DNA of 64,000 bases from an uncultured Bacteroidia bacterium (GTDB taxonomy: Bacteria > Bacteroidota > Bacteroidia > Bacteroidales > UBA932), in the NCBI GenBank assembly GCA_902761655.1, contig CACWLD010000009.1, forward strand, positions 24,608 to 88,607. The letters are read 5' to 3'. Under the pieces are notes generated by a model, which was given only the letters and a program-made list of their open reading frames with translations, searched no databases and was not told the DNA's origin. Below, in pieces: positions 1 to 64,000 of this stretch. Numbering within the stretch: position 1 is the first letter of the stretch; every line of letters starts with the position of its first letter. The translations under genes and the position numbers were made by a program.

Positions 1-1311
1 GTAGGAGCCGTATTTCTTGTAGAACTCAATTTCAGCATCGTCATATGCAAACTCCTTGAGGGCGCTGGCGGGGGATTCCTCCGCGGCGTAGTCGTATGCG
101 TGGGTGATGTTTGCAATGGTCACCGACTTGCTGCCGTGGTCCTTGCGTATCCAGTCTGCATTGGGGAGGTTGATTCCGATAGGAGTGGAAGGATAGCTGT
201 CTCCTGCAAGGCAAACAGCGTTCACTACCTTTGCGGTGATGCCCTTTACCTCCTTCTTCTTGAAACGGGGGTCTATAGGGGCGTTGTCCTCGAACCACTG
301 GGCGTTGCCGCACAGGATTTCGGTGCGCTCGGAGGCGGCCTTGTCCTTGATGTTCACGTAGCCTTCCCAGGCGCCCTTGCGGCCAAGGGGATCGTTGTAA
401 TCCTCTACAAAGCCGTTTATGAAATCTACCGTGCCTTCAGTGTCCTTGACCCACTCTACATTGAATTCATCCCATTTGCGCAGGTCTCCTGTCTTATAAT
501 ACTCGATAAGCAGTTCAAGGGCGTGCTTCTGGATGTCGTTCTCAGCCACTGCGGCGGCCTTTTCCAACTGCTCGCAAATCTTGCTGAGAGCCTGGCCGTA
601 TATGCCGCCAACCTTCCAGGGCTTCTCAACCACCTTGCCGTTCTCCTTGACAACCTTGGTGTTGAGGCCGTATGATATGGGATGGGGGTCATCAGGTACT
701 GCAATGGAAGCGTAGTAGTCTTCCACCTCCTGGCGGGTCACGCCGTCATAGAAATTGACGCCTGACAGCTGTACTATGTCTCCGTCAGTGCTTGTGGAGC
801 GGCGCTGATCCTTTCCGGCCGATCCGTAGATGACAGGAAGAAGCAACTGGCATTTGCCACCGTCGCCCACAGATTCCATCAATGCCTGGAAATACGCCTG
901 GGAGCACTCCGGAGTGAAGCGGTCCTCTGCGTAGTGGTGATATATTCCGTTGGAGAAGAACAGCCTTTTGGCGTAGGTCTCGAACTTCCTGAAGTCCTCT
1001 GAGCTGCGGTCTCCCTTGTAATTCTCAAGGATATTCTCTACAGCGTGCCTTATGCGGAGATTGTATTCTCCGTTCTGGTCCCAGAGTATGTCCCTTCCGT
1101 ATTTTGCGGCTTCCGCCAGGTAGTATGCGTACTCTTTCTGCTGCAATGTGAGGTCTTCCCATCCGGGGACTTTATATCTCATTACCTTGAGGTCTGCGAA
1201 CTCGTCCAGCAGGTAATGGAATTCCTTGATTTCCTCTTCTGTCCTCTGCTGGCAACCAGCTATGATTGCCAAGGCTCCAAAGCTTATCATAATTCGTATT
1301 AATCTTTTCAT
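1..1311 (-). CDS. Dipeptidyl peptidase III (M49), C-terminus outside window
   Basis: This is a leftward gene cut by the window edge; 437 codons are visible. DPP III is a zinc exopeptidase that removes dipeptides from the N-terminus of short peptides. The translation begins as a lipoprotein (hydrophobic stretch ending in AIIAGC, lipobox Cys at residue 20), so it is probably tethered to a membrane outside the cytoplasm. The recognisable family block is PIGINLPNADWIRKDHGSKS, followed by a conserved run ending FYKKYGSY at the edge. In the Bacteroides thetaiotaomicron enzyme the HExxxH zinc motif lies only slightly further on, so the metal site is just outside the window and cannot be verified. 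The start ATG at 1309-1311 is 18 bases downstream of a TAnnTTTG box (1330-1337, minus strand). It is divergent from tpiA. Confidence 0.9.
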   Translation of the reverse strand, partial: MKRLIRIMISFGALAIIAGCQQRTEEEIKEFHYLLDEFADLKVMRYKVPGWEDLTLQQKEYAYYLAEAAKYGRDILWDQNGEYNLRIRHAVENILENYKGDRSSEDFRKFETYAKRLFFSNGIYHHYAEDRFTPECSQAYFQALMESVGDGGKCQLLLPVIYGSAGKDQRRSTSTDGDIVQLSGVNFYDGVTRQEVEDYYASIAVPDDPHPISYGLNTKVVKENGKVVEKPWKVGGIYGQALSKICEQLEKAAAVAENDIQKHALELLIEYYKTGDLRKWDEFNVEWVKDTEGTVDFINGFVEDYNDPLGRKGAWEGYVNIKDKAASERTEILCGNAQWFEDNAPIDPRFKKKEVKGITAKVVNAVCLAGDSYPSTPIGINLPNADWIRKDHGSKSVTIANITHAYDYAAEESPASALKEFAYDDAEIEFYKKYGSY

Positions 1312-1376
1312 ATCATTCGTTTTCTCGTACAAAAATAGTAATTTTGCGCCCGGAAAAAATTAATTCACACTATTAT
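1312..1376. promoter_or_regulatory. Overlapping divergent promoters, DPP III / tpiA
   Basis: Two Bacteroidota-type -7 boxes (TAnnTTTG) lie back to back with one base between them: 1330-1337 on the minus strand (TATTTTTG) for the peptidase and 1339-1346 on the plus strand (TAATTTTG) for tpiA. Each promoter's -33 region must fall inside the other's early transcribed region. The tpiA leader would be about 25-30 nt. Confidence 0.7.
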
Positions 1377-2129
1377 ATGAGAAAGAAAATCGTAGCCGGC
1401 AACTGGAAAATGAACACCACTTGCCAGGAAGGTATGGAACTCGCAAAGGCCGTTGTTGCAAAGGCCGGAGAGGCTCCTGCAAATGTTGGTCTTATTGTAG
1501 CTGCTCCTTTTACACATCTCTGCTGCCTCAGCGAGATCCTGGAGGGCACAAGGGTTGAACTTTCTGCACAGAACTGCGCAGACCACGCTTCCGGAGCATA
1601 TACCGGAGAGGTTTCCGTTTCAATGCTCAAGTCTGTAGGTTGCCAGTGGACCATCCTTGGTCACTCTGAGCGCCGCCAGTACTACGGCGAGACCGATGAG
1701 AAACTTGTCGTAAAGACCAAGCTCGCCCTTGAGGCAGGCCTTGGAGTTATCCTTTGCGTAGGTGAGAACCTTGACGAGAGGGAGGCAGGCAAGCATTTCG
1801 ATGTCTGCAAGACCCAGATCGAGAACGTTCTCTTCAACTTTACCGCTGAGGACCTCAAGAACATCGTCATCGCTTACGAGCCTGTATGGGCTATCGGAAC
1901 CGGCAAGACCGCTACCGCCGCCCAGGCAGAGGAAATCCACGCTTTCATCCGCAAGGTGCTTGCCGACAAGTTCGGTGCACAGGTTGCTGACGATATGACC
2001 ATCCTCTACGGCGGAAGCTGCAAGCCTTCCAACGCCGGCGAACTCTTCGCCCAGCCCGACATCGACGGCGGCCTCATCGGAGGCGCCTCCCTCAAGGCTG
2101 ACGACTTCCTCGCCATCGCCAAGGCTTAT
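1377..2129 (+). CDS. tpiA: Triosephosphate isomerase, stop codon missing
   Basis: TpiA interconverts dihydroxyacetone phosphate and glyceraldehyde 3-phosphate in glycolysis. All catalytic elements are present: AGNWKMN with the catalytic Lys near residue 11, LGHSERR with the His, YEPVWAIGTGKTA with the Glu and flexible loop 6, and the phosphate-binding YGGS and GGASLK. The ATG at 1377 is chosen because the family starts at MRKKIVAGNWK; the frame is open from an upstream TTG at 1344 but nothing supports that. The homology ends at AIAKAY (251 residues, the normal length), yet no stop follows. The frame runs on antisense through the neighbouring peptidase gene to 2939, giving a meaningless 270-residue tail. 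This is a lost stop or a base error rather than a real fusion (see findings). Confidence 0.95.
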
Positions 2130-4112
2130 TTCCTGGAGGATGGCGCCGGCGTGGAAGACTTTGTCCACGACGAATACCAGGTAGCGCACGTCAAGGCTGA
2201 TGTTGCGGCAGATTTCAGGATCGAAGGTCACGTCGCTCTGGGTGCCTTCCCATACGCGGTCAAAGTTGAGGCCTATCAGGTTGCCGTCCGCATTGATGAT
2301 GGGGCTTCCGGAATTGCCGCCGGTAGTGTGGTTGGTGGCAAGGAAGCAGACAGGCTGGTTGTCATAGAGGCCGGTGGCGTAAATGTCACGGAGCGCCTGG
2401 GGGATATTGTAATCGAAGATATCCGGATTGTCCTTCTCGATGATACCGGTAAGGGTAGACTGAGGATGGTAGTAAATGCCGTCCTGCGGCTCGTAACCCT
2501 GGACTTTGCCGTAGGCAACGCGCAGGGTGAGATTGGCGTCAGGGTAGAAGGTCTTGTTGGGCTCGAACTCTATCTGGCCCTGCATATAGTCGTGATAGAG
2601 CTCTGTGATCTGACGGTTGAGGTCAGAGCATACGGAGGCCAGCTGCTCGTTGTAATACTTCACGAATTCCCTGCGGAAGATATAGACCGGATCGTTCTCC
2701 ACGTCAGAATAGTCCCCGCGGGCGAAAGGCGAGCTGAAAAGGGCGTCAGCCCAGGCCTGCTCGCTGCCGTAGAGGGCCATCTGCTGCTCATAGTAGAGCG
2801 GACGGAACTCCTCGGGAACAATCTTCCCGTAGGCAGTCATAAGAGCCACGAAACTCTCCTTGTCAATTGGCATATAATAGTCCTTCAGGAAGTTGTCCTT
2901 TACCGCCTGGCGGTTCTCCGGCTGAGCAGAGAAATATGAGGAGGCGAACTGGGGCAGTTCCACCGCGAGGGCGGATTCGGAAGTGTACTCGCGGGCATAG
3001 TTGAAAGGCTCAAGGCGCTGATAAAGGTCTGTAAGCTTGAGAGTTATGCCCTCATAGCGGGTCCCCTTGGCCCATTTCTCAAACGCGGCCTCATAGGCCT
3101 TCTTGCTCTCAACGGTCTTCATCTTGCGGATGCCCTTCATTTCTCCCTGCCACTTCTTCCACGAATTGGAAACCGAAGCGTTCTTTGAAGAATACTGGAT
3201 GCGCACGGCCTGGCTCTGTCCCATATATTTCTTCTGGGCGTCAAGCCTGAGCGTACGCAGCCCGATCTTGGCGGGATCGGAAACCTCTGAAATGTAGCGG
3301 ACAGCGTCGGAGGTAATGTACTCCTGGGTGCTTCCTGGGAAGCCGTAGATGAAGGTGAAGTCGCCTTCCTTCACGCCTGCAAGGGATACCTTGAAATACT
3401 TTTTGGGTGTGTACGGCACGTTGTCAGGGGAGTAGGGGGCGGGATTGTTGTCCTTGTCGGCATAAATCCTGAAGATGGAGAAGTCTCCGGTGTGGCGGGG
3501 CCACATCCAGTTGTCAGTGTCGCCTCCGAACTTGCCAATGGAGGAAGGCGGAGCGCCAACGAAGCGGATGTCCGTGAATACCCTGTAGACAAATAGGAAG
3601 TACTGGTTGCCATAATACAGGGCCTCTACCGAAGCGCTGAGCCCCTTGCCGCCCGCAGTGGCTTGTTTCACAAGCTCGGCTGCGGCAAGCTGCTTGTCTT
3701 CGGCCGCCAGCATCACGGATGTGACGTCCTCCATCCTGTCAAGGAAACTTACCGAAAGGCCGGGATTGGGGAGTTCCTGGTCTCGCGTGAGCGCCCAGAA
3801 ACCGTCCTTGAGGTAATCGTGCTCCACGCTGCTGTGGCGCTGGATATAGCTGTATCCGCAGTGGTGGTTGGTGAAAAGAAGCCCTTCCTTGGAAACGACC
3901 TCTCCGGTGCATCCGCCGCCGAACAGCACCACGGCATCCTTGAGCGATGCCTGGTTGACGCTGTAGATGTCCTCAGCGTCAAGCTTGAAGCCCTTGGCCT
4001 GCATATCGGCTATTCTTTGGGAAATGAGGGAAGGCAGCCACATACCTTCGTCGGCGAGAGCCGGGAATGCGCAAAGCAGCGCTCCCGCCAGTATGGAAAG
4101 GATTCTTTTCAT
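2124..4112 (-). CDS. Secreted S46 dipeptidyl peptidase, DPP11-type, stop codon missing
   Basis: S46 enzymes are periplasmic serine exopeptidases that release dipeptides. The N-terminus has a signal peptide (ending ALA, then DEGMWLPSL, the usual mature start). Catalytic elements are TNHHCG (His83/84), the Asp-containing GDTDNWMWPRHTGDF segment (198-212) and GGNSGSP with Ser601. Arg619 in LNFDR, 18 residues after the serine, corresponds to the Arg that gives Porphyromonas DPP11 its Asp/Glu preference at P1, so an acidic P1 specificity is inferred. The protein reaches the normal family end (about 64 residues after the serine, ILQEI) but has no stop there. The frame continues antisense through tpiA to 1620. 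It is third in the operon recA-trpS-DPP11, starting 3 bases after the trpS stop. Confidence 0.93.
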
Positions 4113-4115
4113 ATT

Positions 4116-5258
4116 CTATTTGCTGTATTTCTGGGACTGTTCGGCAATAAGCTGGTCAAGTACTCCGGGGTCGAAGTAATTGATTTTCATTGCCCTCTTG
4201 ACATCTGCAAGGGTTTCGGCCGCGGCGGCGCGGGCAATCTCGGAGCCTTTGCGGAGCACCTCGTATACATACGGGATGTTCTGCTCAAGAGCGTGGCGGC
4301 GCTGGCGGATTGGTTCAAGGGTGTCGTTGAGGACTTCGTTCAGGAACTTCTTTATCATCATATCCCCGAGGCCTCCGGCACGGTACTGGTCCTTGACCTC
4401 GTCAAGGGAGTTGAAGGTGAATGAGACCTTCTTGCCAATGAAGCAGTCGCGGAACTTCTCGAAATGTTCAGGCTTGCAGAAGGCGTCAAGGTATGTGAAC
4501 ACGGTGTTGCCCTCTACGTGGCCGGGGTCGGAAACCTGAAGGTGCAGCGGGTCAGTGTACATTCCCTTGACCTTGTTCCAAACCTCCTCCGCCGGGTCTG
4601 ACAGATAGATGCAGTTGCCAAGGGACTTGCTCATCTTGGCCTTGCCGTCAGTTCCGGGCAGACGCATACAGGCGGCATTGTCCGGGAGCATTATCTCAGG
4701 CTCCACCAGGGTCTCTCCATAGGTGGAGTTGAATTTGCGGACAATCTCGCGTGTCTGTTCCAGCATTGGCTCCTGGTCCTCTCCCACGGGCACCACGGTG
4801 GCCTTGAAGGCGGTGATGTCCGAAGCCTGGCTGATAGGGTAGCAGAAGAAGCCTACGGGTATGCCGGCCTTGTTGTCAGTATTGTCGTCGCTGAAACCGC
4901 GAAGCTGCATCTCCTGCTTTACGGTTGGGTTGCGCTGGAGCCTCTGGACGGTTACCAGGTTCTGGTAGAAGAAGGTAAGTTCCGTAAGCTCGCTGACCTG
5001 GCTCTGGATGAACAGGATGCTCTTTTCAGGGTCCAGGCCTGCGGACATATAGTCCATAGCCACTTCCAGGATGTTCTGGCGGACCTTTTCAGGGTTGTCC
5101 GCATTGTCCGTGAGAGCCTGGGCGTCGGCTATCATTATGAATATCTTGTCATATTCCCCGCTGTTCTGCAATTCTACGCGGCGGCGCAGGGATCCTACGT
5201 AGTGTCCAATGTGAAGGCGACCGGTTGGACGGTCGCCTGTGAGGATAATCTTTTCCAT
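4116..5258 (-). CDS. trpS: Tryptophanyl-tRNA synthetase
   Basis: This class I aminoacyl-tRNA synthetase charges tRNA-Trp. The HIGH signature is intact as LHIGHYVGS (HIGH at residues 16-19) and the second signature is a perfect KMSKS (208-212, in AKMSKSLGN). TrpS family landmarks [10 protein letters not shown] and PVGEDQ are present. Its 380 residues are somewhat longer than the roughly 330 of compact bacterial TrpS and include a longer C-terminal helical part. It starts 2 bases after the recA stop and ends 3 bases before the peptidase start, so it is almost certainly cotranscribed with both. No T-box or leader is visible because there is no spacer. Confidence 0.97.
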
Positions 5259-5260
5259 AA

Positions 5261-6289
5261 TCAGTCGTTTACGTTGGCAAGGGCCTCGCGGATCTTGGCC
5301 TCGATCTCGTCACAGAGCTCGGGGTTGTCCTTGAGCAGCTGCTTCACGGCCTCGCGGCCCTGGGCTATCTTCTGGTCATTGTAGCTGAACCAGGAACCTG
5401 ACTTGTGGATTATGTCGAACTCCACGCCAAGGTCCACGATCTCTCCTACGTGCGAGATGCCTTCGCCGAATACGATGTCAAATTCCGCCTTCTTGAAAGG
5501 AGGGGCCATCTTGTTCTTTACCACCTTTACGCGGGTGCGGTTGCCGGTGGCCTCGTCTCCGTCCTTGAGCTGGGTGGTGCGCCTTACGTCAATGCGCACG
5601 GATGCATAGAACTTGAGGGCGTTGCCTCCGGTGGTGGTTTCAGGGTTGCCGAACATTATGCCGATCTTCTCCCTGAGCTGGTTGATGAAGATGCAGCAGG
5701 TATTGGTCTTTGCAATGTTTGCGGTGAGCTTGCGGAGGGCCTGGCTCATAAGGCGGGCCTGCAGTCCCACTTTGTTGTCTCCCATTTCTCCCTCGATCTC
5801 CGCCTTTGGAGTAAGGGCGGCCACGGAGTCTATGACAATTATGTCGATGGCGCCGGAGCGGATGAGGTTGTCCGCGATTTCAAGGGCCTGCTCGCCGTTG
5901 TCCGGCTGAGATATGAGCAGGGTTTCAAGGTTTACGCCAAGGGCTTTGGCGTAGGTCCTGTCAAATGCGTGCTCAGCATCAATCATAGCGGCTATGCCGC
6001 CCTGTTTCTGAGCCTGGGCAATAGCGTGTATTGCCAGCGTGGTCTTTCCGCTGGATTCCGGACCATAGATCTCAATGATCCTGCCGCGCGGATAGCCTCC
6101 AATTCCAAGTGCGTGGTCAAGCGCTACGGAACCGCTTGGAATGACCTGTACGTCCCATTGTGGCTGATCTCCCAACTTCATGATCGTACCTTTCCCATAA
6201 TCTTTCTCAATCTTGTCGATCGTGGCCTGCAGGGCCTTTAGCTTTGCGGCGTTCATCTCTGCAGCCTTTGCTTCAACTTCTTTAGCCAT
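5261..6289 (-). CDS. recA: Recombinase A
   Basis: RecA polymerises on single-stranded DNA, catalyses strand exchange and activates the SOS response. The Walker A motif is GPESSGKT (residues 76-83), the Walker B region is [12 protein letters not shown], and the DNA-binding L2 region includes the family signature [14 protein letters not shown]. At 342 residues it has the usual length, and the C-terminal tail is acidic as expected. The ATG at 6289 follows a TAnnTTTG box at 6317-6324 (minus strand). I see no obvious SOS operator in the 65-base spacer to rlmN. It heads the operon recA-trpS-DPP11. Confidence 0.98.
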
Positions 6290-6354
6290 AATGTCTGTTT
6301 TTAAATGTTATCTTAACAAAGATAGTATTTTTCACTAATTTTGCCGTGTATTTT
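6290..6354. promoter_or_regulatory. Divergent promoters recA / rlmN
   Basis: The minus-strand -7 box is TATCTTTG (complement of 6317-6324) for recA, and the plus-strand -7 box is TAATTTTG (6336-6343) for rlmN. The boxes are 11 bases apart and point outward, so the two polymerase footprints overlap. The rlmN ATG lies only 11 bases after its -7 box, implying a leader of a few nucleotides. Confidence 0.65.
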
Positions 6355-7368
6355 ATGAAAGATATTTTACTGGGAAAAAGCCCTTCTGAACTGAAGGAAA
6401 CGGTGCTCCGTCTGGGGCTCCCCGCATTCACTGCAAAACAGCTTGCCAACTGGCTTTACGTCAGGCGGGAATTCAACTTTGCCAATATGACCGACATATC
6501 CAAGGCCGGTAGGGAACTGCTTGAGAAAGAGTGCGATACGGGGCTCGTGCGCCCTATTGGGCACCAGACTTCGGCCGACGGCACGCGCAAGTACCTCTTC
6601 CCCGTGGAAGAGGGAGCGGTGGAGGCCGTGGTCATCCCTGACGGGGAGCGCCGCACGCTGTGCGTGTCGTCCCAGGCAGGGTGCAAGATGGGCTGCGCCT
6701 TCTGTATGACCGGGCGCCAGGGCTTCCACGGCAACCTGACCGCGGCGCAGATCCTCAGCCAGTTCCTGGCAATCGAGGAAAGCGCCGCCCTCACCAACGC
6801 CGTCTTTATGGGAATGGGGGAGCCTCTGGACAACTACGTCAATGTGACCAAAGCCATCGAAGTGCTTACGGCGCCCTGGGGCTTTGCCTGGAGCCCCAAG
6901 CGCGTGACGCTTTCGACCATAGGGGTTCTGCCAAGGCTGAAGCAGTATCTTGACGACAGCAAGTGCCATCTGGCGGTCAGCCTGCACAACCCTTTCCCTG
7001 AGGAAAGGCTGCAGATGATGCCCGCCCAGAAAGCCTGGCCGCTGGAAGACGTTATTGCGCTCCTGCGCAAATACGACTTCACCGGCCAGAGGCGTGTCAG
7101 CTTCGAATACACTATGTTCAGCGGCTTCAATGACACCAAGCGCCACGCGGACGCCCTCACACGCCTCCTTTCGGGCCTTGAGTGCAGGGTCAACCTTATA
7201 CGTTTCCACAAGATTCCTGACTTCCCGTACGTAAGTTCTCCGGACGGCGTGATGGAGGCTTTCCGTGACCGCCTCAACGCCCACGGCGTCACCTGTACCA
7301 TCCGCGCTTCCCGCGGAGAGGACATCTTTGCCGCCTGCGGCCTTCTTGCAGGCCAGCATAACAACTAG
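6355..7368 (+). CDS. rlmN: Dual-specificity rRNA/tRNA adenine-C2 methyltransferase RlmN
   Basis: RlmN is a radical-SAM enzyme that methylates C2 of A2503 in 23S rRNA and of A37 in some tRNAs. The [4Fe-4S]-binding cluster is CKMGCAFC (Cys110, 114, 117 from this start). The family signatures GMGEPLDNY and LAVSLHNPF and the C-terminal CTIRASRGEDIFAACG, which carries the methyl-accepting Cys, are all present. Length is 337 residues. The ATG at 6355 is preferred over the GTG at 6346 because the promoter's -7 box ends at 6343, so transcription should start at about 6348-6350, after the GTG. The stop TAG interlocks with the stop of the convergent gene in a shared CTAG. Confidence 0.96.
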   Translation: MKDILLGKSPSELKETVLRLGLPAFTAKQLANWLYVRREFNFANMTDISKAGRELLEKECDTGLVRPIGHQTSADGTRKYLFPVEEGAVEAVVIPDGERRTLCVSSQAGCKMGCAFCMTGRQGFHGNLTAAQILSQFLAIEESAALTNAVFMGMGEPLDNYVNVTKAIEVLTAPWGFAWSPKRVTLSTIGVLPRLKQYLDDSKCHLAVSLHNPFPEERLQMMPAQKAWPLEDVIALLRKYDFTGQRRVSFEYTMFSGFNDTKRHADALTRLLSGLECRVNLIRFHKIPDFPYVSSPDGVMEAFRDRLNAHGVTCTIRASRGEDIFAACGLLAGQHNN

Positions 7369-8714
7369 ATAAGTAACAGGGTCCTTAGCATCCCAACCTT
7401 GGCCCAGCGCATAGGAATGGAGGGCGCTTTCTTTGCTCCAGTATTCTCCGAAGGGGTGGAGGCTTCCACATAAGCGTCTATTCCCATAGCCTTGAGGTTC
7501 CTCACGAATGCGTCCTCGAATTCGTGTTCCACAATCTTCCTTGAGAAATTGAGGTTCAGCCTGTTGCCGTAGCTGACACAGGCGCAGGCGCCCGATTTCT
7601 GCTGTGGACGGCCCAGGATGAAGTCTATGTCACGCACGTGCCCGCGCAATGTCTCCGGTATGGATATTTCTCCAAGGTTTGACAGTGTCTGGGAGCAGTA
7701 GTTCTCTCCCTTGTGGGCGTTTATGAAATTGATTGCCAGCTTCTTGATGAACAAGGGGATGCTGCGGATAGCCAGATTGTCCTCCAGGGCTACATTTGCC
7801 GCCACGCGCGTGGTGAGTCGGTGAGGGTTCACGAACAGGCGCTTCTGCAGTTTCACTTCCTGCAGAATGTCACCGAATGGCAGGTTCCCGTTCCTGACGT
7901 CTATTCCAAGATGTACGTAAGAAGAGAAATTGCGCAGGGTGCGGCTGCCGAACATCGGCCTGAGATTTACCGGAACCTCCACCTTGAGGAATGGGCTGTC
8001 TCCAAGTACGGGCTTGCGCGAGCGGACTTCCTGCAGGGAGAGGAGCATTACGGCCGTTACCAGTTCCGTAACGGTGCATCCGTTTTCCTTTGCCAGTTCC
8101 TGCATCCCGTCAAGCGGCAGGCTCACTTTTACGTCGTGGAGTATGCCGGCGCTCTCTTCGGTGCCGTGCAGGTGGTAGGCCCTGGTCTCCTTGTCAAGGG
8201 AGCCCTTCGTCCTGGAAAACCGGTCGAAACTGTCTTCCATCTCCTCTTTGAGAGGCTCTTCTTCAAGGTCAAGGACCCATTTCCCGGCGGGAACTTCAAC
8301 TCCGTAGCGCAGGCGGATGTATTCTGCGGTGAGGCTCATTATGAAAGTCATCGCACCTGTTCCGTCCGTAAGCGCGTGGAAGAAATCCAGGACGATGCGG
8401 TTTCCGTCACATCCGGCCTTGAACAGGTAACCCCCGTTCTTCTTGAAATTGAAAGGGCGCATTGCAAATGGCGGCGTCACCACCGGATCGTTCTCCAGCC
8501 GGCGGAGAAACCACCAGAAGAACCCCTTGTCCAATGTGTACCGGAATCCCGGGAAGCGTTTCATACAGTTTTTCAGGGCTGTCCCCAGCAAGTCTTGGGA
8601 GACTTCCTCGTCAAGGGTGACCGCCATACGGAAAATGGTTGCGTACTTGCGGGTCCTGCAAGAAGGATATATTATAGATGCGTTGTCCAGTCTTGTCCAA
8701 GCGGGTGTTTTCAT
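7365..8714 (-). CDS. Condensation-domain / alcohol-acetyltransferase-like protein
   Basis: The protein resembles the chloramphenicol acetyltransferase-like superfamily that includes alcohol acetyltransferases and peptide-synthetase condensation domains. The catalytic signature HxxxDG is present as FFHALTDGTG, about 120-130 residues in. The N-terminus (WTRLDNASIIYPS) matches free-standing members of this family known from Clostridia and Bacteroidales. These are usually annotated as hypothetical; substrates are unknown, and ester or amide bond formation is only inferred. No signal peptide is seen, so it is probably cytoplasmic. The ATG at 8714 is chosen over an in-frame start at 8741 because a -7 box (TACCTTTG, complement of 8739-8746) overlaps the latter. 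Its TAG overlaps the rlmN TAG in a palindromic CTAG. Confidence 0.7.
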   Translation of the reverse strand: MKTPAWTRLDNASIIYPSCRTRKYATIFRMAVTLDEEVSQDLLGTALKNCMKRFPGFRYTLDKGFFWWFLRRLENDPVVTPPFAMRPFNFKKNGGYLFKAGCDGNRIVLDFFHALTDGTGAMTFIMSLTAEYIRLRYGVEVPAGKWVLDLEEEPLKEEMEDSFDRFSRTKGSLDKETRAYHLHGTEESAGILHDVKVSLPLDGMQELAKENGCTVTELVTAVMLLSLQEVRSRKPVLGDSPFLKVEVPVNLRPMFGSRTLRNFSSYVHLGIDVRNGNLPFGDILQEVKLQKRLFVNPHRLTTRVAANVALEDNLAIRSIPLFIKKLAINFINAHKGENYCSQTLSNLGEISIPETLRGHVRDIDFILGRPQQKSGACACVSYGNRLNLNFSRKIVEHEFEDAFVRNLKAMGIDAYVEASTPSENTGAKKAPSIPMRWAKVGMLRTLLLI

Positions 8715-8738
8715 AACATTAAGTCCTTTTTTCTGAAG

Positions 8739-8888
8739 CAAAGGTATGTCCTATCCTCATTCTGGTAAAACATTGGCCACGAACGTTTGTTTTTTGTGAT
8801 ATAAACCTTATTTTTGTGACGAAACAGTTATTTTTATTGACGAAAAAAGACTGACCTTGTTTTCGTCACATCAAAATTTGTGACAGAT
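8739..8888. promoter_or_regulatory. Divergent promoter region with LytTR-type direct repeats
   Basis: A minus-strand -7 box lies at 8739-8746 and a plus-strand -7 box (TATTTTTG) at 8809-8816. Around and after the plus box are repeated short words: tttttgtga at 8791 and 8811 (20 bp apart), gtgacgaaa at 8816 and ttgacgaaa at 8837 (21 bp apart), an inverted tttcgtcac at 8861-8869 and a further tttgtgac at 8877. Spacing of two helical turns suits a LytTR dimer, so this is a candidate autoregulatory operator for the regulator encoded just downstream. Confidence 0.5.
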
Positions 8889-9704
8889 ATGAACTCGTAC
8901 CCCAAGGCGCTGAATGGGTTTTCGCCCCATTTGTTTTATGTTTTCGGCCTGCCGGCATTCTTCCTCCTGAGCGTGCTCCTGTATGAGCCGTCGCACCTGG
9001 TTTCCCTTATGCATACAGGGGAGACTCCCGGGGTGCAGCTATTCTCATTCAACATATCAATTGTGACGGCCATCATATTTGTGGTAATGCTCCTTAGCAG
9101 GCTCCTTTTCTTCCTTTTGCGTAAGAAACTTGATATGACCCTTGGCTGGTTTGCAATGTGGTGCGTAATGGAAACTGTCCTGATTTCCAGTTTCGTTGCC
9201 TTGTACCTGACATTGATGGATAAAGGCACAGACAGTTTCTTCCTTTTCCTTGGGCGCACCCTTTCTGCACTTGGCTCCGTTTTAATCATTCCTTATTTGA
9301 TCCTCACGCTTGCCTTTGCATTGGCGCAGGCCCGCAATTCTTCTGCTGCCGAGCCTGAAAGCCGCCTGAAGTTCTATGACAGCAGGCACCAGCTCAAGTT
9401 CATCACCTCCGCACAGTCCCTTATGTATCTGGAGGCCAATGAGAACTATGTGATCATTCATTTTGACGAGAACGGAGAGGAGAAGAAATACCAGCTCCGC
9501 AATACCCTCAAGAGCGTTGAACCTTTATGCGAGAAGGCCGGCTTTGTCCGTACCCACAGGGGATTCATAGTTAATCCGGCGCACGTAAGGCTCATCCGCA
9601 AGGAGCCGGGCGGCTTTTTCTTTGCCGATATCGGCACTGACCGCCCTCAGGGCATACCCGTTTCAAAAAAGTATTATGACAACCTGACAGCATCTCTTCT
9701 ATAA
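8889..9704 (+). CDS. Membrane-anchored LytTR-type transcriptional regulator
   Basis: The N-terminal half (about residues 10-150) has four hydrophobic segments, and the C-terminal half (about 165-270) is a LytTR DNA-binding domain with landmarks YLEANENYVIIHF, RNTLKSVEPL and FVRTHRGFIVNPAHV. It has no receiver domain, so it is a one-component membrane regulator of the 4TM-LytTR type rather than a classical response regulator. ATG 8889 is preferred to GTG 8880, though both are possible. The gene ends 2 bases before the patatin gene and should be in the same transcript as patatin-recX-mtgA. The signal it senses is unknown; envelope state is a reasonable guess from the neighbours. Confidence 0.82.
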   Translation: MNSYPKALNGFSPHLFYVFGLPAFFLLSVLLYEPSHLVSLMHTGETPGVQLFSFNISIVTAIIFVVMLLSRLLFFLLRKKLDMTLGWFAMWCVMETVLISSFVALYLTLMDKGTDSFFLFLGRTLSALGSVLIIPYLILTLAFALAQARNSSAAEPESRLKFYDSRHQLKFITSAQSLMYLEANENYVIIHFDENGEEKKYQLRNTLKSVEPLCEKAGFVRTHRGFIVNPAHVRLIRKEPGGFFFADIGTDRPQGIPVSKKYYDNLTASLL

Positions 9705-9706
9705 TT

Positions 9707-12124
9707 ATGAAAGCTTGTTTTAGATTTTTGACTGTTGTACTGCTGCTGGCCGCTCCGCTGCGCGCGGGAGCCCAGCTGGCCACTTCCAGTGTCAATCCTC
9801 AGGACGATACCCTGGCCGTAAGGCAGATGAGGACTTTCCTGAACGGCATCCGCCGTTCTGAGAAGCGCCCCACCGTGGCGCTTGTCCTGAGCGGCGGAGG
9901 CGCCAAGGGCGCGGCCCACGTGGGCGTTCTCAAGTATTTGGAAGAGAATAAGATACCTATTGACGTGGTGATAGGGACCAGTATGGGCGGATTGATGGGA
10001 GGACTGTACTCGATGGGCTATTCCGCCACGGAGCTTGATTCCCTCCTGACCACCCTTGACTGGGGCAAGATCCTCAGCGACGACGTCCCAAAGGACTACA
10101 TATCTTACAAGAACAAGAGATACAGGGAAGTATATAGCCTCCGCCTGCCGTTCCATTACCTGAAGAGAGACCTGGAAAGGCGCCTTGAAGATGACTCTCC
10201 GGATAAAGTGCTGGAGCGCAGCCTGGGACTCTCCAAGGATCAGATGGAAAGCGTGCTGGGCAATTCCGGAATGGGCATAGGGTCCAGTCTCCCGGCCGGT
10301 TTCGTTGCCGGACTTAACGTGACCAACCAGATTTCATCCCTGTCCGTAGGATATCAGGATGACATTCCGTTCTCTGATTTCCCCAGGCCGTTCTTCTGCG
10401 TTGCGTCAGACCTGGTAAGCTGCAAGGCTTACAACTGGTCCAGGGGCTCCATCGTGGATGCGATGCGCTCCACAATGTCCATCCCAGGCCTGTTCGACCC
10501 TGTACGGTACCAGGGTAAAGTCCTGATTGACGGAGGCACCAGGAACAATTTCCCCACCGACATTGCCCGCGCTATGGGGGCGGACATAATAATTGGCGTG
10601 GAACTTTCCGATCCGGACAAGACATATACGGAAATCAACAACCTGGGCAACCTGCTGATGCCGCTCATCGATATGCTTGGAAGGGAAGCCTTTGACAAGA
10701 ACCTTGAGAACGTGGACATTTTCATAAAGCCGGACCTCAAGGGATACAATATGCTCAGTTTTGACCACGCCAGCATCGAGGACATAATCCAGAGGGGATA
10801 TGATGCTGCCAAAAACCTTGAAGACCAGATTGCCGAGCTCAAGGAAAAGGTGCAGGGAGCCAACCTTGCCCTTAACAATGACAAGGCCATAGACATTGGG
10901 GAGAAGTACGTGCAGATTGACAGGGTGGAGTTCAACGGCATTACCGATCCGGAGTCCCTGTTCCTTTCCAAGAAACTGGATATCAGGGCTGGAGATTATG
11001 TTTCCAGGACTGAGATCGAGGACGCAATGGCAATGATATATGCAACCGGATCCTTCAATATGGTAACCTACCGCCTTTATGGCGAAGAAGCGCCTTTCCA
11101 CCTTGTGTTCGACTGTGAAAAAGGCCCTGTACACCAGCTGGGGCTTGGTTTTAGGGCGGACAGTGAGGAACTTGTGTCGCTCATATTCAACATAGGATTC
11201 GGCGTCCTTAACCTTAGGGGCCCGTCTATGGAATTCACCGCCAGGGTGGGCAGGGACAAGTATCTTGACTCCCATTTTGAGCTTGACGTTCCGGGTCTCC
11301 CTACCCTTAACGCAAGGGCCAAGATTGAGAACAACGTGGCAGATATTCTCTATGCCGATGAATCCCGTTATCAGGTGGGCTTCTGGAGCCATAAGGAAGA
11401 CCTTTATTTTTCTGAAATCAGCTGGAAGAGGGCAAGCATAAGCCTGGGGGCCAGGAACAGGTTCTACCAGGTGAACTCCTGGCTGACAAATGATGGTACA
11501 AAGATGGATGCCGGGACAATGAAGCTGTATTCCGGCAATTACAATTCTATTTTCGGCGACCTGAGAATAAATACCACCGACGATGGCTATTACCCTACCA
11601 AGGGAACCAACATAGCCGCAGTTTACGAGTTCATTTTCCGCAAGTCTTCCACACCGGATTTCTCACCTGTACACGTGGCTGCATTGGATATCCACCAGGT
11701 TATACCCCTGGGCAAGTACATAGCTTTCATCCCGGGCTTCCACGCAAGGGCCGTCATTGATAATGATATTTTCAATATCTACCAGAAGAACTACATAGGA
11801 GGCTATATGAGCAACAGGTATGTGGACCACCGCATTCCGTTCCCCGGATTCTCGGATGCGGCTGTGGTTGGAGACTATGCCGGAGTAGTTGATGCAACCC
11901 TGAGGATCAACCCGGTCAAGAATTTCTATGTTTCCGCCATTGCGGCGGCGCTCAAGGATGCTGACAAGCTGGAGGATATTACCAGCGACCTGCGTCCCAC
12001 CGCGTTGGGAGCGGCGGTCGAGTTCTCCTACAAGACAATCCTGGGTCCGCTCAAGGCAACTGTCCATTGGTCTGACTTCACCAACCGCGTTGGCGCATAC
12101 CTCAGTTTCGGATACGATTTCTAG
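9707..12124 (+). CDS. Patatin-like phospholipase with POTRA and outer-membrane barrel (type Vd)
   Basis: A signal peptide (residues 1-22) is followed by a patatin domain with the oxyanion motif SGGGAKG (62-68), nucleophile GTSMG (Ser92) and catalytic Asp275 in IDGGTRNNFP. Next come a POTRA-like segment (about 400-475, beginning VQIDRVEFNG) and a C-terminal 16-strand-type barrel ending in an aromatic residue (SFGYDF). This order is that of PlpD-type (type Vd) self-secreted lipases, which hydrolyse phospholipids and use the fused barrel for export or display. Whether the patatin domain is released cannot be seen. It is the second gene of the LytTR-patatin-recX operon. Confidence 0.9.
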   Translation: MKACFRFLTVVLLLAAPLRAGAQLATSSVNPQDDTLAVRQMRTFLNGIRRSEKRPTVALVLSGGGAKGAAHVGVLKYLEENKIPIDVVIGTSMGGLMGGLYSMGYSATELDSLLTTLDWGKILSDDVPKDYISYKNKRYREVYSLRLPFHYLKRDLERRLEDDSPDKVLERSLGLSKDQMESVLGNSGMGIGSSLPAGFVAGLNVTNQISSLSVGYQDDIPFSDFPRPFFCVASDLVSCKAYNWSRGSIVDAMRSTMSIPGLFDPVRYQGKVLIDGGTRNNFPTDIARAMGADIIIGVELSDPDKTYTEINNLGNLLMPLIDMLGREAFDKNLENVDIFIKPDLKGYNMLSFDHASIEDIIQRGYDAAKNLEDQIAELKEKVQGANLALNNDKAIDIGEKYVQIDRVEFNGITDPESLFLSKKLDIRAGDYVSRTEIEDAMAMIYATGSFNMVTYRLYGEEAPFHLVFDCEKGPVHQLGLGFRADSEELVSLIFNIGFGVLNLRGPSMEFTARVGRDKYLDSHFELDVPGLPTLNARAKIENNVADILYADESRYQVGFWSHKEDLYFSEISWKRASISLGARNRFYQVNSWLTNDGTKMDAGTMKLYSGNYNSIFGDLRINTTDDGYYPTKGTNIAAVYEFIFRKSSTPDFSPVHVAALDIHQVIPLGKYIAFIPGFHARAVIDNDIFNIYQKNYIGGYMSNRYVDHRIPFPGFSDAAVVGDYAGVVDATLRINPVKNFYVSAIAAALKDADKLEDITSDLRPTALGAAVEFSYKTILGPLKATVHWSDFTNRVGAYLSFGYDF

Positions 12125-12125
12125 T

Positions 12126-12587
12126 ATGGATACCGCAGTACTCAACAGGTTCCAGGCCCTATGCTCCAAGAGCGAGCAGTGCTCCGCGGACATTTACCGC
12201 AAGCTCCTAAAGGCGCTTGACGGCAACGGTTCCGCTGCGCAGGAGATACTTGATTCGCTCATAGCGGACAAGTTCATTGACGATGCCCGGTACGCAGCGG
12301 CTTTCGCGCGTGACAAGGCCCGCCTGGAAGGCTGGGGCCCCATCAAGATCCGCTTCAAGCTGCGTGCAAAGGGCATCCCTGACTCCGCAATTGCGGAGGG
12401 AATAGGGCAGATTGATGCCGATCAGGCGGATGACAGGCTCCTGCGGCTGCTTCAGGCTAAGTGCAAATCCCTGCAGGGCGATCCGCAGATAAAGTTCAAG
12501 CTCCTGAAATATGCCCTGGGCCGCGGTTACGATTATGACCGCATTGCCTCCCTGGTAGACAAAGTGCTTGCAGATGGACAATCTTAA
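12126..12587 (+). CDS. recX: Regulatory protein RecX
   Basis: RecX modulates RecA by capping or destabilising its filaments. The 153-residue protein shows the three-helix tandem repeats typical of the family, with landmarks DFIADKFIDDARYAAAFA-like sequence (here LIADKFIDDARYAAAFA) and KIRFKLRAKGI. The ATG at 12126 follows the patatin stop by one base; a longer in-frame opening into the patatin gene is not meaningful. It is unusual in being about 6 kb from recA and inside an envelope operon. Its 3' end overlaps the start of the next gene by 14 bases. Confidence 0.9.
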   Translation: MDTAVLNRFQALCSKSEQCSADIYRKLLKALDGNGSAAQEILDSLIADKFIDDARYAAAFARDKARLEGWGPIKIRFKLRAKGIPDSAIAEGIGQIDADQADDRLLRLLQAKCKSLQGDPQIKFKLLKYALGRGYDYDRIASLVDKVLADGQS

Positions 12588-13010
12588 GCTCAAGACGGTA
12601 TATGCCCGCAACTGCCAGGTGCAGAGGGTTGACAAGGCCACGGCGCAGGAGTTCATCGGCCGATGCCACCGGATGGGATTCACCACCGGGCGCTATCACT
12701 ACGCCCTGTTCGTAAAACGCCGTACCGGAGAATCCGAGCCCGGAAATGGGTGAAAGACGGCAGGGAAGTGCGCTCCTATGAATGGGTGCGCTACTGTTCC
12801 CTTCCGGATGTCAGGGTGGTTGGCGGAATGGGCAAGATTCTTGAAGAATTCATTTCCCAGGTCCGGCCGGACGACATAATGACCTATTCGGACCCGCGCT
12901 GGTCTGACGGAGACGCTTACAAGGCCCTGGGCTTCGTTCCGGAAGGGGAGAAGGACTTCGGGGATTTCAAGAGCGTCAAACTGAGGCTGAAACTCACTGA
13001 TTATGACTAA
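12574..13010 (+). pseudogene. Small conserved protein (GNAT/Mom-like), frameshifted
   Basis: Two frames together encode one protein. The first (12574-12753) gives MDNLKLKTVYARNCQVQRVD through GRYHYALFVKRRTGESEP and then a TGA. The second, entered at about 12738, gives ARKWVKDGREVRSYEWVRYC through GGMGKILEEF and LGFVPEG to the stop at 13010. The second half looks like the acceptor side of a small acyltransferase-type fold (SYEWVRY, GGMGK, ALGF). I do not recognise a proven function. Judging from memory of similar Bacteroidales proteins, a strand of about a dozen residues (hydrophobic, before ARxW) is expected at the break, so a short deletion is more likely than a simple one-base shift. The word GCCCGG sits at the break, as expected for deletion between short direct repeats. 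Confidence 0.6.
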
Positions 13011-13692
13011 AAAAGGGAAGCTGCTGAGGCTGCTGTTCATCAAAATACCCCTGTTCCTGGTGCTGTTCTCCGTCCTTTGGGTGGTGGCTCTGAAATGGAT
13101 GCCTGTCAGGGTTACGCCACTGATGCTGAGCCGTTCCATAGAATACCGCAAGGACCATTCTTTCAAGACGCATAAAAAATGGACGCGCCTGGAAGACATC
13201 TCTACGGAGATGGTAAAGGCCGTAATTGCATCTGAGGACAACCTGTTTGACACCCATAAGGGCTTTGACTGGAAGGAGATCAGGATAGCGATAGATGAAT
13301 ACAAGAGCGGGAAGAGGCTGCGCGGGGCCAGCACCATTTCCCAGCAGACCGCCCGCAACGTGTTCCTCTTTCCTTCCAATTCAGCTGTCAGGAAAGCCCT
13401 GGAGGCATATTTCACCCTGCTAATAGAGTGGATCTGGGGCAAGGAAAGGATAATGGAGGTTTATTTGAACGTGGCGGAGATGGGCCCCGGGATATACGGG
13501 GCGCAGGCGGCGGCGCGGGAGCTCTTTGGCAAGCAGGCGGCGGAGCTCACCAGGCGCGAGTCCTGTCTCATAGCCGCCTGCCTGCCTTCGCCTCTCACGC
13601 GCAACGCCGCCAAGCCTTCCGCATACGTGCAAAAAAGAGCCTCCCAGATTTCTAGTCTGGAAGGCAAACTTAAGTTCCCTGACTGGATCTAG
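13003..13692 (+). CDS. mtgA: Monofunctional biosynthetic peptidoglycan transglycosylase
   Basis: MtgA polymerises lipid II into glycan strands. The protein has one N-terminal membrane anchor (about residues 10-31) and a GT51 domain with the catalytic Glu78 in ASEDNLFDTHKG and the signature GASTISQQTARN (108-119), followed by KERIMEVYLNVAEMG. There is no transpeptidase domain, and the length (229) is typical. The start overlaps the end of the preceding broken gene by 8 bases, keeping it in the LytTR-patatin operon. Its TAG interlocks with the pdxA stop in a CTAG. Confidence 0.95.
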   Translation: MTKKGKLLRLLFIKIPLFLVLFSVLWVVALKWMPVRVTPLMLSRSIEYRKDHSFKTHKKWTRLEDISTEMVKAVIASEDNLFDTHKGFDWKEIRIAIDEYKSGKRLRGASTISQQTARNVFLFPSNSAVRKALEAYFTLLIEWIWGKERIMEVYLNVAEMGPGIYGAQAAARELFGKQAAELTRRESCLIAACLPSPLTRNAAKPSAYVQKRASQISSLEGKLKFPDWI

Positions 13693-14762
13693 GCGTCCTC
13701 CGTCTGGTCCAGCGTCTGTTCAACCATCTTTCCTGAAAGGAGCCTGTCGTATTCCAGGCGGTTGCGGTATATGTCTATGGCCGCAAAGATAGAAGCCCTC
13801 ATTGACAGAGGGTCCGCGGCGGCGCGGCCGGCCATATCGTACGCGGTTCCGTGGTCAGGAGAGGTGCGCACAATTGGCAGTCCGGCGGTGAAGTTGACTC
13901 CGTCTGAGAAAGAAAGGGCCTTGAAAGGCTCCAGTCCCTGGTCGTGGTACATTGCAAGGGTGGCATCGAACTTATTGTACTCCCTGAGTCCGAAGTAGCC
14001 GTCCGGGGAATAAGGGCCGAAGGCCAGGATTCCCTGCTCCACGGCCTCGTCTATTGCGGGACGGATGATGTTCTGCTCCTCCGATCCCAAGAGACCGCCA
14101 TCACCGCAGTGGGGGTTCAGGCTGAGCACGGCAATCTTTGGCATATCCACGCCAAAATCCCTCTTGAGGGACTGGTCCATAAGCCTGAGCTTGCTTATGA
14201 TCTTCTCCTTGGTGATGCTGGAAGGGACGTCCTTGAGGGGAATGTGTCCCGTCACTACGCCAACCTTCATTGTCTGGCTTACCATAAACATTGTTATGTC
14301 CTTTACCCCGAAGGCGTTCTGCAGGTACTCCGTGTGGCCGGTGTAGCCGAAGCCTTCCCCAACCATTGCCTTCTTGTTGATAGGTGCGGTCACAAGGACG
14401 TCGATGTCCCCTTTGCGGATGTCCCTGACCGCCCACTCAAGGGAGGTGATTGCGGCCTTGGCACTTTCAGGCGTAGCCTGTCCGGGTTCTACGAACACGT
14501 TGTCAGGCAGGCAGTTGACTATGTTTATGCGCCTTGGGTGAGCGTCCTTGGCAGAGGAAATGACGTTGGTGTCCATCTGCTCTATATTGTGTATGAGTTT
14601 CTTGTAGAAGCCGAATATCTTTGACGAACCGTAAATGACCGGGGTGAAAGATTCAAGGATACGCGGATCCGCAAGGGCCTTGATAATGACCTCATAGCCT
14701 ATTCCGTTTCCGTCTCCCTGGGTGATACCCACTACAATCTGTTTGTTGCTGTTCTTGGACAT
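13689..14762 (-). CDS. pdxA: 4-hydroxythreonine-4-phosphate dehydrogenase
   Basis: PdxA oxidises 4-phosphohydroxy-L-threonine in the DXP-dependent pyridoxal 5'-phosphate pathway. Family landmarks are GITQGDGNGIGYEV at the N-terminus, the metal-binding histidines in GHTEYL and NPHCGDGG, and MYHDQGLEPFKAL and RTSPDHGTAYD at the C-terminus. Length 357 is normal. It starts on the last base of the rnhA stop (TAATG overlap), so the two are translationally coupled. Its stop is interlocked with that of mtgA. Confidence 0.95.
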   Translation of the reverse strand: MSKNSNKQIVVGITQGDGNGIGYEVIIKALADPRILESFTPVIYGSSKIFGFYKKLIHNIEQMDTNVISSAKDAHPRRINIVNCLPDNVFVEPGQATPESAKAAITSLEWAVRDIRKGDIDVLVTAPINKKAMVGEGFGYTGHTEYLQNAFGVKDITMFMVSQTMKVGVVTGHIPLKDVPSSITKEKIISKLRLMDQSLKRDFGVDMPKIAVLSLNPHCGDGGLLGSEEQNIIRPAIDEAVEQGILAFGPYSPDGYFGLREYNKFDATLAMYHDQGLEPFKALSFSDGVNFTAGLPIVRTSPDHGTAYDMAGRAAADPLSMRASIFAAIDIYRNRLEYDRLLSGKMVEQTLDQTEDA

Positions 14763-15262
14763 TATAATTCTAATTTACTTGATTCTTCATTCTCCTGAAC
14801 ATATCCCGTATCCGCAGGAAGGTTTGCGGCGCGTCCGGCCTCTACTGCAAGCTGGTCGCAGCGCTCGTTCTCCGGATGCCCTGCGTGCCCCTTGAGCCAA
14901 TGGAAAGTGACCCTGTGTGAGCGGTACAGAGGAAGGAAACGCAACCACAGGTCCGGATTCTTGACCTTCTTGAAACCCTTCCTTACCCAATTGTCCAGCC
15001 ACCCTTCCGTAACGGCCTTGACCACGTAGGTGGAATCGCTCCAGACCTCCACAACGGCATTGCTCCATTTGATGGCTTCAAGTCCGGTGATGACGGCCAG
15101 CAGTTCCATCCGGTTGTTAGTGGTGAGGGCGAAGCCCCCTGACATCTCCTTGCGAAGGTCTCCGCACTTGAGCACCACACCGTATCCACCCGGGCCCGGG
15201 TTGCCGCTTGAGGCGCCGTCCGTATAGAGATAGATCACCGGTTTTTCAGCTGTAGCCATCAC
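14762..15262 (-). CDS. rnhA: Ribonuclease HI
   Basis: RNase HI cuts RNA in RNA-DNA hybrids. The DEDD active site is visible: Asp15 in [14 protein letters not shown], Glu in NNRMELLAV, Asp in VWSDSTYV, and the last Asp in NERCDQLA after the conserved [10 protein letters not shown]. At 166 residues it is a little longer than the E. coli enzyme, with an acidic C-terminal tail. The start is either of two adjacent ATGs (15262 or 15259). A -7 box TACTTTTG (complement of 15279-15286) lies 16-20 bases upstream. Confidence 0.95.
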
Positions 15263-15328
15263 TTGGGATATTGACTAACAAAAGTAGGTAAAATATTCTT
15301 TACTGGAGTATTTTTGTTAAATTTGTCA
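15263..15328. promoter_or_regulatory. Divergent promoters rnhA / rfbD
   Basis: The minus-strand -7 box is TACTTTTG (complement of 15279-15286). The plus-strand -7 box is TATTTTTG (15309-15316), with a second match TAAATTTG at 15318-15325 that is too close to the start to be the main box. The boxes face outward and are 22 bases apart, so the -33 regions overlap the opposite promoter. Confidence 0.6.
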
Positions 15329-16207
15329 ATGATGAATGTGATTGTGACAGGGGCGGAAGGCCAGCTTGGAAGCGAGTTGCGCGCAGCCTCCCGGAACAGC
15401 GCCCACAATTATGTCTTTACTGATGTCTGCCGGCTCAGCGGGGCTGACACCACCTTCCTTGACATTACCGATGCTGCCTCCGTGATGGACTTCTGCCACG
15501 CTCAAAAACCGGATGTCATTGTCAACTGCGCGGCCTACACCAACGTTGACAAGGCAGAAGACGATGCCGCCTCCGCAGACCTTCTCAACCGCCAGGCTGT
15601 GGGGAACATAGCCCTTGCGGCGCTGGACTGCGGCGCAACTGTCATCCACATTTCAACGGACTATGTGTTCGGCGGGGACGGAAGGATTCCGTACAAGGAA
15701 GACGATGTCAAGAACCCCCTGGGCGTATATGGACGCACCAAACTTGCGGGTGAGGAGGAACTGCTGGAATCCGGATGCAAGGCAATCATAATCCGCACCG
15801 CCTGGCTGTATTCCCCATACGGAAAGAACTTTGTGAAGACAATGGCGTCACTGATGGCAGCCCGTCCGGAAGTGGGCGTGGTGGCTGACCAGGTGGGAAG
15901 CCCCACCTGCGCGGAGGACCTTGCCGCCGTCATTTGCCGTATCATTGAAAAGGGAATGCTGGCCCATACGGGCGTGTATCACTATACGGATGCCGGAGTG
16001 GTTTCCTGGTTTGACTTTGCAAGGGAAATATGCCGCCTGGGCGGATGGAACTGCGCCGTAAAGCCCCTTCGCTCCAGCGAATTCCCTTCAAAGGTGCGCC
16101 GGCCGCATTATTCGGTGTTGGACAAAAGCAAGATAACAGAGACTTTCGGGGTGGAAGTCCCGTATTGGAAGGACTCCCTGGCCCGTTGCCTCCAAAATAT
16201 TGAATGA
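15329..16207 (+). CDS. rfbD: dTDP-4-dehydrorhamnose reductase
   Basis: RfbD performs the last step of dTDP-L-rhamnose synthesis. It is a short-chain dehydrogenase-type protein with the NAD(P)-binding GAEGQLGSEL (residues 8-17) and the catalytic Tyr-Lys pair in VYGRTKLAGE, plus HISTDYVFGG and VADQVGSPT. The ATG pair at 15329/15332 lies about 12 bases after a -7 box, so the frame extension to 15314 is not used. It overlaps rfbC by four bases (ATGA). Glucose-1-phosphate thymidylyltransferase and the 4,6-dehydratase are not in the window, so the pathway is split in this genome. Confidence 0.95.
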   Translation: MMNVIVTGAEGQLGSELRAASRNSAHNYVFTDVCRLSGADTTFLDITDAASVMDFCHAQKPDVIVNCAAYTNVDKAEDDAASADLLNRQAVGNIALAALDCGATVIHISTDYVFGGDGRIPYKEDDVKNPLGVYGRTKLAGEEELLESGCKAIIIRTAWLYSPYGKNFVKTMASLMAARPEVGVVADQVGSPTCAEDLAAVICRIIEKGMLAHTGVYHYTDAGVVSWFDFAREICRLGGWNCAVKPLRSSEFPSKVRRPHYSVLDKSKITETFGVEVPYWKDSLARCLQNIE

Positions 16208-16776
16208 TGGAAGTATTGCGGACAGACATAGACGGGGTTGTGCTTCTCAGGCCAAGGGTTTTCCTGGACAAGAGAGGGTACTTCCTTGAGACTTTCTCCC
16301 AGAGGGAGTTCGACGAGCAGGTGCGTCCGGTCACCTTTGTGCAGGACAACCAGAGCAGTTCGTCATACGGCGTGGTGCGGGGGCTCCATTTCCAGAAAGG
16401 AGAGTTCAGCCAAGGCAAGCTTGTGCGCGTTGTAAGGGGACGCGTGCTTGACATAGCGGTGGACATACGCCGCGGAAGCCCCACATTTGGAAAGCACGTG
16501 GCCGTGGAACTGTCTGAGGACAACTTCCTGCAGCTGTTCATCCCGCGCGGCTTTGCACACGGCTTTGCCGTGCTGTCGCCGCAGGCTGTGTTCGAGTACA
16601 AATGCGACCGCTTCTATGCCCCGGGCAAGGAGGGCGCCATAGCCTGGAACGATCCCGCCCTGGGGATTGACTGGAGGATAGCCCCGCAGGATGTTATCCT
16701 TTCTGAGAAGGATGCTTCCCATCCTCTCCTCAAGGACTGCGACTGCCTGTTTGACTATAACCAGGAACTTTATTGA
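16204..16776 (+). CDS. rfbC: dTDP-4-dehydrorhamnose 3,5-epimerase
   Basis: RfbC epimerises dTDP-4-keto-6-deoxyglucose at C3 and C5, feeding RfbD. The cupin protein carries the catalytic His in RGLHFQ and the Tyr/Asp region EYKCDRFYAPGKEGAI, with IPRGFAHGFAVLS between them. Length 190 is typical. It overlaps rfbD by ATGA and lies one base before the PAP2 gene, so it sits in a six-gene rightward operon. Rhamnose for surface polysaccharide or glycoprotein glycans is the likely end use. Confidence 0.95.
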   Translation: MMEVLRTDIDGVVLLRPRVFLDKRGYFLETFSQREFDEQVRPVTFVQDNQSSSSYGVVRGLHFQKGEFSQGKLVRVVRGRVLDIAVDIRRGSPTFGKHVAVELSEDNFLQLFIPRGFAHGFAVLSPQAVFEYKCDRFYAPGKEGAIAWNDPALGIDWRIAPQDVILSEKDASHPLLKDCDCLFDYNQELY

Positions 16777-16777
16777 T

Positions 16778-17401
16778 ATGAAAAGGCTGTTGCTTGTGGT
16801 TTCCGTAGTTTTCCTGCTCCTCGCTCCCGCAAGGGCGCAGAGGAATACCGGGTATTACGAAGACTACGTGCAGTACCTGCCCGCCGCAATGAACCTTGGA
16901 CTGGACCTTGTCGGCGTCGGGAGCGTGGACGGATATCCGGACATACTGATAGCCTCCGCCACAACCTTCCTGTCAGAAGCCCTTATGGTTAATGCCCTGA
17001 AGCTTGTTGTCAAGGAGGAACGTCCCAACGGGACCGGCTGGAACTCGTTTCCTTCCGGGCATTCGGCAACCGCATACGCCGGTCCTTCCGGGCATTCGGC
17101 AACCGCATACGCCGGAGCCGAACTTGTGCGCCTTGAATATGGCTGGGGCTGGGGAACGGCGGCTTACGTGGCCGCCACGGCAGTGGCATACGGGCGCGTG
17201 GCGCACCAATGCCACTGGTGGTGGGACACCACCGCCGGCGGCGTGATAGGCATACTTAGCGCCCACATAGGGTACAGTACCGTACGCCCCATAAAGAGGC
17301 TTTTCGGGATGGAACTTCCAAAGGAAACCTCAGTTTCCCTTTATCCGGTGGTGGAACCGCGCTCCGGTGCGCTGTGCACCACGCTGGCTTTTACTTTTTA
17401 G
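16778..17401 (+). CDS. PAP2-family phosphatase with duplicated active-site motif
   Basis: This is a secreted or periplasmic PAP2-type acid phosphatase (signal peptide ending ARAQ). Motif 1 is K-x6-RP-like (KLVVKEERP). Motif 2, PSGH, appears twice because an exact 33-bp unit is repeated in tandem (17050-17082 and 17083-17115), inserting 11 residues (PSGHSATAYAG). Motif 3 is GRVAHQCHWWWD, with the catalytic His and Asp. Membrane segments are few, and the C-terminus ends TLAFTF like an outer-membrane protein. The natural substrate (undecaprenyl, lipid A or phosphatidate phosphate) is unknown. The extra copy of the motif could disrupt the active site (see findings). Confidence 0.85.
   Translation: MKRLLLVVSVVFLLLAPARAQRNTGYYEDYVQYLPAAMNLGLDLVGVGSVDGYPDILIASATTFLSEALMVNALKLVVKEERPNGTGWNSFPSGHSATAYAGPSGHSATAYAGAELVRLEYGWGWGTAAYVAATAVAYGRVAHQCHWWWDTTAGGVIGILSAHIGYSTVRPIKRLFGMELPKETSVSLYPVVEPRSGALCTTLAFTF
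17050..17115 (+). repeat. Exact 33-bp tandem duplication inside the PAP2 gene
   Basis: The 33 bases at 17050-17082 are repeated without mismatch at 17083-17115. The unit is in frame and encodes the catalytic PSGH motif plus SATAYAG. Confidence 0.97.
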
Positions 17402-17404
17402 CTG

Positions 17405-18631
17405 ATGAAAAGAGTACTCGTCATACTGATTACATTGTTTACGGCCCTGAGCTCATCTGCCCAGCTGAAGGACCGTACGCTTCGCGTAGACTATATCTTT
17501 AGCGGCACTGACAAGCAGGCCTCCATCTCCGTAGCCTCTCTCAGCAGTTTCGACACCTGGGCGGGAAGGCGCGTCAATATGGACAAGGTCCCCCTCCGGG
17601 GCAACGGCCAGATATGTATGGAGGACGCCGTGACCGGCAAGGTCCTCTACCGTATGTCCTTCAGTACCCTTTTCCAGGAGTGGCAGGCGACGGAAGAGGC
17701 CACACGCGTTACAAAGGCCTTCGAGAACGTGTTCCTCCTGCCTATGCCTGAATCCAGGGTGAACATTACCGTGGAGCTGTTCGACCTGCACGGAAAGTCG
17801 GCCGCCTCGCTGACGCATCCCGTGGACCCTTCAGATATCCTCATTCGTCCCATCGGAGCCAATCCGCCCCGCACCGTGGATATCCTCAGCAGCGGTCCGG
17901 CATCAGAGTGCATCGATATCCTTATCATCCCCGAAGGCTACACCCAGGAAGAGATGGACCTCTTCCTTGAAGACTGCCGCGCGGCCTGGGCCTCGTTTAT
18001 GAATCACGAGCCCTTCGCCTCGCTCAGCAGCAGGTTCAACGTCAGGGCCGCAATGATTCCATCCCAGGACAGCGGCGTCAGCGTCCCCCGGAAGGGAGAC
18101 TGGAAGAACACAGCCCTGGAGTCCCATTTCGATACTTTTTACTCCGACAGGTACCTGACAACGCTGCAGCTTACACGCCTGCACAACCTCATAGCCGGCC
18201 TGCCTTACGAGCATATCATAATCCTGGCCAATTCCACCACCTATGGCGGTGGAGGCATATACAACTCTTACGAACTTACTGCCGCCCATCATTCCGCATA
18301 TGCCCCGGTTGTGGTACACGAATTCGGCCACAGCTTTGCCGGCCTGGCGGACGAGTACCATTATGACGACCAGTTCGTAGAGTATTATTACCCGGATTCT
18401 GAGCCGTGGGAGCAGAACATAACCACACGGTTCGACTTCGCCTCCAAATGGCAGGATATGCTTGGCCAGCCGGGAGTTGGCCTGTTCGAGGGCGGCGGGT
18501 ACCAGTCCAAGGGAGTATGGCGCCCCTCGCAGGACTGCCGTATGAATACAAACGCGTGTCCGGCTTTCTGCCCCGTATGCCAGAGGGCCATTGCGCGTAT
18601 GATAGACTTTTATACTATGGATAATGAATAA
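17405..18631 (+). CDS. Secreted M64-family metallopeptidase
   Basis: The protein has a signal peptide (MKRVLVILITLFTALSSSAQ) and an N-terminal beta-rich domain (about residues 20-150) found in Bacteroidales M64 proteins. The catalytic domain follows, with the zinc motif HEFGHSFAGLADEY (His305, Glu306, His309). The M64 family is named after the Clostridium ramosum IgA protease, but most gut Bacteroidales members have unknown substrates, so IgA cleavage should not be assumed. Upstream landmarks DILIIPEGYT and GGGGIYNSY fit the family. It starts 3 bases after the PAP2 stop and overlaps the next gene by 8 bases. Confidence 0.9.
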   Translation: MKRVLVILITLFTALSSSAQLKDRTLRVDYIFSGTDKQASISVASLSSFDTWAGRRVNMDKVPLRGNGQICMEDAVTGKVLYRMSFSTLFQEWQATEEATRVTKAFENVFLLPMPESRVNITVELFDLHGKSAASLTHPVDPSDILIRPIGANPPRTVDILSSGPASECIDILIIPEGYTQEEMDLFLEDCRAAWASFMNHEPFASLSSRFNVRAAMIPSQDSGVSVPRKGDWKNTALESHFDTFYSDRYLTTLQLTRLHNLIAGLPYEHIIILANSTTYGGGGIYNSYELTAAHHSAYAPVVVHEFGHSFAGLADEYHYDDQFVEYYYPDSEPWEQNITTRFDFASKWQDMLGQPGVGLFEGGGYQSKGVWRPSQDCRMNTNACPAFCPVCQRAIARMIDFYTMDNE

Positions 18632-19640
18632 ACTGTTGATAGCAGGACCGTGCAGCGCAGAGAGCCGTGATCAGGTGCTTCAGGCTGCGCGGGCGGTGAA
18701 GGAGATAGGAGCGGACATCTTCCGTGCGGGGGTCTGGAAGCCCCGTACGCACCCCGGCTGTTTCGAGGGGATTGGAGAGCCTGCCCTTGACTGGCTTGCC
18801 CAGGTGCAGGAAACCCTGGGGCTTGAAGTCACCACGGAGGTCGCTTCTGCCCATCACGTCCGCCTTTGCCTTGAAAAAGGCATCCGCACTCTGTGGATAG
18901 GGGCAAGGACAACGACTAACCCCTTTATGGTGCAGGAGATAGCCGACGCCCTCAAGGGCAGCGGGGCAAAGGTTCTGGTAAAGAATCCGGTCAACCCGGA
19001 CGTGGACTTATGGATAGGAGCCGCCGAGAGGCTTGCCTCCAACGGAATAAATGACATTATCCTTGTACACAGGGGCTTCTCCAAGGGCCTTGCCGGCAGA
19101 TACCGCAACGATCCAAAGTGGCACCTGCTGCTCCAGGTAAGGGAGCGTATGCCGCAGCTGCCGTTGATCTGCGACCCCAGCCATATAGCCGGAGAAAGGG
19201 AACTGGTTCCGGAAATAGCCCAAAGGGCTATGGACCTTGGACTTGACGGCCTTATGATAGAATGCCATCCGGATCCTTCAGTGGCGCTCAGCGATGCTTC
19301 CCAGCAGTTGACTCCTGCAAGTCTCAAAGAACTTCTGGACAACCTTGTTACAAGGGTTCAGGACAGTTCGGACGCGGCATACAGGGACCGCCTTGAAATG
19401 CTCCGCTCCCAGATAGATTCCCTGGATGCGGACATCATTGACAACCTTGCCCGCAGGATGGAGATAAGCCGCCAAATAGGGGCGTTGAAGAGGGAGAACG
19501 GTATTTCCATAGTGCAGCCCGTCAGATGGGGCCGCGTAATGCAGGATGCGCTGCAGAGGGCGGCTGCATCGGGCTTGGAAGAAGAACTTGTGAACAAGAT
19601 TTTTGCGCTGATACACGAAGCGTCAGTAAGACAGCAATAA
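18624..19640 (+). CDS. Bifunctional DAHP synthase / chorismate mutase
   Basis: The N-terminal domain (about 1-245) is a type I-beta 3-deoxy-D-arabino-heptulosonate 7-phosphate synthase, the first shikimate pathway step. It carries AGPCSAES, RAGVWKPRT, KNPVNPD and CDPSHIAG. The C-terminal domain (about 260-338) is an AroQ chorismate mutase (LRSQIDSLDADIIDNLARRM). In related fusions the mutase domain binds prephenate or chorismate and feedback-regulates the synthase; that is inference here. The organisation is common in Bacteroidales. The start overlaps the M64 stop by 8 bases. No other aromatic biosynthesis gene is nearby. Confidence 0.93.
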   Translation: MNKLLIAGPCSAESRDQVLQAARAVKEIGADIFRAGVWKPRTHPGCFEGIGEPALDWLAQVQETLGLEVTTEVASAHHVRLCLEKGIRTLWIGARTTTNPFMVQEIADALKGSGAKVLVKNPVNPDVDLWIGAAERLASNGINDIILVHRGFSKGLAGRYRNDPKWHLLLQVRERMPQLPLICDPSHIAGERELVPEIAQRAMDLGLDGLMIECHPDPSVALSDASQQLTPASLKELLDNLVTRVQDSSDAAYRDRLEMLRSQIDSLDADIIDNLARRMEISRQIGALKRENGISIVQPVRWGRVMQDALQRAAASGLEEELVNKIFALIHEASVRQQ

Positions 19641-19663
19641 CATTACCATCAAACAGATATAAT

Positions 19664-21226
19664 ATGAAGAGATTAATCATTTTGGCTGCTTTCGCAGCAT
19701 TGGCACTTTGCTCCTGCAACAATAGCAAGCAGAGTGCGGTGAAAGGCCCCATTACAACCGGAGACGACTGCATTGTCAGGACAACCAGCGGAAAGATAAT
19801 GGGTTACAACGATGCCGGCATCTACACATTCAAGGGTGTGCCCTATGCCAAGGCAGAACGTTTTATGCCACCGACGGACCCGGACAAGTGGGATAATGTA
19901 AGAAAGACCCAGTCCTACGGCCCTCAGGCTATGCAGAACCAGAATATGAGGTGGGGCGGACAGCCGTCCGACTATGATTTCGGTTTCGAATTCAAGAATG
20001 AGAAGAGCTCGGAGAACTGCCAGGTGCTCAACGTGTGGACTCCTGCCCTGGACGGAAAGAAGCGTCCTGTTTTCCTGTGGATCCACGGTGGCGGCTACGC
20101 CAGCGGATCTGCAATCTTCCTCCCGGCACAGGAAGGAAGGGCACTTGCTGAGAAGGGTGACATTGTAGTAGTAACTGTCAACCATCGTCTTAACATCCTT
20201 GGTTACATAGATCTTACAGCCCTCGGCGGAAAATATTCAGAGTCCGTGAACCTTGGAATGCAGGACCTTGTAAAGGCTCTGGAGTGGATACACAATAACA
20301 TCGAGGCGTTCGGAGGAGATCCCAACTGCGTTACCATAGGAGGCCAGAGCGGCGGTGGCGGAAAGACTTCCACACTTATGGCAATGCCTTCTGCAAAGGG
20401 ACTTTTCCACAGGGCTGTGGTACAGAGCGGCTCTACGCTCCGTCAGCAGGAGCCTGAGCGCAGCAAGGCCCTTGGCGTCGCTGTAGTGGAGGAACTCGGT
20501 CTCAAACCTGGACCTGACGTAGACCTGAGCGGATTTACATACGAAGAGCTTGTAGCCGCAGGAAGCCGCGCAACCCGCAGGGTGGGCGGAAGCTTCGGCC
20601 CCGTCGTAGACGGCAAGTACCTCATCCAGCATCCATTCGACCCTATGGGAGCTGAAATCAGCAAGGATGTCCCTATGCTCATAGGTTCCAACCTCAATGA
20701 GTTTACATATACCAACAACGTGGTTCTGGATATGGAGCAGGTAAAGGCACGCCTTGGCTCAAGGCTTGGAGATAAATTTGACCAGTACGTGGCCGATTTC
20801 GAGAGCATTTATCCGGGCCAGGCTCCAAAGGAACTGGTTTATACCGACTTCAGGACACGCGGCAACGTCATCAAGCAGGCAACTGCAAAGCAGGCCCAGG
20901 GAGGTGCAAACGCTTATGTATATCTCTTCTCCTGGAAATCACCTGTCAATGACTATGCGCTTTCCGCCTGCCACGGAATGGAACTTCCGTTTATGTTCAA
21001 CAACGTAGCCAACCAGAGGGAGATGACTGGCGGAACACCTGAGGCTTATAAGATGGCCGACGTTGTCAGCGACGCCTGGATAGCCTTCATCAAGACAGGT
21101 GACCCCAACTGCGCCAGCCTGCCCGCCTGGGAGCCGTTCAACCCGCAGGAGCACAACACTATGATTCTTGACAACACCTGCAAGATGGTCAAGAATTTCG
21201 ATGATGTGATGCTGCAGTATAACTAG
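19664..21226 (+). CDS. Type B carboxylesterase lipoprotein
   Basis: An alpha/beta-hydrolase of the cholinesterase/carboxylesterase family, 520 residues. The N-terminus looks like a lipoprotein signal ending LALCSC. Landmarks are the oxyanion-hole IHGGGYASGS, the nucleophile elbow GGQSGGG with Ser229, the acidic residue in GSNLNEF, and the catalytic His in ACHGMELPFMF. It probably hydrolyses acyl or acetyl esters at the cell surface; given the plant-glycan genes in this window, de-esterification of dietary polymers is plausible but not shown. It is the last gene of the rfbD operon, and its TAG interlocks with the TlpA-like gene stop (CTAG). Confidence 0.88.
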   Translation: MKRLIILAAFAALALCSCNNSKQSAVKGPITTGDDCIVRTTSGKIMGYNDAGIYTFKGVPYAKAERFMPPTDPDKWDNVRKTQSYGPQAMQNQNMRWGGQPSDYDFGFEFKNEKSSENCQVLNVWTPALDGKKRPVFLWIHGGGYASGSAIFLPAQEGRALAEKGDIVVVTVNHRLNILGYIDLTALGGKYSESVNLGMQDLVKALEWIHNNIEAFGGDPNCVTIGGQSGGGGKTSTLMAMPSAKGLFHRAVVQSGSTLRQQEPERSKALGVAVVEELGLKPGPDVDLSGFTYEELVAAGSRATRRVGGSFGPVVDGKYLIQHPFDPMGAEISKDVPMLIGSNLNEFTYTNNVVLDMEQVKARLGSRLGDKFDQYVADFESIYPGQAPKELVYTDFRTRGNVIKQATAKQAQGGANAYVYLFSWKSPVNDYALSACHGMELPFMFNNVANQREMTGGTPEAYKMADVVSDAWIAFIKTGDPNCASLPAWEPFNPQEHNTMILDNTCKMVKNFDDVMLQYN

Positions 21227-22257
21227 TTGGCTGAGACGTATTTGGCTATCTCGGCTGCTATTGCAGGGCCGCGGAGCTCACGCTTGAGAATGGTGCCGTC
21301 CGGACCAAAAAGGATAATGTGAGGGATACCGTCAATTCCATACAGGTCAGTAGGAATTTGCTGTGCGTTCACAATCTGGTTCCACGGAAGCTCAAGCTCC
21401 TCCGCGGCCCTCTTTGTATCTTCCAGCTTGTCCCATACGGCAACGCTCAGGATGTCGAACTTGTCGCCTCCGTAGGTGGCGTATACGTCCTTGATGTTGG
21501 GAATCTCACGGATGCAGGGTCCGCACCAGCTTGCCCAGAAGTCAACAAGGATGTATTTGCCCTTGCCAATGTAGTCTGAGAACTTGACAGTGCTCTTCTC
21601 AGGGTTCTCCGGGTCCTGTACCACGGTGAAATCCACGAACTTTCCGCCCTCGGCAGTAGATTTCTTGGCATCCAGGCTTGTGAGGATCTCTTTAACCTGA
21701 TCCTTTTCCTTCAAATTGGGGGAGAGGTATCCGATCACCTTCTCAAGCTGGTCCAGGGGAAGCATATAATAGATGTTGGTTATGGATGTCAGGCCAACCG
21801 CATTGTCCGGATTGTCCTTGATGGCGTCTACGCAGTATGAGAGGAATTCCTGCTCCAACTGACTCTCGCTCAGGATGTCTTCCTTGGAAAGGAGGGCGTC
21901 TACGCCCTGCATAAAGCTGTCGTACTTTGCCTGGGTGGAGATCTTTGGCTTGTCCGATGTCACCGTAGGTGTGGTTTCGCCAAAATTGATTGTCAGGACC
22001 GTTCCGTCAGGCACGAACTCTACGGAAGTCATATCGGCTACGATGTTGCCAACGGTGGTGATGTCCGTGGGAACCTCCACGCTGAACTTTCCGTCCTTGA
22101 CCTCTACCATCTGCTCTATTTCCATATCTGGAATTGTGAGCAGGACGGCTTCAGGCGCGTCTGAAGAGAATGATCCGTTGATGGTTGTGATGTCGGATAC
22201 TTTGGCGCAGCCTGCAAAAAATATGGCCGCGAACAGGATTAGGTACAATTTTCTCAT
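21223..22257 (-). CDS. TlpA-like thioredoxin lipoprotein with DUF4369-type N-terminus
   Basis: The lipoprotein signal ends FFAGC. An N-terminal beta-sandwich (about 25-110) of the type seen in Bacteroidota DUF4369 proteins is followed by a helical linker and a C-terminal thioredoxin fold with WCGPC (Cys245, Cys248) and the cis-Pro region GIPHIILF. Such proteins are periplasmic thiol-disulfide reductases. The start codon lies only 7 bases after a -7 box (TATCTTTG, complement of 22265-22272), so the transcript should be leaderless or nearly so. It is divergent from a barrel protein and convergent with the esterase. Confidence 0.88.
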   Translation of the reverse strand: MRKLYLILFAAIFFAGCAKVSDITTINGSFSSDAPEAVLLTIPDMEIEQMVEVKDGKFSVEVPTDITTVGNIVADMTSVEFVPDGTVLTINFGETTPTVTSDKPKISTQAKYDSFMQGVDALLSKEDILSESQLEQEFLSYCVDAIKDNPDNAVGLTSITNIYYMLPLDQLEKVIGYLSPNLKEKDQVKEILTSLDAKKSTAEGGKFVDFTVVQDPENPEKSTVKFSDYIGKGKYILVDFWASWCGPCIREIPNIKDVYATYGGDKFDILSVAVWDKLEDTKRAAEELELPWNQIVNAQQIPTDLYGIDGIPHIILFGPDGTILKRELRGPAIAAEIAKYVSAN

Positions 22258-22338
22258 AATGTGGCAAAGATACTATTTTTCTCATTATAAAAATAGTGCT
22301 ATATTTGCAGCACAAAGTTTAACCAAAACATTCTTAAA
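22258..22338. promoter_or_regulatory. Divergent promoters, TlpA-like / barrel protein
   Basis: The minus-strand -7 box is TATCTTTG (complement of 22265-22272). The plus-strand -7 box is TATATTTG (22300-22307), which leaves a leader of about 25-30 nt for the barrel gene. The 27 bases between the boxes must contain both -33 elements. Confidence 0.65.
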
Positions 22339-22908
22339 ATGAAGAAAATTCTTGTAGCAGCTATCCTTCTTTTGAGCTGCATAGGTGCATCTGCACAGAG
22401 ATTTGGCGTAGGTGGAGGTTTTATCAACTCTTCCATCAAGCAGAACGGTGACGGCGACGCTCTGAACGGAGGTTACGTTCAGGCAACTGCTGACCTTGAC
22501 CTCAGCAGCGTTTTCAGCGTAGTTGCAGGCTTTAGGTATGTTTATACCGGCGGTCAGAAAGACCTCATCTTCTTCGATGGTAAAACATCAAACCATACCC
22601 TTGGAATACCTGTAATGGCAAAGGCCAATCTCTTCAACAATGGTGATCTCAAGGCATTCTTCTTCGCAGGCCCTACATTCTACTATGGTGTTTCATCCAA
22701 GAGTGAGGTTGGTGGCTTCAAAGTTGACAACTATGATGGTTTCTTAAGGCCGTTCAACGTAACTGTAGGTGCAGGCATAGGTCTCGATGCGATGGAAGCC
22801 GTAAGGTTCACAGTAGGTTATGACTATGGTGTTACCAATAGGTATCAGAGCGACAGCGTAAAGGCTAACAGCTCTGACATCCGCTTTGGTGTAGCATTCC
22901 TGTTCTAA
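22339..22908 (+). CDS. Small outer-membrane beta-barrel protein
   Basis: The protein has a signal peptide (residues 1-19, ending ASA) and a 170-residue series of alternating amphipathic strands ending in the barrel signature FGVAFLF. It matches the general pattern of the porin-like outer membrane beta-barrel family (OMP_b-brl) common in Bacteroidota. Codon use is less GC-rich than its neighbours (many GGT and GTT codons), which in this genome resembles the ribosomal protein genes and suggests high expression. Function is unknown. A strong terminator-like hairpin follows at 22932-22980. Confidence 0.85.
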   Translation: MKKILVAAILLLSCIGASAQRFGVGGGFINSSIKQNGDGDALNGGYVQATADLDLSSVFSVVAGFRYVYTGGQKDLIFFDGKTSNHTLGIPVMAKANLFNNGDLKAFFFAGPTFYYGVSSKSEVGGFKVDNYDGFLRPFNVTVGAGIGLDAMEAVRFTVGYDYGVTNRYQSDSVKANSSDIRFGVAFLF

Positions 22909-22931
22909 TCAGTTGAATTTAGATTCTATTA

Positions 22932-22980
22932 TTCTCACGGAGCAAAAGATTCAGTATCTTTGCCCCGTGAGAACTTTTTT
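22932..22980 (+). terminator. Terminator hairpin overlapping the next promoter and start codon
   Basis: The left arm is 22932-22950, the loop 22951-22955 and the right arm 22956-22973, with 17 base pairs, one mismatch and one bulged base, followed by six Ts (22975-22980). It is a textbook intrinsic terminator for the barrel gene. Unusually, its right arm contains the -7 box of the next gene (TATCTTTG, 22955-22962) and that gene's GTG start (22967). Confidence 0.8.
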
Positions 22981-23890
22981 ATATGGTTGCTGTGTGGCCC
23001 TGTGCGTTCTTTGCGCAGGTTGCGTCCGGGGTGGGAAAAAGGCCTCGGAGGCTCAGCAGCGTCCATATTCCTTCCAGATTCCTTCCGCTCCGTCACTGAT
23101 GGACCCGGCCTCGGCGCAAGGCTGGCTTTGCGAGCATTATTGGGATAACTTTGACTTTTCTGACACCTCAATACCGCAGAGAATAGACAGTACAACCTTC
23201 GGCACCGCATTTATGACTTTTGCATTGATGCTTGAATCAAGGCCGGACGTAGGAGTCAGGGCAATGGAGTCCCTTATGGGCAAGGCATCGGCCAATGCGG
23301 AAATGCTGGAGCTTTTCAGCAGCATCAGCCGCCAGGTCTTTGGCGATCCCAATTCCGAATTGCGCAGTGACGAACTGTATCTCCCGGTGCTGGAGACCCG
23401 CGCAGAAAGTCCTTTCCTGGACGATGCGCAGCGCGACAGGGCAGCCTTCCAGGCAATGGTTGCGGCGCGCAACCGCGTGGGAACCCCCGCGGAAGATTTC
23501 AGCTATCTGACAATCCAAGGCCGCCCGGGCAGCCTCTACGGCATAAAAGCTCCCAACACGCTGATTTTCTTCAGCAATCCGGGATGTGATATGTGCCGGG
23601 CCGTAAGGGAGGCAATGCACCAGTCTTCAGTCATTACTGAAATGGTGCGCAGCCGCAAGCTTGTGGTCCTTGCCCTGTATCCTGACGAAGACACGGACTT
23701 GTGGCTGTCCTACAGGGATGAGATCCCTTCGGACTGGATCAACGCCCGCGACCCCGGAAGCACTATATCGGAGTCCGGCTTGTATGACCTCAAGGCAATA
23801 CCAAGCCTCTATCTGCTTGACGCAGACAAGACGGTTTTGCTTAAGGATTGTACGGATGTGCGGCAGATAGAGGCCGCGCTCTCAAGATAG
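22967..23890 (+). CDS. DUF5106-type thioredoxin-fold lipoprotein
   Basis: Starting from the GTG at 22967 gives a compact lipoprotein signal, VRTFLYGCCVALCVLCAGC. The frame is open further upstream (TTG 22913) but that would place 18 charged residues before the signal and lies before the promoter. An N-terminal helical DUF5106-like region (about 45-180) is followed by a thioredoxin fold with CDMC (Cys207, Cys210) and the cis-Pro segment AIPSLYLL. It is probably a periplasmic thiol redox protein. The -7 box ends only 4 bases before GTG, so the mRNA should begin at or next to the start codon. Its stop is one base from that of the next convergent gene. Confidence 0.82.
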   Translation: MRTFLYGCCVALCVLCAGCVRGGKKASEAQQRPYSFQIPSAPSLMDPASAQGWLCEHYWDNFDFSDTSIPQRIDSTTFGTAFMTFALMLESRPDVGVRAMESLMGKASANAEMLELFSSISRQVFGDPNSELRSDELYLPVLETRAESPFLDDAQRDRAAFQAMVAARNRVGTPAEDFSYLTIQGRPGSLYGIKAPNTLIFFSNPGCDMCRAVREAMHQSSVITEMVRSRKLVVLALYPDEDTDLWLSYRDEIPSDWINARDPGSTISESGLYDLKAIPSLYLLDADKTVLLKDCTDVRQIEAALSR

Positions 23891-23891
23891 G

Positions 23892-24926
23892 CTATTTGCG
23901 GCGTTTCTGCTGCATCTCCCAGATTTCCTTTGCAAGGGCCTGCATATTGGGAACGGTGTCGTTCTCGTCCACAATTTCGCGCTCCAGGAGGGTTTCCAGG
24001 ATGTCTTCGAAGGTCAGGATTCCCTGGAAACAGCCGTAATCGTCAATTATGCAGGAAATCTGTTCCTTCTTCTGGAGCATTGCGTCCCAGATGTCGCCAA
24101 GGGTGGTCTCCTCGTTGAAGAGGTCAATGTCCCTGCGGATGCTGGAGAGGGTGCGGTCGAACTTGTCGTCGGCGAGAAGCTGGAGGGCATCGGAGCGCAG
24201 GATGTATCCTGTAATGTACTCGTCGCTCTTGTCATAGACGGGGATGCGGCTGAAAGGCCTGTAATCCTTGCATTTATAGAAGGCCTTCACGGTCATCGAC
24301 TCCGGGGCTATGGCGCATACCACCCTTGGGGTCATTGCCTCGTAGGCCGGGATGTCGTCCATCTTGATGAGGTTCTGGATTATGGTGTTCTCGTCCTCGT
24401 CCAGGACTTCCTCCTCCTCAGCCACGTTGGCAATGGCGCTGACTTCCTCGCGCGAGATTGCGGCCTCGTCAGGTTCTGGGACAAATATGCCCGAAATCCA
24501 CTCCATCACTTTGACGAAGGGCCACATAAGCACCAGCAGGACGCTGATGCATTTGCCCGTGAATCCCATCAGGTGCCTCCAATAGTGTGCCCCGATGGTT
24601 TTGGGGATGATCTCTGAGAATATGAGTATGAGAATGGTTGTTATGGCGCTTACAACGCCAAACCACGCGCTTCCAAAAAGCAGCGTGGCCTGCCGTCCCA
24701 CGCCTGCCGCGCCAATTGTATTGGCTATTGTGTTCAGGCTCAGGATGGCGGCTATTGGACGGTTGGTGTCCTGTTTGTATTCCTTGAACTTGGTGGCAAC
24801 CTTGTAACCCTCCTCCTCCCTCATCGTAATGTACGACAGGGGAGTGGAGAGCAAGGATGCTTCAAGTATGGAGCACAGGGCTGAGATGAGTAGCGCTCCA
24901 AGGAGGAATAACAGCAGCAGACCCAT
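23892..24926 (-). CDS. CNNM-CBS membrane protein (hemolysin/CorC family)
   Basis: An N-terminal CNNM (DUF21) transmembrane domain (about residues 1-140, with SLNTIANTIGAAGVGRQA and IFSEIIPKTIGA) is followed by a pair of CBS domains (about 195-315). The C-terminal CorC_HlyC domain of longer relatives is absent. Family members are implicated in magnesium or cobalt homeostasis. The conserved SEIIPKT and NTIANTIG motifs of the ion-binding site are intact. The start overlaps the POT transporter stop by one base (TGATG), so the two are cotranscribed. Confidence 0.9.
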   Translation of the reverse strand: MGLLLLFLLGALLISALCSILEASLLSTPLSYITMREEEGYKVATKFKEYKQDTNRPIAAILSLNTIANTIGAAGVGRQATLLFGSAWFGVVSAITTILILIFSEIIPKTIGAHYWRHLMGFTGKCISVLLVLMWPFVKVMEWISGIFVPEPDEAAISREEVSAIANVAEEEEVLDEDENTIIQNLIKMDDIPAYEAMTPRVVCAIAPESMTVKAFYKCKDYRPFSRIPVYDKSDEYITGYILRSDALQLLADDKFDRTLSSIRRDIDLFNEETTLGDIWDAMLQKKEQISCIIDDYGCFQGILTFEDILETLLEREIVDENDTVPNMQALAKEIWEMQQKRRK

Positions 24927-26611
24927 CAGGCTTCTTCAGTTGCGGCTTCCAGTTTCTTGAGGAATGCGAACATTACAAAGCCGGATATTACACAGAGTGC
25001 TATGAGAACTGTCCAGTTAACCCACAGGGGAACATTGTCCCACAGCATTGAAGGGATTGAACTGAGGTAGTTTCCAATTGCGGTTGCGGCAAACCAGCAA
25101 CCCATCATAAGGCCTTTGTACTTGGGAGGGGCCACCTTGGAAACGAATGATATTCCCATAGGGGAGAGGAGAAGCTCTGCGAATGTAAGTACCAGGTATG
25201 TGCTGATAAGGTATGTAGGTACAACCGGATCAGGAGATACTCCACCAACGGCCTTGAGGGCGGAAGGAGCCGGCTGGCCGTTTGATGCGGCGAGCATTAT
25301 GAGATAACCAAGTGCCGCTACGAACATTCCAAGGCCGATCTTCTTTGGTGCGGAAGGTTCCTTGCCCTTCTTTGCCAGGGCTCCGAAGATAGCCATTGAT
25401 ACAGGGGTAAGGGCTACCACAAAGAACGGGTTGAACTGCTGGAACTGCTGAGGCAGGATGTGGAGGGTGGAATCCATTCCGGCGTAAATGGCATAGGCGC
25501 CAACCCAGAGGAGAACCGTTATCACTGAGCAGAGGATCTTGGACTTGGAAGACTCTGACTGGAATATGCCGAACAGGGTGTACACTGAAACTGCGATCAG
25601 GAACAGCGGCCAGATGTTGAATCCTATACGGAGCGGGCCGGAAACGGTATCCTGGGTGTAGTCACGTGCGAAGTATGTCAGTGAGGAGCCGTTCTGGTGG
25701 AATGCCATCCAGAAGAAGATAACCACTGCGAACACGAATATGAGGGCCACGATGCGGTCCTTTGTCTGCTTTGGTGTAAGTTCCACAACCTTCTCGTTGG
25801 ATGCGGCAGCCTGCTTTGCGTTGACATCCGTGTGCTTGAACCAGGAGCGGAAGCCGAAGTAGATTGCCATTGAGAATATCAGGGATATGCAGGCTACTGC
25901 GAAACCCAGGTTGTAGGCGGTGGAAAGATGGTTGATGTAATACTGGCTGAAGTCGCTGAGGCTCATAGAGGCTACGTCTGAGCCGGGCATCATTGCCTGG
26001 AGGGCTTGCAGGGCACCTGTGTCCTGCAGGGTCCCGTTAAGGCACTGGTGCGCAAGGGCGGGGATGTCGGCCTTGTAGATGAGTCCGGACTTTGCAAGGT
26101 GGCTGTTGGTGAGCGCGGTGGCTGCGGTAGGGGCGAACATAGCGCCTACGTTGATAGCCATATAGAAGAGGCTGAAGCCGGAGTCACGCTTGGCGCTGTA
26201 CTTGGGATCGTCATAAAGGTTACCCGTCATTACCTGCAGGTTGCCCTTGAAGAGACCGGTGCCCACGGCAATGAGCAGCAGGGCGCCTATCATCATTGTG
26301 AGGGCGAGGCCGCGACCCTGGAAAGCATCGGTTGGGATTGCCAGAAGGAGGTATCCCAGGAACATTATTGAAACGCCGGTGACTACGCATTTGCCGTAGC
26401 CGATCTTGTCAGCGAGCCATCCGCCCAGGACGGGCATAAAGTAGACGGCCGCCAGGAAAATGGCGTAGAACTGGCCCGCGGCGGCTGCGGTGAAGCCGAA
26501 CTTTGCCTGCAGGAAAAGCAGGAAGATGGCCAGCATTGTGTAGTAGCCGAACCGTTCGCCTGTGTTGGCAAGCGCAAGGGCGAACAGTCCTTTAGGTTGG
26601 TTCTTGAACAT
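24926..26611 (-). CDS. POT-family proton-coupled di/tripeptide transporter
   Basis: This large major-facilitator protein (561 residues, at least 12 membrane segments) carries the POT/PTR2 signatures GERFGYYTM near residue 18 and GTGLFKGNLQ plus FSLFYMAINVGA in helices 4-5. It imports di- and tripeptides with protons, which fits the several dipeptidyl peptidases in the window. In the classical ExxER motif of helix 1 the first Glu is Asn here (NTGER); Glu2 and Arg are kept. I believe this substitution is common in Bacteroidales POTs, but it may change proton coupling. The leader is about 35 nt from a -7 box at 26647-26654 (minus strand). Confidence 0.92.
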   Translation of the reverse strand: MFKNQPKGLFALALANTGERFGYYTMLAIFLLFLQAKFGFTAAAAGQFYAIFLAAVYFMPVLGGWLADKIGYGKCVVTGVSIMFLGYLLLAIPTDAFQGRGLALTMMIGALLLIAVGTGLFKGNLQVMTGNLYDDPKYSAKRDSGFSLFYMAINVGAMFAPTAATALTNSHLAKSGLIYKADIPALAHQCLNGTLQDTGALQALQAMMPGSDVASMSLSDFSQYYINHLSTAYNLGFAVACISLIFSMAIYFGFRSWFKHTDVNAKQAAASNEKVVELTPKQTKDRIVALIFVFAVVIFFWMAFHQNGSSLTYFARDYTQDTVSGPLRIGFNIWPLFLIAVSVYTLFGIFQSESSKSKILCSVITVLLWVGAYAIYAGMDSTLHILPQQFQQFNPFFVVALTPVSMAIFGALAKKGKEPSAPKKIGLGMFVAALGYLIMLAASNGQPAPSALKAVGGVSPDPVVPTYLISTYLVLTFAELLLSPMGISFVSKVAPPKYKGLMMGCWFAATAIGNYLSSIPSMLWDNVPLWVNWTVLIALCVISGFVMFAFLKKLEAATEEA

Positions 26612-26679
26612 ATCTGTATTATTTTGTCATTGAATTCTAGTATCTACAAATATAAGAATAATTTGGTATATTTGTGATG
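26612..26679. promoter_or_regulatory. Divergent promoters, POT transporter / acyltransferase
   Basis: The minus-strand -7 box is TATATTTG (complement of 26647-26654) and the plus-strand -7 box is TATATTTG (26667-26674). They are 12 bases apart and point outward. The plus box ends 2-5 bases before the candidate ATGs of the acyltransferase. Confidence 0.65.
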
Positions 26680-27600
26680 ATGCACAAGATAGGCTACATA
26701 TTGCTGAGGGCTCTCATCTGGATCCCGGCGCATCTTCCTCTGTGGTTCCACCACGGAGCGGCCCATTTCCTGTGCTGGCTTCTCAGGGACGTATTCCATT
26801 ACCGCAGGGACGTGGTGATGACAAACCTTTCCCGCAGTTTCCCTGACAAGAAATACAAGGAACTAACCGAGATTGCGGACCGCTTCTACCTTCACTTGGC
26901 AGACATCATTGTTGAGGGAATCTGGTACGGCGGATGCACCAATCCAAAGCGATTTGTCAGGAATTGCCCTGAAGAGATGGTCAATCCTGAAGTTATCCAG
27001 GACCTTATGGACAAGTCTCCGGCCGTAATGATCCTCAATTCCCATTGCGGCAACTGGGAGTTTTACGGGTCAATCAATTACTTTGACCGTCCGGAGGGTT
27101 CTCCGTGCCCGTTTACTGAAGACAATGTGGTAGTGGTATACAAACGCCCTTCCAGCAAGGTCTGGGACCGTTTCCTGCGTGAGAACAGAGCCACAACTGT
27201 AAGCGACAAGGAGCATTTTGACGGCTATGTTGAGACGTCAGAGTTCCTCAGATACGCCCTGGTGAACCTGGCCGCCGGCAAAAAGAAACTGTACAATATG
27301 AACACTGACCAGGCTCCATACCGCAATGCGGACAAGATGCACGTGGGACAGTTTTTGCATCAGGATACGTACACGATGGCCGGCGGCGTGGCCATTGCCT
27401 GCAAGAAAGGGATGAGTGTCGCGTATATGAACGTGTCCTGCGTAAAGCGCGGACGCTACAGGCTTACATTCACGCCAATTTGCGAGGATGCCTCCAAGGA
27501 GGATCCCGTACAGATAATGAAAACGTACTATTCACTTCTCCAGAGAGACATCGAGGCTCAGCCCTGGAACTATCTCTGGACACATAAAAGATGGAAGTAA
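26680..27600 (+). CDS. Lipid A biosynthesis acyltransferase (LpxL/HtrB-like)
   Basis: An inner-membrane lysophospholipid-type acyltransferase with an N-terminal membrane anchor and the catalytic HX4E motif as HCGNWE (His122, Glu127). The motif YNMNTDQAPYR corresponds to the conserved block II and III region of LpxL-like enzymes. It likely adds a secondary acyl chain to lipid A. Three possible starts exist (GTG 26674, ATG 26677, ATG 26680). The last is chosen because the -7 box ends at 26674 and transcription should begin at about 26678-26680, which makes this another leaderless candidate. A DUF4831 gene follows one base after the stop. Confidence 0.88.
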   Translation: MHKIGYILLRALIWIPAHLPLWFHHGAAHFLCWLLRDVFHYRRDVVMTNLSRSFPDKKYKELTEIADRFYLHLADIIVEGIWYGGCTNPKRFVRNCPEEMVNPEVIQDLMDKSPAVMILNSHCGNWEFYGSINYFDRPEGSPCPFTEDNVVVVYKRPSSKVWDRFLRENRATTVSDKEHFDGYVETSEFLRYALVNLAAGKKKLYNMNTDQAPYRNADKMHVGQFLHQDTYTMAGGVAIACKKGMSVAYMNVSCVKRGRYRLTFTPICEDASKEDPVQIMKTYYSLLQRDIEAQPWNYLWTHKRWK

Positions 27601-27601
27601 T

Positions 27602-28498
27602 ATGATTAAGAGATTCTTCGTTGCAGCGGCTGCCCTGCTTTGCTGCATTGGGGCGGGGGCCCAGCAGGTCCAGCCCAAGACAAAGCTCACCTTTGACGTG
27701 AGCGCCCAGCTGGAACAGTTCTACGCAGGCCCATACGCAAGATATGCTCAGAAATATCTGGGAGTGGAAGCCAAGGAGGAGGATTCCTCCAAGGCCACCC
27801 TTACCAGCGTAGTGATGAAATACGGCTCAGATACCGAAGCTTCCGGCACCTCAGTTTGGAGCAAGCCCGGCTTTGCCCAGTCCGGCTTCGAATCGCGCGG
27901 CGTGAGCGCCAACTACACTTCAGAGGCCGCCACGCTCTTCTCCGCCGGCGCGGCAAGCCGCATCGTCTCCCAGAGCGTGACAGTTGAGAAGACGCCAGAG
28001 CAGAAGGCCCGCGAGGCGGCCGATATGGTCTTCCTCCTGAGGCGCAACCGCATCCAGATAATCACCGGCGACACCGACGCCACATACAGCGGAGAGGCAA
28101 TGAAAGCCGCCATAGACGAGCTTGCAGCCCTCGAGCAGGAATACCTTTCCCTCTTCCTTGGATACACCATAACCCAGGAGCAGAAAGTAACCTTTGAGCT
28201 TTCTCCTTCTTCCGATGCCAAGGACCAGATTTACGTGATCTTCCGACTCTCCGACCAGGAAGGTCTCCTTCCGGCGGAGGAGATCGGCGGCAAGCCGTAT
28301 TACCTTGACATAGCTCCGCAGGAGATGGCAAGCGCCCCTGCCGCAGACCCAAGGGCCGCATCCAGGGCAAAGGCCGTGCAGACCGTGCGCATCCCCGCCA
28401 TCTGCGACCTCAAGGTGTCCGATGGCGTAAAGACGTTCCTCCAGAGCCGCATTCCGGTCTATCAGCTTGGAGAGGACAGGGTATATCCCGTACAATAA
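27602..28498 (+). CDS. DUF4831 family secreted protein
   Basis: A 298-residue exported protein (signal peptide ending GAGAQ) of the Bacteroidales DUF4831 family. Recognisable blocks are LEQFYAGPYARYAQKYLG near the start, EQKAREAADMVFLLRRNR in the middle and RIPAICDLKVSDG near the C-terminus. Function is unknown; the family is often near envelope genes. It starts one base after the acyltransferase stop, so a role in the outer membrane or lipid A context is a reasonable guess but no more. Confidence 0.8.
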   Translation: MIKRFFVAAAALLCCIGAGAQQVQPKTKLTFDVSAQLEQFYAGPYARYAQKYLGVEAKEEDSSKATLTSVVMKYGSDTEASGTSVWSKPGFAQSGFESRGVSANYTSEAATLFSAGAASRIVSQSVTVEKTPEQKAREAADMVFLLRRNRIQIITGDTDATYSGEAMKAAIDELAALEQEYLSLFLGYTITQEQKVTFELSPSSDAKDQIYVIFRLSDQEGLLPAEEIGGKPYYLDIAPQEMASAPAADPRAASRAKAVQTVRIPAICDLKVSDGVKTFLQSRIPVYQLGEDRVYPVQ

Positions 28499-28531
28499 GA
28501 CAATTACAAAATAATTAACCACATATTCATT

Positions 28532-29989
28532 ATGAGCAGCATTAAAGACCTGGAACCTAAGGTGGTGTGGAACAACTTCTACTCCCTTACACAGATTCCG
28601 CGCCCTTCAAAGCACGAGCAGAAAGCCCAGGAATTCCTGTATGACTGGGGCAAGAAGCACGGGATCGAGACAATAAAAGACGATACTGGCAATATTATTT
28701 TCCGCGTTCCGGCAACGCCCGGATATGAGAACCGCCGCGGTGTGATCCTTCAGGGACATATGGATATGGTGCCCCAGAAAGTGGCATCTTCCAACCACGA
28801 CTTTCTCAACGACCCAATCGAGACCGAGATCCTTGGCGAATGGGTAGGCGCAAAGGGAACCACCCTTGGTGCGGACAACGGAATGGGCATCGCCCTTGGA
28901 ATGGCAGTATGCGAGAGCAAGGACATCAAGCACGGCCCCGTGGAGGTGCTTGCCACTTATGACGAGGAGACCGGTATGACCGGAGCCCAGAACCTCAAGC
29001 CGGGCGTCCTCAAGGGTGACATCCTCATAAACCTTGATTCCGAGGAGGAAGGTGAGCTTTGCATTGGCTGCGCCGGAGGACTCGACGCCGTTGCTGACTT
29101 CGAATACAAGGAACTGGTGGCGCCTGAAGGATACAAGCCGTACAAGGTATCCGTCAAAGGCCTCCAGGGAGGACACTCCGGAATGGACATCTCCCTCTAT
29201 CGCGGCAACGCCAACAAGATAGTTGCCAAGGCAATCATTGACGGAATGATAGACTGCGGTGTAAAGATGGCTGACTTCACCGGAGGAAGCCTACGCAACG
29301 CCATTCCGTTCGAGGCTGCGGCCGTAATCCTTGTTCCTGAAGACAAGGAAGAGGAAGTTCTGGCAATGATAATCAAGTCCCTCTCAAATTCAAAGAAATG
29401 CTATGCACAAAGCGATCCGGATATGGAGTACGTATGCGAGCATTGCGACAAGCCTGCCGGATACATTGAGGATCAGGTGGCAGTGAACGCCCTCAAGGCA
29501 ATCATAGCCTGCCCGTCCGGAGTCATCCGTATGAGCCAGAGTATGCCTGGCCTCACCGAGACTTCCACCAACCTTGCAATAGTCCGCTGCAAGGACGGAC
29601 ATCTCAAGGTCGCATCCCTGATGCGAAGCGCCCTTGACAGTTCAAAGTCAGAGCTTGCCAAGCGCATAGGCTACATCTTTGAGCTCGCCGGAGCCAAAGT
29701 TGACTTTATGGGCGGCTATTCCGGATGGATTCCCAAGCCGGACCTTCCTATCATAAAAGTTATGAAAGAGACCTACAAGAACATCTTTGGCAAGGATATG
29801 AAGGTGTTCGCCACCCACGGAGGACTTGAGTGCGCACTTATGGGCGCAACCTATCCAAATTGGGAGATGGTTTCCATAGGCCCTACCATCGTCCATCCAC
29901 ATTCTCCGGACGAGAGGGTCAAGATTGATACCGTAGGTATGTGCTGGGAGTATCTGAAAGCCGTTCTGGAAAATATTCCTTGCAAATAA
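28532..29989 (+). CDS. pepD: Aminoacyl-histidine dipeptidase (M20, PepD-like)
   Basis: A di-zinc cytoplasmic dipeptidase of the M20C family, 485 residues, which hydrolyses Xaa-His and related dipeptides. Metal ligands are visible in LQGHMDMVPQK (His and the following Asp), GADNGMG (bridging Asp), DEETGMTGA (catalytic Glu and metal Glu) and the late His in ATHGGLECAL. The lid domain includes KVSVKGLQGGHSGMDI. There is no signal peptide, which fits a role after peptide import by the POT transporter 2 kb away. The 33-base spacer upstream has no clear -7 box. Confidence 0.94.
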   Translation: MSSIKDLEPKVVWNNFYSLTQIPRPSKHEQKAQEFLYDWGKKHGIETIKDDTGNIIFRVPATPGYENRRGVILQGHMDMVPQKVASSNHDFLNDPIETEILGEWVGAKGTTLGADNGMGIALGMAVCESKDIKHGPVEVLATYDEETGMTGAQNLKPGVLKGDILINLDSEEEGELCIGCAGGLDAVADFEYKELVAPEGYKPYKVSVKGLQGGHSGMDISLYRGNANKIVAKAIIDGMIDCGVKMADFTGGSLRNAIPFEAAAVILVPEDKEEEVLAMIIKSLSNSKKCYAQSDPDMEYVCEHCDKPAGYIEDQVAVNALKAIIACPSGVIRMSQSMPGLTETSTNLAIVRCKDGHLKVASLMRSALDSSKSELAKRIGYIFELAGAKVDFMGGYSGWIPKPDLPIIKVMKETYKNIFGKDMKVFATHGGLECALMGATYPNWEMVSIGPTIVHPHSPDERVKIDTVGMCWEYLKAVLENIPCK

Positions 29990-30002
29990 TAGTTTTAATT
30001 CC

Positions 30003-30073
30003 TATATTTGCAGCCCTTTGTGAGAAATGACCTCCAAAGGGCTGTATTTTTTATTTTATCAAACCATCCAAAG
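30003..30073 (+). promoter_or_regulatory. Promoter and leader hairpin of the rpsF operon
   Basis: A -7 box TATATTTG (30003-30010) is followed directly by a perfect 10-bp inverted repeat, cagccctttg (30011-30020) and caaagggctg (30035-30044), with a 14-nt loop, and then a T-rich run (tattttttatttt). As DNA this could end the pepD transcript. Since it also lies in the rpsF leader it could act as an attenuator or as the autogenous control site for ribosomal proteins S6:S18. I do not see the conserved S6:S18 leader motif clearly. Confidence 0.55.
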
Positions 30074-30493
30074 ATGTTAAAATCTTACGAAACCGTTTTC
30101 ATTGCAACTCCCGTTTTGTCTGATTCCCAGATGAAGGAAGCGGTTGCCAAGTACACATCCCTCATTAAAGAGAATGGCGGAGAAATCGTGTACGAAGAGG
30201 ATTGGGGCCTTAAGCAGCTCGCTTACCCTATCCAGCACAAGACATCAGGATTCTATTACCTGATTGAGTTCAAGGCTGACCCCAGCTTTGTAGCTACCCT
30301 TGAAACACAGTATCACCGTGATGAGAGAATCATCAGGTTCATTACCGTGTCACTTGACCAGCACGCCCTCGCTTATGCAGAGCATCGCCGTCAGAACAGA
30401 GCATCCAAGAAAGCCGCTCCCGCTCCTGTAAAGGAGGAGGCTCCGGTTGCCGAGGACATCGAAACAGTTGTTGAAGAACTTAACGAGGATTAA
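30074..30493 (+). CDS. rpsF: 30S ribosomal protein S6
   Basis: S6 binds 16S rRNA together with S18 in the small-subunit platform. The ATG at 30074 begins [17 protein letters not shown], the normal S6 start; the frame opening upstream to 30008 lies in the leader hairpin. Family blocks [15 protein letters not shown] and [10 protein letters not shown] are present. The 139-residue protein has an Ala/Glu-rich C-terminal extension (about 115-139), as in other Bacteroidales. It is the first gene of rpsF-rpsR-rplI. Confidence 0.97.
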
Positions 30494-30495
30494 TT

Positions 30496-30771
30496 ATGGC
30501 ACAGACAGATCAGAACGCTGAGATCCGTTATCTCAATCCTCCTACCGTAGAGGTAAGAAAGAAAAAGTATTGCCGTTTCAAGAAAGCAGGCATCAAATAC
30601 GTAGATTACAAGGACCCTGAGTTCCTCAAGAAGTTCCTCAATGAGCAGGGAAAGATTCTCCCCAGGCGCATCACCGGTACTTCCCTCAAATTCCAGAGGA
30701 AGGTGGCCCAGGCTATCAAGAGGGCTCGTTCAATAGCTCTTCTTCCTTATGTTACTGACCTTCTTAAATAA
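30496..30771 (+). CDS. rpsR: 30S ribosomal protein S18
   Basis: S18 (91 residues) pairs with S6. The core [31 protein letters not shown] and the basic end [12 protein letters not shown] are typical. There are 2 bases between the rpsF stop and this ATG. The single Cys in YCRF is the usual lone Cys of the zinc-free form. Confidence 0.97.
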
Positions 30772-30780
30772 TTGAGAGAT

Positions 30781-31221
30781 ATGAAAATCATTTTGAAGAA
30801 AGAAGTTGCCAATCTCGGCGAGGCCGGAGAAGTGGTAAACGTAAAGACTGGTTACGCTCTCAATTACCTGGTTCCTCAGGGATTTGCTACAATCGCAACC
30901 CCCAGCGCTATCAAGCAGCTTGAGGAGACCATCCGTCAGAGGGCTCACAAAGAGGCAAAGATCGTTGCCGATGCACAGGCATTTGCAGAGAAGCTTTCAG
31001 GAATGCTCCTTACAATCCCTGTAAAGGTTAATTCTGATGGCAAGATCTTCGGTTCAGTTTCAGCAGCACAGGTTGTTGACGCCCTTGCCGCAGCAGGCAT
31101 CGAGGTTGACAAGAAGGCTGTGACCGTTCCTGAGATCAAGGAAGCCGGCGAGTTCGAGGCAGCAGTTAAGTGCTACAAGAACGTAGTTGGAAACGTTAAG
31201 CTCAATGTTATCGCTGAGTAA
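30781..31221 (+). CDS. rplI: 50S ribosomal protein L9
   Basis: L9 spans the L1 stalk base of the large subunit. The N-terminal domain MKIILKKEVANLGEAGEVVN and GYALNYLVPQGFA, the long connecting helix, and the C-terminal domain with DGKIFGSVSA are all present in 146 residues. The ATG at 30781 is the family start. Its last 17 bases overlap the start of the downstream lipoprotein gene. Confidence 0.97.
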   Translation: MKIILKKEVANLGEAGEVVNVKTGYALNYLVPQGFATIATPSAIKQLEETIRQRAHKEAKIVADAQAFAEKLSGMLLTIPVKVNSDGKIFGSVSAAQVVDALAAAGIEVDKKAVTVPEIKEAGEFEAAVKCYKNVVGNVKLNVIAE

Positions 31222-32623
31222 TCGCTTCCAAATCCTTATAACATGCGCACTGGCTATAGCAGCCACGTGCGCATGTTCGCATATAGAGGAGCCGCAGCTC
31301 AAGCCGCGCCTGGTAGTCCTTACGGACATAGGACCGGCGGAGGTTGAGCCTGACGACAATGAGTCTGCCGTCCGTCTTATGTCCTATGCTGACAGGTTTG
31401 AGATTGAAGCGATCATAACCTCCATAGGATGGAACTGCGACCCTTACCCTCCGGAGTGGGCGGAATATCTGTACCGTGTCATAGATGCATACGGAGTGGA
31501 TGTCCACAATCTTATGAAACGTTCCGGCCAGACAGGCTTCAAGGGCCTGGAGGAAGAGAACGGCAAGCAGGAGCTTGGCTATTGGCCAAGTATGGAGTAT
31601 ATTCGCAGCCGCGCCGTGATGGGAAGCCCAAGGGCCGGAATTGGTGTCATAGGCCCCGATAACAATACCGCCGGAAGTGACCTGCTTATAAAACTCGCTG
31701 ACGAGGATGACCCCCGTCCCATCTACGTGTGCTCCTGGGGTGGCGCAAACACCCTCTCCCAGGCCATTTGGAAAGTGCAGCAGGAGCGTTCCCAGGAAGA
31801 ACTTAAGGCTTTCCTGAACAAGTTCCGGCTGTATACCATTACGGACCAGGATATGGTCTACAGGATGAGGATGAACCGTGCATACAGCTCTCACCAGTGG
31901 CTGCGCAGGGATTTCTCTGAGGACCTGATGCTTGTCTGGGACGAGAGCGCCTGGCTCAACCAGAACGCACTTGGAGTCCAGAACTGGGATCTTTACGCAA
32001 AGTATATCCAGGGCCACGGCCAGATGGGGCAGGTGTATCCGCATTATCTCTGGGGAGTTGAGGGAGATACCCCAAGTTTCCTGAACGCAATGCCCAACGG
32101 CCTTAACGACCCTGACCATCCTGAGCAGGTTGGCTGGGGCGGCTGCCACCAGTTTGGAATCTCTCCAGACAGGATTACCAATGCCTGGACCAACTGGCAA
32201 GATCCTCTGAAGACCATCTCCAATGACTACGAGCACAAGTTCTATCCTGACGAGTTCAACGACTTTGCCGCCCGTATGCAGTGGGCGGACCAGGGTGCCG
32301 GCAACCATAACCCCGTTGTCGTTGTGAACGGCAATAAAGGCATCAAGCCTATAGAGATGCAGGCAAAGGCGGGCACCGTGCTGCGCGCGGACGCTTCCAA
32401 ATCTTTCGACCCTGACGGGGACGGCCTCTCCTTTGAGTGGTGGTTCCAGGTGTTCCCTGACGACGGCCCTCTGCCGGAGATTTCAGACGCTACGGCGCAG
32501 AAGGTATCTTTCAGGATTCCTGACGATGCCGCCGGAAGGCAGCTGCACCTGGTATGCGAGGTACACGACGACGGCAATTTCAACCTTGTCGCCTATCGCA
32601 GGGTGATAATCAACGTGAAGTAG
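31205..32623 (+). CDS. DUF1593 (nucleoside hydrolase-like, Sde182-type) lipoprotein
   Basis: From ATG 31205 the protein begins with a lipoprotein signal (ALAIAATCAC). The first domain (about 30-330) has the DUF1593 nucleoside-hydrolase-like fold, with LVVLTDIGPAEVEPDDNES supplying the Asp cluster, and WNCDPYPPEW and CSWGGANTLSQA. A C-terminal Ig-like domain (about 380-472; ADASKSFDPDGDGLSFEWWF) resembles the partner domain in cellulose-binding protein Sde182. Activity is unproven; surface glycan binding or hydrolysis is the usual inference. It starts inside rplI, so it may ride on the ribosomal protein transcript, an odd pairing. Confidence 0.85.
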   Translation: MLSLSNRFQILITCALAIAATCACSHIEEPQLKPRLVVLTDIGPAEVEPDDNESAVRLMSYADRFEIEAIITSIGWNCDPYPPEWAEYLYRVIDAYGVDVHNLMKRSGQTGFKGLEEENGKQELGYWPSMEYIRSRAVMGSPRAGIGVIGPDNNTAGSDLLIKLADEDDPRPIYVCSWGGANTLSQAIWKVQQERSQEELKAFLNKFRLYTITDQDMVYRMRMNRAYSSHQWLRRDFSEDLMLVWDESAWLNQNALGVQNWDLYAKYIQGHGQMGQVYPHYLWGVEGDTPSFLNAMPNGLNDPDHPEQVGWGGCHQFGISPDRITNAWTNWQDPLKTISNDYEHKFYPDEFNDFAARMQWADQGAGNHNPVVVVNGNKGIKPIEMQAKAGTVLRADASKSFDPDGDGLSFEWWFQVFPDDGPLPEISDATAQKVSFRIPDDAAGRQLHLVCEVHDDGNFNLVAYRRVIINVK

Positions 32624-32638
32624 AGCGCGGGGGAGCCC

Positions 32639-34543
32639 CTAGATGTTTATGTCTTCCAGCTCTTCCTCAGAGCGGAGGTTCTCACGGATGAAGTTCTGCC
32701 TGTCAATGGTGTTCTCTCCCATATAGAAGGCCATTATGTCTGAAATGGACTCTTCGTCAGAGAGTTTCACCAGATCAAGCCTCATATTGTCCCCAATGAA
32801 GTCTATGAACTCGTTGGAGGAGATTTCTCCAAGGCCCTTGAAGCGGGTAATTTCCACGCCCGTCTTGAGGGCCTTGATTGCTGCTTCCTTCTCTTCAGGG
32901 GTGTAGCAATACATTGTGTTCTTCTTGTTGCGGACGCGGAAAAGGGGAGTTTGGAGGATGTGGACGTGGCCGCGGCGGATCAGGTCCGGATAGTACTTCA
33001 TAAAGAAGGTGAGGACCAGCATACGGATGTGCATTCCGTCGTCATCGGCATCGGTTGCAACAATTATGTAGTTGTAGCGGAGGTTGTCAAGGTCGTCTTC
33101 CACGCCAAGGGCGGAGATGAGAAGGTTGAGTTCCTCGTTTTCGGCCACTTTCTTGCGGCTTTCCTTGTAGCAGTTGATGGGCTTTCCGCGAAGGCTGAAA
33201 ACCGCCTGGGTGTTGGCGTTGCGGACCTTGGTGATGGTTCCGCTGGCGGAGTCTCCCTCGGTGATGAAGATGCTGGACTTGTCTATGGAATCGGCATTCT
33301 TGTCGTTCCGCTTGTCGTTGAAGTGGAAGCGGCAGTCGCGCAGTTTCTTGTTGTAGACGTTGGCGCGCTTGTTCTTCTCCCTGGTCTTCTTCTGGATTCC
33401 GGAAATCTCCTCCCTTTCCTGCTGGGAAGCCTTTATTTTCTCTTCGATGATTGGCACTATGGCCATATTCATCCTGAGGTAATTGTCAAGGTTGCGGGCA
33501 ATGAATTCGTTGACGAAGTTCCTGATGGTGGGGCCGGTGCTGTTGTGGATGGCGCCGGTCTCGTCCTTGACCTGCTTCTCCCACATATAGGTGGAGCCGA
33601 GCTTGGTCTTGGTCTGGGCCTCGAAGGTAGGTTCCTGGATCTGGATGCTTATGGCTCCCACTATTCCCTGGCGGCAGTCTTCAGGGGCGTAGTTCTTCTT
33701 GAAGAATTCCTTGAGGGTCTTTGCAATGGCCTCCCTGTATGCGGCAAGGTGGGTTCCGCCGTCGCGGGTGTTCTGGCCGTTGACAAAGGAGGAGATGTTT
33801 TCACCGTAGGCGTTGCCGTGGGTGAGGACCACTTCGATATCCTCTCCTTCAAGATGGATGGGAGGGTAGAGGGGCTCCTCCGTGAGGTTCTCGTTCACCA
33901 GGTCAAGGAGTCCGTTGGAAGACTTGTAGAGGTTGCCGTTGAAATTGAGGGTGAGGCCTTTCTTGAGGTAGGAATAGTTCTTGACCATAGACTCTACGTA
34001 GTCCATATTGTAGTGGAAGTCTCCGAACATTGTAGTGTCCGGGGTGAAAACCACAAGGGTGCCGTTCTTTTCCTTGGAATTGCCTTTGCCGCTGTCAATG
34101 AGTTCTCCGCGCTCGAACTTGGCCCAGGAGGTGTCCCCGTCGCGGTAGGAACATACATAGAAGGAACTTGAAAGGGCGTTTACTGCCTTTGTTCCCACTC
34201 CGTTGAGGCCAACTGATTTCTTGAATGCCTTGTCGTCGAACTTGCCTCCGGTGTTCAGGATGCTGACGGCCTTTACCACGGAGTCAAGGGGGATGCCTCG
34301 GCCGAAGTCCCTTACGGAGACTTCCTCGTCGGAAATGTTTATGACGATCTGCTTTCCGAATCCCATTGCAAACTCGTCGATGGAGTTGTCAACGATCTCC
34401 TTCAGCAGCACGTATATTCCGTCCCCGGGGTTCCTTCCGTCACCAAGGCGGCCGATGTACATACCAGGCCTGCGCCTGATATGCTCGACACCTTCCATGG
34501 TGACTATCTGTTCGTCAGTATAGCTATGGATTTGTTCTGGCAT
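32639..34543 (-). CDS. parE: DNA topoisomerase IV subunit B
   Basis: A GHKL-type topoisomerase subunit, 634 residues. The ATPase site is EIVDNSIDEF, DFGRGIPLD and GLNGVGTKAVNAL; the transducer is followed by the TOPRIM domain with TEGDSASG and ATDADDDGMHIR. Together with ParC it decatenates chromosomes using ATP. It is assigned as ParE-type rather than GyrB because of its length and the Bacteroidales-type EGVEHIRRRPGMYIG start. parC is not next to it. The 12-base gap to the convergent DUF1593 gene leaves no room for a long terminator. Confidence 0.9.
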   Translation of the reverse strand: MPEQIHSYTDEQIVTMEGVEHIRRRPGMYIGRLGDGRNPGDGIYVLLKEIVDNSIDEFAMGFGKQIVINISDEEVSVRDFGRGIPLDSVVKAVSILNTGGKFDDKAFKKSVGLNGVGTKAVNALSSSFYVCSYRDGDTSWAKFERGELIDSGKGNSKEKNGTLVVFTPDTTMFGDFHYNMDYVESMVKNYSYLKKGLTLNFNGNLYKSSNGLLDLVNENLTEEPLYPPIHLEGEDIEVVLTHGNAYGENISSFVNGQNTRDGGTHLAAYREAIAKTLKEFFKKNYAPEDCRQGIVGAISIQIQEPTFEAQTKTKLGSTYMWEKQVKDETGAIHNSTGPTIRNFVNEFIARNLDNYLRMNMAIVPIIEEKIKASQQEREEISGIQKKTREKNKRANVYNKKLRDCRFHFNDKRNDKNADSIDKSSIFITEGDSASGTITKVRNANTQAVFSLRGKPINCYKESRKKVAENEELNLLISALGVEDDLDNLRYNYIIVATDADDDGMHIRMLVLTFFMKYYPDLIRRGHVHILQTPLFRVRNKKNTMYCYTPEEKEAAIKALKTGVEITRFKGLGEISSNEFIDFIGDNMRLDLVKLSDEESISDIMAFYMGENTIDRQNFIRENLRSEEELEDINI

Positions 34544-34555
34544 ATATATAAAATC

Positions 34556-34587
34556 AGTCCCACAAATTTAATAATTTTTGTGGGACT
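34556..34587. terminator. Hairpin between DUF1573 gene and parE, containing the parE -7 box
   Basis: A perfect 11-bp inverted repeat (agtcccacaaa at 34556-34566, tttgtgggact at 34577-34587) with a 10-nt AT-rich loop. Read leftward it follows the DUF1573 gene stop and precedes gattttatatat, so it can end that transcript. The parE -7 box TAAATTTG (complement of 34563-34570) is formed by the loop end plus the 3' arm of the same hairpin. Confidence 0.65.
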
Positions 34588-34592
34588 ATCTT

Positions 34593-35684
34593 TTATTGGA
34601 TGAAGCCAGTTATGAACAAGTTTACTAGAGGTCTCAACGGGGAATTGGTTGTCAGGCTCACTATCACCAGGACTTCTCCCTTTGGCATTCCCTTGGTGTC
34701 CAGGTTGACCCTCAGTTTTCCGCCCTGGCCCGGTTTGAGGACCGGCGGGTCCCCAACGGGGACGGCCTTGGGGTTGTCAGTGTCAACCTTATAGATAATA
34801 AGGTCGCTCTTGCCTACGTTGGACAGATCGTAAACGGCTTCAATGGTCTTGCCTGCGGCCATTGGCTTGAATTCAAAGGAGTTGCTCTTGAAAAGGACGT
34901 TGGAGCCGTTGGCCCTCTGTTCCCTTGACCAGTCAGTGAAGTCTTCCTTGGTCACCGCCCAGATGCCCATCTTGTCAAATGCGCGTCCGTCAACGACAGG
35001 GGTGAACCAGTAGTAGTTCTTGCCCCAGAGGGAACGGTCCGCATCTATGGTGTAGCTTACCTTGGCGGTTTCTCCGGCAGGAATTGTAGTGGGGAAGACG
35101 CTGATCTTCAGGTTCTTGGAAGTGTCCTTGAATGTAACCTTGATGGGCTTTGAGCCAATGTTGGCCACCATAAACTCTCCACTCTTCTGCTGTCCCTGGG
35201 ACATATTGCCGCCCTTGATCTCATCTTCCTTGAAACCAAGGTCTCCGCGCTTGATCTTGTATGCTTCCTTGACGGGGAGGGGCTTGTAGTTGACCACTCC
35301 GCGCAGACGAAGGATCACAGGCTGTTTGTATTCTGCAAAGTATACTGTGAGGGTTTTGTCAAAAGGGAAGGGTCCGTCCTCGTTCTGGTAGGTGGCGGAG
35401 ATGGTTCCGGTCCCTCCTGCAGGGATGGGCTCTTTGGTCCAGGTGACATCCGTACAGCCGCAAGACGAAACAACCGTCAGAATATTTACGGGTTTGGCAC
35501 TGATATTGGTAACGGTGAAGTGGCAGCTGAGCGGACCGTCGGTTGTGAGGACGTCCCCAAAATCGTGAACGGTCTTGTCCAGTTCCACAATATTACCGAA
35601 CCGGCTCTGGGCGCTTGCGACGCTCATTGCGGTGAGGATGGCAACAAAGGCCGACAATATTTTATATGTTAACCTGAAGTTCAT
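34593..35684 (-). CDS. DUF1573 family exported protein
   Basis: A 363-residue exported protein (signal peptide MNFRLTYKILSAFVAILTAM, cut after ASA) containing DUF1573 Ig-like repeats, with the diagnostic block VVSSCGCTDVTWTKEPIPAG in the first repeat and similar beta-sandwich repeats after it. The paired Cys in SCGC is typical. These proteins are very common in Bacteroidota; some sit in gliding or secretion contexts, but function is generally unknown. The longer frame to 35783 is not used, since a -7 box (complement of 35729-35736) lies inside it. Confidence 0.85.
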   Translation of the reverse strand: MNFRLTYKILSAFVAILTAMSVASAQSRFGNIVELDKTVHDFGDVLTTDGPLSCHFTVTNISAKPVNILTVVSSCGCTDVTWTKEPIPAGGTGTISATYQNEDGPFPFDKTLTVYFAEYKQPVILRLRGVVNYKPLPVKEAYKIKRGDLGFKEDEIKGGNMSQGQQKSGEFMVANIGSKPIKVTFKDTSKNLKISVFPTTIPAGETAKVSYTIDADRSLWGKNYYWFTPVVDGRAFDKMGIWAVTKEDFTDWSREQRANGSNVLFKSNSFEFKPMAAGKTIEAVYDLSNVGKSDLIIYKVDTDNPKAVPVGDPPVLKPGQGGKLRVNLDTKGMPKGEVLVIVSLTTNSPLRPLVNLFITGFIQ

Positions 35685-35774
35685 ACTGAAGCATAAAGCA
35701 AAAATCTTTCCACAGTAATTTGTAAAATCAAATTTAAAGAAATACATTTGTATTAACAATTCAAAAATATCATT
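35685..35774. promoter_or_regulatory. Divergent promoters, DUF1573 gene / ferredoxin
   Basis: The minus-strand -7 box is TAAATTTG (complement of 35729-35736) and the plus-strand -7 box is TACATTTG (35743-35750). They are only 6 bases apart and point outward, giving leaders of about 40 and 20 nt. Confidence 0.6.
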
Positions 35775-35945
35775 ATGGCTCACAAAATTTCAGCAGACAC
35801 CTGTGTAGCATGCGGAGCATGCCAGGGAGAGTGCCCTTCAGGAGCAATTATGGAGGGTGATGTTTATTCTATCGATCCTAATATCTGCATAGACTGTGGC
35901 GCTTGTGCAGAAGTTTGCCCTACAGGCTCAATCTCTGAGGAATAA
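35775..35945 (+). CDS. 2[4Fe-4S] ferredoxin
   Basis: A 56-residue gene with two CxxCxxCxxxCP motifs: CVACGACQGECP (from residue 10) and CIDCGACAEVCP (from residue 38). It is a clostridial-type low-potential ferredoxin and the natural electron acceptor for the PFOR encoded 400 bases away on the other strand. It begins MAHKISADT and ends SISEE. A rho-independent terminator follows 20 bases after the stop, so it is monocistronic and probably highly expressed. Confidence 0.95.
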   Translation: MAHKISADTCVACGACQGECPSGAIMEGDVYSIDPNICIDCGACAEVCPTGSISEE

Positions 35946-35965
35946 GCATCAACATAATAATACAG

Positions 35966-35992
35966 GCCGGTCTTTCAAAGATCGGCTTTTTT
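35966..35992 (+). terminator. Intrinsic terminator of the ferredoxin gene
   Basis: The hairpin gccggtctttcaaagatcgg is followed by c and a run of six Ts. It ends directly against the ATG (35993) of the next gene, so that gene either starts at a later codon, depends on readthrough or has a hidden promoter. Confidence 0.8.
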
Positions 35993-36349
35993 ATGTCCAT
36001 ACCTATGTTGGAAGATTATACCCTTAAAGTTTTCGAGGCTGTGGCCCGCAACCGCAGCTTCACAGCGGCCGCCAGGGAACTTGACGTGACCCAGCCTGCC
36101 GTGAGCCAGAAGATAGCCGAATTGGAAAAGAGCGTCGGCCAGGAACTGTTCGTCCGCAGCCGCACCAGCGTCAGCCTTACCCCTCAGGGGGAGGTGTTTA
36201 TGTATTATGCAAAGCGCATAATGAAAGGATACGAAGACCTGAACACCGTTTTTGGCAATTACCAGGCCTTCGTATCCATTCTGGATCAGTGCCGTGACTT
36301 GGCGGAAAATCCGCTTTATCAGTCACTGAAGGATACTATACTCAAATAG
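35993..36349 (+). CDS. LysR-type helix-turn-helix protein without effector domain
   Basis: The 118-residue protein is the N-terminal winged HTH of a LysR regulator (FTAAARELDVTQPAVSQKIAELEKSVGQELFVR) plus a linker-helix-like tail, and then it stops. The periplasmic-binding-like effector domain of normal LysR proteins (about 300 residues) is absent. The tail (NTVFGNYQAFVSILDQCRDL) looks like a folded end rather than a random break, so it may be a genuine HTH-only dimer. The start may be ATG 35993 or 36005; the ferredoxin terminator ends right before the first. Its stop abuts the PFOR stop with no gap. Control of PFOR or ferredoxin is plausible but unproven. Confidence 0.8.
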   Translation: MSIPMLEDYTLKVFEAVARNRSFTAAARELDVTQPAVSQKIAELEKSVGQELFVRSRTSVSLTPQGEVFMYYAKRIMKGYEDLNTVFGNYQAFVSILDQCRDLAENPLYQSLKDTILK

Positions 36350-39300
36350 TTACTCCTTTCCTGCAAGTTTCTTGTAGGTGTTGAGGCGAATCTTTGCGAA
36401 TTCCTCTGTCTTCTGGAGAAGTTCACCTGCCTTGTCAGGATACATCTTGTACAGTGAAGCGAAACGAACCTCGCCCTTCAGGAAGTCCTGGAACTTTGTC
36501 CAGTCAGGCTCCTTGCTGTCAAGGGTGAACGGGTTCTTGCCCTGCTCCTCAAGGGTAGGGTTGTACCTGTAAAGATGCCAGTAACCGCAGTCAACTGCAA
36601 GTTTCTCCTCTTTCTGGCTCAAGCCCATACCGGCCTTGAGTCCGTGGTTGATACAAGGAGCGTATGCAATGATCAGGGACGGTCCGTCGTAAGCCTCGGC
36701 CTCCTTGATGGCGTTCATATACTGAACAGGGCTTGCTCCCATTGCAACCTGTGCAACGTAAACGTAACCATAGCTCATAGCCATCATTCCAAGGTCCTTC
36801 TTGCGGATCTTCTTTCCTGAAGCGGCGAATTTGGCGATAGCTCCTGCAGGGGTGGCCTTAGAAGACTGGCCTCCGGTGTTGGAGTAAACCTCGGTGTCAA
36901 GAACCAGGATGTTTACATTCTCTCCTGATGCCAGTACGTGGTCGAGTCCGCCGTATCCGATATCGTAGCTTGCACCGTCACCGCCAATTATCCACTGGCT
37001 GCGTGAAGGGATGAAGTTCTTGAGTCCCTGGAGGGCCTTGCATACATCGCAGCCGCAGGTGTCAAGAAGCGGAACGAGCTTGTCAGCGACCTCGCGGGTA
37101 ACGGCGTAGTCGTTGCGGTTGTCGAGCCACTTCTGGAAGAGCTCCTTCATTTCAGGGGTGCAGCAATCGCAGGCGAGTCCCTTCTGCATCCAGGCTCCTA
37201 CTGTCTCGCGTACGCGCTCGGATCCAAGGTGCATTCCAAGACCGAACTCGCAGAAGTCCTCGAACAGGGAGTTCTGCCAAGCCGGGCCGTGACCCTTGGA
37301 GTCTGTGCAGTAAGGAGATGCAGGGAATGAGGCTCCGTAGATTGAAGAGCATCCGGTAGCGTTGGCAATCATCATATGGTCGCCAAAGAGCTGGGTGATG
37401 TTCTTTATGTAAGGGGTCTCGCCACATCCTGCGCAGGCGCCTGAGTACTCGAACAGAGGCTGTGCGAACTGGGCGTTCTTCATATTGGACTTCTTGTCAA
37501 CGACTTCCTTGTAACCGATCTTGTTGTTGAGGTAGTCGAAGGCGGCCTGGTTCTCGGTAACGTCTACGTAAGGAACCATCTTGAGAGATTTCTCCTTGCT
37601 GAGACATACGTCAACGCAGTTGCCGCAACCGGTACAGTCGTCAACTGAGATTGAGAGGGCGAACTTGTACTCTTTGATGTTGGCCTTTCCGTCGGCATAC
37701 TTGACGCCTTCCGGAGCGGCTGCAGCCTCGTCTGCAGTGAGCAGGAACGGGCGGATTGCAGCGTGAGGGCAGACAAATGCACAGGTGTTGCACTGGATAC
37801 AGCTTGCTGCGTCCCAAACAGGAACGTTTACGGCAACGCCTCTCTTCTCGAATGCTGCGGTGCCGTTAGGCATTGTACCATCCTGGTAAGGCAGGAATGC
37901 GCTTACAGGGAGGGTGTCTCCGCACTGGGCGTTCACGATGTCTGCGATTTCCTTTACGAAAGGAGTTGCAAGACGGGCTGTGTTGGGGTTGGTGAACTTG
38001 GCGTTGATCTTTGCCCACTCTGCAGGAACCTCTACCTTGGTGTATTCTCCACCACGGTCGATGGCTGCGTAGTTCATATTCACTACCTGCTCTCCCTTCT
38101 TGCCGTAGCTCTTGAGGGCTGCCGCCTTCATATACTTGACTGCGTCATCGTAAGGGATGATGTTGGAGATTTTGAAGAATGCGCTCTGGAGGATGGTGTT
38201 GGTGCGTCCGCCAAGGCCGATCTCTGCAGCGATCTTGGTAGCGTTGATGATATAGAGGTTGATCTTCTTCTTGCCAATGATGCTCTTTACATTGTCAGGA
38301 ATCCTTTCAAGGGTCTCTTTCTCGTCCCAGAGGGAGTTGAGGAGGAGGCTTCCGCCTTCCTTGATGCCCTTGAGCACGTCATACTTGTGAAGGTATGAAG
38401 GAACGTGGCAGGCTACGAAGTCAGGAGTTGAAACCAGGTAAGGAGCCTTGATTGGAACGTCACCGAAACGGAGGTGTGAGCAGGTGTAGCCGCCGGACTT
38501 CTTGGAGTCATAGTCGAAGTATGCCTGGCAGTACTTGGGAGTGTGGGAACCGATGATCTTGATGGTGTTCTTGTTTGCACCTACGGTACCGTCTGAACCA
38601 AGTCCGTAGAACTTGCACTCTGTTGTGCCGGGCTTAACGATTGAGATCTCGCTCTTGATAGGGAGGCTCTTGAAGGTAACGTCATCGGTAATTCCGATTG
38701 TGAAACCGTTCTTGGGCTGCTTGAGCTCAAGGTTGTCGAATACGGCGACGATCTGAGCAGGGGAAGTGTCCTTTGAAGAAAGGCCGTAGCGTCCGCCAAC
38801 GATGAGCGGTGCGCGGTCACGTCCCTGGAATATGGTCTTTACATCCTGGTAGAGAGGCTCACCAAGTGCGCCGAACTCTTTTGTGCGGTCAAGGACGGCA
38901 ATCTTCTTGACGTTCTTGGGAAGGACTTTGAGGAAGTACTTCTCTGAGAACGGCCTGTAGAGGTGAACGGTAACAAGACCGTAATTGCGTCCGTGCTTTG
39001 CCAGATAGTCTATGGTTTCCTTGATTGTCTCGGTAACGGAACCCATTGCAACTACAACTGTCTCTGCGTGAGGGTCTCCGTAGTACTCGAACGGGCGGTA
39101 TGTGCGTCCGCTTACCTCACCGATCTCACCCATATAGCGGGCTACTACGTCAGCAACCTCGTCATATACCTTGTTGCGGGATTCAACGGCCTGGAAATAT
39201 ACATCACCGTTCTGAGCGGTTCCGCGGGTTACAGGGGCCTCAGGATTGAGGGCTTTCTTGCGGAAGGCCTCGAGGCTCTTTGTGCTGACCATATTGCGGA

Positions 39301-39877
39301 GGTCGTCCTCGTCCAGAAGCTCTATCTTCTGGATTTCGTGGGAGGTGCGGAATCCGTCAAAGAAATGAAGGAAAGGAACGGAAGCCTTGATTGCGGAAAG
39401 ATGGGCTATGGCAGCCATATCCTGGGCTTCCTGTACTGAACTGGATGCGAGCATCGCAAAGCCTGTCTGGCGGCAGGCCATTACATCCTGGTGGTCTCCG
39501 AAAATGGAAAGAGCGTGAGATGCAAGTGCACGTGCTGAAACGTGGAATACGGCTGGAAGCATCTCTCCGGCAATCTTGTACATATTAGGGATCATAAGGA
39601 GAAGTCCCTGGGATGCCGTGAATGTAGATGTGAGGGCTCCTGCCTGAAGTGAACCGTGAACGGCGCCGGCTGCTCCGGCCTCGCTCTGCATTTCAGTAAC
39701 CTTTACGGTTTCTCCCCAAAGGTTCTTCTTGCCCTGGGCGGCCCACTCATCAATGTTCTCTGCCATTGTGGAGGAAGGTGTGATAGGATAGATGGCTGCG
39801 TGCTCGCTGAAAAGGTATGCGATATTCGACGCAGCCTGGTTACCATCACAGGTGATGAATTTCTTTTCTTTAGCCAT
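36350..39877 (-). CDS. nifJ: Pyruvate:ferredoxin oxidoreductase
   Basis: A homodimeric PFOR (1175 residues) that oxidises pyruvate to acetyl-CoA and CO2 and reduces ferredoxin. Domain order is normal: the N-terminal pyrimidine-binding domain (YPITPSSTMAE), transketolase C-like domain, gamma domain, ferredoxin insert with CIQCNTCAFVCP and CTGCGNCVDVC, the proximal cluster region starting CAGCGETPY, and the TPP-binding GGDGASYDIGYGGLDH. No residue looks missing. Two tandem -7 boxes (complements of 39925-39932 and 39934-39941) lie 45-60 bases upstream. It links glycolysis to ferredoxin-driven fermentation. Confidence 0.97.
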   Translation of the reverse strand: MAKEKKFITCDGNQAASNIAYLFSEHAAIYPITPSSTMAENIDEWAAQGKKNLWGETVKVTEMQSEAGAAGAVHGSLQAGALTSTFTASQGLLLMIPNMYKIAGEMLPAVFHVSARALASHALSIFGDHQDVMACRQTGFAMLASSSVQEAQDMAAIAHLSAIKASVPFLHFFDGFRTSHEIQKIELLDEDDLRNMVSTKSLEAFRKKALNPEAPVTRGTAQNGDVYFQAVESRNKVYDEVADVVARYMGEIGEVSGRTYRPFEYYGDPHAETVVVAMGSVTETIKETIDYLAKHGRNYGLVTVHLYRPFSEKYFLKVLPKNVKKIAVLDRTKEFGALGEPLYQDVKTIFQGRDRAPLIVGGRYGLSSKDTSPAQIVAVFDNLELKQPKNGFTIGITDDVTFKSLPIKSEISIVKPGTTECKFYGLGSDGTVGANKNTIKIIGSHTPKYCQAYFDYDSKKSGGYTCSHLRFGDVPIKAPYLVSTPDFVACHVPSYLHKYDVLKGIKEGGSLLLNSLWDEKETLERIPDNVKSIIGKKKINLYIINATKIAAEIGLGGRTNTILQSAFFKISNIIPYDDAVKYMKAAALKSYGKKGEQVVNMNYAAIDRGGEYTKVEVPAEWAKINAKFTNPNTARLATPFVKEIADIVNAQCGDTLPVSAFLPYQDGTMPNGTAAFEKRGVAVNVPVWDAASCIQCNTCAFVCPHAAIRPFLLTADEAAAAPEGVKYADGKANIKEYKFALSISVDDCTGCGNCVDVCLSKEKSLKMVPYVDVTENQAAFDYLNNKIGYKEVVDKKSNMKNAQFAQPLFEYSGACAGCGETPYIKNITQLFGDHMMIANATGCSSIYGASFPASPYCTDSKGHGPAWQNSLFEDFCEFGLGMHLGSERVRETVGAWMQKGLACDCCTPEMKELFQKWLDNRNDYAVTREVADKLVPLLDTCGCDVCKALQGLKNFIPSRSQWIIGGDGASYDIGYGGLDHVLASGENVNILVLDTEVYSNTGGQSSKATPAGAIAKFAASGKKIRKKDLGMMAMSYGYVYVAQVAMGASPVQYMNAIKEAEAYDGPSLIIAYAPCINHGLKAGMGLSQKEEKLAVDCGYWHLYRYNPTLEEQGKNPFTLDSKEPDWTKFQDFLKGEVRFASLYKMYPDKAGELLQKTEEFAKIRLNTYKKLAGKE

Positions 39878-39967
39878 AATTTTAATGTTATTGTTTGTTT
39901 AAACAGAATAAACTATAAAGTTTCCAAAAATAACAAAAATAATCCGAAATGCCAGCCTATTTCCCAG
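39878..39967 (-). promoter_or_regulatory. PFOR promoter region with tandem -7 boxes
   Basis: Two TATTTTTG boxes 9 bases apart on the minus strand (complements of 39925-39932 and 39934-39941). The leader contains the palindrome gtttaaac. No terminator hairpin for the upstream sensor gene is evident. Confidence 0.5.
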
Positions 39968-42900
39968 CTATTTTTGCTCGTTCTGCCTGCCTTGCACATA
40001 CTCGCTTGGAGAAACCCCGTAGAGGTTCTTGAAAGCTGTTGCGAAACTGGCCGGAGAGGAGAATCCAACCACCTCTGAAAGCTCTGAGATGGCGTATTTC
40101 TTTTCCGTCAGCATCTCAGCGGCCTTTCTGAGCCTTACGTTTCGGATGAAGTCCCTGGATGTCTGGTTGGTGAGTTCCTTGAGTTTGCGGTGAAGGTGTA
40201 CGCGGCTTATTCCAACCTCGTCCGCCACCATCTCCACTGTCAGTTTTGGATTGTCCAGATTTGCGCTGATGACCTTCATCACCCTGTCCAGGAGCCTTTC
40301 GTCCGGAGTGGACAGCGGCTCGGTCTCTATTTTCTCCGTCTCGACCTGCTTGTCAGAGTAGGAAACTTTAAGCAGTTCCCTTCCGGATATGAGGTTGAGG
40401 GCAGTCTTGCGGAGGACTTCAATGTTGAAGGGCTTGGTGATGTAGGCGTCGGCGCCGGTCTCAAGGCCCGCTATTTCCTCTTCCTCGCCGGCCTTGGCCG
40501 TGAGCAGGATCACAGGGGTGGAGTTTATGTTGATGTTCTTACGAATCTTCTTGCAGAGGGTGTAGCCGTCCATCTCCGGCATCATAATGTCGCTGATGAC
40601 CAGGTCCGGATTGTCCCGCAGGATAATGTCCAGGGCCTGTTTTCCGTTGGAGCATTCGGAAATGTAGAAGTCCTTTGAGAGCTCGTGGGCGACATATTGC
40701 CTGATGGACAGGTCGTCTTCGACCAGAAGCACTGTCTTGCGGTGCCTTACCACGGTTTTCTCCGGGGAGGCTTGAGGGGCTGAGGCGATGCCCGGGACAA
40801 AGATGCCTGTTTCCTTGATGTCGGTGGCGGCAGGGGACCTGTCTATCTCGTCGCTGCTCAGATGAGCATTGCCAAGAGGTATGGTGACGGTGAAGGTGCT
40901 GCCCGGACCGTCCGGATTGTTGGCGGCCTTGATGGTGCCGTGGTGCAGCTGCGCCAGCATCCGGGACAGGTTGAGGCCTATTCCGGTACCGCCGGCCTGG
41001 TTCCCGGCCTGATAGAAGCGCTCGAATACTTTTTCAAGGTCCTGCTGGTCCATTCCCGGGCCTTCGTCCTTGACGTCGATCCTTGCGTTGTTCCCGTCAT
41101 TGGACAGGGTAACTGTTATGCGGCTGTCCTCCGGTGAGAACTTGACTGCATTCGAGAGCAGGTTGACGATTATCTTGTCGAATTGCGCAGGATCCACCCA
41201 GGCCTCCATCTCCTTGCTTCCTGAATAGCGGAAGTCTATCTTGACGTTTCTCTGTGAGGCGATGTCCCTGAACAGGTCGCAGACTCCGGATACAAGGCCC
41301 ACCATAGGAGTGGCTGCAAAGTGCATCTTCATCTGGCCGTTCTCTATCTTGTTTATGTCCAGCATCTGGTTGACAAGATTCAGGATACGGCGGCTGCTGT
41401 TGTATATCTGCTGGTACTGGTACTGCCTTTCGGGGTCGCTGTCGCTCTCGCGGAGCCTGTTCAGCGGGCCTTCAATCAGGGTTAGAGGAGAACGTATTTC
41501 GTGTGAGAGGTTCAGGAAGAACTGGAGTTTGGATGCGTTAAGCTCTTCGGCCTGTATATGTCGCTTAATTTCCTCCTTGTCCCGGAACTCCTTGATTTTT
41601 TGACAGCCGATTATGCCTATGACGGCAAGTCCCAGCAGGATGTACAACAGTTTCATAAATGTCGTACCCCACCAGGGATGGTTGACCTTTATGACAATTG
41701 AAGTTGGCTGTGACTTGACCCCGTTGGACTCCGCCCTGATACTTATGGCGTACTGTCCGGGATTCAAATTGTTCATTGTTATGTTCGAAGATCCCCTGGA
41801 AACCGAATTCCACGGCCCGGAATCAATGGAATAGCTGAACGTGGTTCCGTCAGACGCATTGTATTCCGCCGTTGCGAACTCGATGATACAAGTGCGGGTA
41901 TTGTACTTCAGGGAGTAGACATTGTCCGAGTCCGGCTGGATTACGGTCCCGTCCGGAAGGGTGACGGCGGTAATCCTGGCATTCCAGGCAGGCTGGGATT
42001 CCACGATGTCGGAAGGGAAGAAACAGGTTATGCCTCCGGTGCCGCCAAAGAAGAGCATTCCGTTCTGCCCCTTGGTGGAGGCGTTTAAACTGAATTCATT
42101 GCCCTGGAGGCCGTCTCCCGAGTAGAAACGCGCAACGTAGCCGGTTTCCGGGTAGAATGATGCAAGTCCGGAATTGGTGCTCAGCCAGATCTTGCCAAGG
42201 TCGTCCGCCCTCATATCACTCACGGAACCGTCCGGTAGGCCGTCTTCAACCGTATATCGGGTGGTGGTCAAATCATTCTCCAAATCGACGATGAATATGC
42301 TGTTGGTAGTTCCTGTGTATAGTTTACCGTCCAGTTCCAGGAGGGAATATGCAATCCTTCCGATAAGACTGTGGTTGACGGATTCTATATTATCAGGATC
42401 GCTGATGTTCAGGATGTTGATTCCGTTGTAGGTAGCTACGGCAAGGTTACCATTGGACATTATAAGGACGTCGTTGGTCCAGGCATTGACCGCCTCGTTG
42501 GTCTCCTGGGTGTCGATCCATCGTCCCGTAATACTGTTGTAGCATTGAATGCCGTCTCCCAGGGTTGCCATCCAAACCAGACCCCGGTTGTCTATGGCAA
42601 TTGACTGGACACTCATACCCAGATTGGGGTGCGGATGCTTGGTCAGGGTATAACTTCCAGCGTTTGCGCTCCACAAGCCTTCGTTTGAGGATCCGAACCA
42701 TATCCTTCCGTCAGGGCCCTGTACCAGTCCCATTATTTTAAAAGGAGCCCCGTTTTCAACGCTTATGTGGGCAAAACGTCTCTTGTCCGGGGTTACTATA
42801 TATATTCCGTCGTTGTCCGTGCCCACCCATAACAGATTGTTGTTGTCAATCAGCAGGGAGGTGACGCATCCTGAACCTATGAGGTCGCTTACCTGGGCCT

Positions 42901-43921
42901 TGGAACCGATGTATCGGAAATTGTTCCTTTTTACGGGAAGCATTATCAAGCCTTTCCGGTAAGCCCCCAGCCATATGTTGCCCTGGTTGTCCTTCATTGC
43001 GCTGTGGATGCTCAGTTTGGCAGGATCGAAAGGGATGTCGTTCATCTCCAGGCGGCTGACTTCTCCGGTGGCGGGATTGAAGAGGAAAGCCCCCTTTTCA
43101 TCCGTTCCTATGCACAGTGTCCCATCCTGGAGGTCATAGATGCACATAATGGCTGTTCCCTTGAACTCCTCGATGTCCATCATCTCGAATTCATCCCTGG
43201 CTTCATCGAACCTTGCAAGGCCAAGTTCCCTGACTCCTGCGTAGAGCACTCCCCGGGAATCCAGTCCGAAAGTGGTGGCGTTGGCCCAGCGTTCCGGGAA
43301 GAAATAATGCCTGGAACTGCCGTCACCGTTCAGACGGTAGACTCCGTCATTGAACTTGGACACCCACATCCTTCCCTTGACGTCTTCTATCATATACTCC
43401 GTCAGTACAGTTGGGATGGACACGTTGAGCCGTTCAAGGCACGGGCCGTCCGGCCCGTCGATTATCACCTTTGCAAGGTCGTTTCCGGATATCCATATGT
43501 CCCCGTTTCCCCTTTGGACAATTTCGTTGACGTTTCCATAGTGTAAGCCTCCGTCAGAGAACGACAGGGCAGGGCCGAAGGTGTCAGTGAGGGGATCATA
43601 TATCTGAACTCCGAACTGTGTGCCCACTATGATGTTTCCGTCACGGTCTTCTATGATTTTCCTGGCAAGGTTGTCCGCCAGTGTCCGGACATTGCCGCTC
43701 TGATGCTTGTAGACCTTGACTCTGACTCCGTCATAACAGTTTACACCATTGTCCGTGGCAATCCACAAGGAACCGTCCCTGCTTTGTAACACGTCGTTAA
43801 TGCTGCTGCTGCTCAGGATGCCGTCAGAATTGAGTATCCTGGCGCTTTGTGCGTGTGCCGTAAACAAGCCTGAGGCGCATAGGAAAAGACATATTATTGA
43901 AAATCTCAATTTTCCAGTCAT
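39968..43921 (-). CDS. Hybrid two-component system sensor-regulator (HTCS)
   Basis: A 1317-residue single-polypeptide two-component system. After a signal peptide (MTGKLRFSIICLFLCASG, cut near AHA) come about 14 beta-propeller repeats (Reg_prop type, e.g. DGSLWIATDNG) and a Y_Y_Y domain in the periplasm, then a membrane helix near residue 750. The cytoplasmic part has a histidine kinase with His807 in LSHEIRSPL and an HATPase, a receiver with Asp1111 in ISDIMMPEMDG, and a C-terminal AraC HTH. Such proteins sense oligosaccharides and switch on adjacent glycan genes; here the divergent operon points to xylo-oligosaccharides. The start at 43921 is chosen for the signal peptide and a -7 box at 43948-43955 (minus strand). 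Confidence 0.95.
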   Translation of the reverse strand: MTGKLRFSIICLFLCASGLFTAHAQSARILNSDGILSSSSINDVLQSRDGSLWIATDNGVNCYDGVRVKVYKHQSGNVRTLADNLARKIIEDRDGNIIVGTQFGVQIYDPLTDTFGPALSFSDGGLHYGNVNEIVQRGNGDIWISGNDLAKVIIDGPDGPCLERLNVSIPTVLTEYMIEDVKGRMWVSKFNDGVYRLNGDGSSRHYFFPERWANATTFGLDSRGVLYAGVRELGLARFDEARDEFEMMDIEEFKGTAIMCIYDLQDGTLCIGTDEKGAFLFNPATGEVSRLEMNDIPFDPAKLSIHSAMKDNQGNIWLGAYRKGLIMLPVKRNNFRYIGSKAQVSDLIGSGCVTSLLIDNNNLLWVGTDNDGIYIVTPDKRRFAHISVENGAPFKIMGLVQGPDGRIWFGSSNEGLWSANAGSYTLTKHPHPNLGMSVQSIAIDNRGLVWMATLGDGIQCYNSITGRWIDTQETNEAVNAWTNDVLIMSNGNLAVATYNGINILNISDPDNIESVNHSLIGRIAYSLLELDGKLYTGTTNSIFIVDLENDLTTTRYTVEDGLPDGSVSDMRADDLGKIWLSTNSGLASFYPETGYVARFYSGDGLQGNEFSLNASTKGQNGMLFFGGTGGITCFFPSDIVESQPAWNARITAVTLPDGTVIQPDSDNVYSLKYNTRTCIIEFATAEYNASDGTTFSYSIDSGPWNSVSRGSSNITMNNLNPGQYAISIRAESNGVKSQPTSIVIKVNHPWWGTTFMKLLYILLGLAVIGIIGCQKIKEFRDKEEIKRHIQAEELNASKLQFFLNLSHEIRSPLTLIEGPLNRLRESDSDPERQYQYQQIYNSSRRILNLVNQMLDINKIENGQMKMHFAATPMVGLVSGVCDLFRDIASQRNVKIDFRYSGSKEMEAWVDPAQFDKIIVNLLSNAVKFSPEDSRITVTLSNDGNNARIDVKDEGPGMDQQDLEKVFERFYQAGNQAGGTGIGLNLSRMLAQLHHGTIKAANNPDGPGSTFTVTIPLGNAHLSSDEIDRSPAATDIKETGIFVPGIASAPQASPEKTVVRHRKTVLLVEDDLSIRQYVAHELSKDFYISECSNGKQALDIILRDNPDLVISDIMMPEMDGYTLCKKIRKNININSTPVILLTAKAGEEEEIAGLETGADAYITKPFNIEVLRKTALNLISGRELLKVSYSDKQVETEKIETEPLSTPDERLLDRVMKVISANLDNPKLTVEMVADEVGISRVHLHRKLKELTNQTSRDFIRNVRLRKAAEMLTEKKYAISELSEVVGFSSPASFATAFKNLYGVSPSEYVQGRQNEQK

Positions 43922-43937
43922 ATGATGGCTTTTTGGG

Positions 43938-44033
43938 GTTACATATACAAAGTTATAATTTTTTGTTACATTTTTGAGGATTATTTTAAAGTCTGTCATA
44001 TTTGTGTAACATTTCCAAATGCACGTGTAACAT
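43938..44033. promoter_or_regulatory. Repeated GTGTAACAT / ATGTTAC-type sites, candidate HTCS operator
   Basis: Two direct copies of gtgtaacat lie at 44004-44012 and 44025-44033, exactly 21 bp apart. Two inverted cores lie at 43938-43944 (gttacat) and 43964-43971 (tgttacat), flanking the HTCS gene's own -7 box (complement of 43948-43955). The direct pair ends just upstream of the expected -33 region of the promoter at 44063-44070, a good place for an AraC-type activator. Confidence 0.55.
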
Positions 44034-44062
44034 TAAAATTTCCAGTTATTTTACAAAACGGG

Positions 44063-44070
44063 TATTTTTG
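44063..44070 (+). promoter_or_regulatory. -7 box of the xylan operon promoter
   Basis: TATTTTTG matches TAnnTTTG, with transcription expected to begin near 44075. The gtgtaacat direct repeats lie 30-59 bases upstream. Confidence 0.5.
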
Positions 44071-44199
44071 TATCAGCAAATCTGACCATAAAGTAATATC
44101 AAAGACATCGAAAAATATTATCTATTCGAATGGCTTTCTGTAATCCGGATGATAATAATCTTCATATGTATTAATTTAGTTTGATTTTATTAGTGGGAT

Positions 44200-44235
44200 G
44201 AGGGCCCGCGTGATGCGGACCCTCTTTCTTTTTTT
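44200..44235 (+). terminator. Terminator-like hairpin in the xylan operon leader
   Basis: gagggcccgc (44200-44209) pairs with gcggaccctc (44215-44224) with one C-A mismatch and a 5-nt loop, followed by tttcttttttt. No rightward gene ends upstream of it for almost 8 kb, so it must act on a transcript that starts in the spacer: an attenuator for the operon, or the end of a small RNA of about 160 nt. Confidence 0.65.
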
Positions 44236-44277
44236 AAAAGAAAGTAATATCTTTATAAAAATATTCTTAAAGAATCT

Positions 44278-45057
44278 ATGAAAATTCAACATTTAGTATC
44301 ATCGATGGCTATATGCCTGTTTGCCCTCCTCGTTTGTTCGAAGGGTGCAAGCGCTCAGACGGCTGTGTCGTCTCCCTCTATTGATGAGTACTTCACCAAG
44401 GTGACCACTCCGTCAGTTACTCCTGACAGCCAGGGATTCATCAGGCGTTGGACTCTTCTTGAGCCTATCGGAAAACCTAACCGCAGCAACACTGTATTCG
44501 TTGACAGCTACATCCGTGAGGCCTTTGCAACCGAGTACTTCCCTAACCAGATGACCGTCGTTCCAAAGGACGGTGACAAAGTTAAAGTTACAGTGGAAGT
44601 CCAGGCTCCCGTCAACCTTTCTATGGGCCGCCCTCAGCAGCAGGCTCCCGCAGCCCCCAAGTTCGAGAAGCGCACCCTTGTATGGCACTCTTATGACAGC
44701 AAGAGGTTCAACGTGAAGCTTTTCCGCTTTGCAACAGGACTTGACAAAGACAGGTACGGCGTTGTTTTCTGGGCTGTTACCGTTATCAACTGTGAGGAAG
44801 ACCTCAATAATGTAAGGATGGCTGTAGGATCCAACTCCGCATCAATGTGGTGGATTGACGGCCAGGAGGCCCTCATCCTCTCCGGAGACCGCCGTATGGT
44901 AATGGACGACGCAACATCAAAGCGCCTTAACATCTCCAAGGGCCGTCACGTGCTCCGCGGCGCCGTCATCAACGGCCCGGGTATGAGCGATTTCTGCGTC
45001 CGTTTCATTGACGAGGACGGAAACCCTGTTAAGAATTATACAATCACCACCCAATAA
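44278..45057 (+). CDS. Secreted protein of unknown function in the xylan locus
   Basis: A 259-residue exported protein (signal peptide ending GASAQ). The mature part looks like one or two beta-sandwich domains, with FVDSYIREAFATEYFP and KFEKRTLVWHSYDSK in the first half and SASMWWIDGQEALILSGDRR and SKGRHVLRGAVINGPGM in the second. The second half resembles PA14- or acetylxylan-esterase-associated sugar-binding modules by pattern only. I do not recognise a named family. As first gene of the HTCS-divergent operon with GH43 and GH10-CE1 enzymes, a surface or periplasmic xylan-binding role is inferred. Confidence 0.75.
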   Translation: MKIQHLVSSMAICLFALLVCSKGASAQTAVSSPSIDEYFTKVTTPSVTPDSQGFIRRWTLLEPIGKPNRSNTVFVDSYIREAFATEYFPNQMTVVPKDGDKVKVTVEVQAPVNLSMGRPQQQAPAAPKFEKRTLVWHSYDSKRFNVKLFRFATGLDKDRYGVVFWAVTVINCEEDLNNVRMAVGSNSASMWWIDGQEALILSGDRRMVMDDATSKRLNISKGRHVLRGAVINGPGMSDFCVRFIDEDGNPVKNYTITTQ

Positions 45058-45071
45058 ACTGCAGAATGATT

Positions 45072-46511
45072 ATGAAAGCACGTATATATTTAATAATTGC
45101 GGCTGCATTTATTTCTGTAGCTGCTTCGGCTCAAATTGGAAAGCCTTTCATCCACGACCCGTCCACAATTGCCGAGTGCGACGGCAAATACTATACTTTT
45201 GGAACAGGTGGCGGCGGCCTCATCTCAGAGGACGGATGGACCTGGGAGAGCGGCGCAGTAAGGCCCGGCGGCGGAGCTGCACCTGACGTAGTAAAGATTG
45301 GCGACCGCTATCTGGTTGGCTACAGCGCTACTGGCGGCGGACTTGGCGGCGGACACGCAGGACGCATTCTGGTAATGTGGAACAAGACTCTTGATCCCAA
45401 CTCACCTGACTTTGCATATTCAGACCCTATAGAGGTTGCACATTCTGAGATGGACGAGGACTGCGATGCCATTGACATCGGTCTCTTCCTGGATCCTACC
45501 ACCGGACGCCTGTGGTGCACCTATGGAACCTACTTTGGAGCAATCCGTATAGTAGAGCTCGATCCCAAGACCGGAGAAAGGGTAAAGGGCAACATCGAGA
45601 AGGACGTTGCAATTGACTGCGAGGCTTCCGATATGATCTACCACAATGGCTGGTACTATCTGCTTGGAACCCACGGAACCTGCTGCGACGGAACAAACTC
45701 CACCTACAACATTGTTTGCGGACGTTCCCGTAACGTTACAGGTCCTTTCTATGACAATATGGGCCGTGATATGATGGCCGGAGGCGGCAAGATGGTTATC
45801 GCCGCTGAGAACAGGCGCATTGGCGCAGGTCACTTCGGACGCACCATCGTTACCGAGGGCGTTGAGAAGATGTCCCTCCACTGGGAGGCTGATATGGACC
45901 AGAGCGGACGCAGCGTCCTTGCAATCCGCCCTATCGTATGGGTTAACGACTGGCCGGTATCCGGCGAGCTCTGGCAGGACGGCAAATACGCCATCATTTC
46001 CCAGAGAAGAGGCTACGCTCTTGAGCTTGCAGTTGACTTCGTACGCCTTGCAGGCGGTATGAGGGGCTTTGGCGGACAGGGCAATGACACAGTGATTGCA
46101 ATCGAGGACCAGAAGCTTGAGGATGTTATCGGCGGATGGCCTAAGGGTGACATTGAGGCAAGGATCGGCGACATTATGTACCGTCCTCACCAGAAATGGT
46201 CAATCGAGGCAGTTCAGGACGTTCCCGGTTACCTTGGAGGCCAGTATTGCAAGATTGTCATCGACGGAACAAACAGGGCTCTCGCAGCAGCACCCGGCGC
46301 AGAGGTTATCACTGTTCCTGAGTTCACAGGCGCACCTGAGCAGCTCTGGCGCATCGACCAGCTCACAGACGGAACCTATAGGATTATGCCTAAGGAGGTT
46401 CCCGGCGAAGAGGGCGAATTCGTATTGATTTCCGCAGGAGACAGCACTCCTTCACTTGGAAAATTCAATTTCGAATCCGACAACTGCAAGTGGAATTTGA
46501 AGAAATGGTAA
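45072..46511 (+). CDS. Secreted GH43 glycoside hydrolase with lectin-like C-terminus
   Basis: A five-bladed propeller GH43 enzyme (479 residues) with a signal peptide ending ASA. The base Asp is in IHDPSTIAECDGKYY, the pKa-modulating Asp in AIDIGLFLDPTTG, and the general acid Glu in CEASDMIYHNGWYY. The family covers arabinofuranosidases, arabinanases and xylosidases; by neighbours arabinoxylan side-chain removal is likely. The C-terminal 110 residues (KIVIDGTNRALAAAPGAE, EQLWRIDQLTDGTYRI) look like a ricin-B-type trefoil or related carbohydrate-binding module. The start is ATG 45072; 45066 is a two-codon longer alternative. Confidence 0.88.
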   Translation: MKARIYLIIAAAFISVAASAQIGKPFIHDPSTIAECDGKYYTFGTGGGGLISEDGWTWESGAVRPGGGAAPDVVKIGDRYLVGYSATGGGLGGGHAGRILVMWNKTLDPNSPDFAYSDPIEVAHSEMDEDCDAIDIGLFLDPTTGRLWCTYGTYFGAIRIVELDPKTGERVKGNIEKDVAIDCEASDMIYHNGWYYLLGTHGTCCDGTNSTYNIVCGRSRNVTGPFYDNMGRDMMAGGGKMVIAAENRRIGAGHFGRTIVTEGVEKMSLHWEADMDQSGRSVLAIRPIVWVNDWPVSGELWQDGKYAIISQRRGYALELAVDFVRLAGGMRGFGGQGNDTVIAIEDQKLEDVIGGWPKGDIEARIGDIMYRPHQKWSIEAVQDVPGYLGGQYCKIVIDGTNRALAAAPGAEVITVPEFTGAPEQLWRIDQLTDGTYRIMPKEVPGEEGEFVLISAGDSTPSLGKFNFESDNCKWNLKKW

Positions 46512-46546
46512 TTTCCCACAATAACTAACCCTAATTCAACCACAGT

Positions 46547-48697
46547 ATGAAATTATTCAAATATGCAGCAGTCGCTGTGGCTCTTGTTACAAGCGCCTTC
46601 GCAGCTTCCGCCCAGCAGCGCGCCCAGGCACCGGAGGATCCTACCGGACTAAAGGACGCCTACAAGGATTATTTCATGATTGGCGTTGCTGTCAATCAGA
46701 GGAATATCTCCACTCCTGAGCAGATAGCCCTTATCGAGAAGGAGTTCAACAGCATCACCGCTGAGAACGACATGAAGCCAATTATGACCGAGCCCAGGGA
46801 AGGAGAATACACTTGGGCGAATGCGGACAAGATTGCAGACTTCTGCCGTCAGCACGGTATCAAGCTCCGTGGTCACTGCCTTATGTGGCATTCCCAGATC
46901 GGTACCTGGATCTATCAGGACGAGAAAGGAAACCTCCTTCCCAAGGAGGAGTTCTACAAGAGGATGAAGAGCCACATCCAGGCAGTTGTAAACCGTTACA
47001 AGGACGTCGTTTACGCTTGGGACGTAGTTAACGAGGCAGTTGCAGACAGCCCTGTACGCGCAGGCCAGTCTCCTATGCGCCAGTCTCCTATGTTCCAGAT
47101 CGCAGGTGAGGAATTCATCTACAAGGCATTCGAGTATGCCCACGAGGCAGACCCCAACGCCCTCCTTTTCTACAACGATTACAATGACTCAGAGCCAGGA
47201 AAGGCACAGCGTATCTTCGAACTCCTCCAGAGGATGAAGGCGGCAGGCGTTCCCGTCCACGGACTTGGAATGCAGGGCCACTACAATATCTATTCACCTA
47301 CCGAGCAGGAGATCGACAACGCTATCAGCAAGTACAAGACCGTTGTAAACCACATCCACATCACCGAGCTTGACGTACGCGTAAATACCGAGCAGGGCGG
47401 AGGACTCCGCTTCAGCCAGGGCGCTACCATCAATGTTCCTTCTTACCAGCAGGCTCTGTTCGCAGACCAGTACAACAGGATCTTCAAGGTATTCCGCAAG
47501 CACGCCGACGTTATCGACTGCGTTACTTTCTGGAACCTTTCCGACCGTGATTCCTGGCTGGGAGCAGCCAACTATCCTCTGCTGTTCGACTCAGAGTACA
47601 GGCCCAAGAACGCTTACCGTACGGTAAAGAACTTCAACCCCGCACTGGACAACGCCGTCATCAAGGAAGACTTTGTTCCTTCTACCAAGAACCAGCCTGG
47701 CCAGCAGTATCCTATGGTCAACTCACAGGGCTATGCCCGCTTCTGCGTTGACGCACCGGATGCCAAGTCAGTTATCGTAAGCCTCGGTCTTGGCGGAACC
47801 GGCGGAACCGTTCTGCGCAAGGGTGAGGACGGCAAGTGGTGGGGAACAACCGGCGGTCCTATGGACGAGGGATTCCACTACTATCACCTGACAATTGACG
47901 GAGGTGTGGTAAACGATCCCGGAACCCATAACTATTACGGTTCTTCCCGTTGGGAGAGCGGAATTGAGATTCCTGCACACGACCGCGCATTCTATGAGGA
48001 GCGCAACGTACCTCACGGAACCGTAGAGCAGGTTCTGTTCTGGTCAGCCAGCACAAACCAGCTGCGCCGCGCGTTCGTTTACGTACCTCCTACCTATGAC
48101 TCTGCAAAGAAGGGCAAGAAGTTCAACGTCCTCTACCTGCAGCACGGTTGGGGCGAGAACGAGTATGCCTGGTGGAACCAGGGTCACGCCAACCTGATTA
48201 TGGACAACCTTATCGCAGACGGTAAGATTGAGCCGTTCCTGGTTGTAATGACCTACGGTATGACCAACGAGCAGCGTCTTGGAATCCCCGGACCTACCAG
48301 CGCAGACTTCGAGAAAGTTCTCTGCGATGAGCTCGTGCCTTACATCGACGCCCACTATCGCACCCGCGCTGACAAATGGGGCCGTGCAATGGCCGGCTTG
48401 TCAATGGGTGGCGGTGAGACACACACCATCACGCTGGCTCGTCCTGAGATGTTCGGATACTACGGACTCCTCAGCGGCGGCGTATACACTCCGGACGAGA
48501 TCAAGGACAAGAATCAGGTGAAGGGTATCTTCATCGGATGCGGCAGCAAGGAGAGCGCAGAGCGCACCCTGAACGCCGTTGCAGACCTCAAGGCCTCTGG
48601 CTTCAACGCCAAGGGATATATCTCAGAGGGAACAGCACACGAGTTCCTTACCTGGAGACGCTGTCTGTACGAGATGGCTCCAATGCTCTTCAAATAG
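46547..48697 (+). CDS. GH10 endo-xylanase fused to CE1 feruloyl esterase
   Basis: A 716-residue bifunctional enzyme with a signal peptide ending ASA. The GH10 domain (about 35-370) has acid/base Glu163 in WDVVNEAV and nucleophile Glu274 in HITELDVR, plus MWHSQ and FYNDYN. A linker and CBM48-like segment (about 385-480) leads to a CE1 esterase (about 490-716) with Ser619 in GLSMGGG and a His in GTAHEFLTWRR. The layout matches the Prevotella Xyn10D-Fae1A type, which cuts xylan and releases ferulate from arabinoxylan. It is the last gene of the HTCS-linked operon; a hairpin terminator follows at 48722. Confidence 0.95.
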   Translation: MKLFKYAAVAVALVTSAFAASAQQRAQAPEDPTGLKDAYKDYFMIGVAVNQRNISTPEQIALIEKEFNSITAENDMKPIMTEPREGEYTWANADKIADFCRQHGIKLRGHCLMWHSQIGTWIYQDEKGNLLPKEEFYKRMKSHIQAVVNRYKDVVYAWDVVNEAVADSPVRAGQSPMRQSPMFQIAGEEFIYKAFEYAHEADPNALLFYNDYNDSEPGKAQRIFELLQRMKAAGVPVHGLGMQGHYNIYSPTEQEIDNAISKYKTVVNHIHITELDVRVNTEQGGGLRFSQGATINVPSYQQALFADQYNRIFKVFRKHADVIDCVTFWNLSDRDSWLGAANYPLLFDSEYRPKNAYRTVKNFNPALDNAVIKEDFVPSTKNQPGQQYPMVNSQGYARFCVDAPDAKSVIVSLGLGGTGGTVLRKGEDGKWWGTTGGPMDEGFHYYHLTIDGGVVNDPGTHNYYGSSRWESGIEIPAHDRAFYEERNVPHGTVEQVLFWSASTNQLRRAFVYVPPTYDSAKKGKKFNVLYLQHGWGENEYAWWNQGHANLIMDNLIADGKIEPFLVVMTYGMTNEQRLGIPGPTSADFEKVLCDELVPYIDAHYRTRADKWGRAMAGLSMGGGETHTITLARPEMFGYYGLLSGGVYTPDEIKDKNQVKGIFIGCGSKESAERTLNAVADLKASGFNAKGYISEGTAHEFLTWRRCLYEMAPMLFK

Positions 48698-48721
48698 TAT
48701 TGAAGCATAATTGAACTTACG

Positions 48722-48777
48722 GTCCCGCAATTTCCTGCTTTGAGCAAAAGTTAGTAAATTGCGGGACTTAATTTTTA
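48722..48777 (+). terminator. Hairpin terminator after the xylan operon
   Basis: A perfect 12-bp inverted repeat (gtcccgcaattt at 48722-48733, aaattgcgggac at 48756-48767) with a 22-nt loop is followed by ttaattttta. It ends the xylan operon. It lies only 5 bases before the lpdA ATG, and the 3' arm contains gtaaattgc, a weak -7-like word that may belong to the lpdA promoter. Confidence 0.75.
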
Positions 48778-48781
48778 CTCT

Positions 48782-50131
48782 ATGTACGAACTCGCAATTA
48801 TCGGCGGAGGTCCTGCCGGCTACAACGCGGCGCATAAGGCTGCCGTAAACGGACTCAGTGTGGTATTGTTTGAAAAAGCGGAACTTGGTGGCGTCTGCCT
48901 GAACGAAGGCTGTATCCCAACCAAGACCCTGCTGTACAGCGCAAAACTGTACGAACACGCGTCCCTGAGCCAGAAATACGGCATCTTCTCAGAGAACGTA
49001 ACAGCTGATTTCGGGAAGATTGCGGACCGCAAGGACAAGATTGTCAAGAAACTTGTGGGAGCAGTGCGCGTCAAGATGCGGGACGCCGGCGTAGAGGTAG
49101 TGAAGCAGGAGGCCTTCATACAGGGCAAAACCGCCGAAGGGTTCTCCATAAAGGCGGCTGACCAGGAGTATGAAGCAAGAAGGATCCTGTTATGTACGGG
49201 TTCGTCAGCGGCGATGCCGCCTATTCCGGGCCTTTCCGAGGCGGGCGACACAGTAGTGACCGCAAGGGAACTGCTGTCACTGCGCGAGCGTCCGGAAAGC
49301 CTGGTAATCATTGGCGGAGGCGTGATAGGAATGGAGTTCGCAAGCTTCTTCAACAGCCTTGGAACCAAGGTTTCAATAGTGGAGATGCTGCCTGAGATCC
49401 TTGGCGGAATGGATGCTGGGCAGAGCGCTATGCTCCGCGGCATATACGCCAAGAAGGGCGTGGAGTTCCACCTTGGATGCAAGGTGAGCGAGATAAAGGG
49501 CGGGGAAGTGTGCTTCACGGATCCTGACGGGCAGGCGCAGAGCGTCTGCGGGGACAGGATCCTGCTCAGCACGGGCCGTCGCCCCAACGTCAAAGGCATA
49601 GGCTTGGAAAACATAGGTGTGACAGTGGGCCGGGGCGTGGAAGTGGATCAGTATATGCGCACTAACGTTCCGGGCGTCTATGCCGCGGGGGACATAACCG
49701 GTTTCTCAATGCTTGCGCACACAGCCGTGCGCGAGGCTGAAGTGGCCGTTGACAATATGCTTGGCAAGGAAGACAAGATGGAATATAACGCCATACCGGG
49801 GGTGGTTTATACCAATCCGGAAATGGCCGGAGCCGGCCTTACTGAGGACAAGGCTCCGGGCTGTACCGTACTTGCCCTTCCAATGGCCTATTCGGGCCGT
49901 TTCGTGGCCGAGAACGAGAGGGGAGAGGGTCAGTGCAAGATTGTCTTCGACCCGCAGACACGCCTTGTAAAGGGCGTCCATATGCTTGGAAACTCCAGCA
50001 GCGAAATAATCCAGACCGCCTGCCTTGCAATATCTCAGGGTGTCACGGTGGACAATCTCTACAAAGTGGTTTTCCCTCACCCTACGGTATCGGAAATTAT
50101 CAAAGAGACTCTGGGTCAGGAGTGCGAATAG
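48782..50131 (+). CDS. lpdA: Dihydrolipoyl dehydrogenase
   Basis: A flavoprotein disulfide reductase of 449 residues that reoxidises dihydrolipoyl groups of 2-oxoacid dehydrogenase or glycine cleavage complexes. The FAD site IIGGGPAGYNAA, redox pair GGVCLNEGCIPTKTLLYSAK, NAD site IIGGGVIGMEFA and C-terminal His-Glu dyad in FPHPTVSEI are intact. The acyltransferase and decarboxylase components are not nearby. It converges on a lipoate ligase gene, and their 3' ends overlap by 32 bases, a functional as well as physical pairing because both act on lipoyl proteins. Confidence 0.96.
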   Translation: MYELAIIGGGPAGYNAAHKAAVNGLSVVLFEKAELGGVCLNEGCIPTKTLLYSAKLYEHASLSQKYGIFSENVTADFGKIADRKDKIVKKLVGAVRVKMRDAGVEVVKQEAFIQGKTAEGFSIKAADQEYEARRILLCTGSSAAMPPIPGLSEAGDTVVTARELLSLRERPESLVIIGGGVIGMEFASFFNSLGTKVSIVEMLPEILGGMDAGQSAMLRGIYAKKGVEFHLGCKVSEIKGGEVCFTDPDGQAQSVCGDRILLSTGRRPNVKGIGLENIGVTVGRGVEVDQYMRTNVPGVYAAGDITGFSMLAHTAVREAEVAVDNMLGKEDKMEYNAIPGVVYTNPEMAGAGLTEDKAPGCTVLALPMAYSGRFVAENERGEGQCKIVFDPQTRLVKGVHMLGNSSSEIIQTACLAISQGVTVDNLYKVVFPHPTVSEIIKETLGQECE

Positions 50132-50819
50132 CGCCGTAGATCCATTCAGGCGCCGCAAACTTCTCTATGCGGCGCTCTTCAATCCGCTCATACGCTTCGG
50201 GGTCAAGGAAAATCTCCTGATCCCCGCAGGCGAGCAGTGCGTGCAGCCGCTCCCGGAACTGCCCTATGTCATCAATCCCCGGGAGGTAATCCTTCAGGTT
50301 GGCCACGCGGCTGCGCACTGAAGCAACCCCCTTGCGGTTCAGCTTGCTTTCCGGGGTGTCCAGCGCGCGCGTAAGCACGTCAATGTCAACATCGTACATC
50401 AGCGTGCCGTGAATAAGTTCCCGCTGATGATAAACGCTTCGGGCAAAGCCCGATACCTTGCGGCCTTCAACAAAGATGTCGTTGCGCCCCGTAAGTTCCG
50501 CCGGGACGCCCAGGCTGCGCAGGGCTTCCACAATTACATCTATGCGCGGCCTGCGGCCTACGATGCTGTAGTTGAGGTTCTGGAGGTCGTGATAGACGGC
50601 GCCACCTCCGGTAACGCGGCGCGCCAGCACAATGCCGTGTTCCTGGAGATACTCCAGGTTGACCTCGCGCCGCGCATCCTGGTTGTGCCCTATTATTACC
50701 GAAGGGCGGTTCTGCCAAAGGTAAAACACACAGTCGTCCGACGGCAGCCTTTGCAGGCAGTATTCGTCGAACGACATATTGAAATGAGGATCCGTGGATG
50801 TGTTCCGCAGGAACTTCAT
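50100..50819 (-). CDS. lplA: Lipoate-protein ligase A family protein
   Basis: A cytoplasmic ligase (239 residues) that activates lipoate and attaches it to lipoyl domains. Family signatures are QNRPSVIIGHNQD near residue 35, RRVTGGGAVYHDLQNLNYS near 68, and GRNDIFVEGRKVSGFA with the adenylate-contacting Lys near 120. The accessory C-terminal domain is short. It starts one base after the SIS-domain gene stop and overlaps lpdA at the 3' end. A role as octanoyl or lipoyl transferase is also possible from sequence alone. Confidence 0.92.
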   Translation of the reverse strand: MKFLRNTSTDPHFNMSFDEYCLQRLPSDDCVFYLWQNRPSVIIGHNQDARREVNLEYLQEHGIVLARRVTGGGAVYHDLQNLNYSIVGRRPRIDVIVEALRSLGVPAELTGRNDIFVEGRKVSGFARSVYHQRELIHGTLMYDVDIDVLTRALDTPESKLNRKGVASVRSRVANLKDYLPGIDDIGQFRERLHALLACGDQEIFLDPEAYERIEERRIEKFAAPEWIYGAIRTPDPESL

Positions 50820-50820
50820 A

Positions 50821-51828
50821 TTACATCTCGTTGCCTATCTTGCGGGCCCTTTCCGGCTTGTCAAGGTTGATGTCGTCAGCCATTCCAATCTCCACAAGGA
50901 TGTTCCATCCTGCGCACAGATATACGTAGGGCTGGAGGAGGCCTGCGTCAGGAACCACTATTGTGGTGAACGGAGTGGGCTTTGTGTCAATTGCAACCAC
51001 GTGGACGTGCGCGCCCTCGAATACGGTCTTGTACTTCTGGTATTCGCTCTCTATGGGGTTTACCACAAATACTATGTCTCCGTCCTGCATCACTTCCTCA
51101 GGTCCGTGAAGGGCGTAGGTTCCCTCCAGGAAATCACTCTTGCGGCGAGTGATCTCGTTGGTCTTGAGGGTGAGTTCTTCTGCCACGCCGTCGTTCATTC
51201 CGGCAAAATAGATGGTCTTTGCCTCCCTGGCCCAGTCTATGATCTGCTTTGGTACGGGAAGGGTAAGAGCCGCCTCAAGTTGCTCCGGGAGGGCTTTGAG
51301 GGCAGGTTTGATATCTTTCCCGGCAAGTTCCCAGATAATGGAATCGCAGAAAAGAGCCTGCTCCACTACGCTCTTTGTAGCGGCTACGGCGTTCTCCCAT
51401 CCGCACTGAAGGATATGGCTCTTGCAGCAGGCGGCTTCAAGGGGAGTGCCCTCGTTGGCGGTAAGGCCGTAGAAATCACCGTGGGCGGTTTCTTTGAGCT
51501 TGTTTGCCAGCAGGAGGGTTTCCTTTGTACGGCCGGAATTGGATGCCAGCAGCACGGTATACTTTGAGAGGTCATATTCCAGGGCCTGGTGCGAGCCTTC
51601 GGTCTGGACGTTGAGGTCAAGTCCCCAGGTCTTTGACCTGCGGGCGGCGTTCTTTGACGGCATTATGCGGCTGGATCCTTCTCCGGAGAAGAAGAGCCTG
51701 CCGGACCTGCCGGCTGCCTTTGCCACGAAAGAGGCGCAGGCGGGATCGAATTTGCGTACTGTATCTACAGTACCCATCATCTCTTGCACAAGGTAGAAGT
51801 GAGCGTACTTCGGGTCTTTAAGGTTCAT
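50821..51828 (-). CDS. SIS-domain sugar isomerase-like protein
   Basis: The 335-residue protein has two SIS subdomains, like the isomerase half of glucosamine-6-phosphate synthase but without the glutaminase. Sugar-phosphate-binding serines are in FSGEGSSRIMP and LASNSGRTKETL, and the second subdomain includes FAGMNDGVAEELTLKTNE and EGTYALHGPEEVMQ. Related AgaS- or FrlB-type proteins isomerise or deaminate aminosugar phosphates or fructosamine adducts. The exact substrate cannot be read from the sequence. It sits between fabD and lplA with one-base gaps, so it is in one operon with lipid and lipoate genes. Confidence 0.82.
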   Translation of the reverse strand: MNLKDPKYAHFYLVQEMMGTVDTVRKFDPACASFVAKAAGRSGRLFFSGEGSSRIMPSKNAARRSKTWGLDLNVQTEGSHQALEYDLSKYTVLLASNSGRTKETLLLANKLKETAHGDFYGLTANEGTPLEAACCKSHILQCGWENAVAATKSVVEQALFCDSIIWELAGKDIKPALKALPEQLEAALTLPVPKQIIDWAREAKTIYFAGMNDGVAEELTLKTNEITRRKSDFLEGTYALHGPEEVMQDGDIVFVVNPIESEYQKYKTVFEGAHVHVVAIDTKPTPFTTIVVPDAGLLQPYVYLCAGWNILVEIGMADDINLDKPERARKIGNEM

Positions 51829-51829
51829 A

Positions 51830-52681
51830 CTACTTGATACGTCTTAAGAGGCCCTGGAGGACATTCCCGGGTCCCAGTTCTATAAACTCTTCAGCACCGT
51901 CCGCCCTCATATTGCGGATGGTCTGTGTCCATCTTACAGGTGAAGTAAGCTGTTTAAGAAGGTTGTCCTTGATTACCTGCGGATCTGTCTCCGCCTTTGC
52001 GGTAACGTTCTGGTATACAGGGCAGGATGGCGCCTTGAAGGCGGTAGCCTCGATGGCTTCGCCAAGCTTTGCGCGGGCGGGCTCCATAAGCGGGGAGTGG
52101 AAGGCGCCGCTGACGCTCAGCGGAAGCGCGCGCTTTGCTCCCGCTTCCAGGAACTGCGCGCAAGCGGCCTCCACGGCGGCTCTCTCGCCCGAGATGACCA
52201 CCTGGCCGTCGCAGTTGTAGTTTGCGGGGATCACAAGGCCTTCTGCCTTGGCGCAGATGTCCTCCACCACCTTGTCTTCAAGGCCTATGATGGCGGCCAT
52301 TGTGCCGGGCACCTTGTCGCAGCAAAGCTGCATCTGCTGGGCGCGGATGGCCACAAGCCTGAGCGCATCCTCGAATTCAATGGCTCCGGCTGCCGCCAGG
52401 GCGCTGAATTCTCCAAGCGAATGGCCTGCCGTCATATCCGGCTTGAAATCCGGAAGGCACAGCGCCGATATTACGGAATGAAGGAAAACGGCAGGCTGGG
52501 TGACCTTTGTCTCCTTGAGCTGCTCGTCCGTTCCGCCAAACATTATTTCAGATATGTCAAAGCCCAGAATCTCGTCAGCCTTCTGGAAAAGGGCCTTTGC
52601 CTGTGCGGAACTGTCGTACAGGTCCTTGCCCATTCCGGAGAACTGAGAACCCTGGCCAGGGAAAATGTAAGCTGTTTTCAT
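51830..52681 (-). CDS. fabD: Malonyl-CoA:ACP transacylase
   Basis: FabD transfers malonyl groups to acyl carrier protein for fatty acid synthesis. Landmarks are FPGQGSQFSGMG at the N-terminus, the nucleophile GHSLGEFSAL (Ser near residue 87), the Arg in RAQQMQ and the His in SGAFHSPLM. Length from ATG 52681 is 283 residues. The in-frame TTG three codons upstream is rejected because a -7 box (TATATTTG, complement of 52688-52695) overlaps it; that box ends 6 bases before the ATG, so the mRNA is nearly leaderless. It is first in the operon fabD-SIS-lplA. Confidence 0.96.
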   Translation of the reverse strand: MKTAYIFPGQGSQFSGMGKDLYDSSAQAKALFQKADEILGFDISEIMFGGTDEQLKETKVTQPAVFLHSVISALCLPDFKPDMTAGHSLGEFSALAAAGAIEFEDALRLVAIRAQQMQLCCDKVPGTMAAIIGLEDKVVEDICAKAEGLVIPANYNCDGQVVISGERAAVEAACAQFLEAGAKRALPLSVSGAFHSPLMEPARAKLGEAIEATAFKAPSCPVYQNVTAKAETDPQVIKDNLLKQLTSPVRWTQTIRNMRADGAEEFIELGPGNVLQGLLRRIK

Positions 52682-52725
52682 AACTTTCAAATATACGCTT
52701 TTTTTTATACTTTTGTATTCCGGAC
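52682..52725. promoter_or_regulatory. Divergent promoters fabD / tRNA-Arg
   Basis: The minus-strand -7 box is TATATTTG (complement of 52688-52695). The plus-strand -7 box is TACTTTTG (52708-52715), 10 bases before the tRNA 5' end. The boxes are 12 bases apart and point outward. Confidence 0.65.
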
Positions 52726-52797
52726 GCCCCCTTAGTTTAATGGATAAAATTCAGGATTCCGGTTCCTGTGATAGGCGTTCGATTCGCCTAGGGGGTA
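52726..52797 (+). tRNA. tRNA-Arg (anticodon CCG)
   Basis: The cloverleaf can be folded by hand. The acceptor stem is gccccct/agggggt, the anticodon stem caggat-type arm is cagga/tcctg around the loop ttccggt (anticodon CCG, reading CGG), and the T arm is aggcg/cgcct around ttcgatt. The discriminator base is A and CCA is not encoded, as usual in Bacteroidota. Confidence 0.92.
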
Positions 52798-52848
52798 CAA
52801 ATCACGTTCCTAACCCATTTTTCAGGACTAAAACTAAATACACGTAAT

Positions 52849-55800
52849 ATGAAGAGATTTATTACAGGAGTGGCCGCCTGCCTTCTGGCCCTGGCCACCG
52901 GTTTCAGTGTGCAAGCCCAGACCTCGTTCGGCAACGCCGCAAAGTTCAACGATGGCTGGAGATTCATCCTCTCGGACGTGGAAAACGCCCAAGATCCCCA
53001 ATTTGACGATTCCCGCTGGCAAGCGGTGACCCTTCCACACGACTGGTCCGTAAAGCAGCTTCTCTCTCCGGACAACGCCAGCTGCCAGGGATATCTCCCC
53101 GGAGGAATCGGATGGTACAGAAAGCATTTCCAGGGAAGGCAGGTCAATTCAGAACTCGCATACATTTACTTTGAAGGCGTATACAACCGCAGTTCGGTAT
53201 ATCTTAACGGACATCTGCTGGGTTCCCGCCCCAACGGTTACGTCTCCTTTATGTATGATATGACCCCGTACCTTAACAAGAACGGGGACAACGTACTGGC
53301 GGTACGCGTGGACCACAGCCAAGATGCTGACTCCCGCTGGTACACCGGCTCCGGAATCTACCGCAACGTATGGCTTGTCCGCTCCGGTCAGACACACTTC
53401 GCCCTCTGGGGAGTGGGATACCAGACCTCCAAGCTCACCAACAGGCAGGCTACCGTCACCGTCGATACTGAGATCGAAGGCCTTGGAAACCAGAACGCCA
53501 AGGTTGTTGTGAACATAAAGGACGCCGCTGGCAAGGTGGTAGGCAAGGCCTCCGCCAAGGCAGTGGCAAAGCAGAAGTTGGATGTCAGGGTTTCCAACCC
53601 CCATATGTGGTCCCTGGAGGATCCATATCTCTACAAGCTGGAGGTTTCCATAGAGGCATCGGGCAAAGTGCTTGACAAGACAGTCATAAACGCCGGAATC
53701 CGTTCACTTGCCTTTGACGCCAACAGGGGCTTCGCCCTCAACGGCAGGTGGATGAAGATCAAGGGCGTCTGCCTGCACCACGATGCCGGAGTCCTTGGCG
53801 CCGCAGTGCCTCCTGAGGTATGGGAGACCAGACTCAAGGTCCTCAAGAATATGGGAGTGAACAGCATCCGCACGAGCCACAACCCCCAGAACCCTGATTT
53901 CTACGATGTATGTGACAAGATAGGTCTCCTTGTCCTTGACGAAGCCTACGACGAGTGGGAATTCCCCAAGAACAAGTGGATTTCCGGATGGAACCGCGGA
54001 ACTCCCGGCCATCAGGGAACGTTCGACTTCTTCTATGACTGGTGTGAGCAGGACATCACCTCAATGGTGAAGCGTGACCGCAACCACGTATCCGTATATA
54101 TGTGGAGCATAGGCAACGAGGTCGACTATCCAAACGACCCCTACTCTCACCCCATCCTTGACGGTGACGGCTCCGCCATCAGCCAGCCCGTTTCAGGCGG
54201 CTACAAGCCCGATGCCCCCAGCGCAATGCGCATAGGCGAGATTGCCGAAAGGCTTGCCGGATACGTCCGCGCCGTGGATACCTCCCGCCCTGTTACAGGA
54301 GCGCTGGCCGGCGTAGTGATGTCCAACCAGACAACCTACCCCCAGGCGGTTGACGTCGTTGGTTACAACTATACCGAAAGCCGCTACGTAACTGACCACG
54401 AGGCATATCCTGACAGGATCCTCTACGGATCCGAGACCGGTCACGGCCTTAGCAGCTGGAGGGCAGTGCAGGAGAACGAGCACATCTTTGGCCAGTATAT
54501 CTGGACGGGTGCCGATTATCTTGGAGAGTCCAACGCCTGGCCGTCCCGCGGTATGGGAACCGGCCTGATAGACTTCGCCAACAACCTCAAGCCGGGCGGA
54601 TATTTCCGCCAGGCCCTCTGGAGCGAAGTGCCCTTCACATACATAGGCACATCCGTGATACCAGCAGCACAGGTATCCAACCAGGTGAGGGGAGTGCGCC
54701 CCAACACAAGCGCCTTCGACCTCTGGAACTATGAGGATGGAGACAATGTCAGGGTTTCCTGCTACACCAATTCTCCCAAGGCACGCCTGCTGCTCAATGG
54801 AAAGGAAGTGGGCCAGGTGAAGCCGTATGAGTATGAGACCGGAGTAATATACTGGGACATCCCATATCAGCCGGGCGAGCTCAAGGCACAGGGACTTGAC
54901 GAATCCGGCACCGTTGTGGAGTCAGAGTATTCCATCTTCACCACGGGCCGTCCATACAGCCTCAAGGCAGTGGCAGACAAGCCGGACCTTGATGCCGAAG
55001 CCGGCGCCGTAGTGCAGGTTTCAATTGAGGTCGTTGACGAGACCGGAATGCTTGTAAAACTGGCGGACAACGAAATCACCTGCCGCGTAACCGGCCCAGG
55101 AAAGCTCCTTGGCCTTGAATCCGGCAACAATACCGATATGGGAATCTGGACTGACAATACCCAGAGGGCATATCACGGCCGTCTGCTGGCATACATCCAG
55201 CTGGACGGTTCAGTGGGAGAGATCAAGGTCCACTTGAGCTCGCCGCTTCTCAAGGGAGGCACCCTTACAATTGGCGCCCACCGCTATACCACCATTGACA
55301 AGATCCAGCTCAGCGACCCCTTCATCCTTGCCGATGACGCCACCAAGACCTATTATATGACCGGAACAGGCGGACGCCTCTGGAAGAGCAAGGACCTTCT
55401 GGTATGGGACGGCCCAATGACCGTGGCCCAGCCCAACCCCCGTTCCTGGATGGGACCCAACCCCCAGATCTGGGCTGCCGAAATCCATAAATACAACGGC
55501 AAGTACTATTACTTTGCAACCTTCACCAACAATGCCGTCCAGATTGACAGCTACCGCGGAAACAACATCCCGCGCCGTGCCTGCCATATACTTGTAAGCG
55601 ACACTCCGGATGGCCCGTACACCCCTATCCTTGGCGGTGACGAAACCTACCTTCCGGACAACCAGCCAACCCTGGACGCCACGCTGTTCATTGATTCTGA
55701 CGGTATGCCTTATATGATTTTCTGCCACGAATGGCTCCAGAACTGGAACGGTACGGTAGAGAAGATACATCTTAAACCGGATTTCTCCGGCACCTACGGC

Positions 55801-56199
55801 GGCCGTACAACCCTTTTCCGCGCCTTTGACTCTCCCTGGAGCCGTGAGAAGGACGAGAAGGGCAACGACATTCCCAACAAGGTTACGGACGGCCCTTACG
55901 CTTTCCGCACCCAGACCGGAAAACTTGGAATGATATGGACGAGCTGGCGTTATAACGACTACACCCAGGGCGTAGCATACTCCCAGAGCGGAACCCTTGA
56001 CGGCCCGTGGGTGCAGATGCCGGACCCCATCACACCTCCAAACTACGGACACGGAATGATTTTCCGCACCTTTGACGGCAGGCTGCTGCTCTGCTGCCAC
56101 TCCCACGATACAAGTACAGGAAGAACAGTGCGTATTCCGGCAATGTTCCTCCTGGACGATTCAGGGGACCAGATCAAGGTCCTCTCTAGGATTCTCTAA
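52849..56199 (+). CDS. GH2-GH43 fusion glycoside hydrolase, secreted
   Basis: An 1116-residue exported protein (signal peptide ending QAQ). The N-terminal part (about 25-800) is a GH2 enzyme with sugar-binding, Ig-like and barrel domains; acid/base Glu424 is in SIGNEVDYP and nucleophile Glu529 in YGSETGHG. After an extra Ig-like domain a complete GH43 propeller (about 815-1110) begins with Asp823 in LSDPFILADD and includes TLDATLFIDSDG. The position of the GH43 general acid holds TDGPYAF rather than the common EGP, which I believe some subfamilies share. Two exo-activities on one chain suggest a branched plant glycan. It follows a tRNA gene by 51 bases with no clear promoter of its own. Confidence 0.9.
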   Translation: MKRFITGVAACLLALATGFSVQAQTSFGNAAKFNDGWRFILSDVENAQDPQFDDSRWQAVTLPHDWSVKQLLSPDNASCQGYLPGGIGWYRKHFQGRQVNSELAYIYFEGVYNRSSVYLNGHLLGSRPNGYVSFMYDMTPYLNKNGDNVLAVRVDHSQDADSRWYTGSGIYRNVWLVRSGQTHFALWGVGYQTSKLTNRQATVTVDTEIEGLGNQNAKVVVNIKDAAGKVVGKASAKAVAKQKLDVRVSNPHMWSLEDPYLYKLEVSIEASGKVLDKTVINAGIRSLAFDANRGFALNGRWMKIKGVCLHHDAGVLGAAVPPEVWETRLKVLKNMGVNSIRTSHNPQNPDFYDVCDKIGLLVLDEAYDEWEFPKNKWISGWNRGTPGHQGTFDFFYDWCEQDITSMVKRDRNHVSVYMWSIGNEVDYPNDPYSHPILDGDGSAISQPVSGGYKPDAPSAMRIGEIAERLAGYVRAVDTSRPVTGALAGVVMSNQTTYPQAVDVVGYNYTESRYVTDHEAYPDRILYGSETGHGLSSWRAVQENEHIFGQYIWTGADYLGESNAWPSRGMGTGLIDFANNLKPGGYFRQALWSEVPFTYIGTSVIPAAQVSNQVRGVRPNTSAFDLWNYEDGDNVRVSCYTNSPKARLLLNGKEVGQVKPYEYETGVIYWDIPYQPGELKAQGLDESGTVVESEYSIFTTGRPYSLKAVADKPDLDAEAGAVVQVSIEVVDETGMLVKLADNEITCRVTGPGKLLGLESGNNTDMGIWTDNTQRAYHGRLLAYIQLDGSVGEIKVHLSSPLLKGGTLTIGAHRYTTIDKIQLSDPFILADDATKTYYMTGTGGRLWKSKDLLVWDGPMTVAQPNPRSWMGPNPQIWAAEIHKYNGKYYYFATFTNNAVQIDSYRGNNIPRRACHILVSDTPDGPYTPILGGDETYLPDNQPTLDATLFIDSDGMPYMIFCHEWLQNWNGTVEKIHLKPDFSGTYGGRTTLFRAFDSPWSREKDEKGNDIPNKVTDGPYAFRTQTGKLGMIWTSWRYNDYTQGVAYSQSGTLDGPWVQMPDPITPPNYGHGMIFRTFDGRLLLCCHSHDTSTGRTVRIPAMFLLDDSGDQIKVLSRIL

Positions 56200-57389
56200 A
56201 GATTTGTCACCTGCCCGATGAACAGGATGTCTCCTGTGGAATCGGAACGGATGATATAGAAGAAAGGATGGTCGGCGGTGAAGTCGACCGTGACATCCGG
56301 GGCTACTGAAGTAGTGCGCATTCCAATGCCTGTTACTGCAGCGGCCTCGGTTCCTTCTTCATTGACGTCAATGTAGGTCTTCTGCTTTACAAAGTCAATG
56401 CAGAGAGGTGTGGAGGACAGTTTTGAGAAGTCCGCCTGGCTGCCGAAGGCCAGGCTCATACCCATATCCCGGAGCATTCCGGTAAGGTCCATCTCGCACT
56501 CCAGCTTGAATTTTGGCATACTCACGCGCACCCTTTGAGTGCGCAGTTCCTTGCGCCATCCCTCCCAGCGCGCAGTGCTGAGCGTGGCTGCGGCGTCGTC
56601 CAGGGCTACGCCCGGACGCGGAAGCAGCACGTACATCTCAATGTCGCCGCTCTGGTAGGGGAGTTCCAGGATCTGGAAGAAATCGTTCTGGCAATAGCGC
56701 AGGCGCTCTGTCTGGCGCATCATATCAACCTGCTGCACCGCGCCGTCAAGGCGCGTGAAGGGCGCCTTGTCCGTGCGGGTGAAAGGCTTCTCCCACTTGT
56801 CATAGAAGTAGACGGCGTTCAGGAGCATCAGCTGGAGTCCCGGTTCCATCCTGTCCAATATTGACGGGATCTTTCCGTTTGTGTTGCGGGAGCACCACTT
56901 GTTGATGTCCGCAACTGCAGACTTCTGGCTGAAATCCCTGTTATAAACCTCTGAGTTGTATTTGTTCTGGATGGTTTTCTTGAAATCCGGAAGAATGCTT
57001 ATCTGCTTGTTCACCCAGACTGAATTGGCAACCTTCACGGTGCTGGCTTCAGGAGCCTTGCTGTATTCCTTCCCGAGGACCTTCCACATCTGGTCCGCCG
57101 TGGCTCCGGAAGCGCCTTCCGCCGCCATTGAAAGGGCGGCGCCAAGGCTGAACGGAGACAGGCAGATGGACTGGCGGCTCCTGAGAGCCTTGAATGCGTC
57201 AAAGTCAAAGTCTCCTCCCAAGAGTGTCTCCGTGGTGCCGCTGAACCTGGAGGAAGGAATCACCTCCGCCTGGGTAATGGGAACCAGATCCAGCACCGGC
57301 AGCGGTATGAACTGGGTCTTGCTGGTGTTGGAACATCCCAGAAGGGCTGTTGCAGCGGCTAGAATGCTTATTATTTGGTGTCTTTTCAT
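56196..57389 (-). CDS. Serpin-family protease inhibitor lipoprotein
   Basis: A 397-residue serpin with a lipoprotein signal (ATALLGC), so it is likely surface- or periplasm-anchored. Conserved blocks are FDAFKALRS, ICLSPFSLGAALSMAAEGA, NSVWVN, LLNAVYFYDKWEKPF and the end DHPFFYIIRSDSTGDILFIG. The hinge of the reactive loop, NEEGTEAAAVTG, is of the inhibitory type (small residues P12-P9). By counting from the hinge the scissile bond falls around MRTTS, with Thr at P1, but this is approximate. The gene directly follows an exported S9 peptidase in one operon. Its TAG overlaps the TAA of the convergent GH2-GH43 gene. Confidence 0.93.
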   Translation of the reverse strand: MKRHQIISILAAATALLGCSNTSKTQFIPLPVLDLVPITQAEVIPSSRFSGTTETLLGGDFDFDAFKALRSRQSICLSPFSLGAALSMAAEGASGATADQMWKVLGKEYSKAPEASTVKVANSVWVNKQISILPDFKKTIQNKYNSEVYNRDFSQKSAVADINKWCSRNTNGKIPSILDRMEPGLQLMLLNAVYFYDKWEKPFTRTDKAPFTRLDGAVQQVDMMRQTERLRYCQNDFFQILELPYQSGDIEMYVLLPRPGVALDDAAATLSTARWEGWRKELRTQRVRVSMPKFKLECEMDLTGMLRDMGMSLAFGSQADFSKLSSTPLCIDFVKQKTYIDVNEEGTEAAAVTGIGMRTTSVAPDVTVDFTADHPFFYIIRSDSTGDILFIGQVTNL

Positions 57390-57390
57390 C

Positions 57391-59601
57391 CTATTTCATC
57401 CATTGGTCCAGCCAATCATATACAATTCTGTGCCAATATAGTGAATTTTGCGGTTGAAGTATCCAATGATTTTCGTCCGGGAACACTACAAGCTTTGAAG
57501 GAACCCCCATCATCTGGGCTGTATTGAATGCTGCCATACCCTGGGTATAAGGGATTCGGTAGTCCTTTTCTCCGTGGATGCAGAGGATAGGCTTGTTCCA
57601 TTTGTCCACGTTCTTGAGAGGGGAGTTGGCGTAGTGGCGCTCGGCCTCGTCATAGCCGCTCCAGGGGGAGCCGCTCAGGTAGCCGCGTCCAAGACCGCCG
57701 TTGTCCCACTCGGGGAACCACATTTCCTCCGTGGTGTAGTAGAGTCCGGCTTCGTCAAATATGCCGGCGTGGGCGATGAAGCAGTCAAAGGTGTTGTTGT
57801 GGATTCCTGACAGATAGTAGGAAGAATAACCGCCGTATGAGGCTCCTACGCAGGCCAACTTGTCTACGTACGGTTTGGACTTGATGTAGCGCGCCGCGCT
57901 CAGGTAATCCTGCATATTCAGGCCAATGTAATCTCCGCTTATCTCCTCTTTCCATTCCTGTCCGCTTGAGGTTGTACCGCGGCGGTTTGGCATTATTACA
58001 ATGTAGCCCTGCTCGGCCATCAGACGATAGCACCAGCGGTAGCTCCATCCCTGGGAATTGGAACTCTGAGGGCCTCCAAGTACAATTTCAATTGCCGGAT
58101 ACTTGTTGGCAGGATTGAATTTAGGAGGATATAGCACCCAGGCCTGCATTTGCTGGTTGTCTACGGTCTCAATCCATACGCTCTCGCTCTTGGGGTCTGT
58201 CAGCTGGGTGAAAATATGCTCGTTCTCCCTGGTTATACGCTCAAAGGAGCAGCTGTAGTCGCTGTTGAAGCGGACTGATACCAGCTCGGTAGGGAAATTG
58301 AGGCTAGCGTAGCTGGTGAGCAGGTTGACTGTGTTTCCGCCTGCTATGTATGCAAACGGAGAATCGAAGTCATAGTACCAGTCGTCAGGGGTGATCCTGA
58401 CAAAGGCATCGGTATTGATGTCCACCAGGAACAAAGCCTGGAGGCCTTCAGTGAGGGCGTTGAATATGATGTGCTTGTCATCCGGAGTCCATACGGGGGC
58501 GGCAACGTCACGGTCGAGGCTTGCGCAAAGCTGGCGGATATCCTTGATGTCAACATCCGCGCTCTGGCCTTCGTCTGTTTTTCCAAAGGCAACGTCGCAT
58601 ATCATAAGTCTTTGCTGGTCAGCCTCATAGCCATCCCTTGCCATTGATATCCAGGCCAGTTTTGTGCCATCGTGGCTCCAAACGGGATCCGTATCGTATC
58701 CACCGTCCATTGGGATGCGTGTGGTGGCGCCGGTCAGTACGTCAAAGATATAGATTTCAGTATCGGTGGAGAAGGCGTAGTCCTTTCCGGTCTTCTTGCG
58801 GCAGCTGTAGGCGATGTGCCTTCCGTCAGGAGCCCAGTCCAGCTGCTCCGCTCCGCCAAAAGGCTCTGTAGGGAGCTCGTAGGGCTCGTCTCCAAGGATG
58901 TCAAAGGAGTTGTCCATTGTGATCATCCCGTTTACTGTAGTGGACACAAAAGAACGGGGGATTTCAGTAACCCAGTGGTCCCAGTGGCGGTACATCAGGT
59001 CTTCCGTGGTGTAAGCCCTTGCCTTGTCGAGCGCCGGGTCCATATCCTTGGGGGTCTTTACGGGGCCGGGGCCGGTGGTGATGAAAATCACGCTTGACTG
59101 GTCCGGGGAGAGCTTGAACTCGCTTATCCCGTTGGGGATGTCGCTCAACTGCTCTTTCTTGCCCAGTTTGTTCCCGTTGACGGGAGCCTTCCACATCTGG
59201 CCGTCCTGGATAAAGAAGATGCTCTTTCCGTCGTTGCTCCAGCGGGCGTTGCTCACGCTTTTTGCGTAGCGCGTAAGCTGGACCTTGTTCCTGCCGTCAA
59301 TGTCGCAGAGGAACAGGTTGCGGCAGCTCCTGTTCTCCGCGATGGAGGTGTAGGACACGCCGTAAAGGATTCTCTTTCCGTCCGGGCTGAGCTGAGGGTC
59401 TGAGAGACGGCCCATTGACAGGAGGGCTTCCGGTGTCATCACGCCGTCTGCAAGGGTGATGTCGGATGGACCTATGTAACCTGCGCTTTGCTCTTTTTCT
59501 TTGTTGTTCATGGCTTTTCCAATTAAGGTACCTGCAAAGTATCCCGCAAGTGCGCAAGCGACAATAATAAGCAGGCTTGAAAGGAATTTGGTGGTTTTCA
59601 T
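57391..59601 (-). CDS. Exported S9C prolyl-oligopeptidase-family peptidase (DPP5-like)
   Basis: A 736-residue enzyme with an N-terminal membrane anchor or signal (residues 5-28), a beta-propeller (about 60-480) and an alpha/beta-hydrolase domain. Ser588 is in GASYGGYSS, and the Asp and His are in HGEKDYRIPYTQG and PDENHWI. This is the S9C type that includes Porphyromonas DPP5, which prefers Ala or hydrophobic P1 residues. Periplasmic release of dipeptides is inferred, complementing DPP III and DPP11. It lies 4 bases after recG and one base before the serpin gene. Confidence 0.9.
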   Translation of the reverse strand: MKTTKFLSSLLIIVACALAGYFAGTLIGKAMNNKEKEQSAGYIGPSDITLADGVMTPEALLSMGRLSDPQLSPDGKRILYGVSYTSIAENRSCRNLFLCDIDGRNKVQLTRYAKSVSNARWSNDGKSIFFIQDGQMWKAPVNGNKLGKKEQLSDIPNGISEFKLSPDQSSVIFITTGPGPVKTPKDMDPALDKARAYTTEDLMYRHWDHWVTEIPRSFVSTTVNGMITMDNSFDILGDEPYELPTEPFGGAEQLDWAPDGRHIAYSCRKKTGKDYAFSTDTEIYIFDVLTGATTRIPMDGGYDTDPVWSHDGTKLAWISMARDGYEADQQRLMICDVAFGKTDEGQSADVDIKDIRQLCASLDRDVAAPVWTPDDKHIIFNALTEGLQALFLVDINTDAFVRITPDDWYYDFDSPFAYIAGGNTVNLLTSYASLNFPTELVSVRFNSDYSCSFERITRENEHIFTQLTDPKSESVWIETVDNQQMQAWVLYPPKFNPANKYPAIEIVLGGPQSSNSQGWSYRWCYRLMAEQGYIVIMPNRRGTTSSGQEWKEEISGDYIGLNMQDYLSAARYIKSKPYVDKLACVGASYGGYSSYYLSGIHNNTFDCFIAHAGIFDEAGLYYTTEEMWFPEWDNGGLGRGYLSGSPWSGYDEAERHYANSPLKNVDKWNKPILCIHGEKDYRIPYTQGMAAFNTAQMMGVPSKLVVFPDENHWILQPQNSLYWHRIVYDWLDQWMK

Positions 59602-59605
59602 CGTA

Positions 59606-61696
59606 TCAACTGATTTTACTGTAATCTTTTAGGTTGTATTTGTCTTTGCGGAGTTCCGCCGCAAGCAGGCGGTTCACCGGGAATTCCAGACCGGGGTCGT
59701 TGTCAAGCACTTTCTGGGCGTAGTCCCTTGCCTGGGCAAGCAGCAGGCTGTCCTTGGACAGCGATGCTATGTTCAAGGCAATGGGCAGCCCGCTCTGCTG
59801 CGTGCCTTCCAGGTCTCCCGGGCCGCGCATCTTCATATCTTCTTCCGCTATCTCAAAGCCGTTGTCCGTGGAGCACAGCAGGTCTATCCTTTTCTGGGAT
59901 TCGCGGCTCAGCTTGACATCCTTCATAAGGATGCAGAAGGACTGGTCCGCGCCCCTGCCCACGCGTCCGCGCAGCTGGTGAAGCTGGCTAAGGCCGAAGC
60001 GCTCCGCATTTTCAATTACCATTACCGAAGCGTTGGGCACGTCCACGCCCACCTCGATGACGGTAGTGGATACCAATATGTTGGCCCTGCCCGCCACAAA
60101 TGCGGCCATATTGAAGTTCTTCTCCTCGTTGGACTGCTGTCCGTGCACTATGGCAACCTTGTACGGCGGGAATGGGAAGTTCCTTACAATGTCCTCATAA
60201 CCGTTCTGGAGGTTCTTGAGGTCTATCTTTTCGCTCTCGAATATGAGAGGATAAACTATGAATACCTGCCTGCCCCTGGCAATTTCCTGTTTCATAAAAT
60301 TGTACAGCTGCATCCGCTTGTTCTGGCCTATCTGGAGGGTCTGGACCGGCTTGCGGCCAGGAGGCATCTCGTCAAGGACGCTCACGTCAAGGTCTCCGTA
60401 CAGCGTCATTGCCAGAGTGCGGGGGATAGGTGTGGCGGTCATTATGAGCACGTGCGGAGGCCGTCCTTCCGATCCCTTGGCCCACAGCCTGGACCTCTGG
60501 TCCACGCCAAAGCGGTGCTGCTCGTCTATGATTGCCAGACCAAGGCTCTTGAACTGCACCACGTCCTCAATGAGCGCGTGCGTACCCACCAGTATGCCAA
60601 TGCTGCCGTCCTGGAGCCCTTCGTGGATGCGCCTGCGCTCCTTGGCAGTTGTACTGCCGGTGAGCAGGGCGCACTGCACGGAAGTGGGCGCCAGATACTT
60701 GGATATGTTTGCGTAATGCTGCTGCGCCAGGACCTCCGTGGGAGCCATTATGCAGGACTGGTAGCCGTTGCCAACGGCGATAAGCGAAGACAGGACCGCC
60801 ACCATTGTCTTGCCGGAGCCTACATCTCCCTGAAGGAGGCGGTTCATCTGGCTGCCGCTGGTGAGGTCCGCGCGAATCTCCTTGATGACGCGCTTCTGCG
60901 CGCCCGTAAGTTCAAAGGGGAGGGCGTTGAAGCAGTCGTTGAAGTCCTTGCCCACCTTGGGCATCTGTATGCCGTTTTCTGCGCGGCTGCGCACATATTT
61001 CTGCTTCAGGAGGCTCAGTTGCAGGAAGAAAAGCTCCTCGAACTTGAGCCTGTAAGTGGCCTTGGCCAGGGAATCCTGATCCTTTGGGAAATGGATGTTC
61101 TGCAGGGCGAAGCGGAGCGGCGCCAGGCCGTTCTGCTTGATGACATATTCCGGAAGGGTTTCTTCCATATGCGGAAGGCTCGCCTCCAGCGCGTTGGACA
61201 TAAGCTTCAGCATCACCTTTCCCGTGATGCCGCCGTTCTTGAGCTTTTCCGTGCTTGGATACACTCCCGTAAGGGTGCCCTGGGCTGTCACGGAACCCGG
61301 AGCGTCTATCTCCGGATGAACCATATTTATCTTCCCGTTGAACAGGGACGGCTTCCCAAAGAAGACGAACTCGTTCCCGGGGACCAGCTTGTCAAAGATA
61401 TACTTGTTTCCCTTGAAGAAAACAATCTCCATCCTGCCGCTTTCATCCTCTATGATAACGCTCAGGTGCTTTATGTTTATCAGGTTGCGGCTGGCCACGC
61501 GGGCCTTGACCTGGACCCAGGCCAGGTCCGGATGGATATCCGCTATCAAAGTGTATTTGCTGCGGTCTATATAGCGGAAAGGATACAGGTGCAGCAGGTC
61601 CGAAATGGTCTCAACGCCCAGCTCCTTTTGCAGGAGTGAGGCCCTTTTAGGCCCCACTCCCGAAAGGAACTGTATGCTTGAATCCCATTCGTACAT
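59606..61696 (-). CDS. recG: ATP-dependent DNA helicase RecG
   Basis: RecG reverses stalled forks and branch-migrates Holliday junctions. An N-terminal wedge domain (LSGVGPKRASLL, then an OB fold about 60-150) is followed by two helicase domains with Walker A QGDVGSGKTM (Lys296), the DEQH box IIDEQHRFG, and motifs TATPIPRTLA and HQLRGRVGRG. Length from ATG 61696 is 696 residues, the usual size. The longer frame to 61753 overlaps the upstream gene and adds nothing recognisable. It heads recG-S9-serpin, or follows the DUF2207 gene by 13 bases. Confidence 0.97.
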   Translation of the reverse strand: MYEWDSSIQFLSGVGPKRASLLQKELGVETISDLLHLYPFRYIDRSKYTLIADIHPDLAWVQVKARVASRNLINIKHLSVIIEDESGRMEIVFFKGNKYIFDKLVPGNEFVFFGKPSLFNGKINMVHPEIDAPGSVTAQGTLTGVYPSTEKLKNGGITGKVMLKLMSNALEASLPHMEETLPEYVIKQNGLAPLRFALQNIHFPKDQDSLAKATYRLKFEELFFLQLSLLKQKYVRSRAENGIQMPKVGKDFNDCFNALPFELTGAQKRVIKEIRADLTSGSQMNRLLQGDVGSGKTMVAVLSSLIAVGNGYQSCIMAPTEVLAQQHYANISKYLAPTSVQCALLTGSTTAKERRRIHEGLQDGSIGILVGTHALIEDVVQFKSLGLAIIDEQHRFGVDQRSRLWAKGSEGRPPHVLIMTATPIPRTLAMTLYGDLDVSVLDEMPPGRKPVQTLQIGQNKRMQLYNFMKQEIARGRQVFIVYPLIFESEKIDLKNLQNGYEDIVRNFPFPPYKVAIVHGQQSNEEKNFNMAAFVAGRANILVSTTVIEVGVDVPNASVMVIENAERFGLSQLHQLRGRVGRGADQSFCILMKDVKLSRESQKRIDLLCSTDNGFEIAEEDMKMRGPGDLEGTQQSGLPIALNIASLSKDSLLLAQARDYAQKVLDNDPGLEFPVNRLLAAELRKDKYNLKDYSKIS

Positions 61697-61709
61697 AAGT
61701 GTCTGGATG

Positions 61710-63130
61710 CTATCTGAAGCCACCGTGGCCGCCACCGTGGAAGCCGCCGCCACCTCCTATGGAGGTATGGCCGCCAAAGCCGCCGGCACTGCGCGCGCTC
61801 CTTTCGAGCGCGGACTGCTGAGCGGCGCGGGCGTTCTCGATATTGCGCGACAGCATATTGGAGAGGTTGTAGGTGTCCACCGGGGTAATTGTGGCGGATC
61901 CCATAGGCATAAGCTGCTCGTAAAGCGTAGGATTGATCTCCTGAAGCTCCTTGGCCACCTTGTCCGCAATTCCGAACAGGGCCGCGAATACCATATAGTC
62001 CTGCCACAGGGTCACCTCAGGTGTGCTGCGCTCTTTAATCAGGGTGAAATCCTGCAGGAAACGGCGGAAGCCGAAGAGTTTCTTGGCCTCAGTCTTTCCT
62101 TTGTCTGTATATTGCAGGGAATTGCCCCACATCGAGCGTGAAGCCAGGGATCTGTCACCAAGCCTCTTGCGTCCGTCCGTGCCAATGTCGTTGCTCCAGT
62201 TGTAGAACTGCTGCTTGTTCATTCCGGCCCAGTTGGAGAATTCTTTGGGCTGAAGGATATGGTCTTCTCCGGAAGCGGTGTACAGAAGCCTGTAAAGGCG
62301 TTTTGCAGAGTCCGCCCAATCGTCTCCGGTGAGTTCTTCTCCGCAGTTGAATCCCATAATGATGTTGCCGTCCGCATCCTTCTGGGCCCAGAGCACATTC
62401 TTGTATATCATCCGGGTTATGATGGCGGAGGCAATGTTTCCGTTCTGATCCCCGAATCCAAGGTCTTCAGCAACGGTGAAAGATTCCACTATGTCCGCAT
62501 CGAACGGGACGTCCCTGTTCCAGGGCACGTCCTTGTCCTTCATTCCAAAGAGTTTCTTGCGCTTCCTTCGGGCGTTCGCCTTTACGTTGAAGAAAATGGG
62601 AAGCAGGAACGCAAATGCCATAAACACCGTGGTGATAATGGCGAATATCTTCCCGAAGATGTCATCCTCCTCGCTGAAGTCAGCACCTTCCATAGCCCTG
62701 TCAAGGACGCTGTCAAAACTGCCGCTCCTCTGCACGTTGGGGGTGAAGATGCCTTTGTCAAAGCGGATGAGCTCAATTACGGAATTGTAATTGCCCAGCC
62801 TCTTGTTGTTCTTGGCGGCAACTACGCCGTCGTCATAGCCAATCTCTCCGTCGAAGCCGAAGCCCCATATGCGGGAGTTGTCCTCGCTGAGCGGCTGCGG
62901 GGCTATGATGGCCACGCTCACTTTCCTGGGGGCGATGCCTTCCGGCACCACCTGGAAGTGGAAAGAGTCGTAGTCGTCGTAAGATTCCACCACGTTGCTT
63001 ATCCTGTACGATACGTTGAAGGTGTGGTTGCCGTATTCCCCAAATCCCCAGCAGATTTCAGTCCCTGTCTGGGTTTGAACCAGGCCGCATTTGCCCGCCT
63101 TTTCCCTCCTGCTTGCATTGATGTCCCAGC
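61710..63130 (-). CDS. DUF2207 membrane protein, 5' end lost at an apparent sequence join
   Basis: The remaining part starts within the extracytoplasmic DUF2207 domain (WDINASRREKAGKCGLV, CWGFGEYGNHTFNVSY), followed by a charged linker, one clear membrane helix (FAIITTVFMAFAFLLPIFF), a basic segment, a cytoplasmic region and a Gly/His-rich tail (GGGGGFHGGGHGGFR). Such proteins normally begin with a signal peptide and a further 80-100 residues, none of which is here. An ATG at 63149 would give a frame without any signal, and a stop lies 13 codons above it. The likely break is at about 63126-63140, where the plus strand turns into ftsQ. Function of the family is unknown. Confidence 0.85.
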
Positions 63131-63603
63131 TGCCGAGCACGGTGGTCATTTCCGTCCGGGAGCGGGAACCCTGCTGCTGGCTGACTTATTGCGGCATCAT
63201 GTATGTGATGGATAAAAACCGAATGGTGCTGTATGAATCAGAAAATCCGTCGGAACAGCCGCAGAACCTGGTTGAAATCAAAGGGCTTGAAGTACGGTCC
63301 AATACGCTGGTAGGGCAGTATATCAACCTCGGGAGCGAAACCCAGCAGAGCATTTTCACCGAACTGTTCCTGGAAATGAAGGTGCTTGGCTGCACCGACC
63401 AGATCAAAGAGGCCGACATCAGCAATACCAGCTCGATCCTGCTCTTCACGAGGGACGGATACACTGCGGCACTCGGAGACAGAAACAATCTCCATGCCAA
63501 GCTGAGGAGCCTGTTGCTTGTCCAGGAAGAACTGAAACAGCAGAACTATTCCGGCGGAACGATCAGCGTGACCAATCCGGAAGCACCGATCTATACGCCG
63601 TAA
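63130..63603 (+). CDS. ftsQ: FtsQ/DivIB C-terminal part, foreign to the rest of the window
   Basis: The frame reads LPSTVVISVREREPCCWL and then YCGIMYVMDKNRMVLYE, which is the classic strand-rich start of the FtsQ beta domain (hydrophobic-V-x-E-R-x-P, then a MD-x-x-G/R-x-V block). The C-terminus ends NPEAPIYTP at TAA 63603. The membrane anchor and POTRA domain, which should precede, are replaced by the DUF2207 gene on the other strand. Style and codon use resemble Clostridia, and the next gene is ftsA, as in Firmicutes division clusters. The preceding plus-strand codons back to 63091 belong to the antisense of DUF2207. Confidence 0.75.
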   Translation: MPSTVVISVREREPCCWLTYCGIMYVMDKNRMVLYESENPSEQPQNLVEIKGLEVRSNTLVGQYINLGSETQQSIFTELFLEMKVLGCTDQIKEADISNTSSILLFTRDGYTAALGDRNNLHAKLRSLLLVQEELKQQNYSGGTISVTNPEAPIYTP

Positions 63604-63763
63604 ATAAATTGTTACAAAAACAGCGAAAAAATGTAATAAAAGAGTTGAAAACTCTTGCAAAAAAAGCCTGAAGAGGGTATAATTCCTTAAGGTGTGTATT
63701 ATTTTGTAGTAACTGAACGCGATCTTTTGACAGGATCCGGAAAACAGGGGGCATGAGAAACCT
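63604..63763 (+). promoter_or_regulatory. Sigma-70-type promoter upstream of ftsA
   Basis: ttgcaa (63655-63660), a 17-base spacer and a perfect tataat (63678-63683) form a standard sigma-70/sigma-A promoter. A purine run, aggggg, precedes the ftsA start by about 13 bases as a possible ribosome-binding site. Neither element type is seen elsewhere in the window, where promoters use TAnnTTTG. Confidence 0.7.
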
Positions 63764-64000
63764 ATGAAAACAACGGTTGCAGCCATTGATTTCGGTACGA
63801 GCAAGATTGTGACGCTCGTTGCTGAAAACAGCGGCAGCCAGCGCTGTGACATTACGGCCGCCGGCGTAACAAAGTATGACGGTTATCTCGAAGAAGGATG
63901 GAATAACCCCGGAATGCTGGATGAGGCGATCCGCCGCTCCATTGCAGACGCGGAAGAGCAATCCGGAAGCAAGATCAAAGAGATTAATGTTGGTGTTCCG
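63764..64000 (+). CDS. ftsA: FtsA-like cell division ATPase, N-terminal part
   Basis: The first 79 residues of an actin-fold FtsA/PilM-type protein: VAAIDFGTSKIVTLVAE is the phosphate-1 motif with the family's GTSK, followed by MLDEAIRRSIADAEEQSG and INVGVP, matching the 1A/1C region of FtsA. FtsA anchors FtsZ to the membrane at division. The gene continues beyond the window. With the ftsQ fragment it forms the Firmicutes order ftsQ-ftsA, supporting a foreign origin for this end. Confidence 0.8.
   Translation, partial: MKTTVAAIDFGTSKIVTLVAENSGSQRCDITAAGVTKYDGYLEEGWNNPGMLDEAIRRSIADAEEQSGSKIKEINVGVP

Follow-up and report, generated by a model that had tools for sequence, protein, structure and literature searches.

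A very probable inter-genome misassembly at the end of a Bacteroidota contig, where a DUF2207 gene meets a Clostridia ftsQ-ftsA segment through a 20-base shared word

Introduction

Errors in which a contig passes from one genome into another are described in general terms in papers on k-mer assembly (PMC8172020, PMC7881036), and a species is reported to be likelier to enter chimeric contigs when its coverage is low to intermediate (PMC7881036). A usual set of k is quoted as starting at 21 (PMC8172020), a value near the 20 bases of the word described below, although this is not necessarily the setting used for the present assembly; the chimera reported in PMC8172020 is put down to genomes that closely resemble each other, which the Bacteroidota and Clostridia pair found here does not. 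The contig end analysed in this work has the same sharp switch, the same short shared word and the same nearness to a contig end as the inter-genome chimeric contigs of k-mer (de Bruijn) metagenome assembly, and shows no difference in kind from them; in this case, both parents have clearly identified relatives. The evidence from sequence comparison points, with a probability of about 0.97, to an inter-genome misassembly at the right end of the contig, with a word of some 20 bases as the bridge.

The window and its host genome

The window, i.e., the whole stretch of 64,000 bases that was analysed, corresponds to G000:C9:24608-88607 on the plus strand, where G000 is the host assembly; contig C9 is 88607 bases long, window base 64000 is its final base, and the distance from the join to this contig end is 856 bases (Table 1). 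The host assembly comprises 2.0 Mb in 63 contigs and is 93.68% complete and 0.71% contaminated, a contamination figure that a sub-kilobase tail would hardly shift. Its 14 matches over the cut-off to the SusC/RagA family, a hallmark of Bacteroidota, support an assignment of the host to this phylum, the cut-off being passed by 1 of 14 control genomes.

Elsewhere in the window, several multidomain proteins are encoded. The 1116-aa protein at 52849-56199 (+) combines a GH2 beta-galactosidase-like part (with DUF4982) and a C-terminal GH43 domain, and reaches the cut-off of none of the 12 NCBIfam families listed; the GH10 xylanase-esterase fusion at 46547-48697 (+) scores 1173.3 bits with the NCBIfam bifunctional xylanase/feruloyl esterase family, against a cut-off of 1200 bits. 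The protein encoded at 9707-12124 (+) joins a patatin-like phospholipase to an Omp85-type barrel, the layout known from patatin autotransporters. On the minus strand, 1620-4112 encodes an S46 dipeptidyl-peptidase of 830 aa, Dpp7-like and below the NCBIfam cut-off, with its last 167 residues outside the matched stretch, and 39968-43999 a hybrid two-component sensor/regulator of 1343 aa, which combines propeller repeats with histidine kinase, receiver and AraC-type domains.

Table 1. Features on both sides of the join at the right end of the window.
Feature	Coordinates	Strand	Basis
Native part: 5'-truncated DUF2207-family membrane protein gene	61710..63144	-	About residues 81-557 of intact orthologue
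20-base overlap common to both parents, probable bridge of the false join	63125..63144		Block comparison
Foreign part, very probably: Clostridia FtsQ, C-terminal 158 of 340 residues	63127..63603	+	99% aa identity to L033:5455-6477
Entire foreign tail, very probably, to contig end	63145..64000		875-base alignment to CAMKNZ010000008.1
Sigma-70-like site in the foreign DNA that separates the ftsQ and ftsA pieces	63655..63683	+	Pattern scan; stretch also in L033
Foreign part, very probably: Clostridia FtsA, first 79 residues, cut by contig end	63764..64000	+	TIGR01174; L033 397-aa ftsA ORF

The DUF2207 side of the join

The leftward DUF2207 reading frame (61710-63149, minus strand) matches PF09972 from profile position 76 onward, together with PF20990, in a Pfam search, and the window retains the RecG side of the locus, RecG also being named by Pfam. 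Relatives of this side were sought first in the host assembly and 40 related genomes, and then in 400 genomes of the genus (the host counted) at E<=1e-30. In the first search, G001, from the same genus, matches 61502-63159 at 80% DNA identity, and, besides the host, 17 of the 41 genomes match at E<=0.001, G001 being one of them and the others having short matches only. The genus search returns four genomes besides the host, G300 (89% identity), G327 (80%), G146 (79%) and G001 (79%), and the comparison of loci covers these four strong matches; more diverged copies in the genus yield short DNA matches only. The DNA match to the window ends at 63144 in G300 and G327 and at 63159 in G146 and G001, the G001 alignment containing, in its last 13 bases, a gap, mismatches and a run of bases that match by chance.

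In all four relatives DUF2207 is complete (557-561 aa), with a start that appears hydrophobic by eye, and is flanked by a RecG-like gene on one side and a 183-aa LemA-like gene on the other, LemA and DUF2207 being named by Pfam for the G300 locus (L043) only and by likeness for the other three; the junction is present in none of these strongly matching loci (0 of 4 at E<=1e-30 among the 400 genus genomes, the host counted). The window shares the recG-DUF2207-lemA locus of the host genus up to 63144, at 89% DNA identity to G300 and about 79-80% to the other three, but its DUF2207 is truncated, whereas that of the relatives is complete and adjoins lemA. By alignment to an intact orthologue the loss amounts to about 80 of 557 residues (14%); the sequence-only reading had rightly recognised the truncation and overestimated its size, as a 5' third. 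The ATG of the window frame (63147-63149) lies beyond 63144, and this start codon would therefore be of foreign origin.

The DUF2207 5' end and lemA were also sought elsewhere in the host assembly, where the protein search gives the C9 copy and a weak C-terminal match (E 0.01) on C44, and the DNA search gives a strong score for the C9 copy only, in addition to 20 short matches with E of 0.06 or worse. In the assembly as it stands, one host flank of the foreign DNA is visible: the contig ends within the Clostridia segment, and the search of the host assembly did not recover what lies beyond the truncated end of DUF2207. Such an absence of the 5' end is predicted by a real horizontal transfer or recombination event, in which DNA of a Clostridia cell-division cluster would have been inserted into, or would have replaced part of, the host DUF2207 locus; an adjoining contig left out of the bin would, however, explain it just as well, given the completeness and the number of contigs of this assembly.

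The ftsQ-ftsA tail and its relatives

To the right of the join, the sequence is Clostridia-like, as had been proposed from the letters alone. Genome contigs were scanned with the 158-residue FtsQ piece, and FtsQ relatives are encoded at nine loci of the 54 pattern matches, all in records titled Clostridia or Clostridiales. The best match, L033 (CAMKNZ010000008.1, a Clostridia MAG), is 98.5% identical to the window over 875 bases (63125-63999), with no gap and 13 mismatches. In this MAG, the stretch forms part of a cell-division cluster with mraZ, murD, ftsQ (340 aa, with a POTRA domain), ftsA (397 aa) and ftsZ, and two further reading frames that we take to be murE and mraY. The L033 ftsQ follows murD and is complete, whereas the window keeps the last 158 aa only, 182 of 340 residues (54%) being missing, among them the POTRA domain whose lack had been noticed from the sequence. 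The possibility that L033 is itself chimeric was considered and rejected, as its ftsQ is a single open frame of 340 aa, the order murD-ftsQ-ftsA-ftsZ is kept, and eight other Clostridia loci match the tail.

The domain searches on the pieces themselves are weaker. The FtsQ piece matches FtsQ_DivIB_C with E 0.0078, below the cut-off, and its identification comes from the 99% identity over 158 aa to the 340-aa protein with an FtsQ-type POTRA domain; the FtsA piece covers positions 2-75 of TIGR01174 with E 1.7e-7, below the whole-protein cut-off because only 79 aa of the protein are present. The sigma-70 promoter suggested between the two genes corresponds to a site that does exist (TTGCAA-17-TATAAT), although its frequency is that of chance, with one site found against a mean of 1.0 in shuffled sequences. 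Along the alignment to L033 (5999-6873 against window 63125-63999), the mismatches are unevenly spread, with 3 over the first 782 bases and 10 over the final 93; this clustering suggests that the contig end falls in a strain-variable Clostridia stretch, where assemblies commonly break.

With 61500-64000 as the query, each of the nine Clostridia genomes gives one match at E<=1e-5, starting at 63125 or later, and the left part of the query is absent from all nine at this threshold; the junction is therefore found in 0 of the 9 Clostridia genomes compared, full-length ftsQ having been examined on the Clostridia side for L033. The exact 54-base junction pattern has no match in viral contigs.

Division genes and composition of the host

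The host has division genes of its own. One FtsA is over the cut-off in the assembly, on C7, where a MurG-like glycosyltransferase, a Mur ligase and a weak FtsQ-like reading frame (below cut-off) precede it and FtsZ follows; besides the C9 tail, two weaker partial FtsA matches lie on C24 and C5. When the 12.5-kb L033 locus is compared with the host assembly (E<=1e-5), it matches only the C9 tail and, on C7, a stretch of 51 bases within ftsZ at 84%. Among the host and 40 relatives, the tail matches, outside the host, only 29 bases in G001, which at E 1.6e-4 are taken as a chance match.

Composition also differs between the left and the right of the join. A third-order model was used to score the window, apart from its first 656 bases, in 74 tiles, each 856 bases long. 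At -0.029, the tile 63145-64000 is the lowest, the only negative and the most Clostridia-like of them; the other 73 have a mean of 0.044 (sd 0.011, minimum 0.017), higher by about six standard deviations. The Clostridia model was trained on the flanks of L033, L034 and L035, a sample that is small and tied to one locus. The GC content is 48.9% in the tail, 53.6% in the left part, 55.8% in the L033 locus and 48.6% in the L033 stretch homologous to the tail. GC alone was rejected as a separator of taxa, since the homologous L033 stretch is also low in GC and the dip therefore reflects the ftsQ-ftsA stretch, not the taxon.

The join and the 20-base word

The position of the switch is given by comparison in blocks of 20 bases. 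In the blocks of 62945-63124, identity to G300 is 12-19 of 20 bases and identity to L033 is 2-6; from 63145 to 63344, the window matches G300 at 3-10 of 20 and L033 at all 20, the first block past 63144 matching G300 at 3 of 20. Between these two ranges, in the overlap listed in Table 1, L033 matches at 20 of 20 bases, G300 (L043) at 16 and G327 (L044) at 17; at base 63124 L033 differs from the window, and just past 63144 G300 and G327 agree with each other and disagree with the window. A breakpoint at about 63126-63140 had been proposed earlier; its place is confirmed and its span becomes that of the 20 shared bases. The two genes, on opposite strands, are truncated at one and the same place, in agreement with that earlier observation.

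On one strand the overlap codes for TVLGSW of DUF2207 and on the other for QLPSTV of FtsQ, and the antisense of the intact G300 DUF2207 likewise reads QLPSTV. The host's own genome probably holds the whole 20-base word, judging from relatives that are 80-89% identical and match it at 16-17 of 20 bases. Two random genomes of 2 Mb, with equal base use and both strands counted, are calculated to share about seven 20-mers; the overlap therefore needs no homology, and such bridges would be common.

Origin of the join

The two sides of the join come from different organisms, with same-genus loci on the left and Clostridia or Clostridiales records on the right. As the parents are intact on both sides, the overlap is shared, the contig ends close by and the junction is absent from the four left loci and nine Clostridia genomes compared, misassembly is the preferred explanation, in support of the original suggestion; the last 856 bases come from another bacterium, one of the Clostridia, and were very probably joined on by assembly software, and the odd DUF2207/ftsQ gene pair at the contig end is very probably an artefact and not a real feature. 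The assembler, rather than the cell, would have made the join, with the shared word as its likely cause. Two unrelated bacteria of one metagenome would have the 20-base word in common by chance, antisense to the TVLGSW codons of DUF2207 in the Bacteroidota and sense to the QLPSTV codons of FtsQ in the Clostridia; a short-k assembly graph could cross between the genomes through this word, and the path would then continue for 856 bases into the Clostridia ftsQ-ftsA segment before stopping.

Horizontal transfer or recombination, as outlined above for the missing DUF2207 5' end, also agrees with the join being one contiguous sequence in the contig. Nevertheless, it appears very improbable: the tail is 98.5% identical to a single Clostridia MAG, the breakpoints lie within both genes, the contig ends directly after the tail, and no join occurs in the four left loci and nine right genomes compared; in addition, the gapless alignment to an ordinary ftsQ-ftsA segment, from the join to the penultimate contig base, leaves no room for the end of a mobile element. 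A very recent transfer of the Clostridia ftsQ-ftsA segment into the Bacteroidota DUF2207 gene, in one strain, is likewise highly unlikely. The nearest left relative being 89% identical, a real deletion or insertion at the locus retains a small probability. A chimera formed in the library, by ligation or amplification instead of an assembly-graph error, would also yield a sharp join of unrelated genomes, and short stretches of identity are where template switching tends to occur; a single chimeric molecule, however, would rarely dominate coverage, and a graph error accounts no less well for the 20-base word and the nearness to the contig end. A wet-lab origin has a very low probability.

Implications

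An inter-genome misassembly of this kind matters as quality control only. Left in place, the tail would make it seem that a Bacteroidota genome has an additional ftsA start and a truncated ftsQ, and would give DUF2207 a start codon that is false; it is also open to misreading as gene transfer across phyla. The case neatly illustrates how a 20-base word shared by chance has very probably bridged two phyla.
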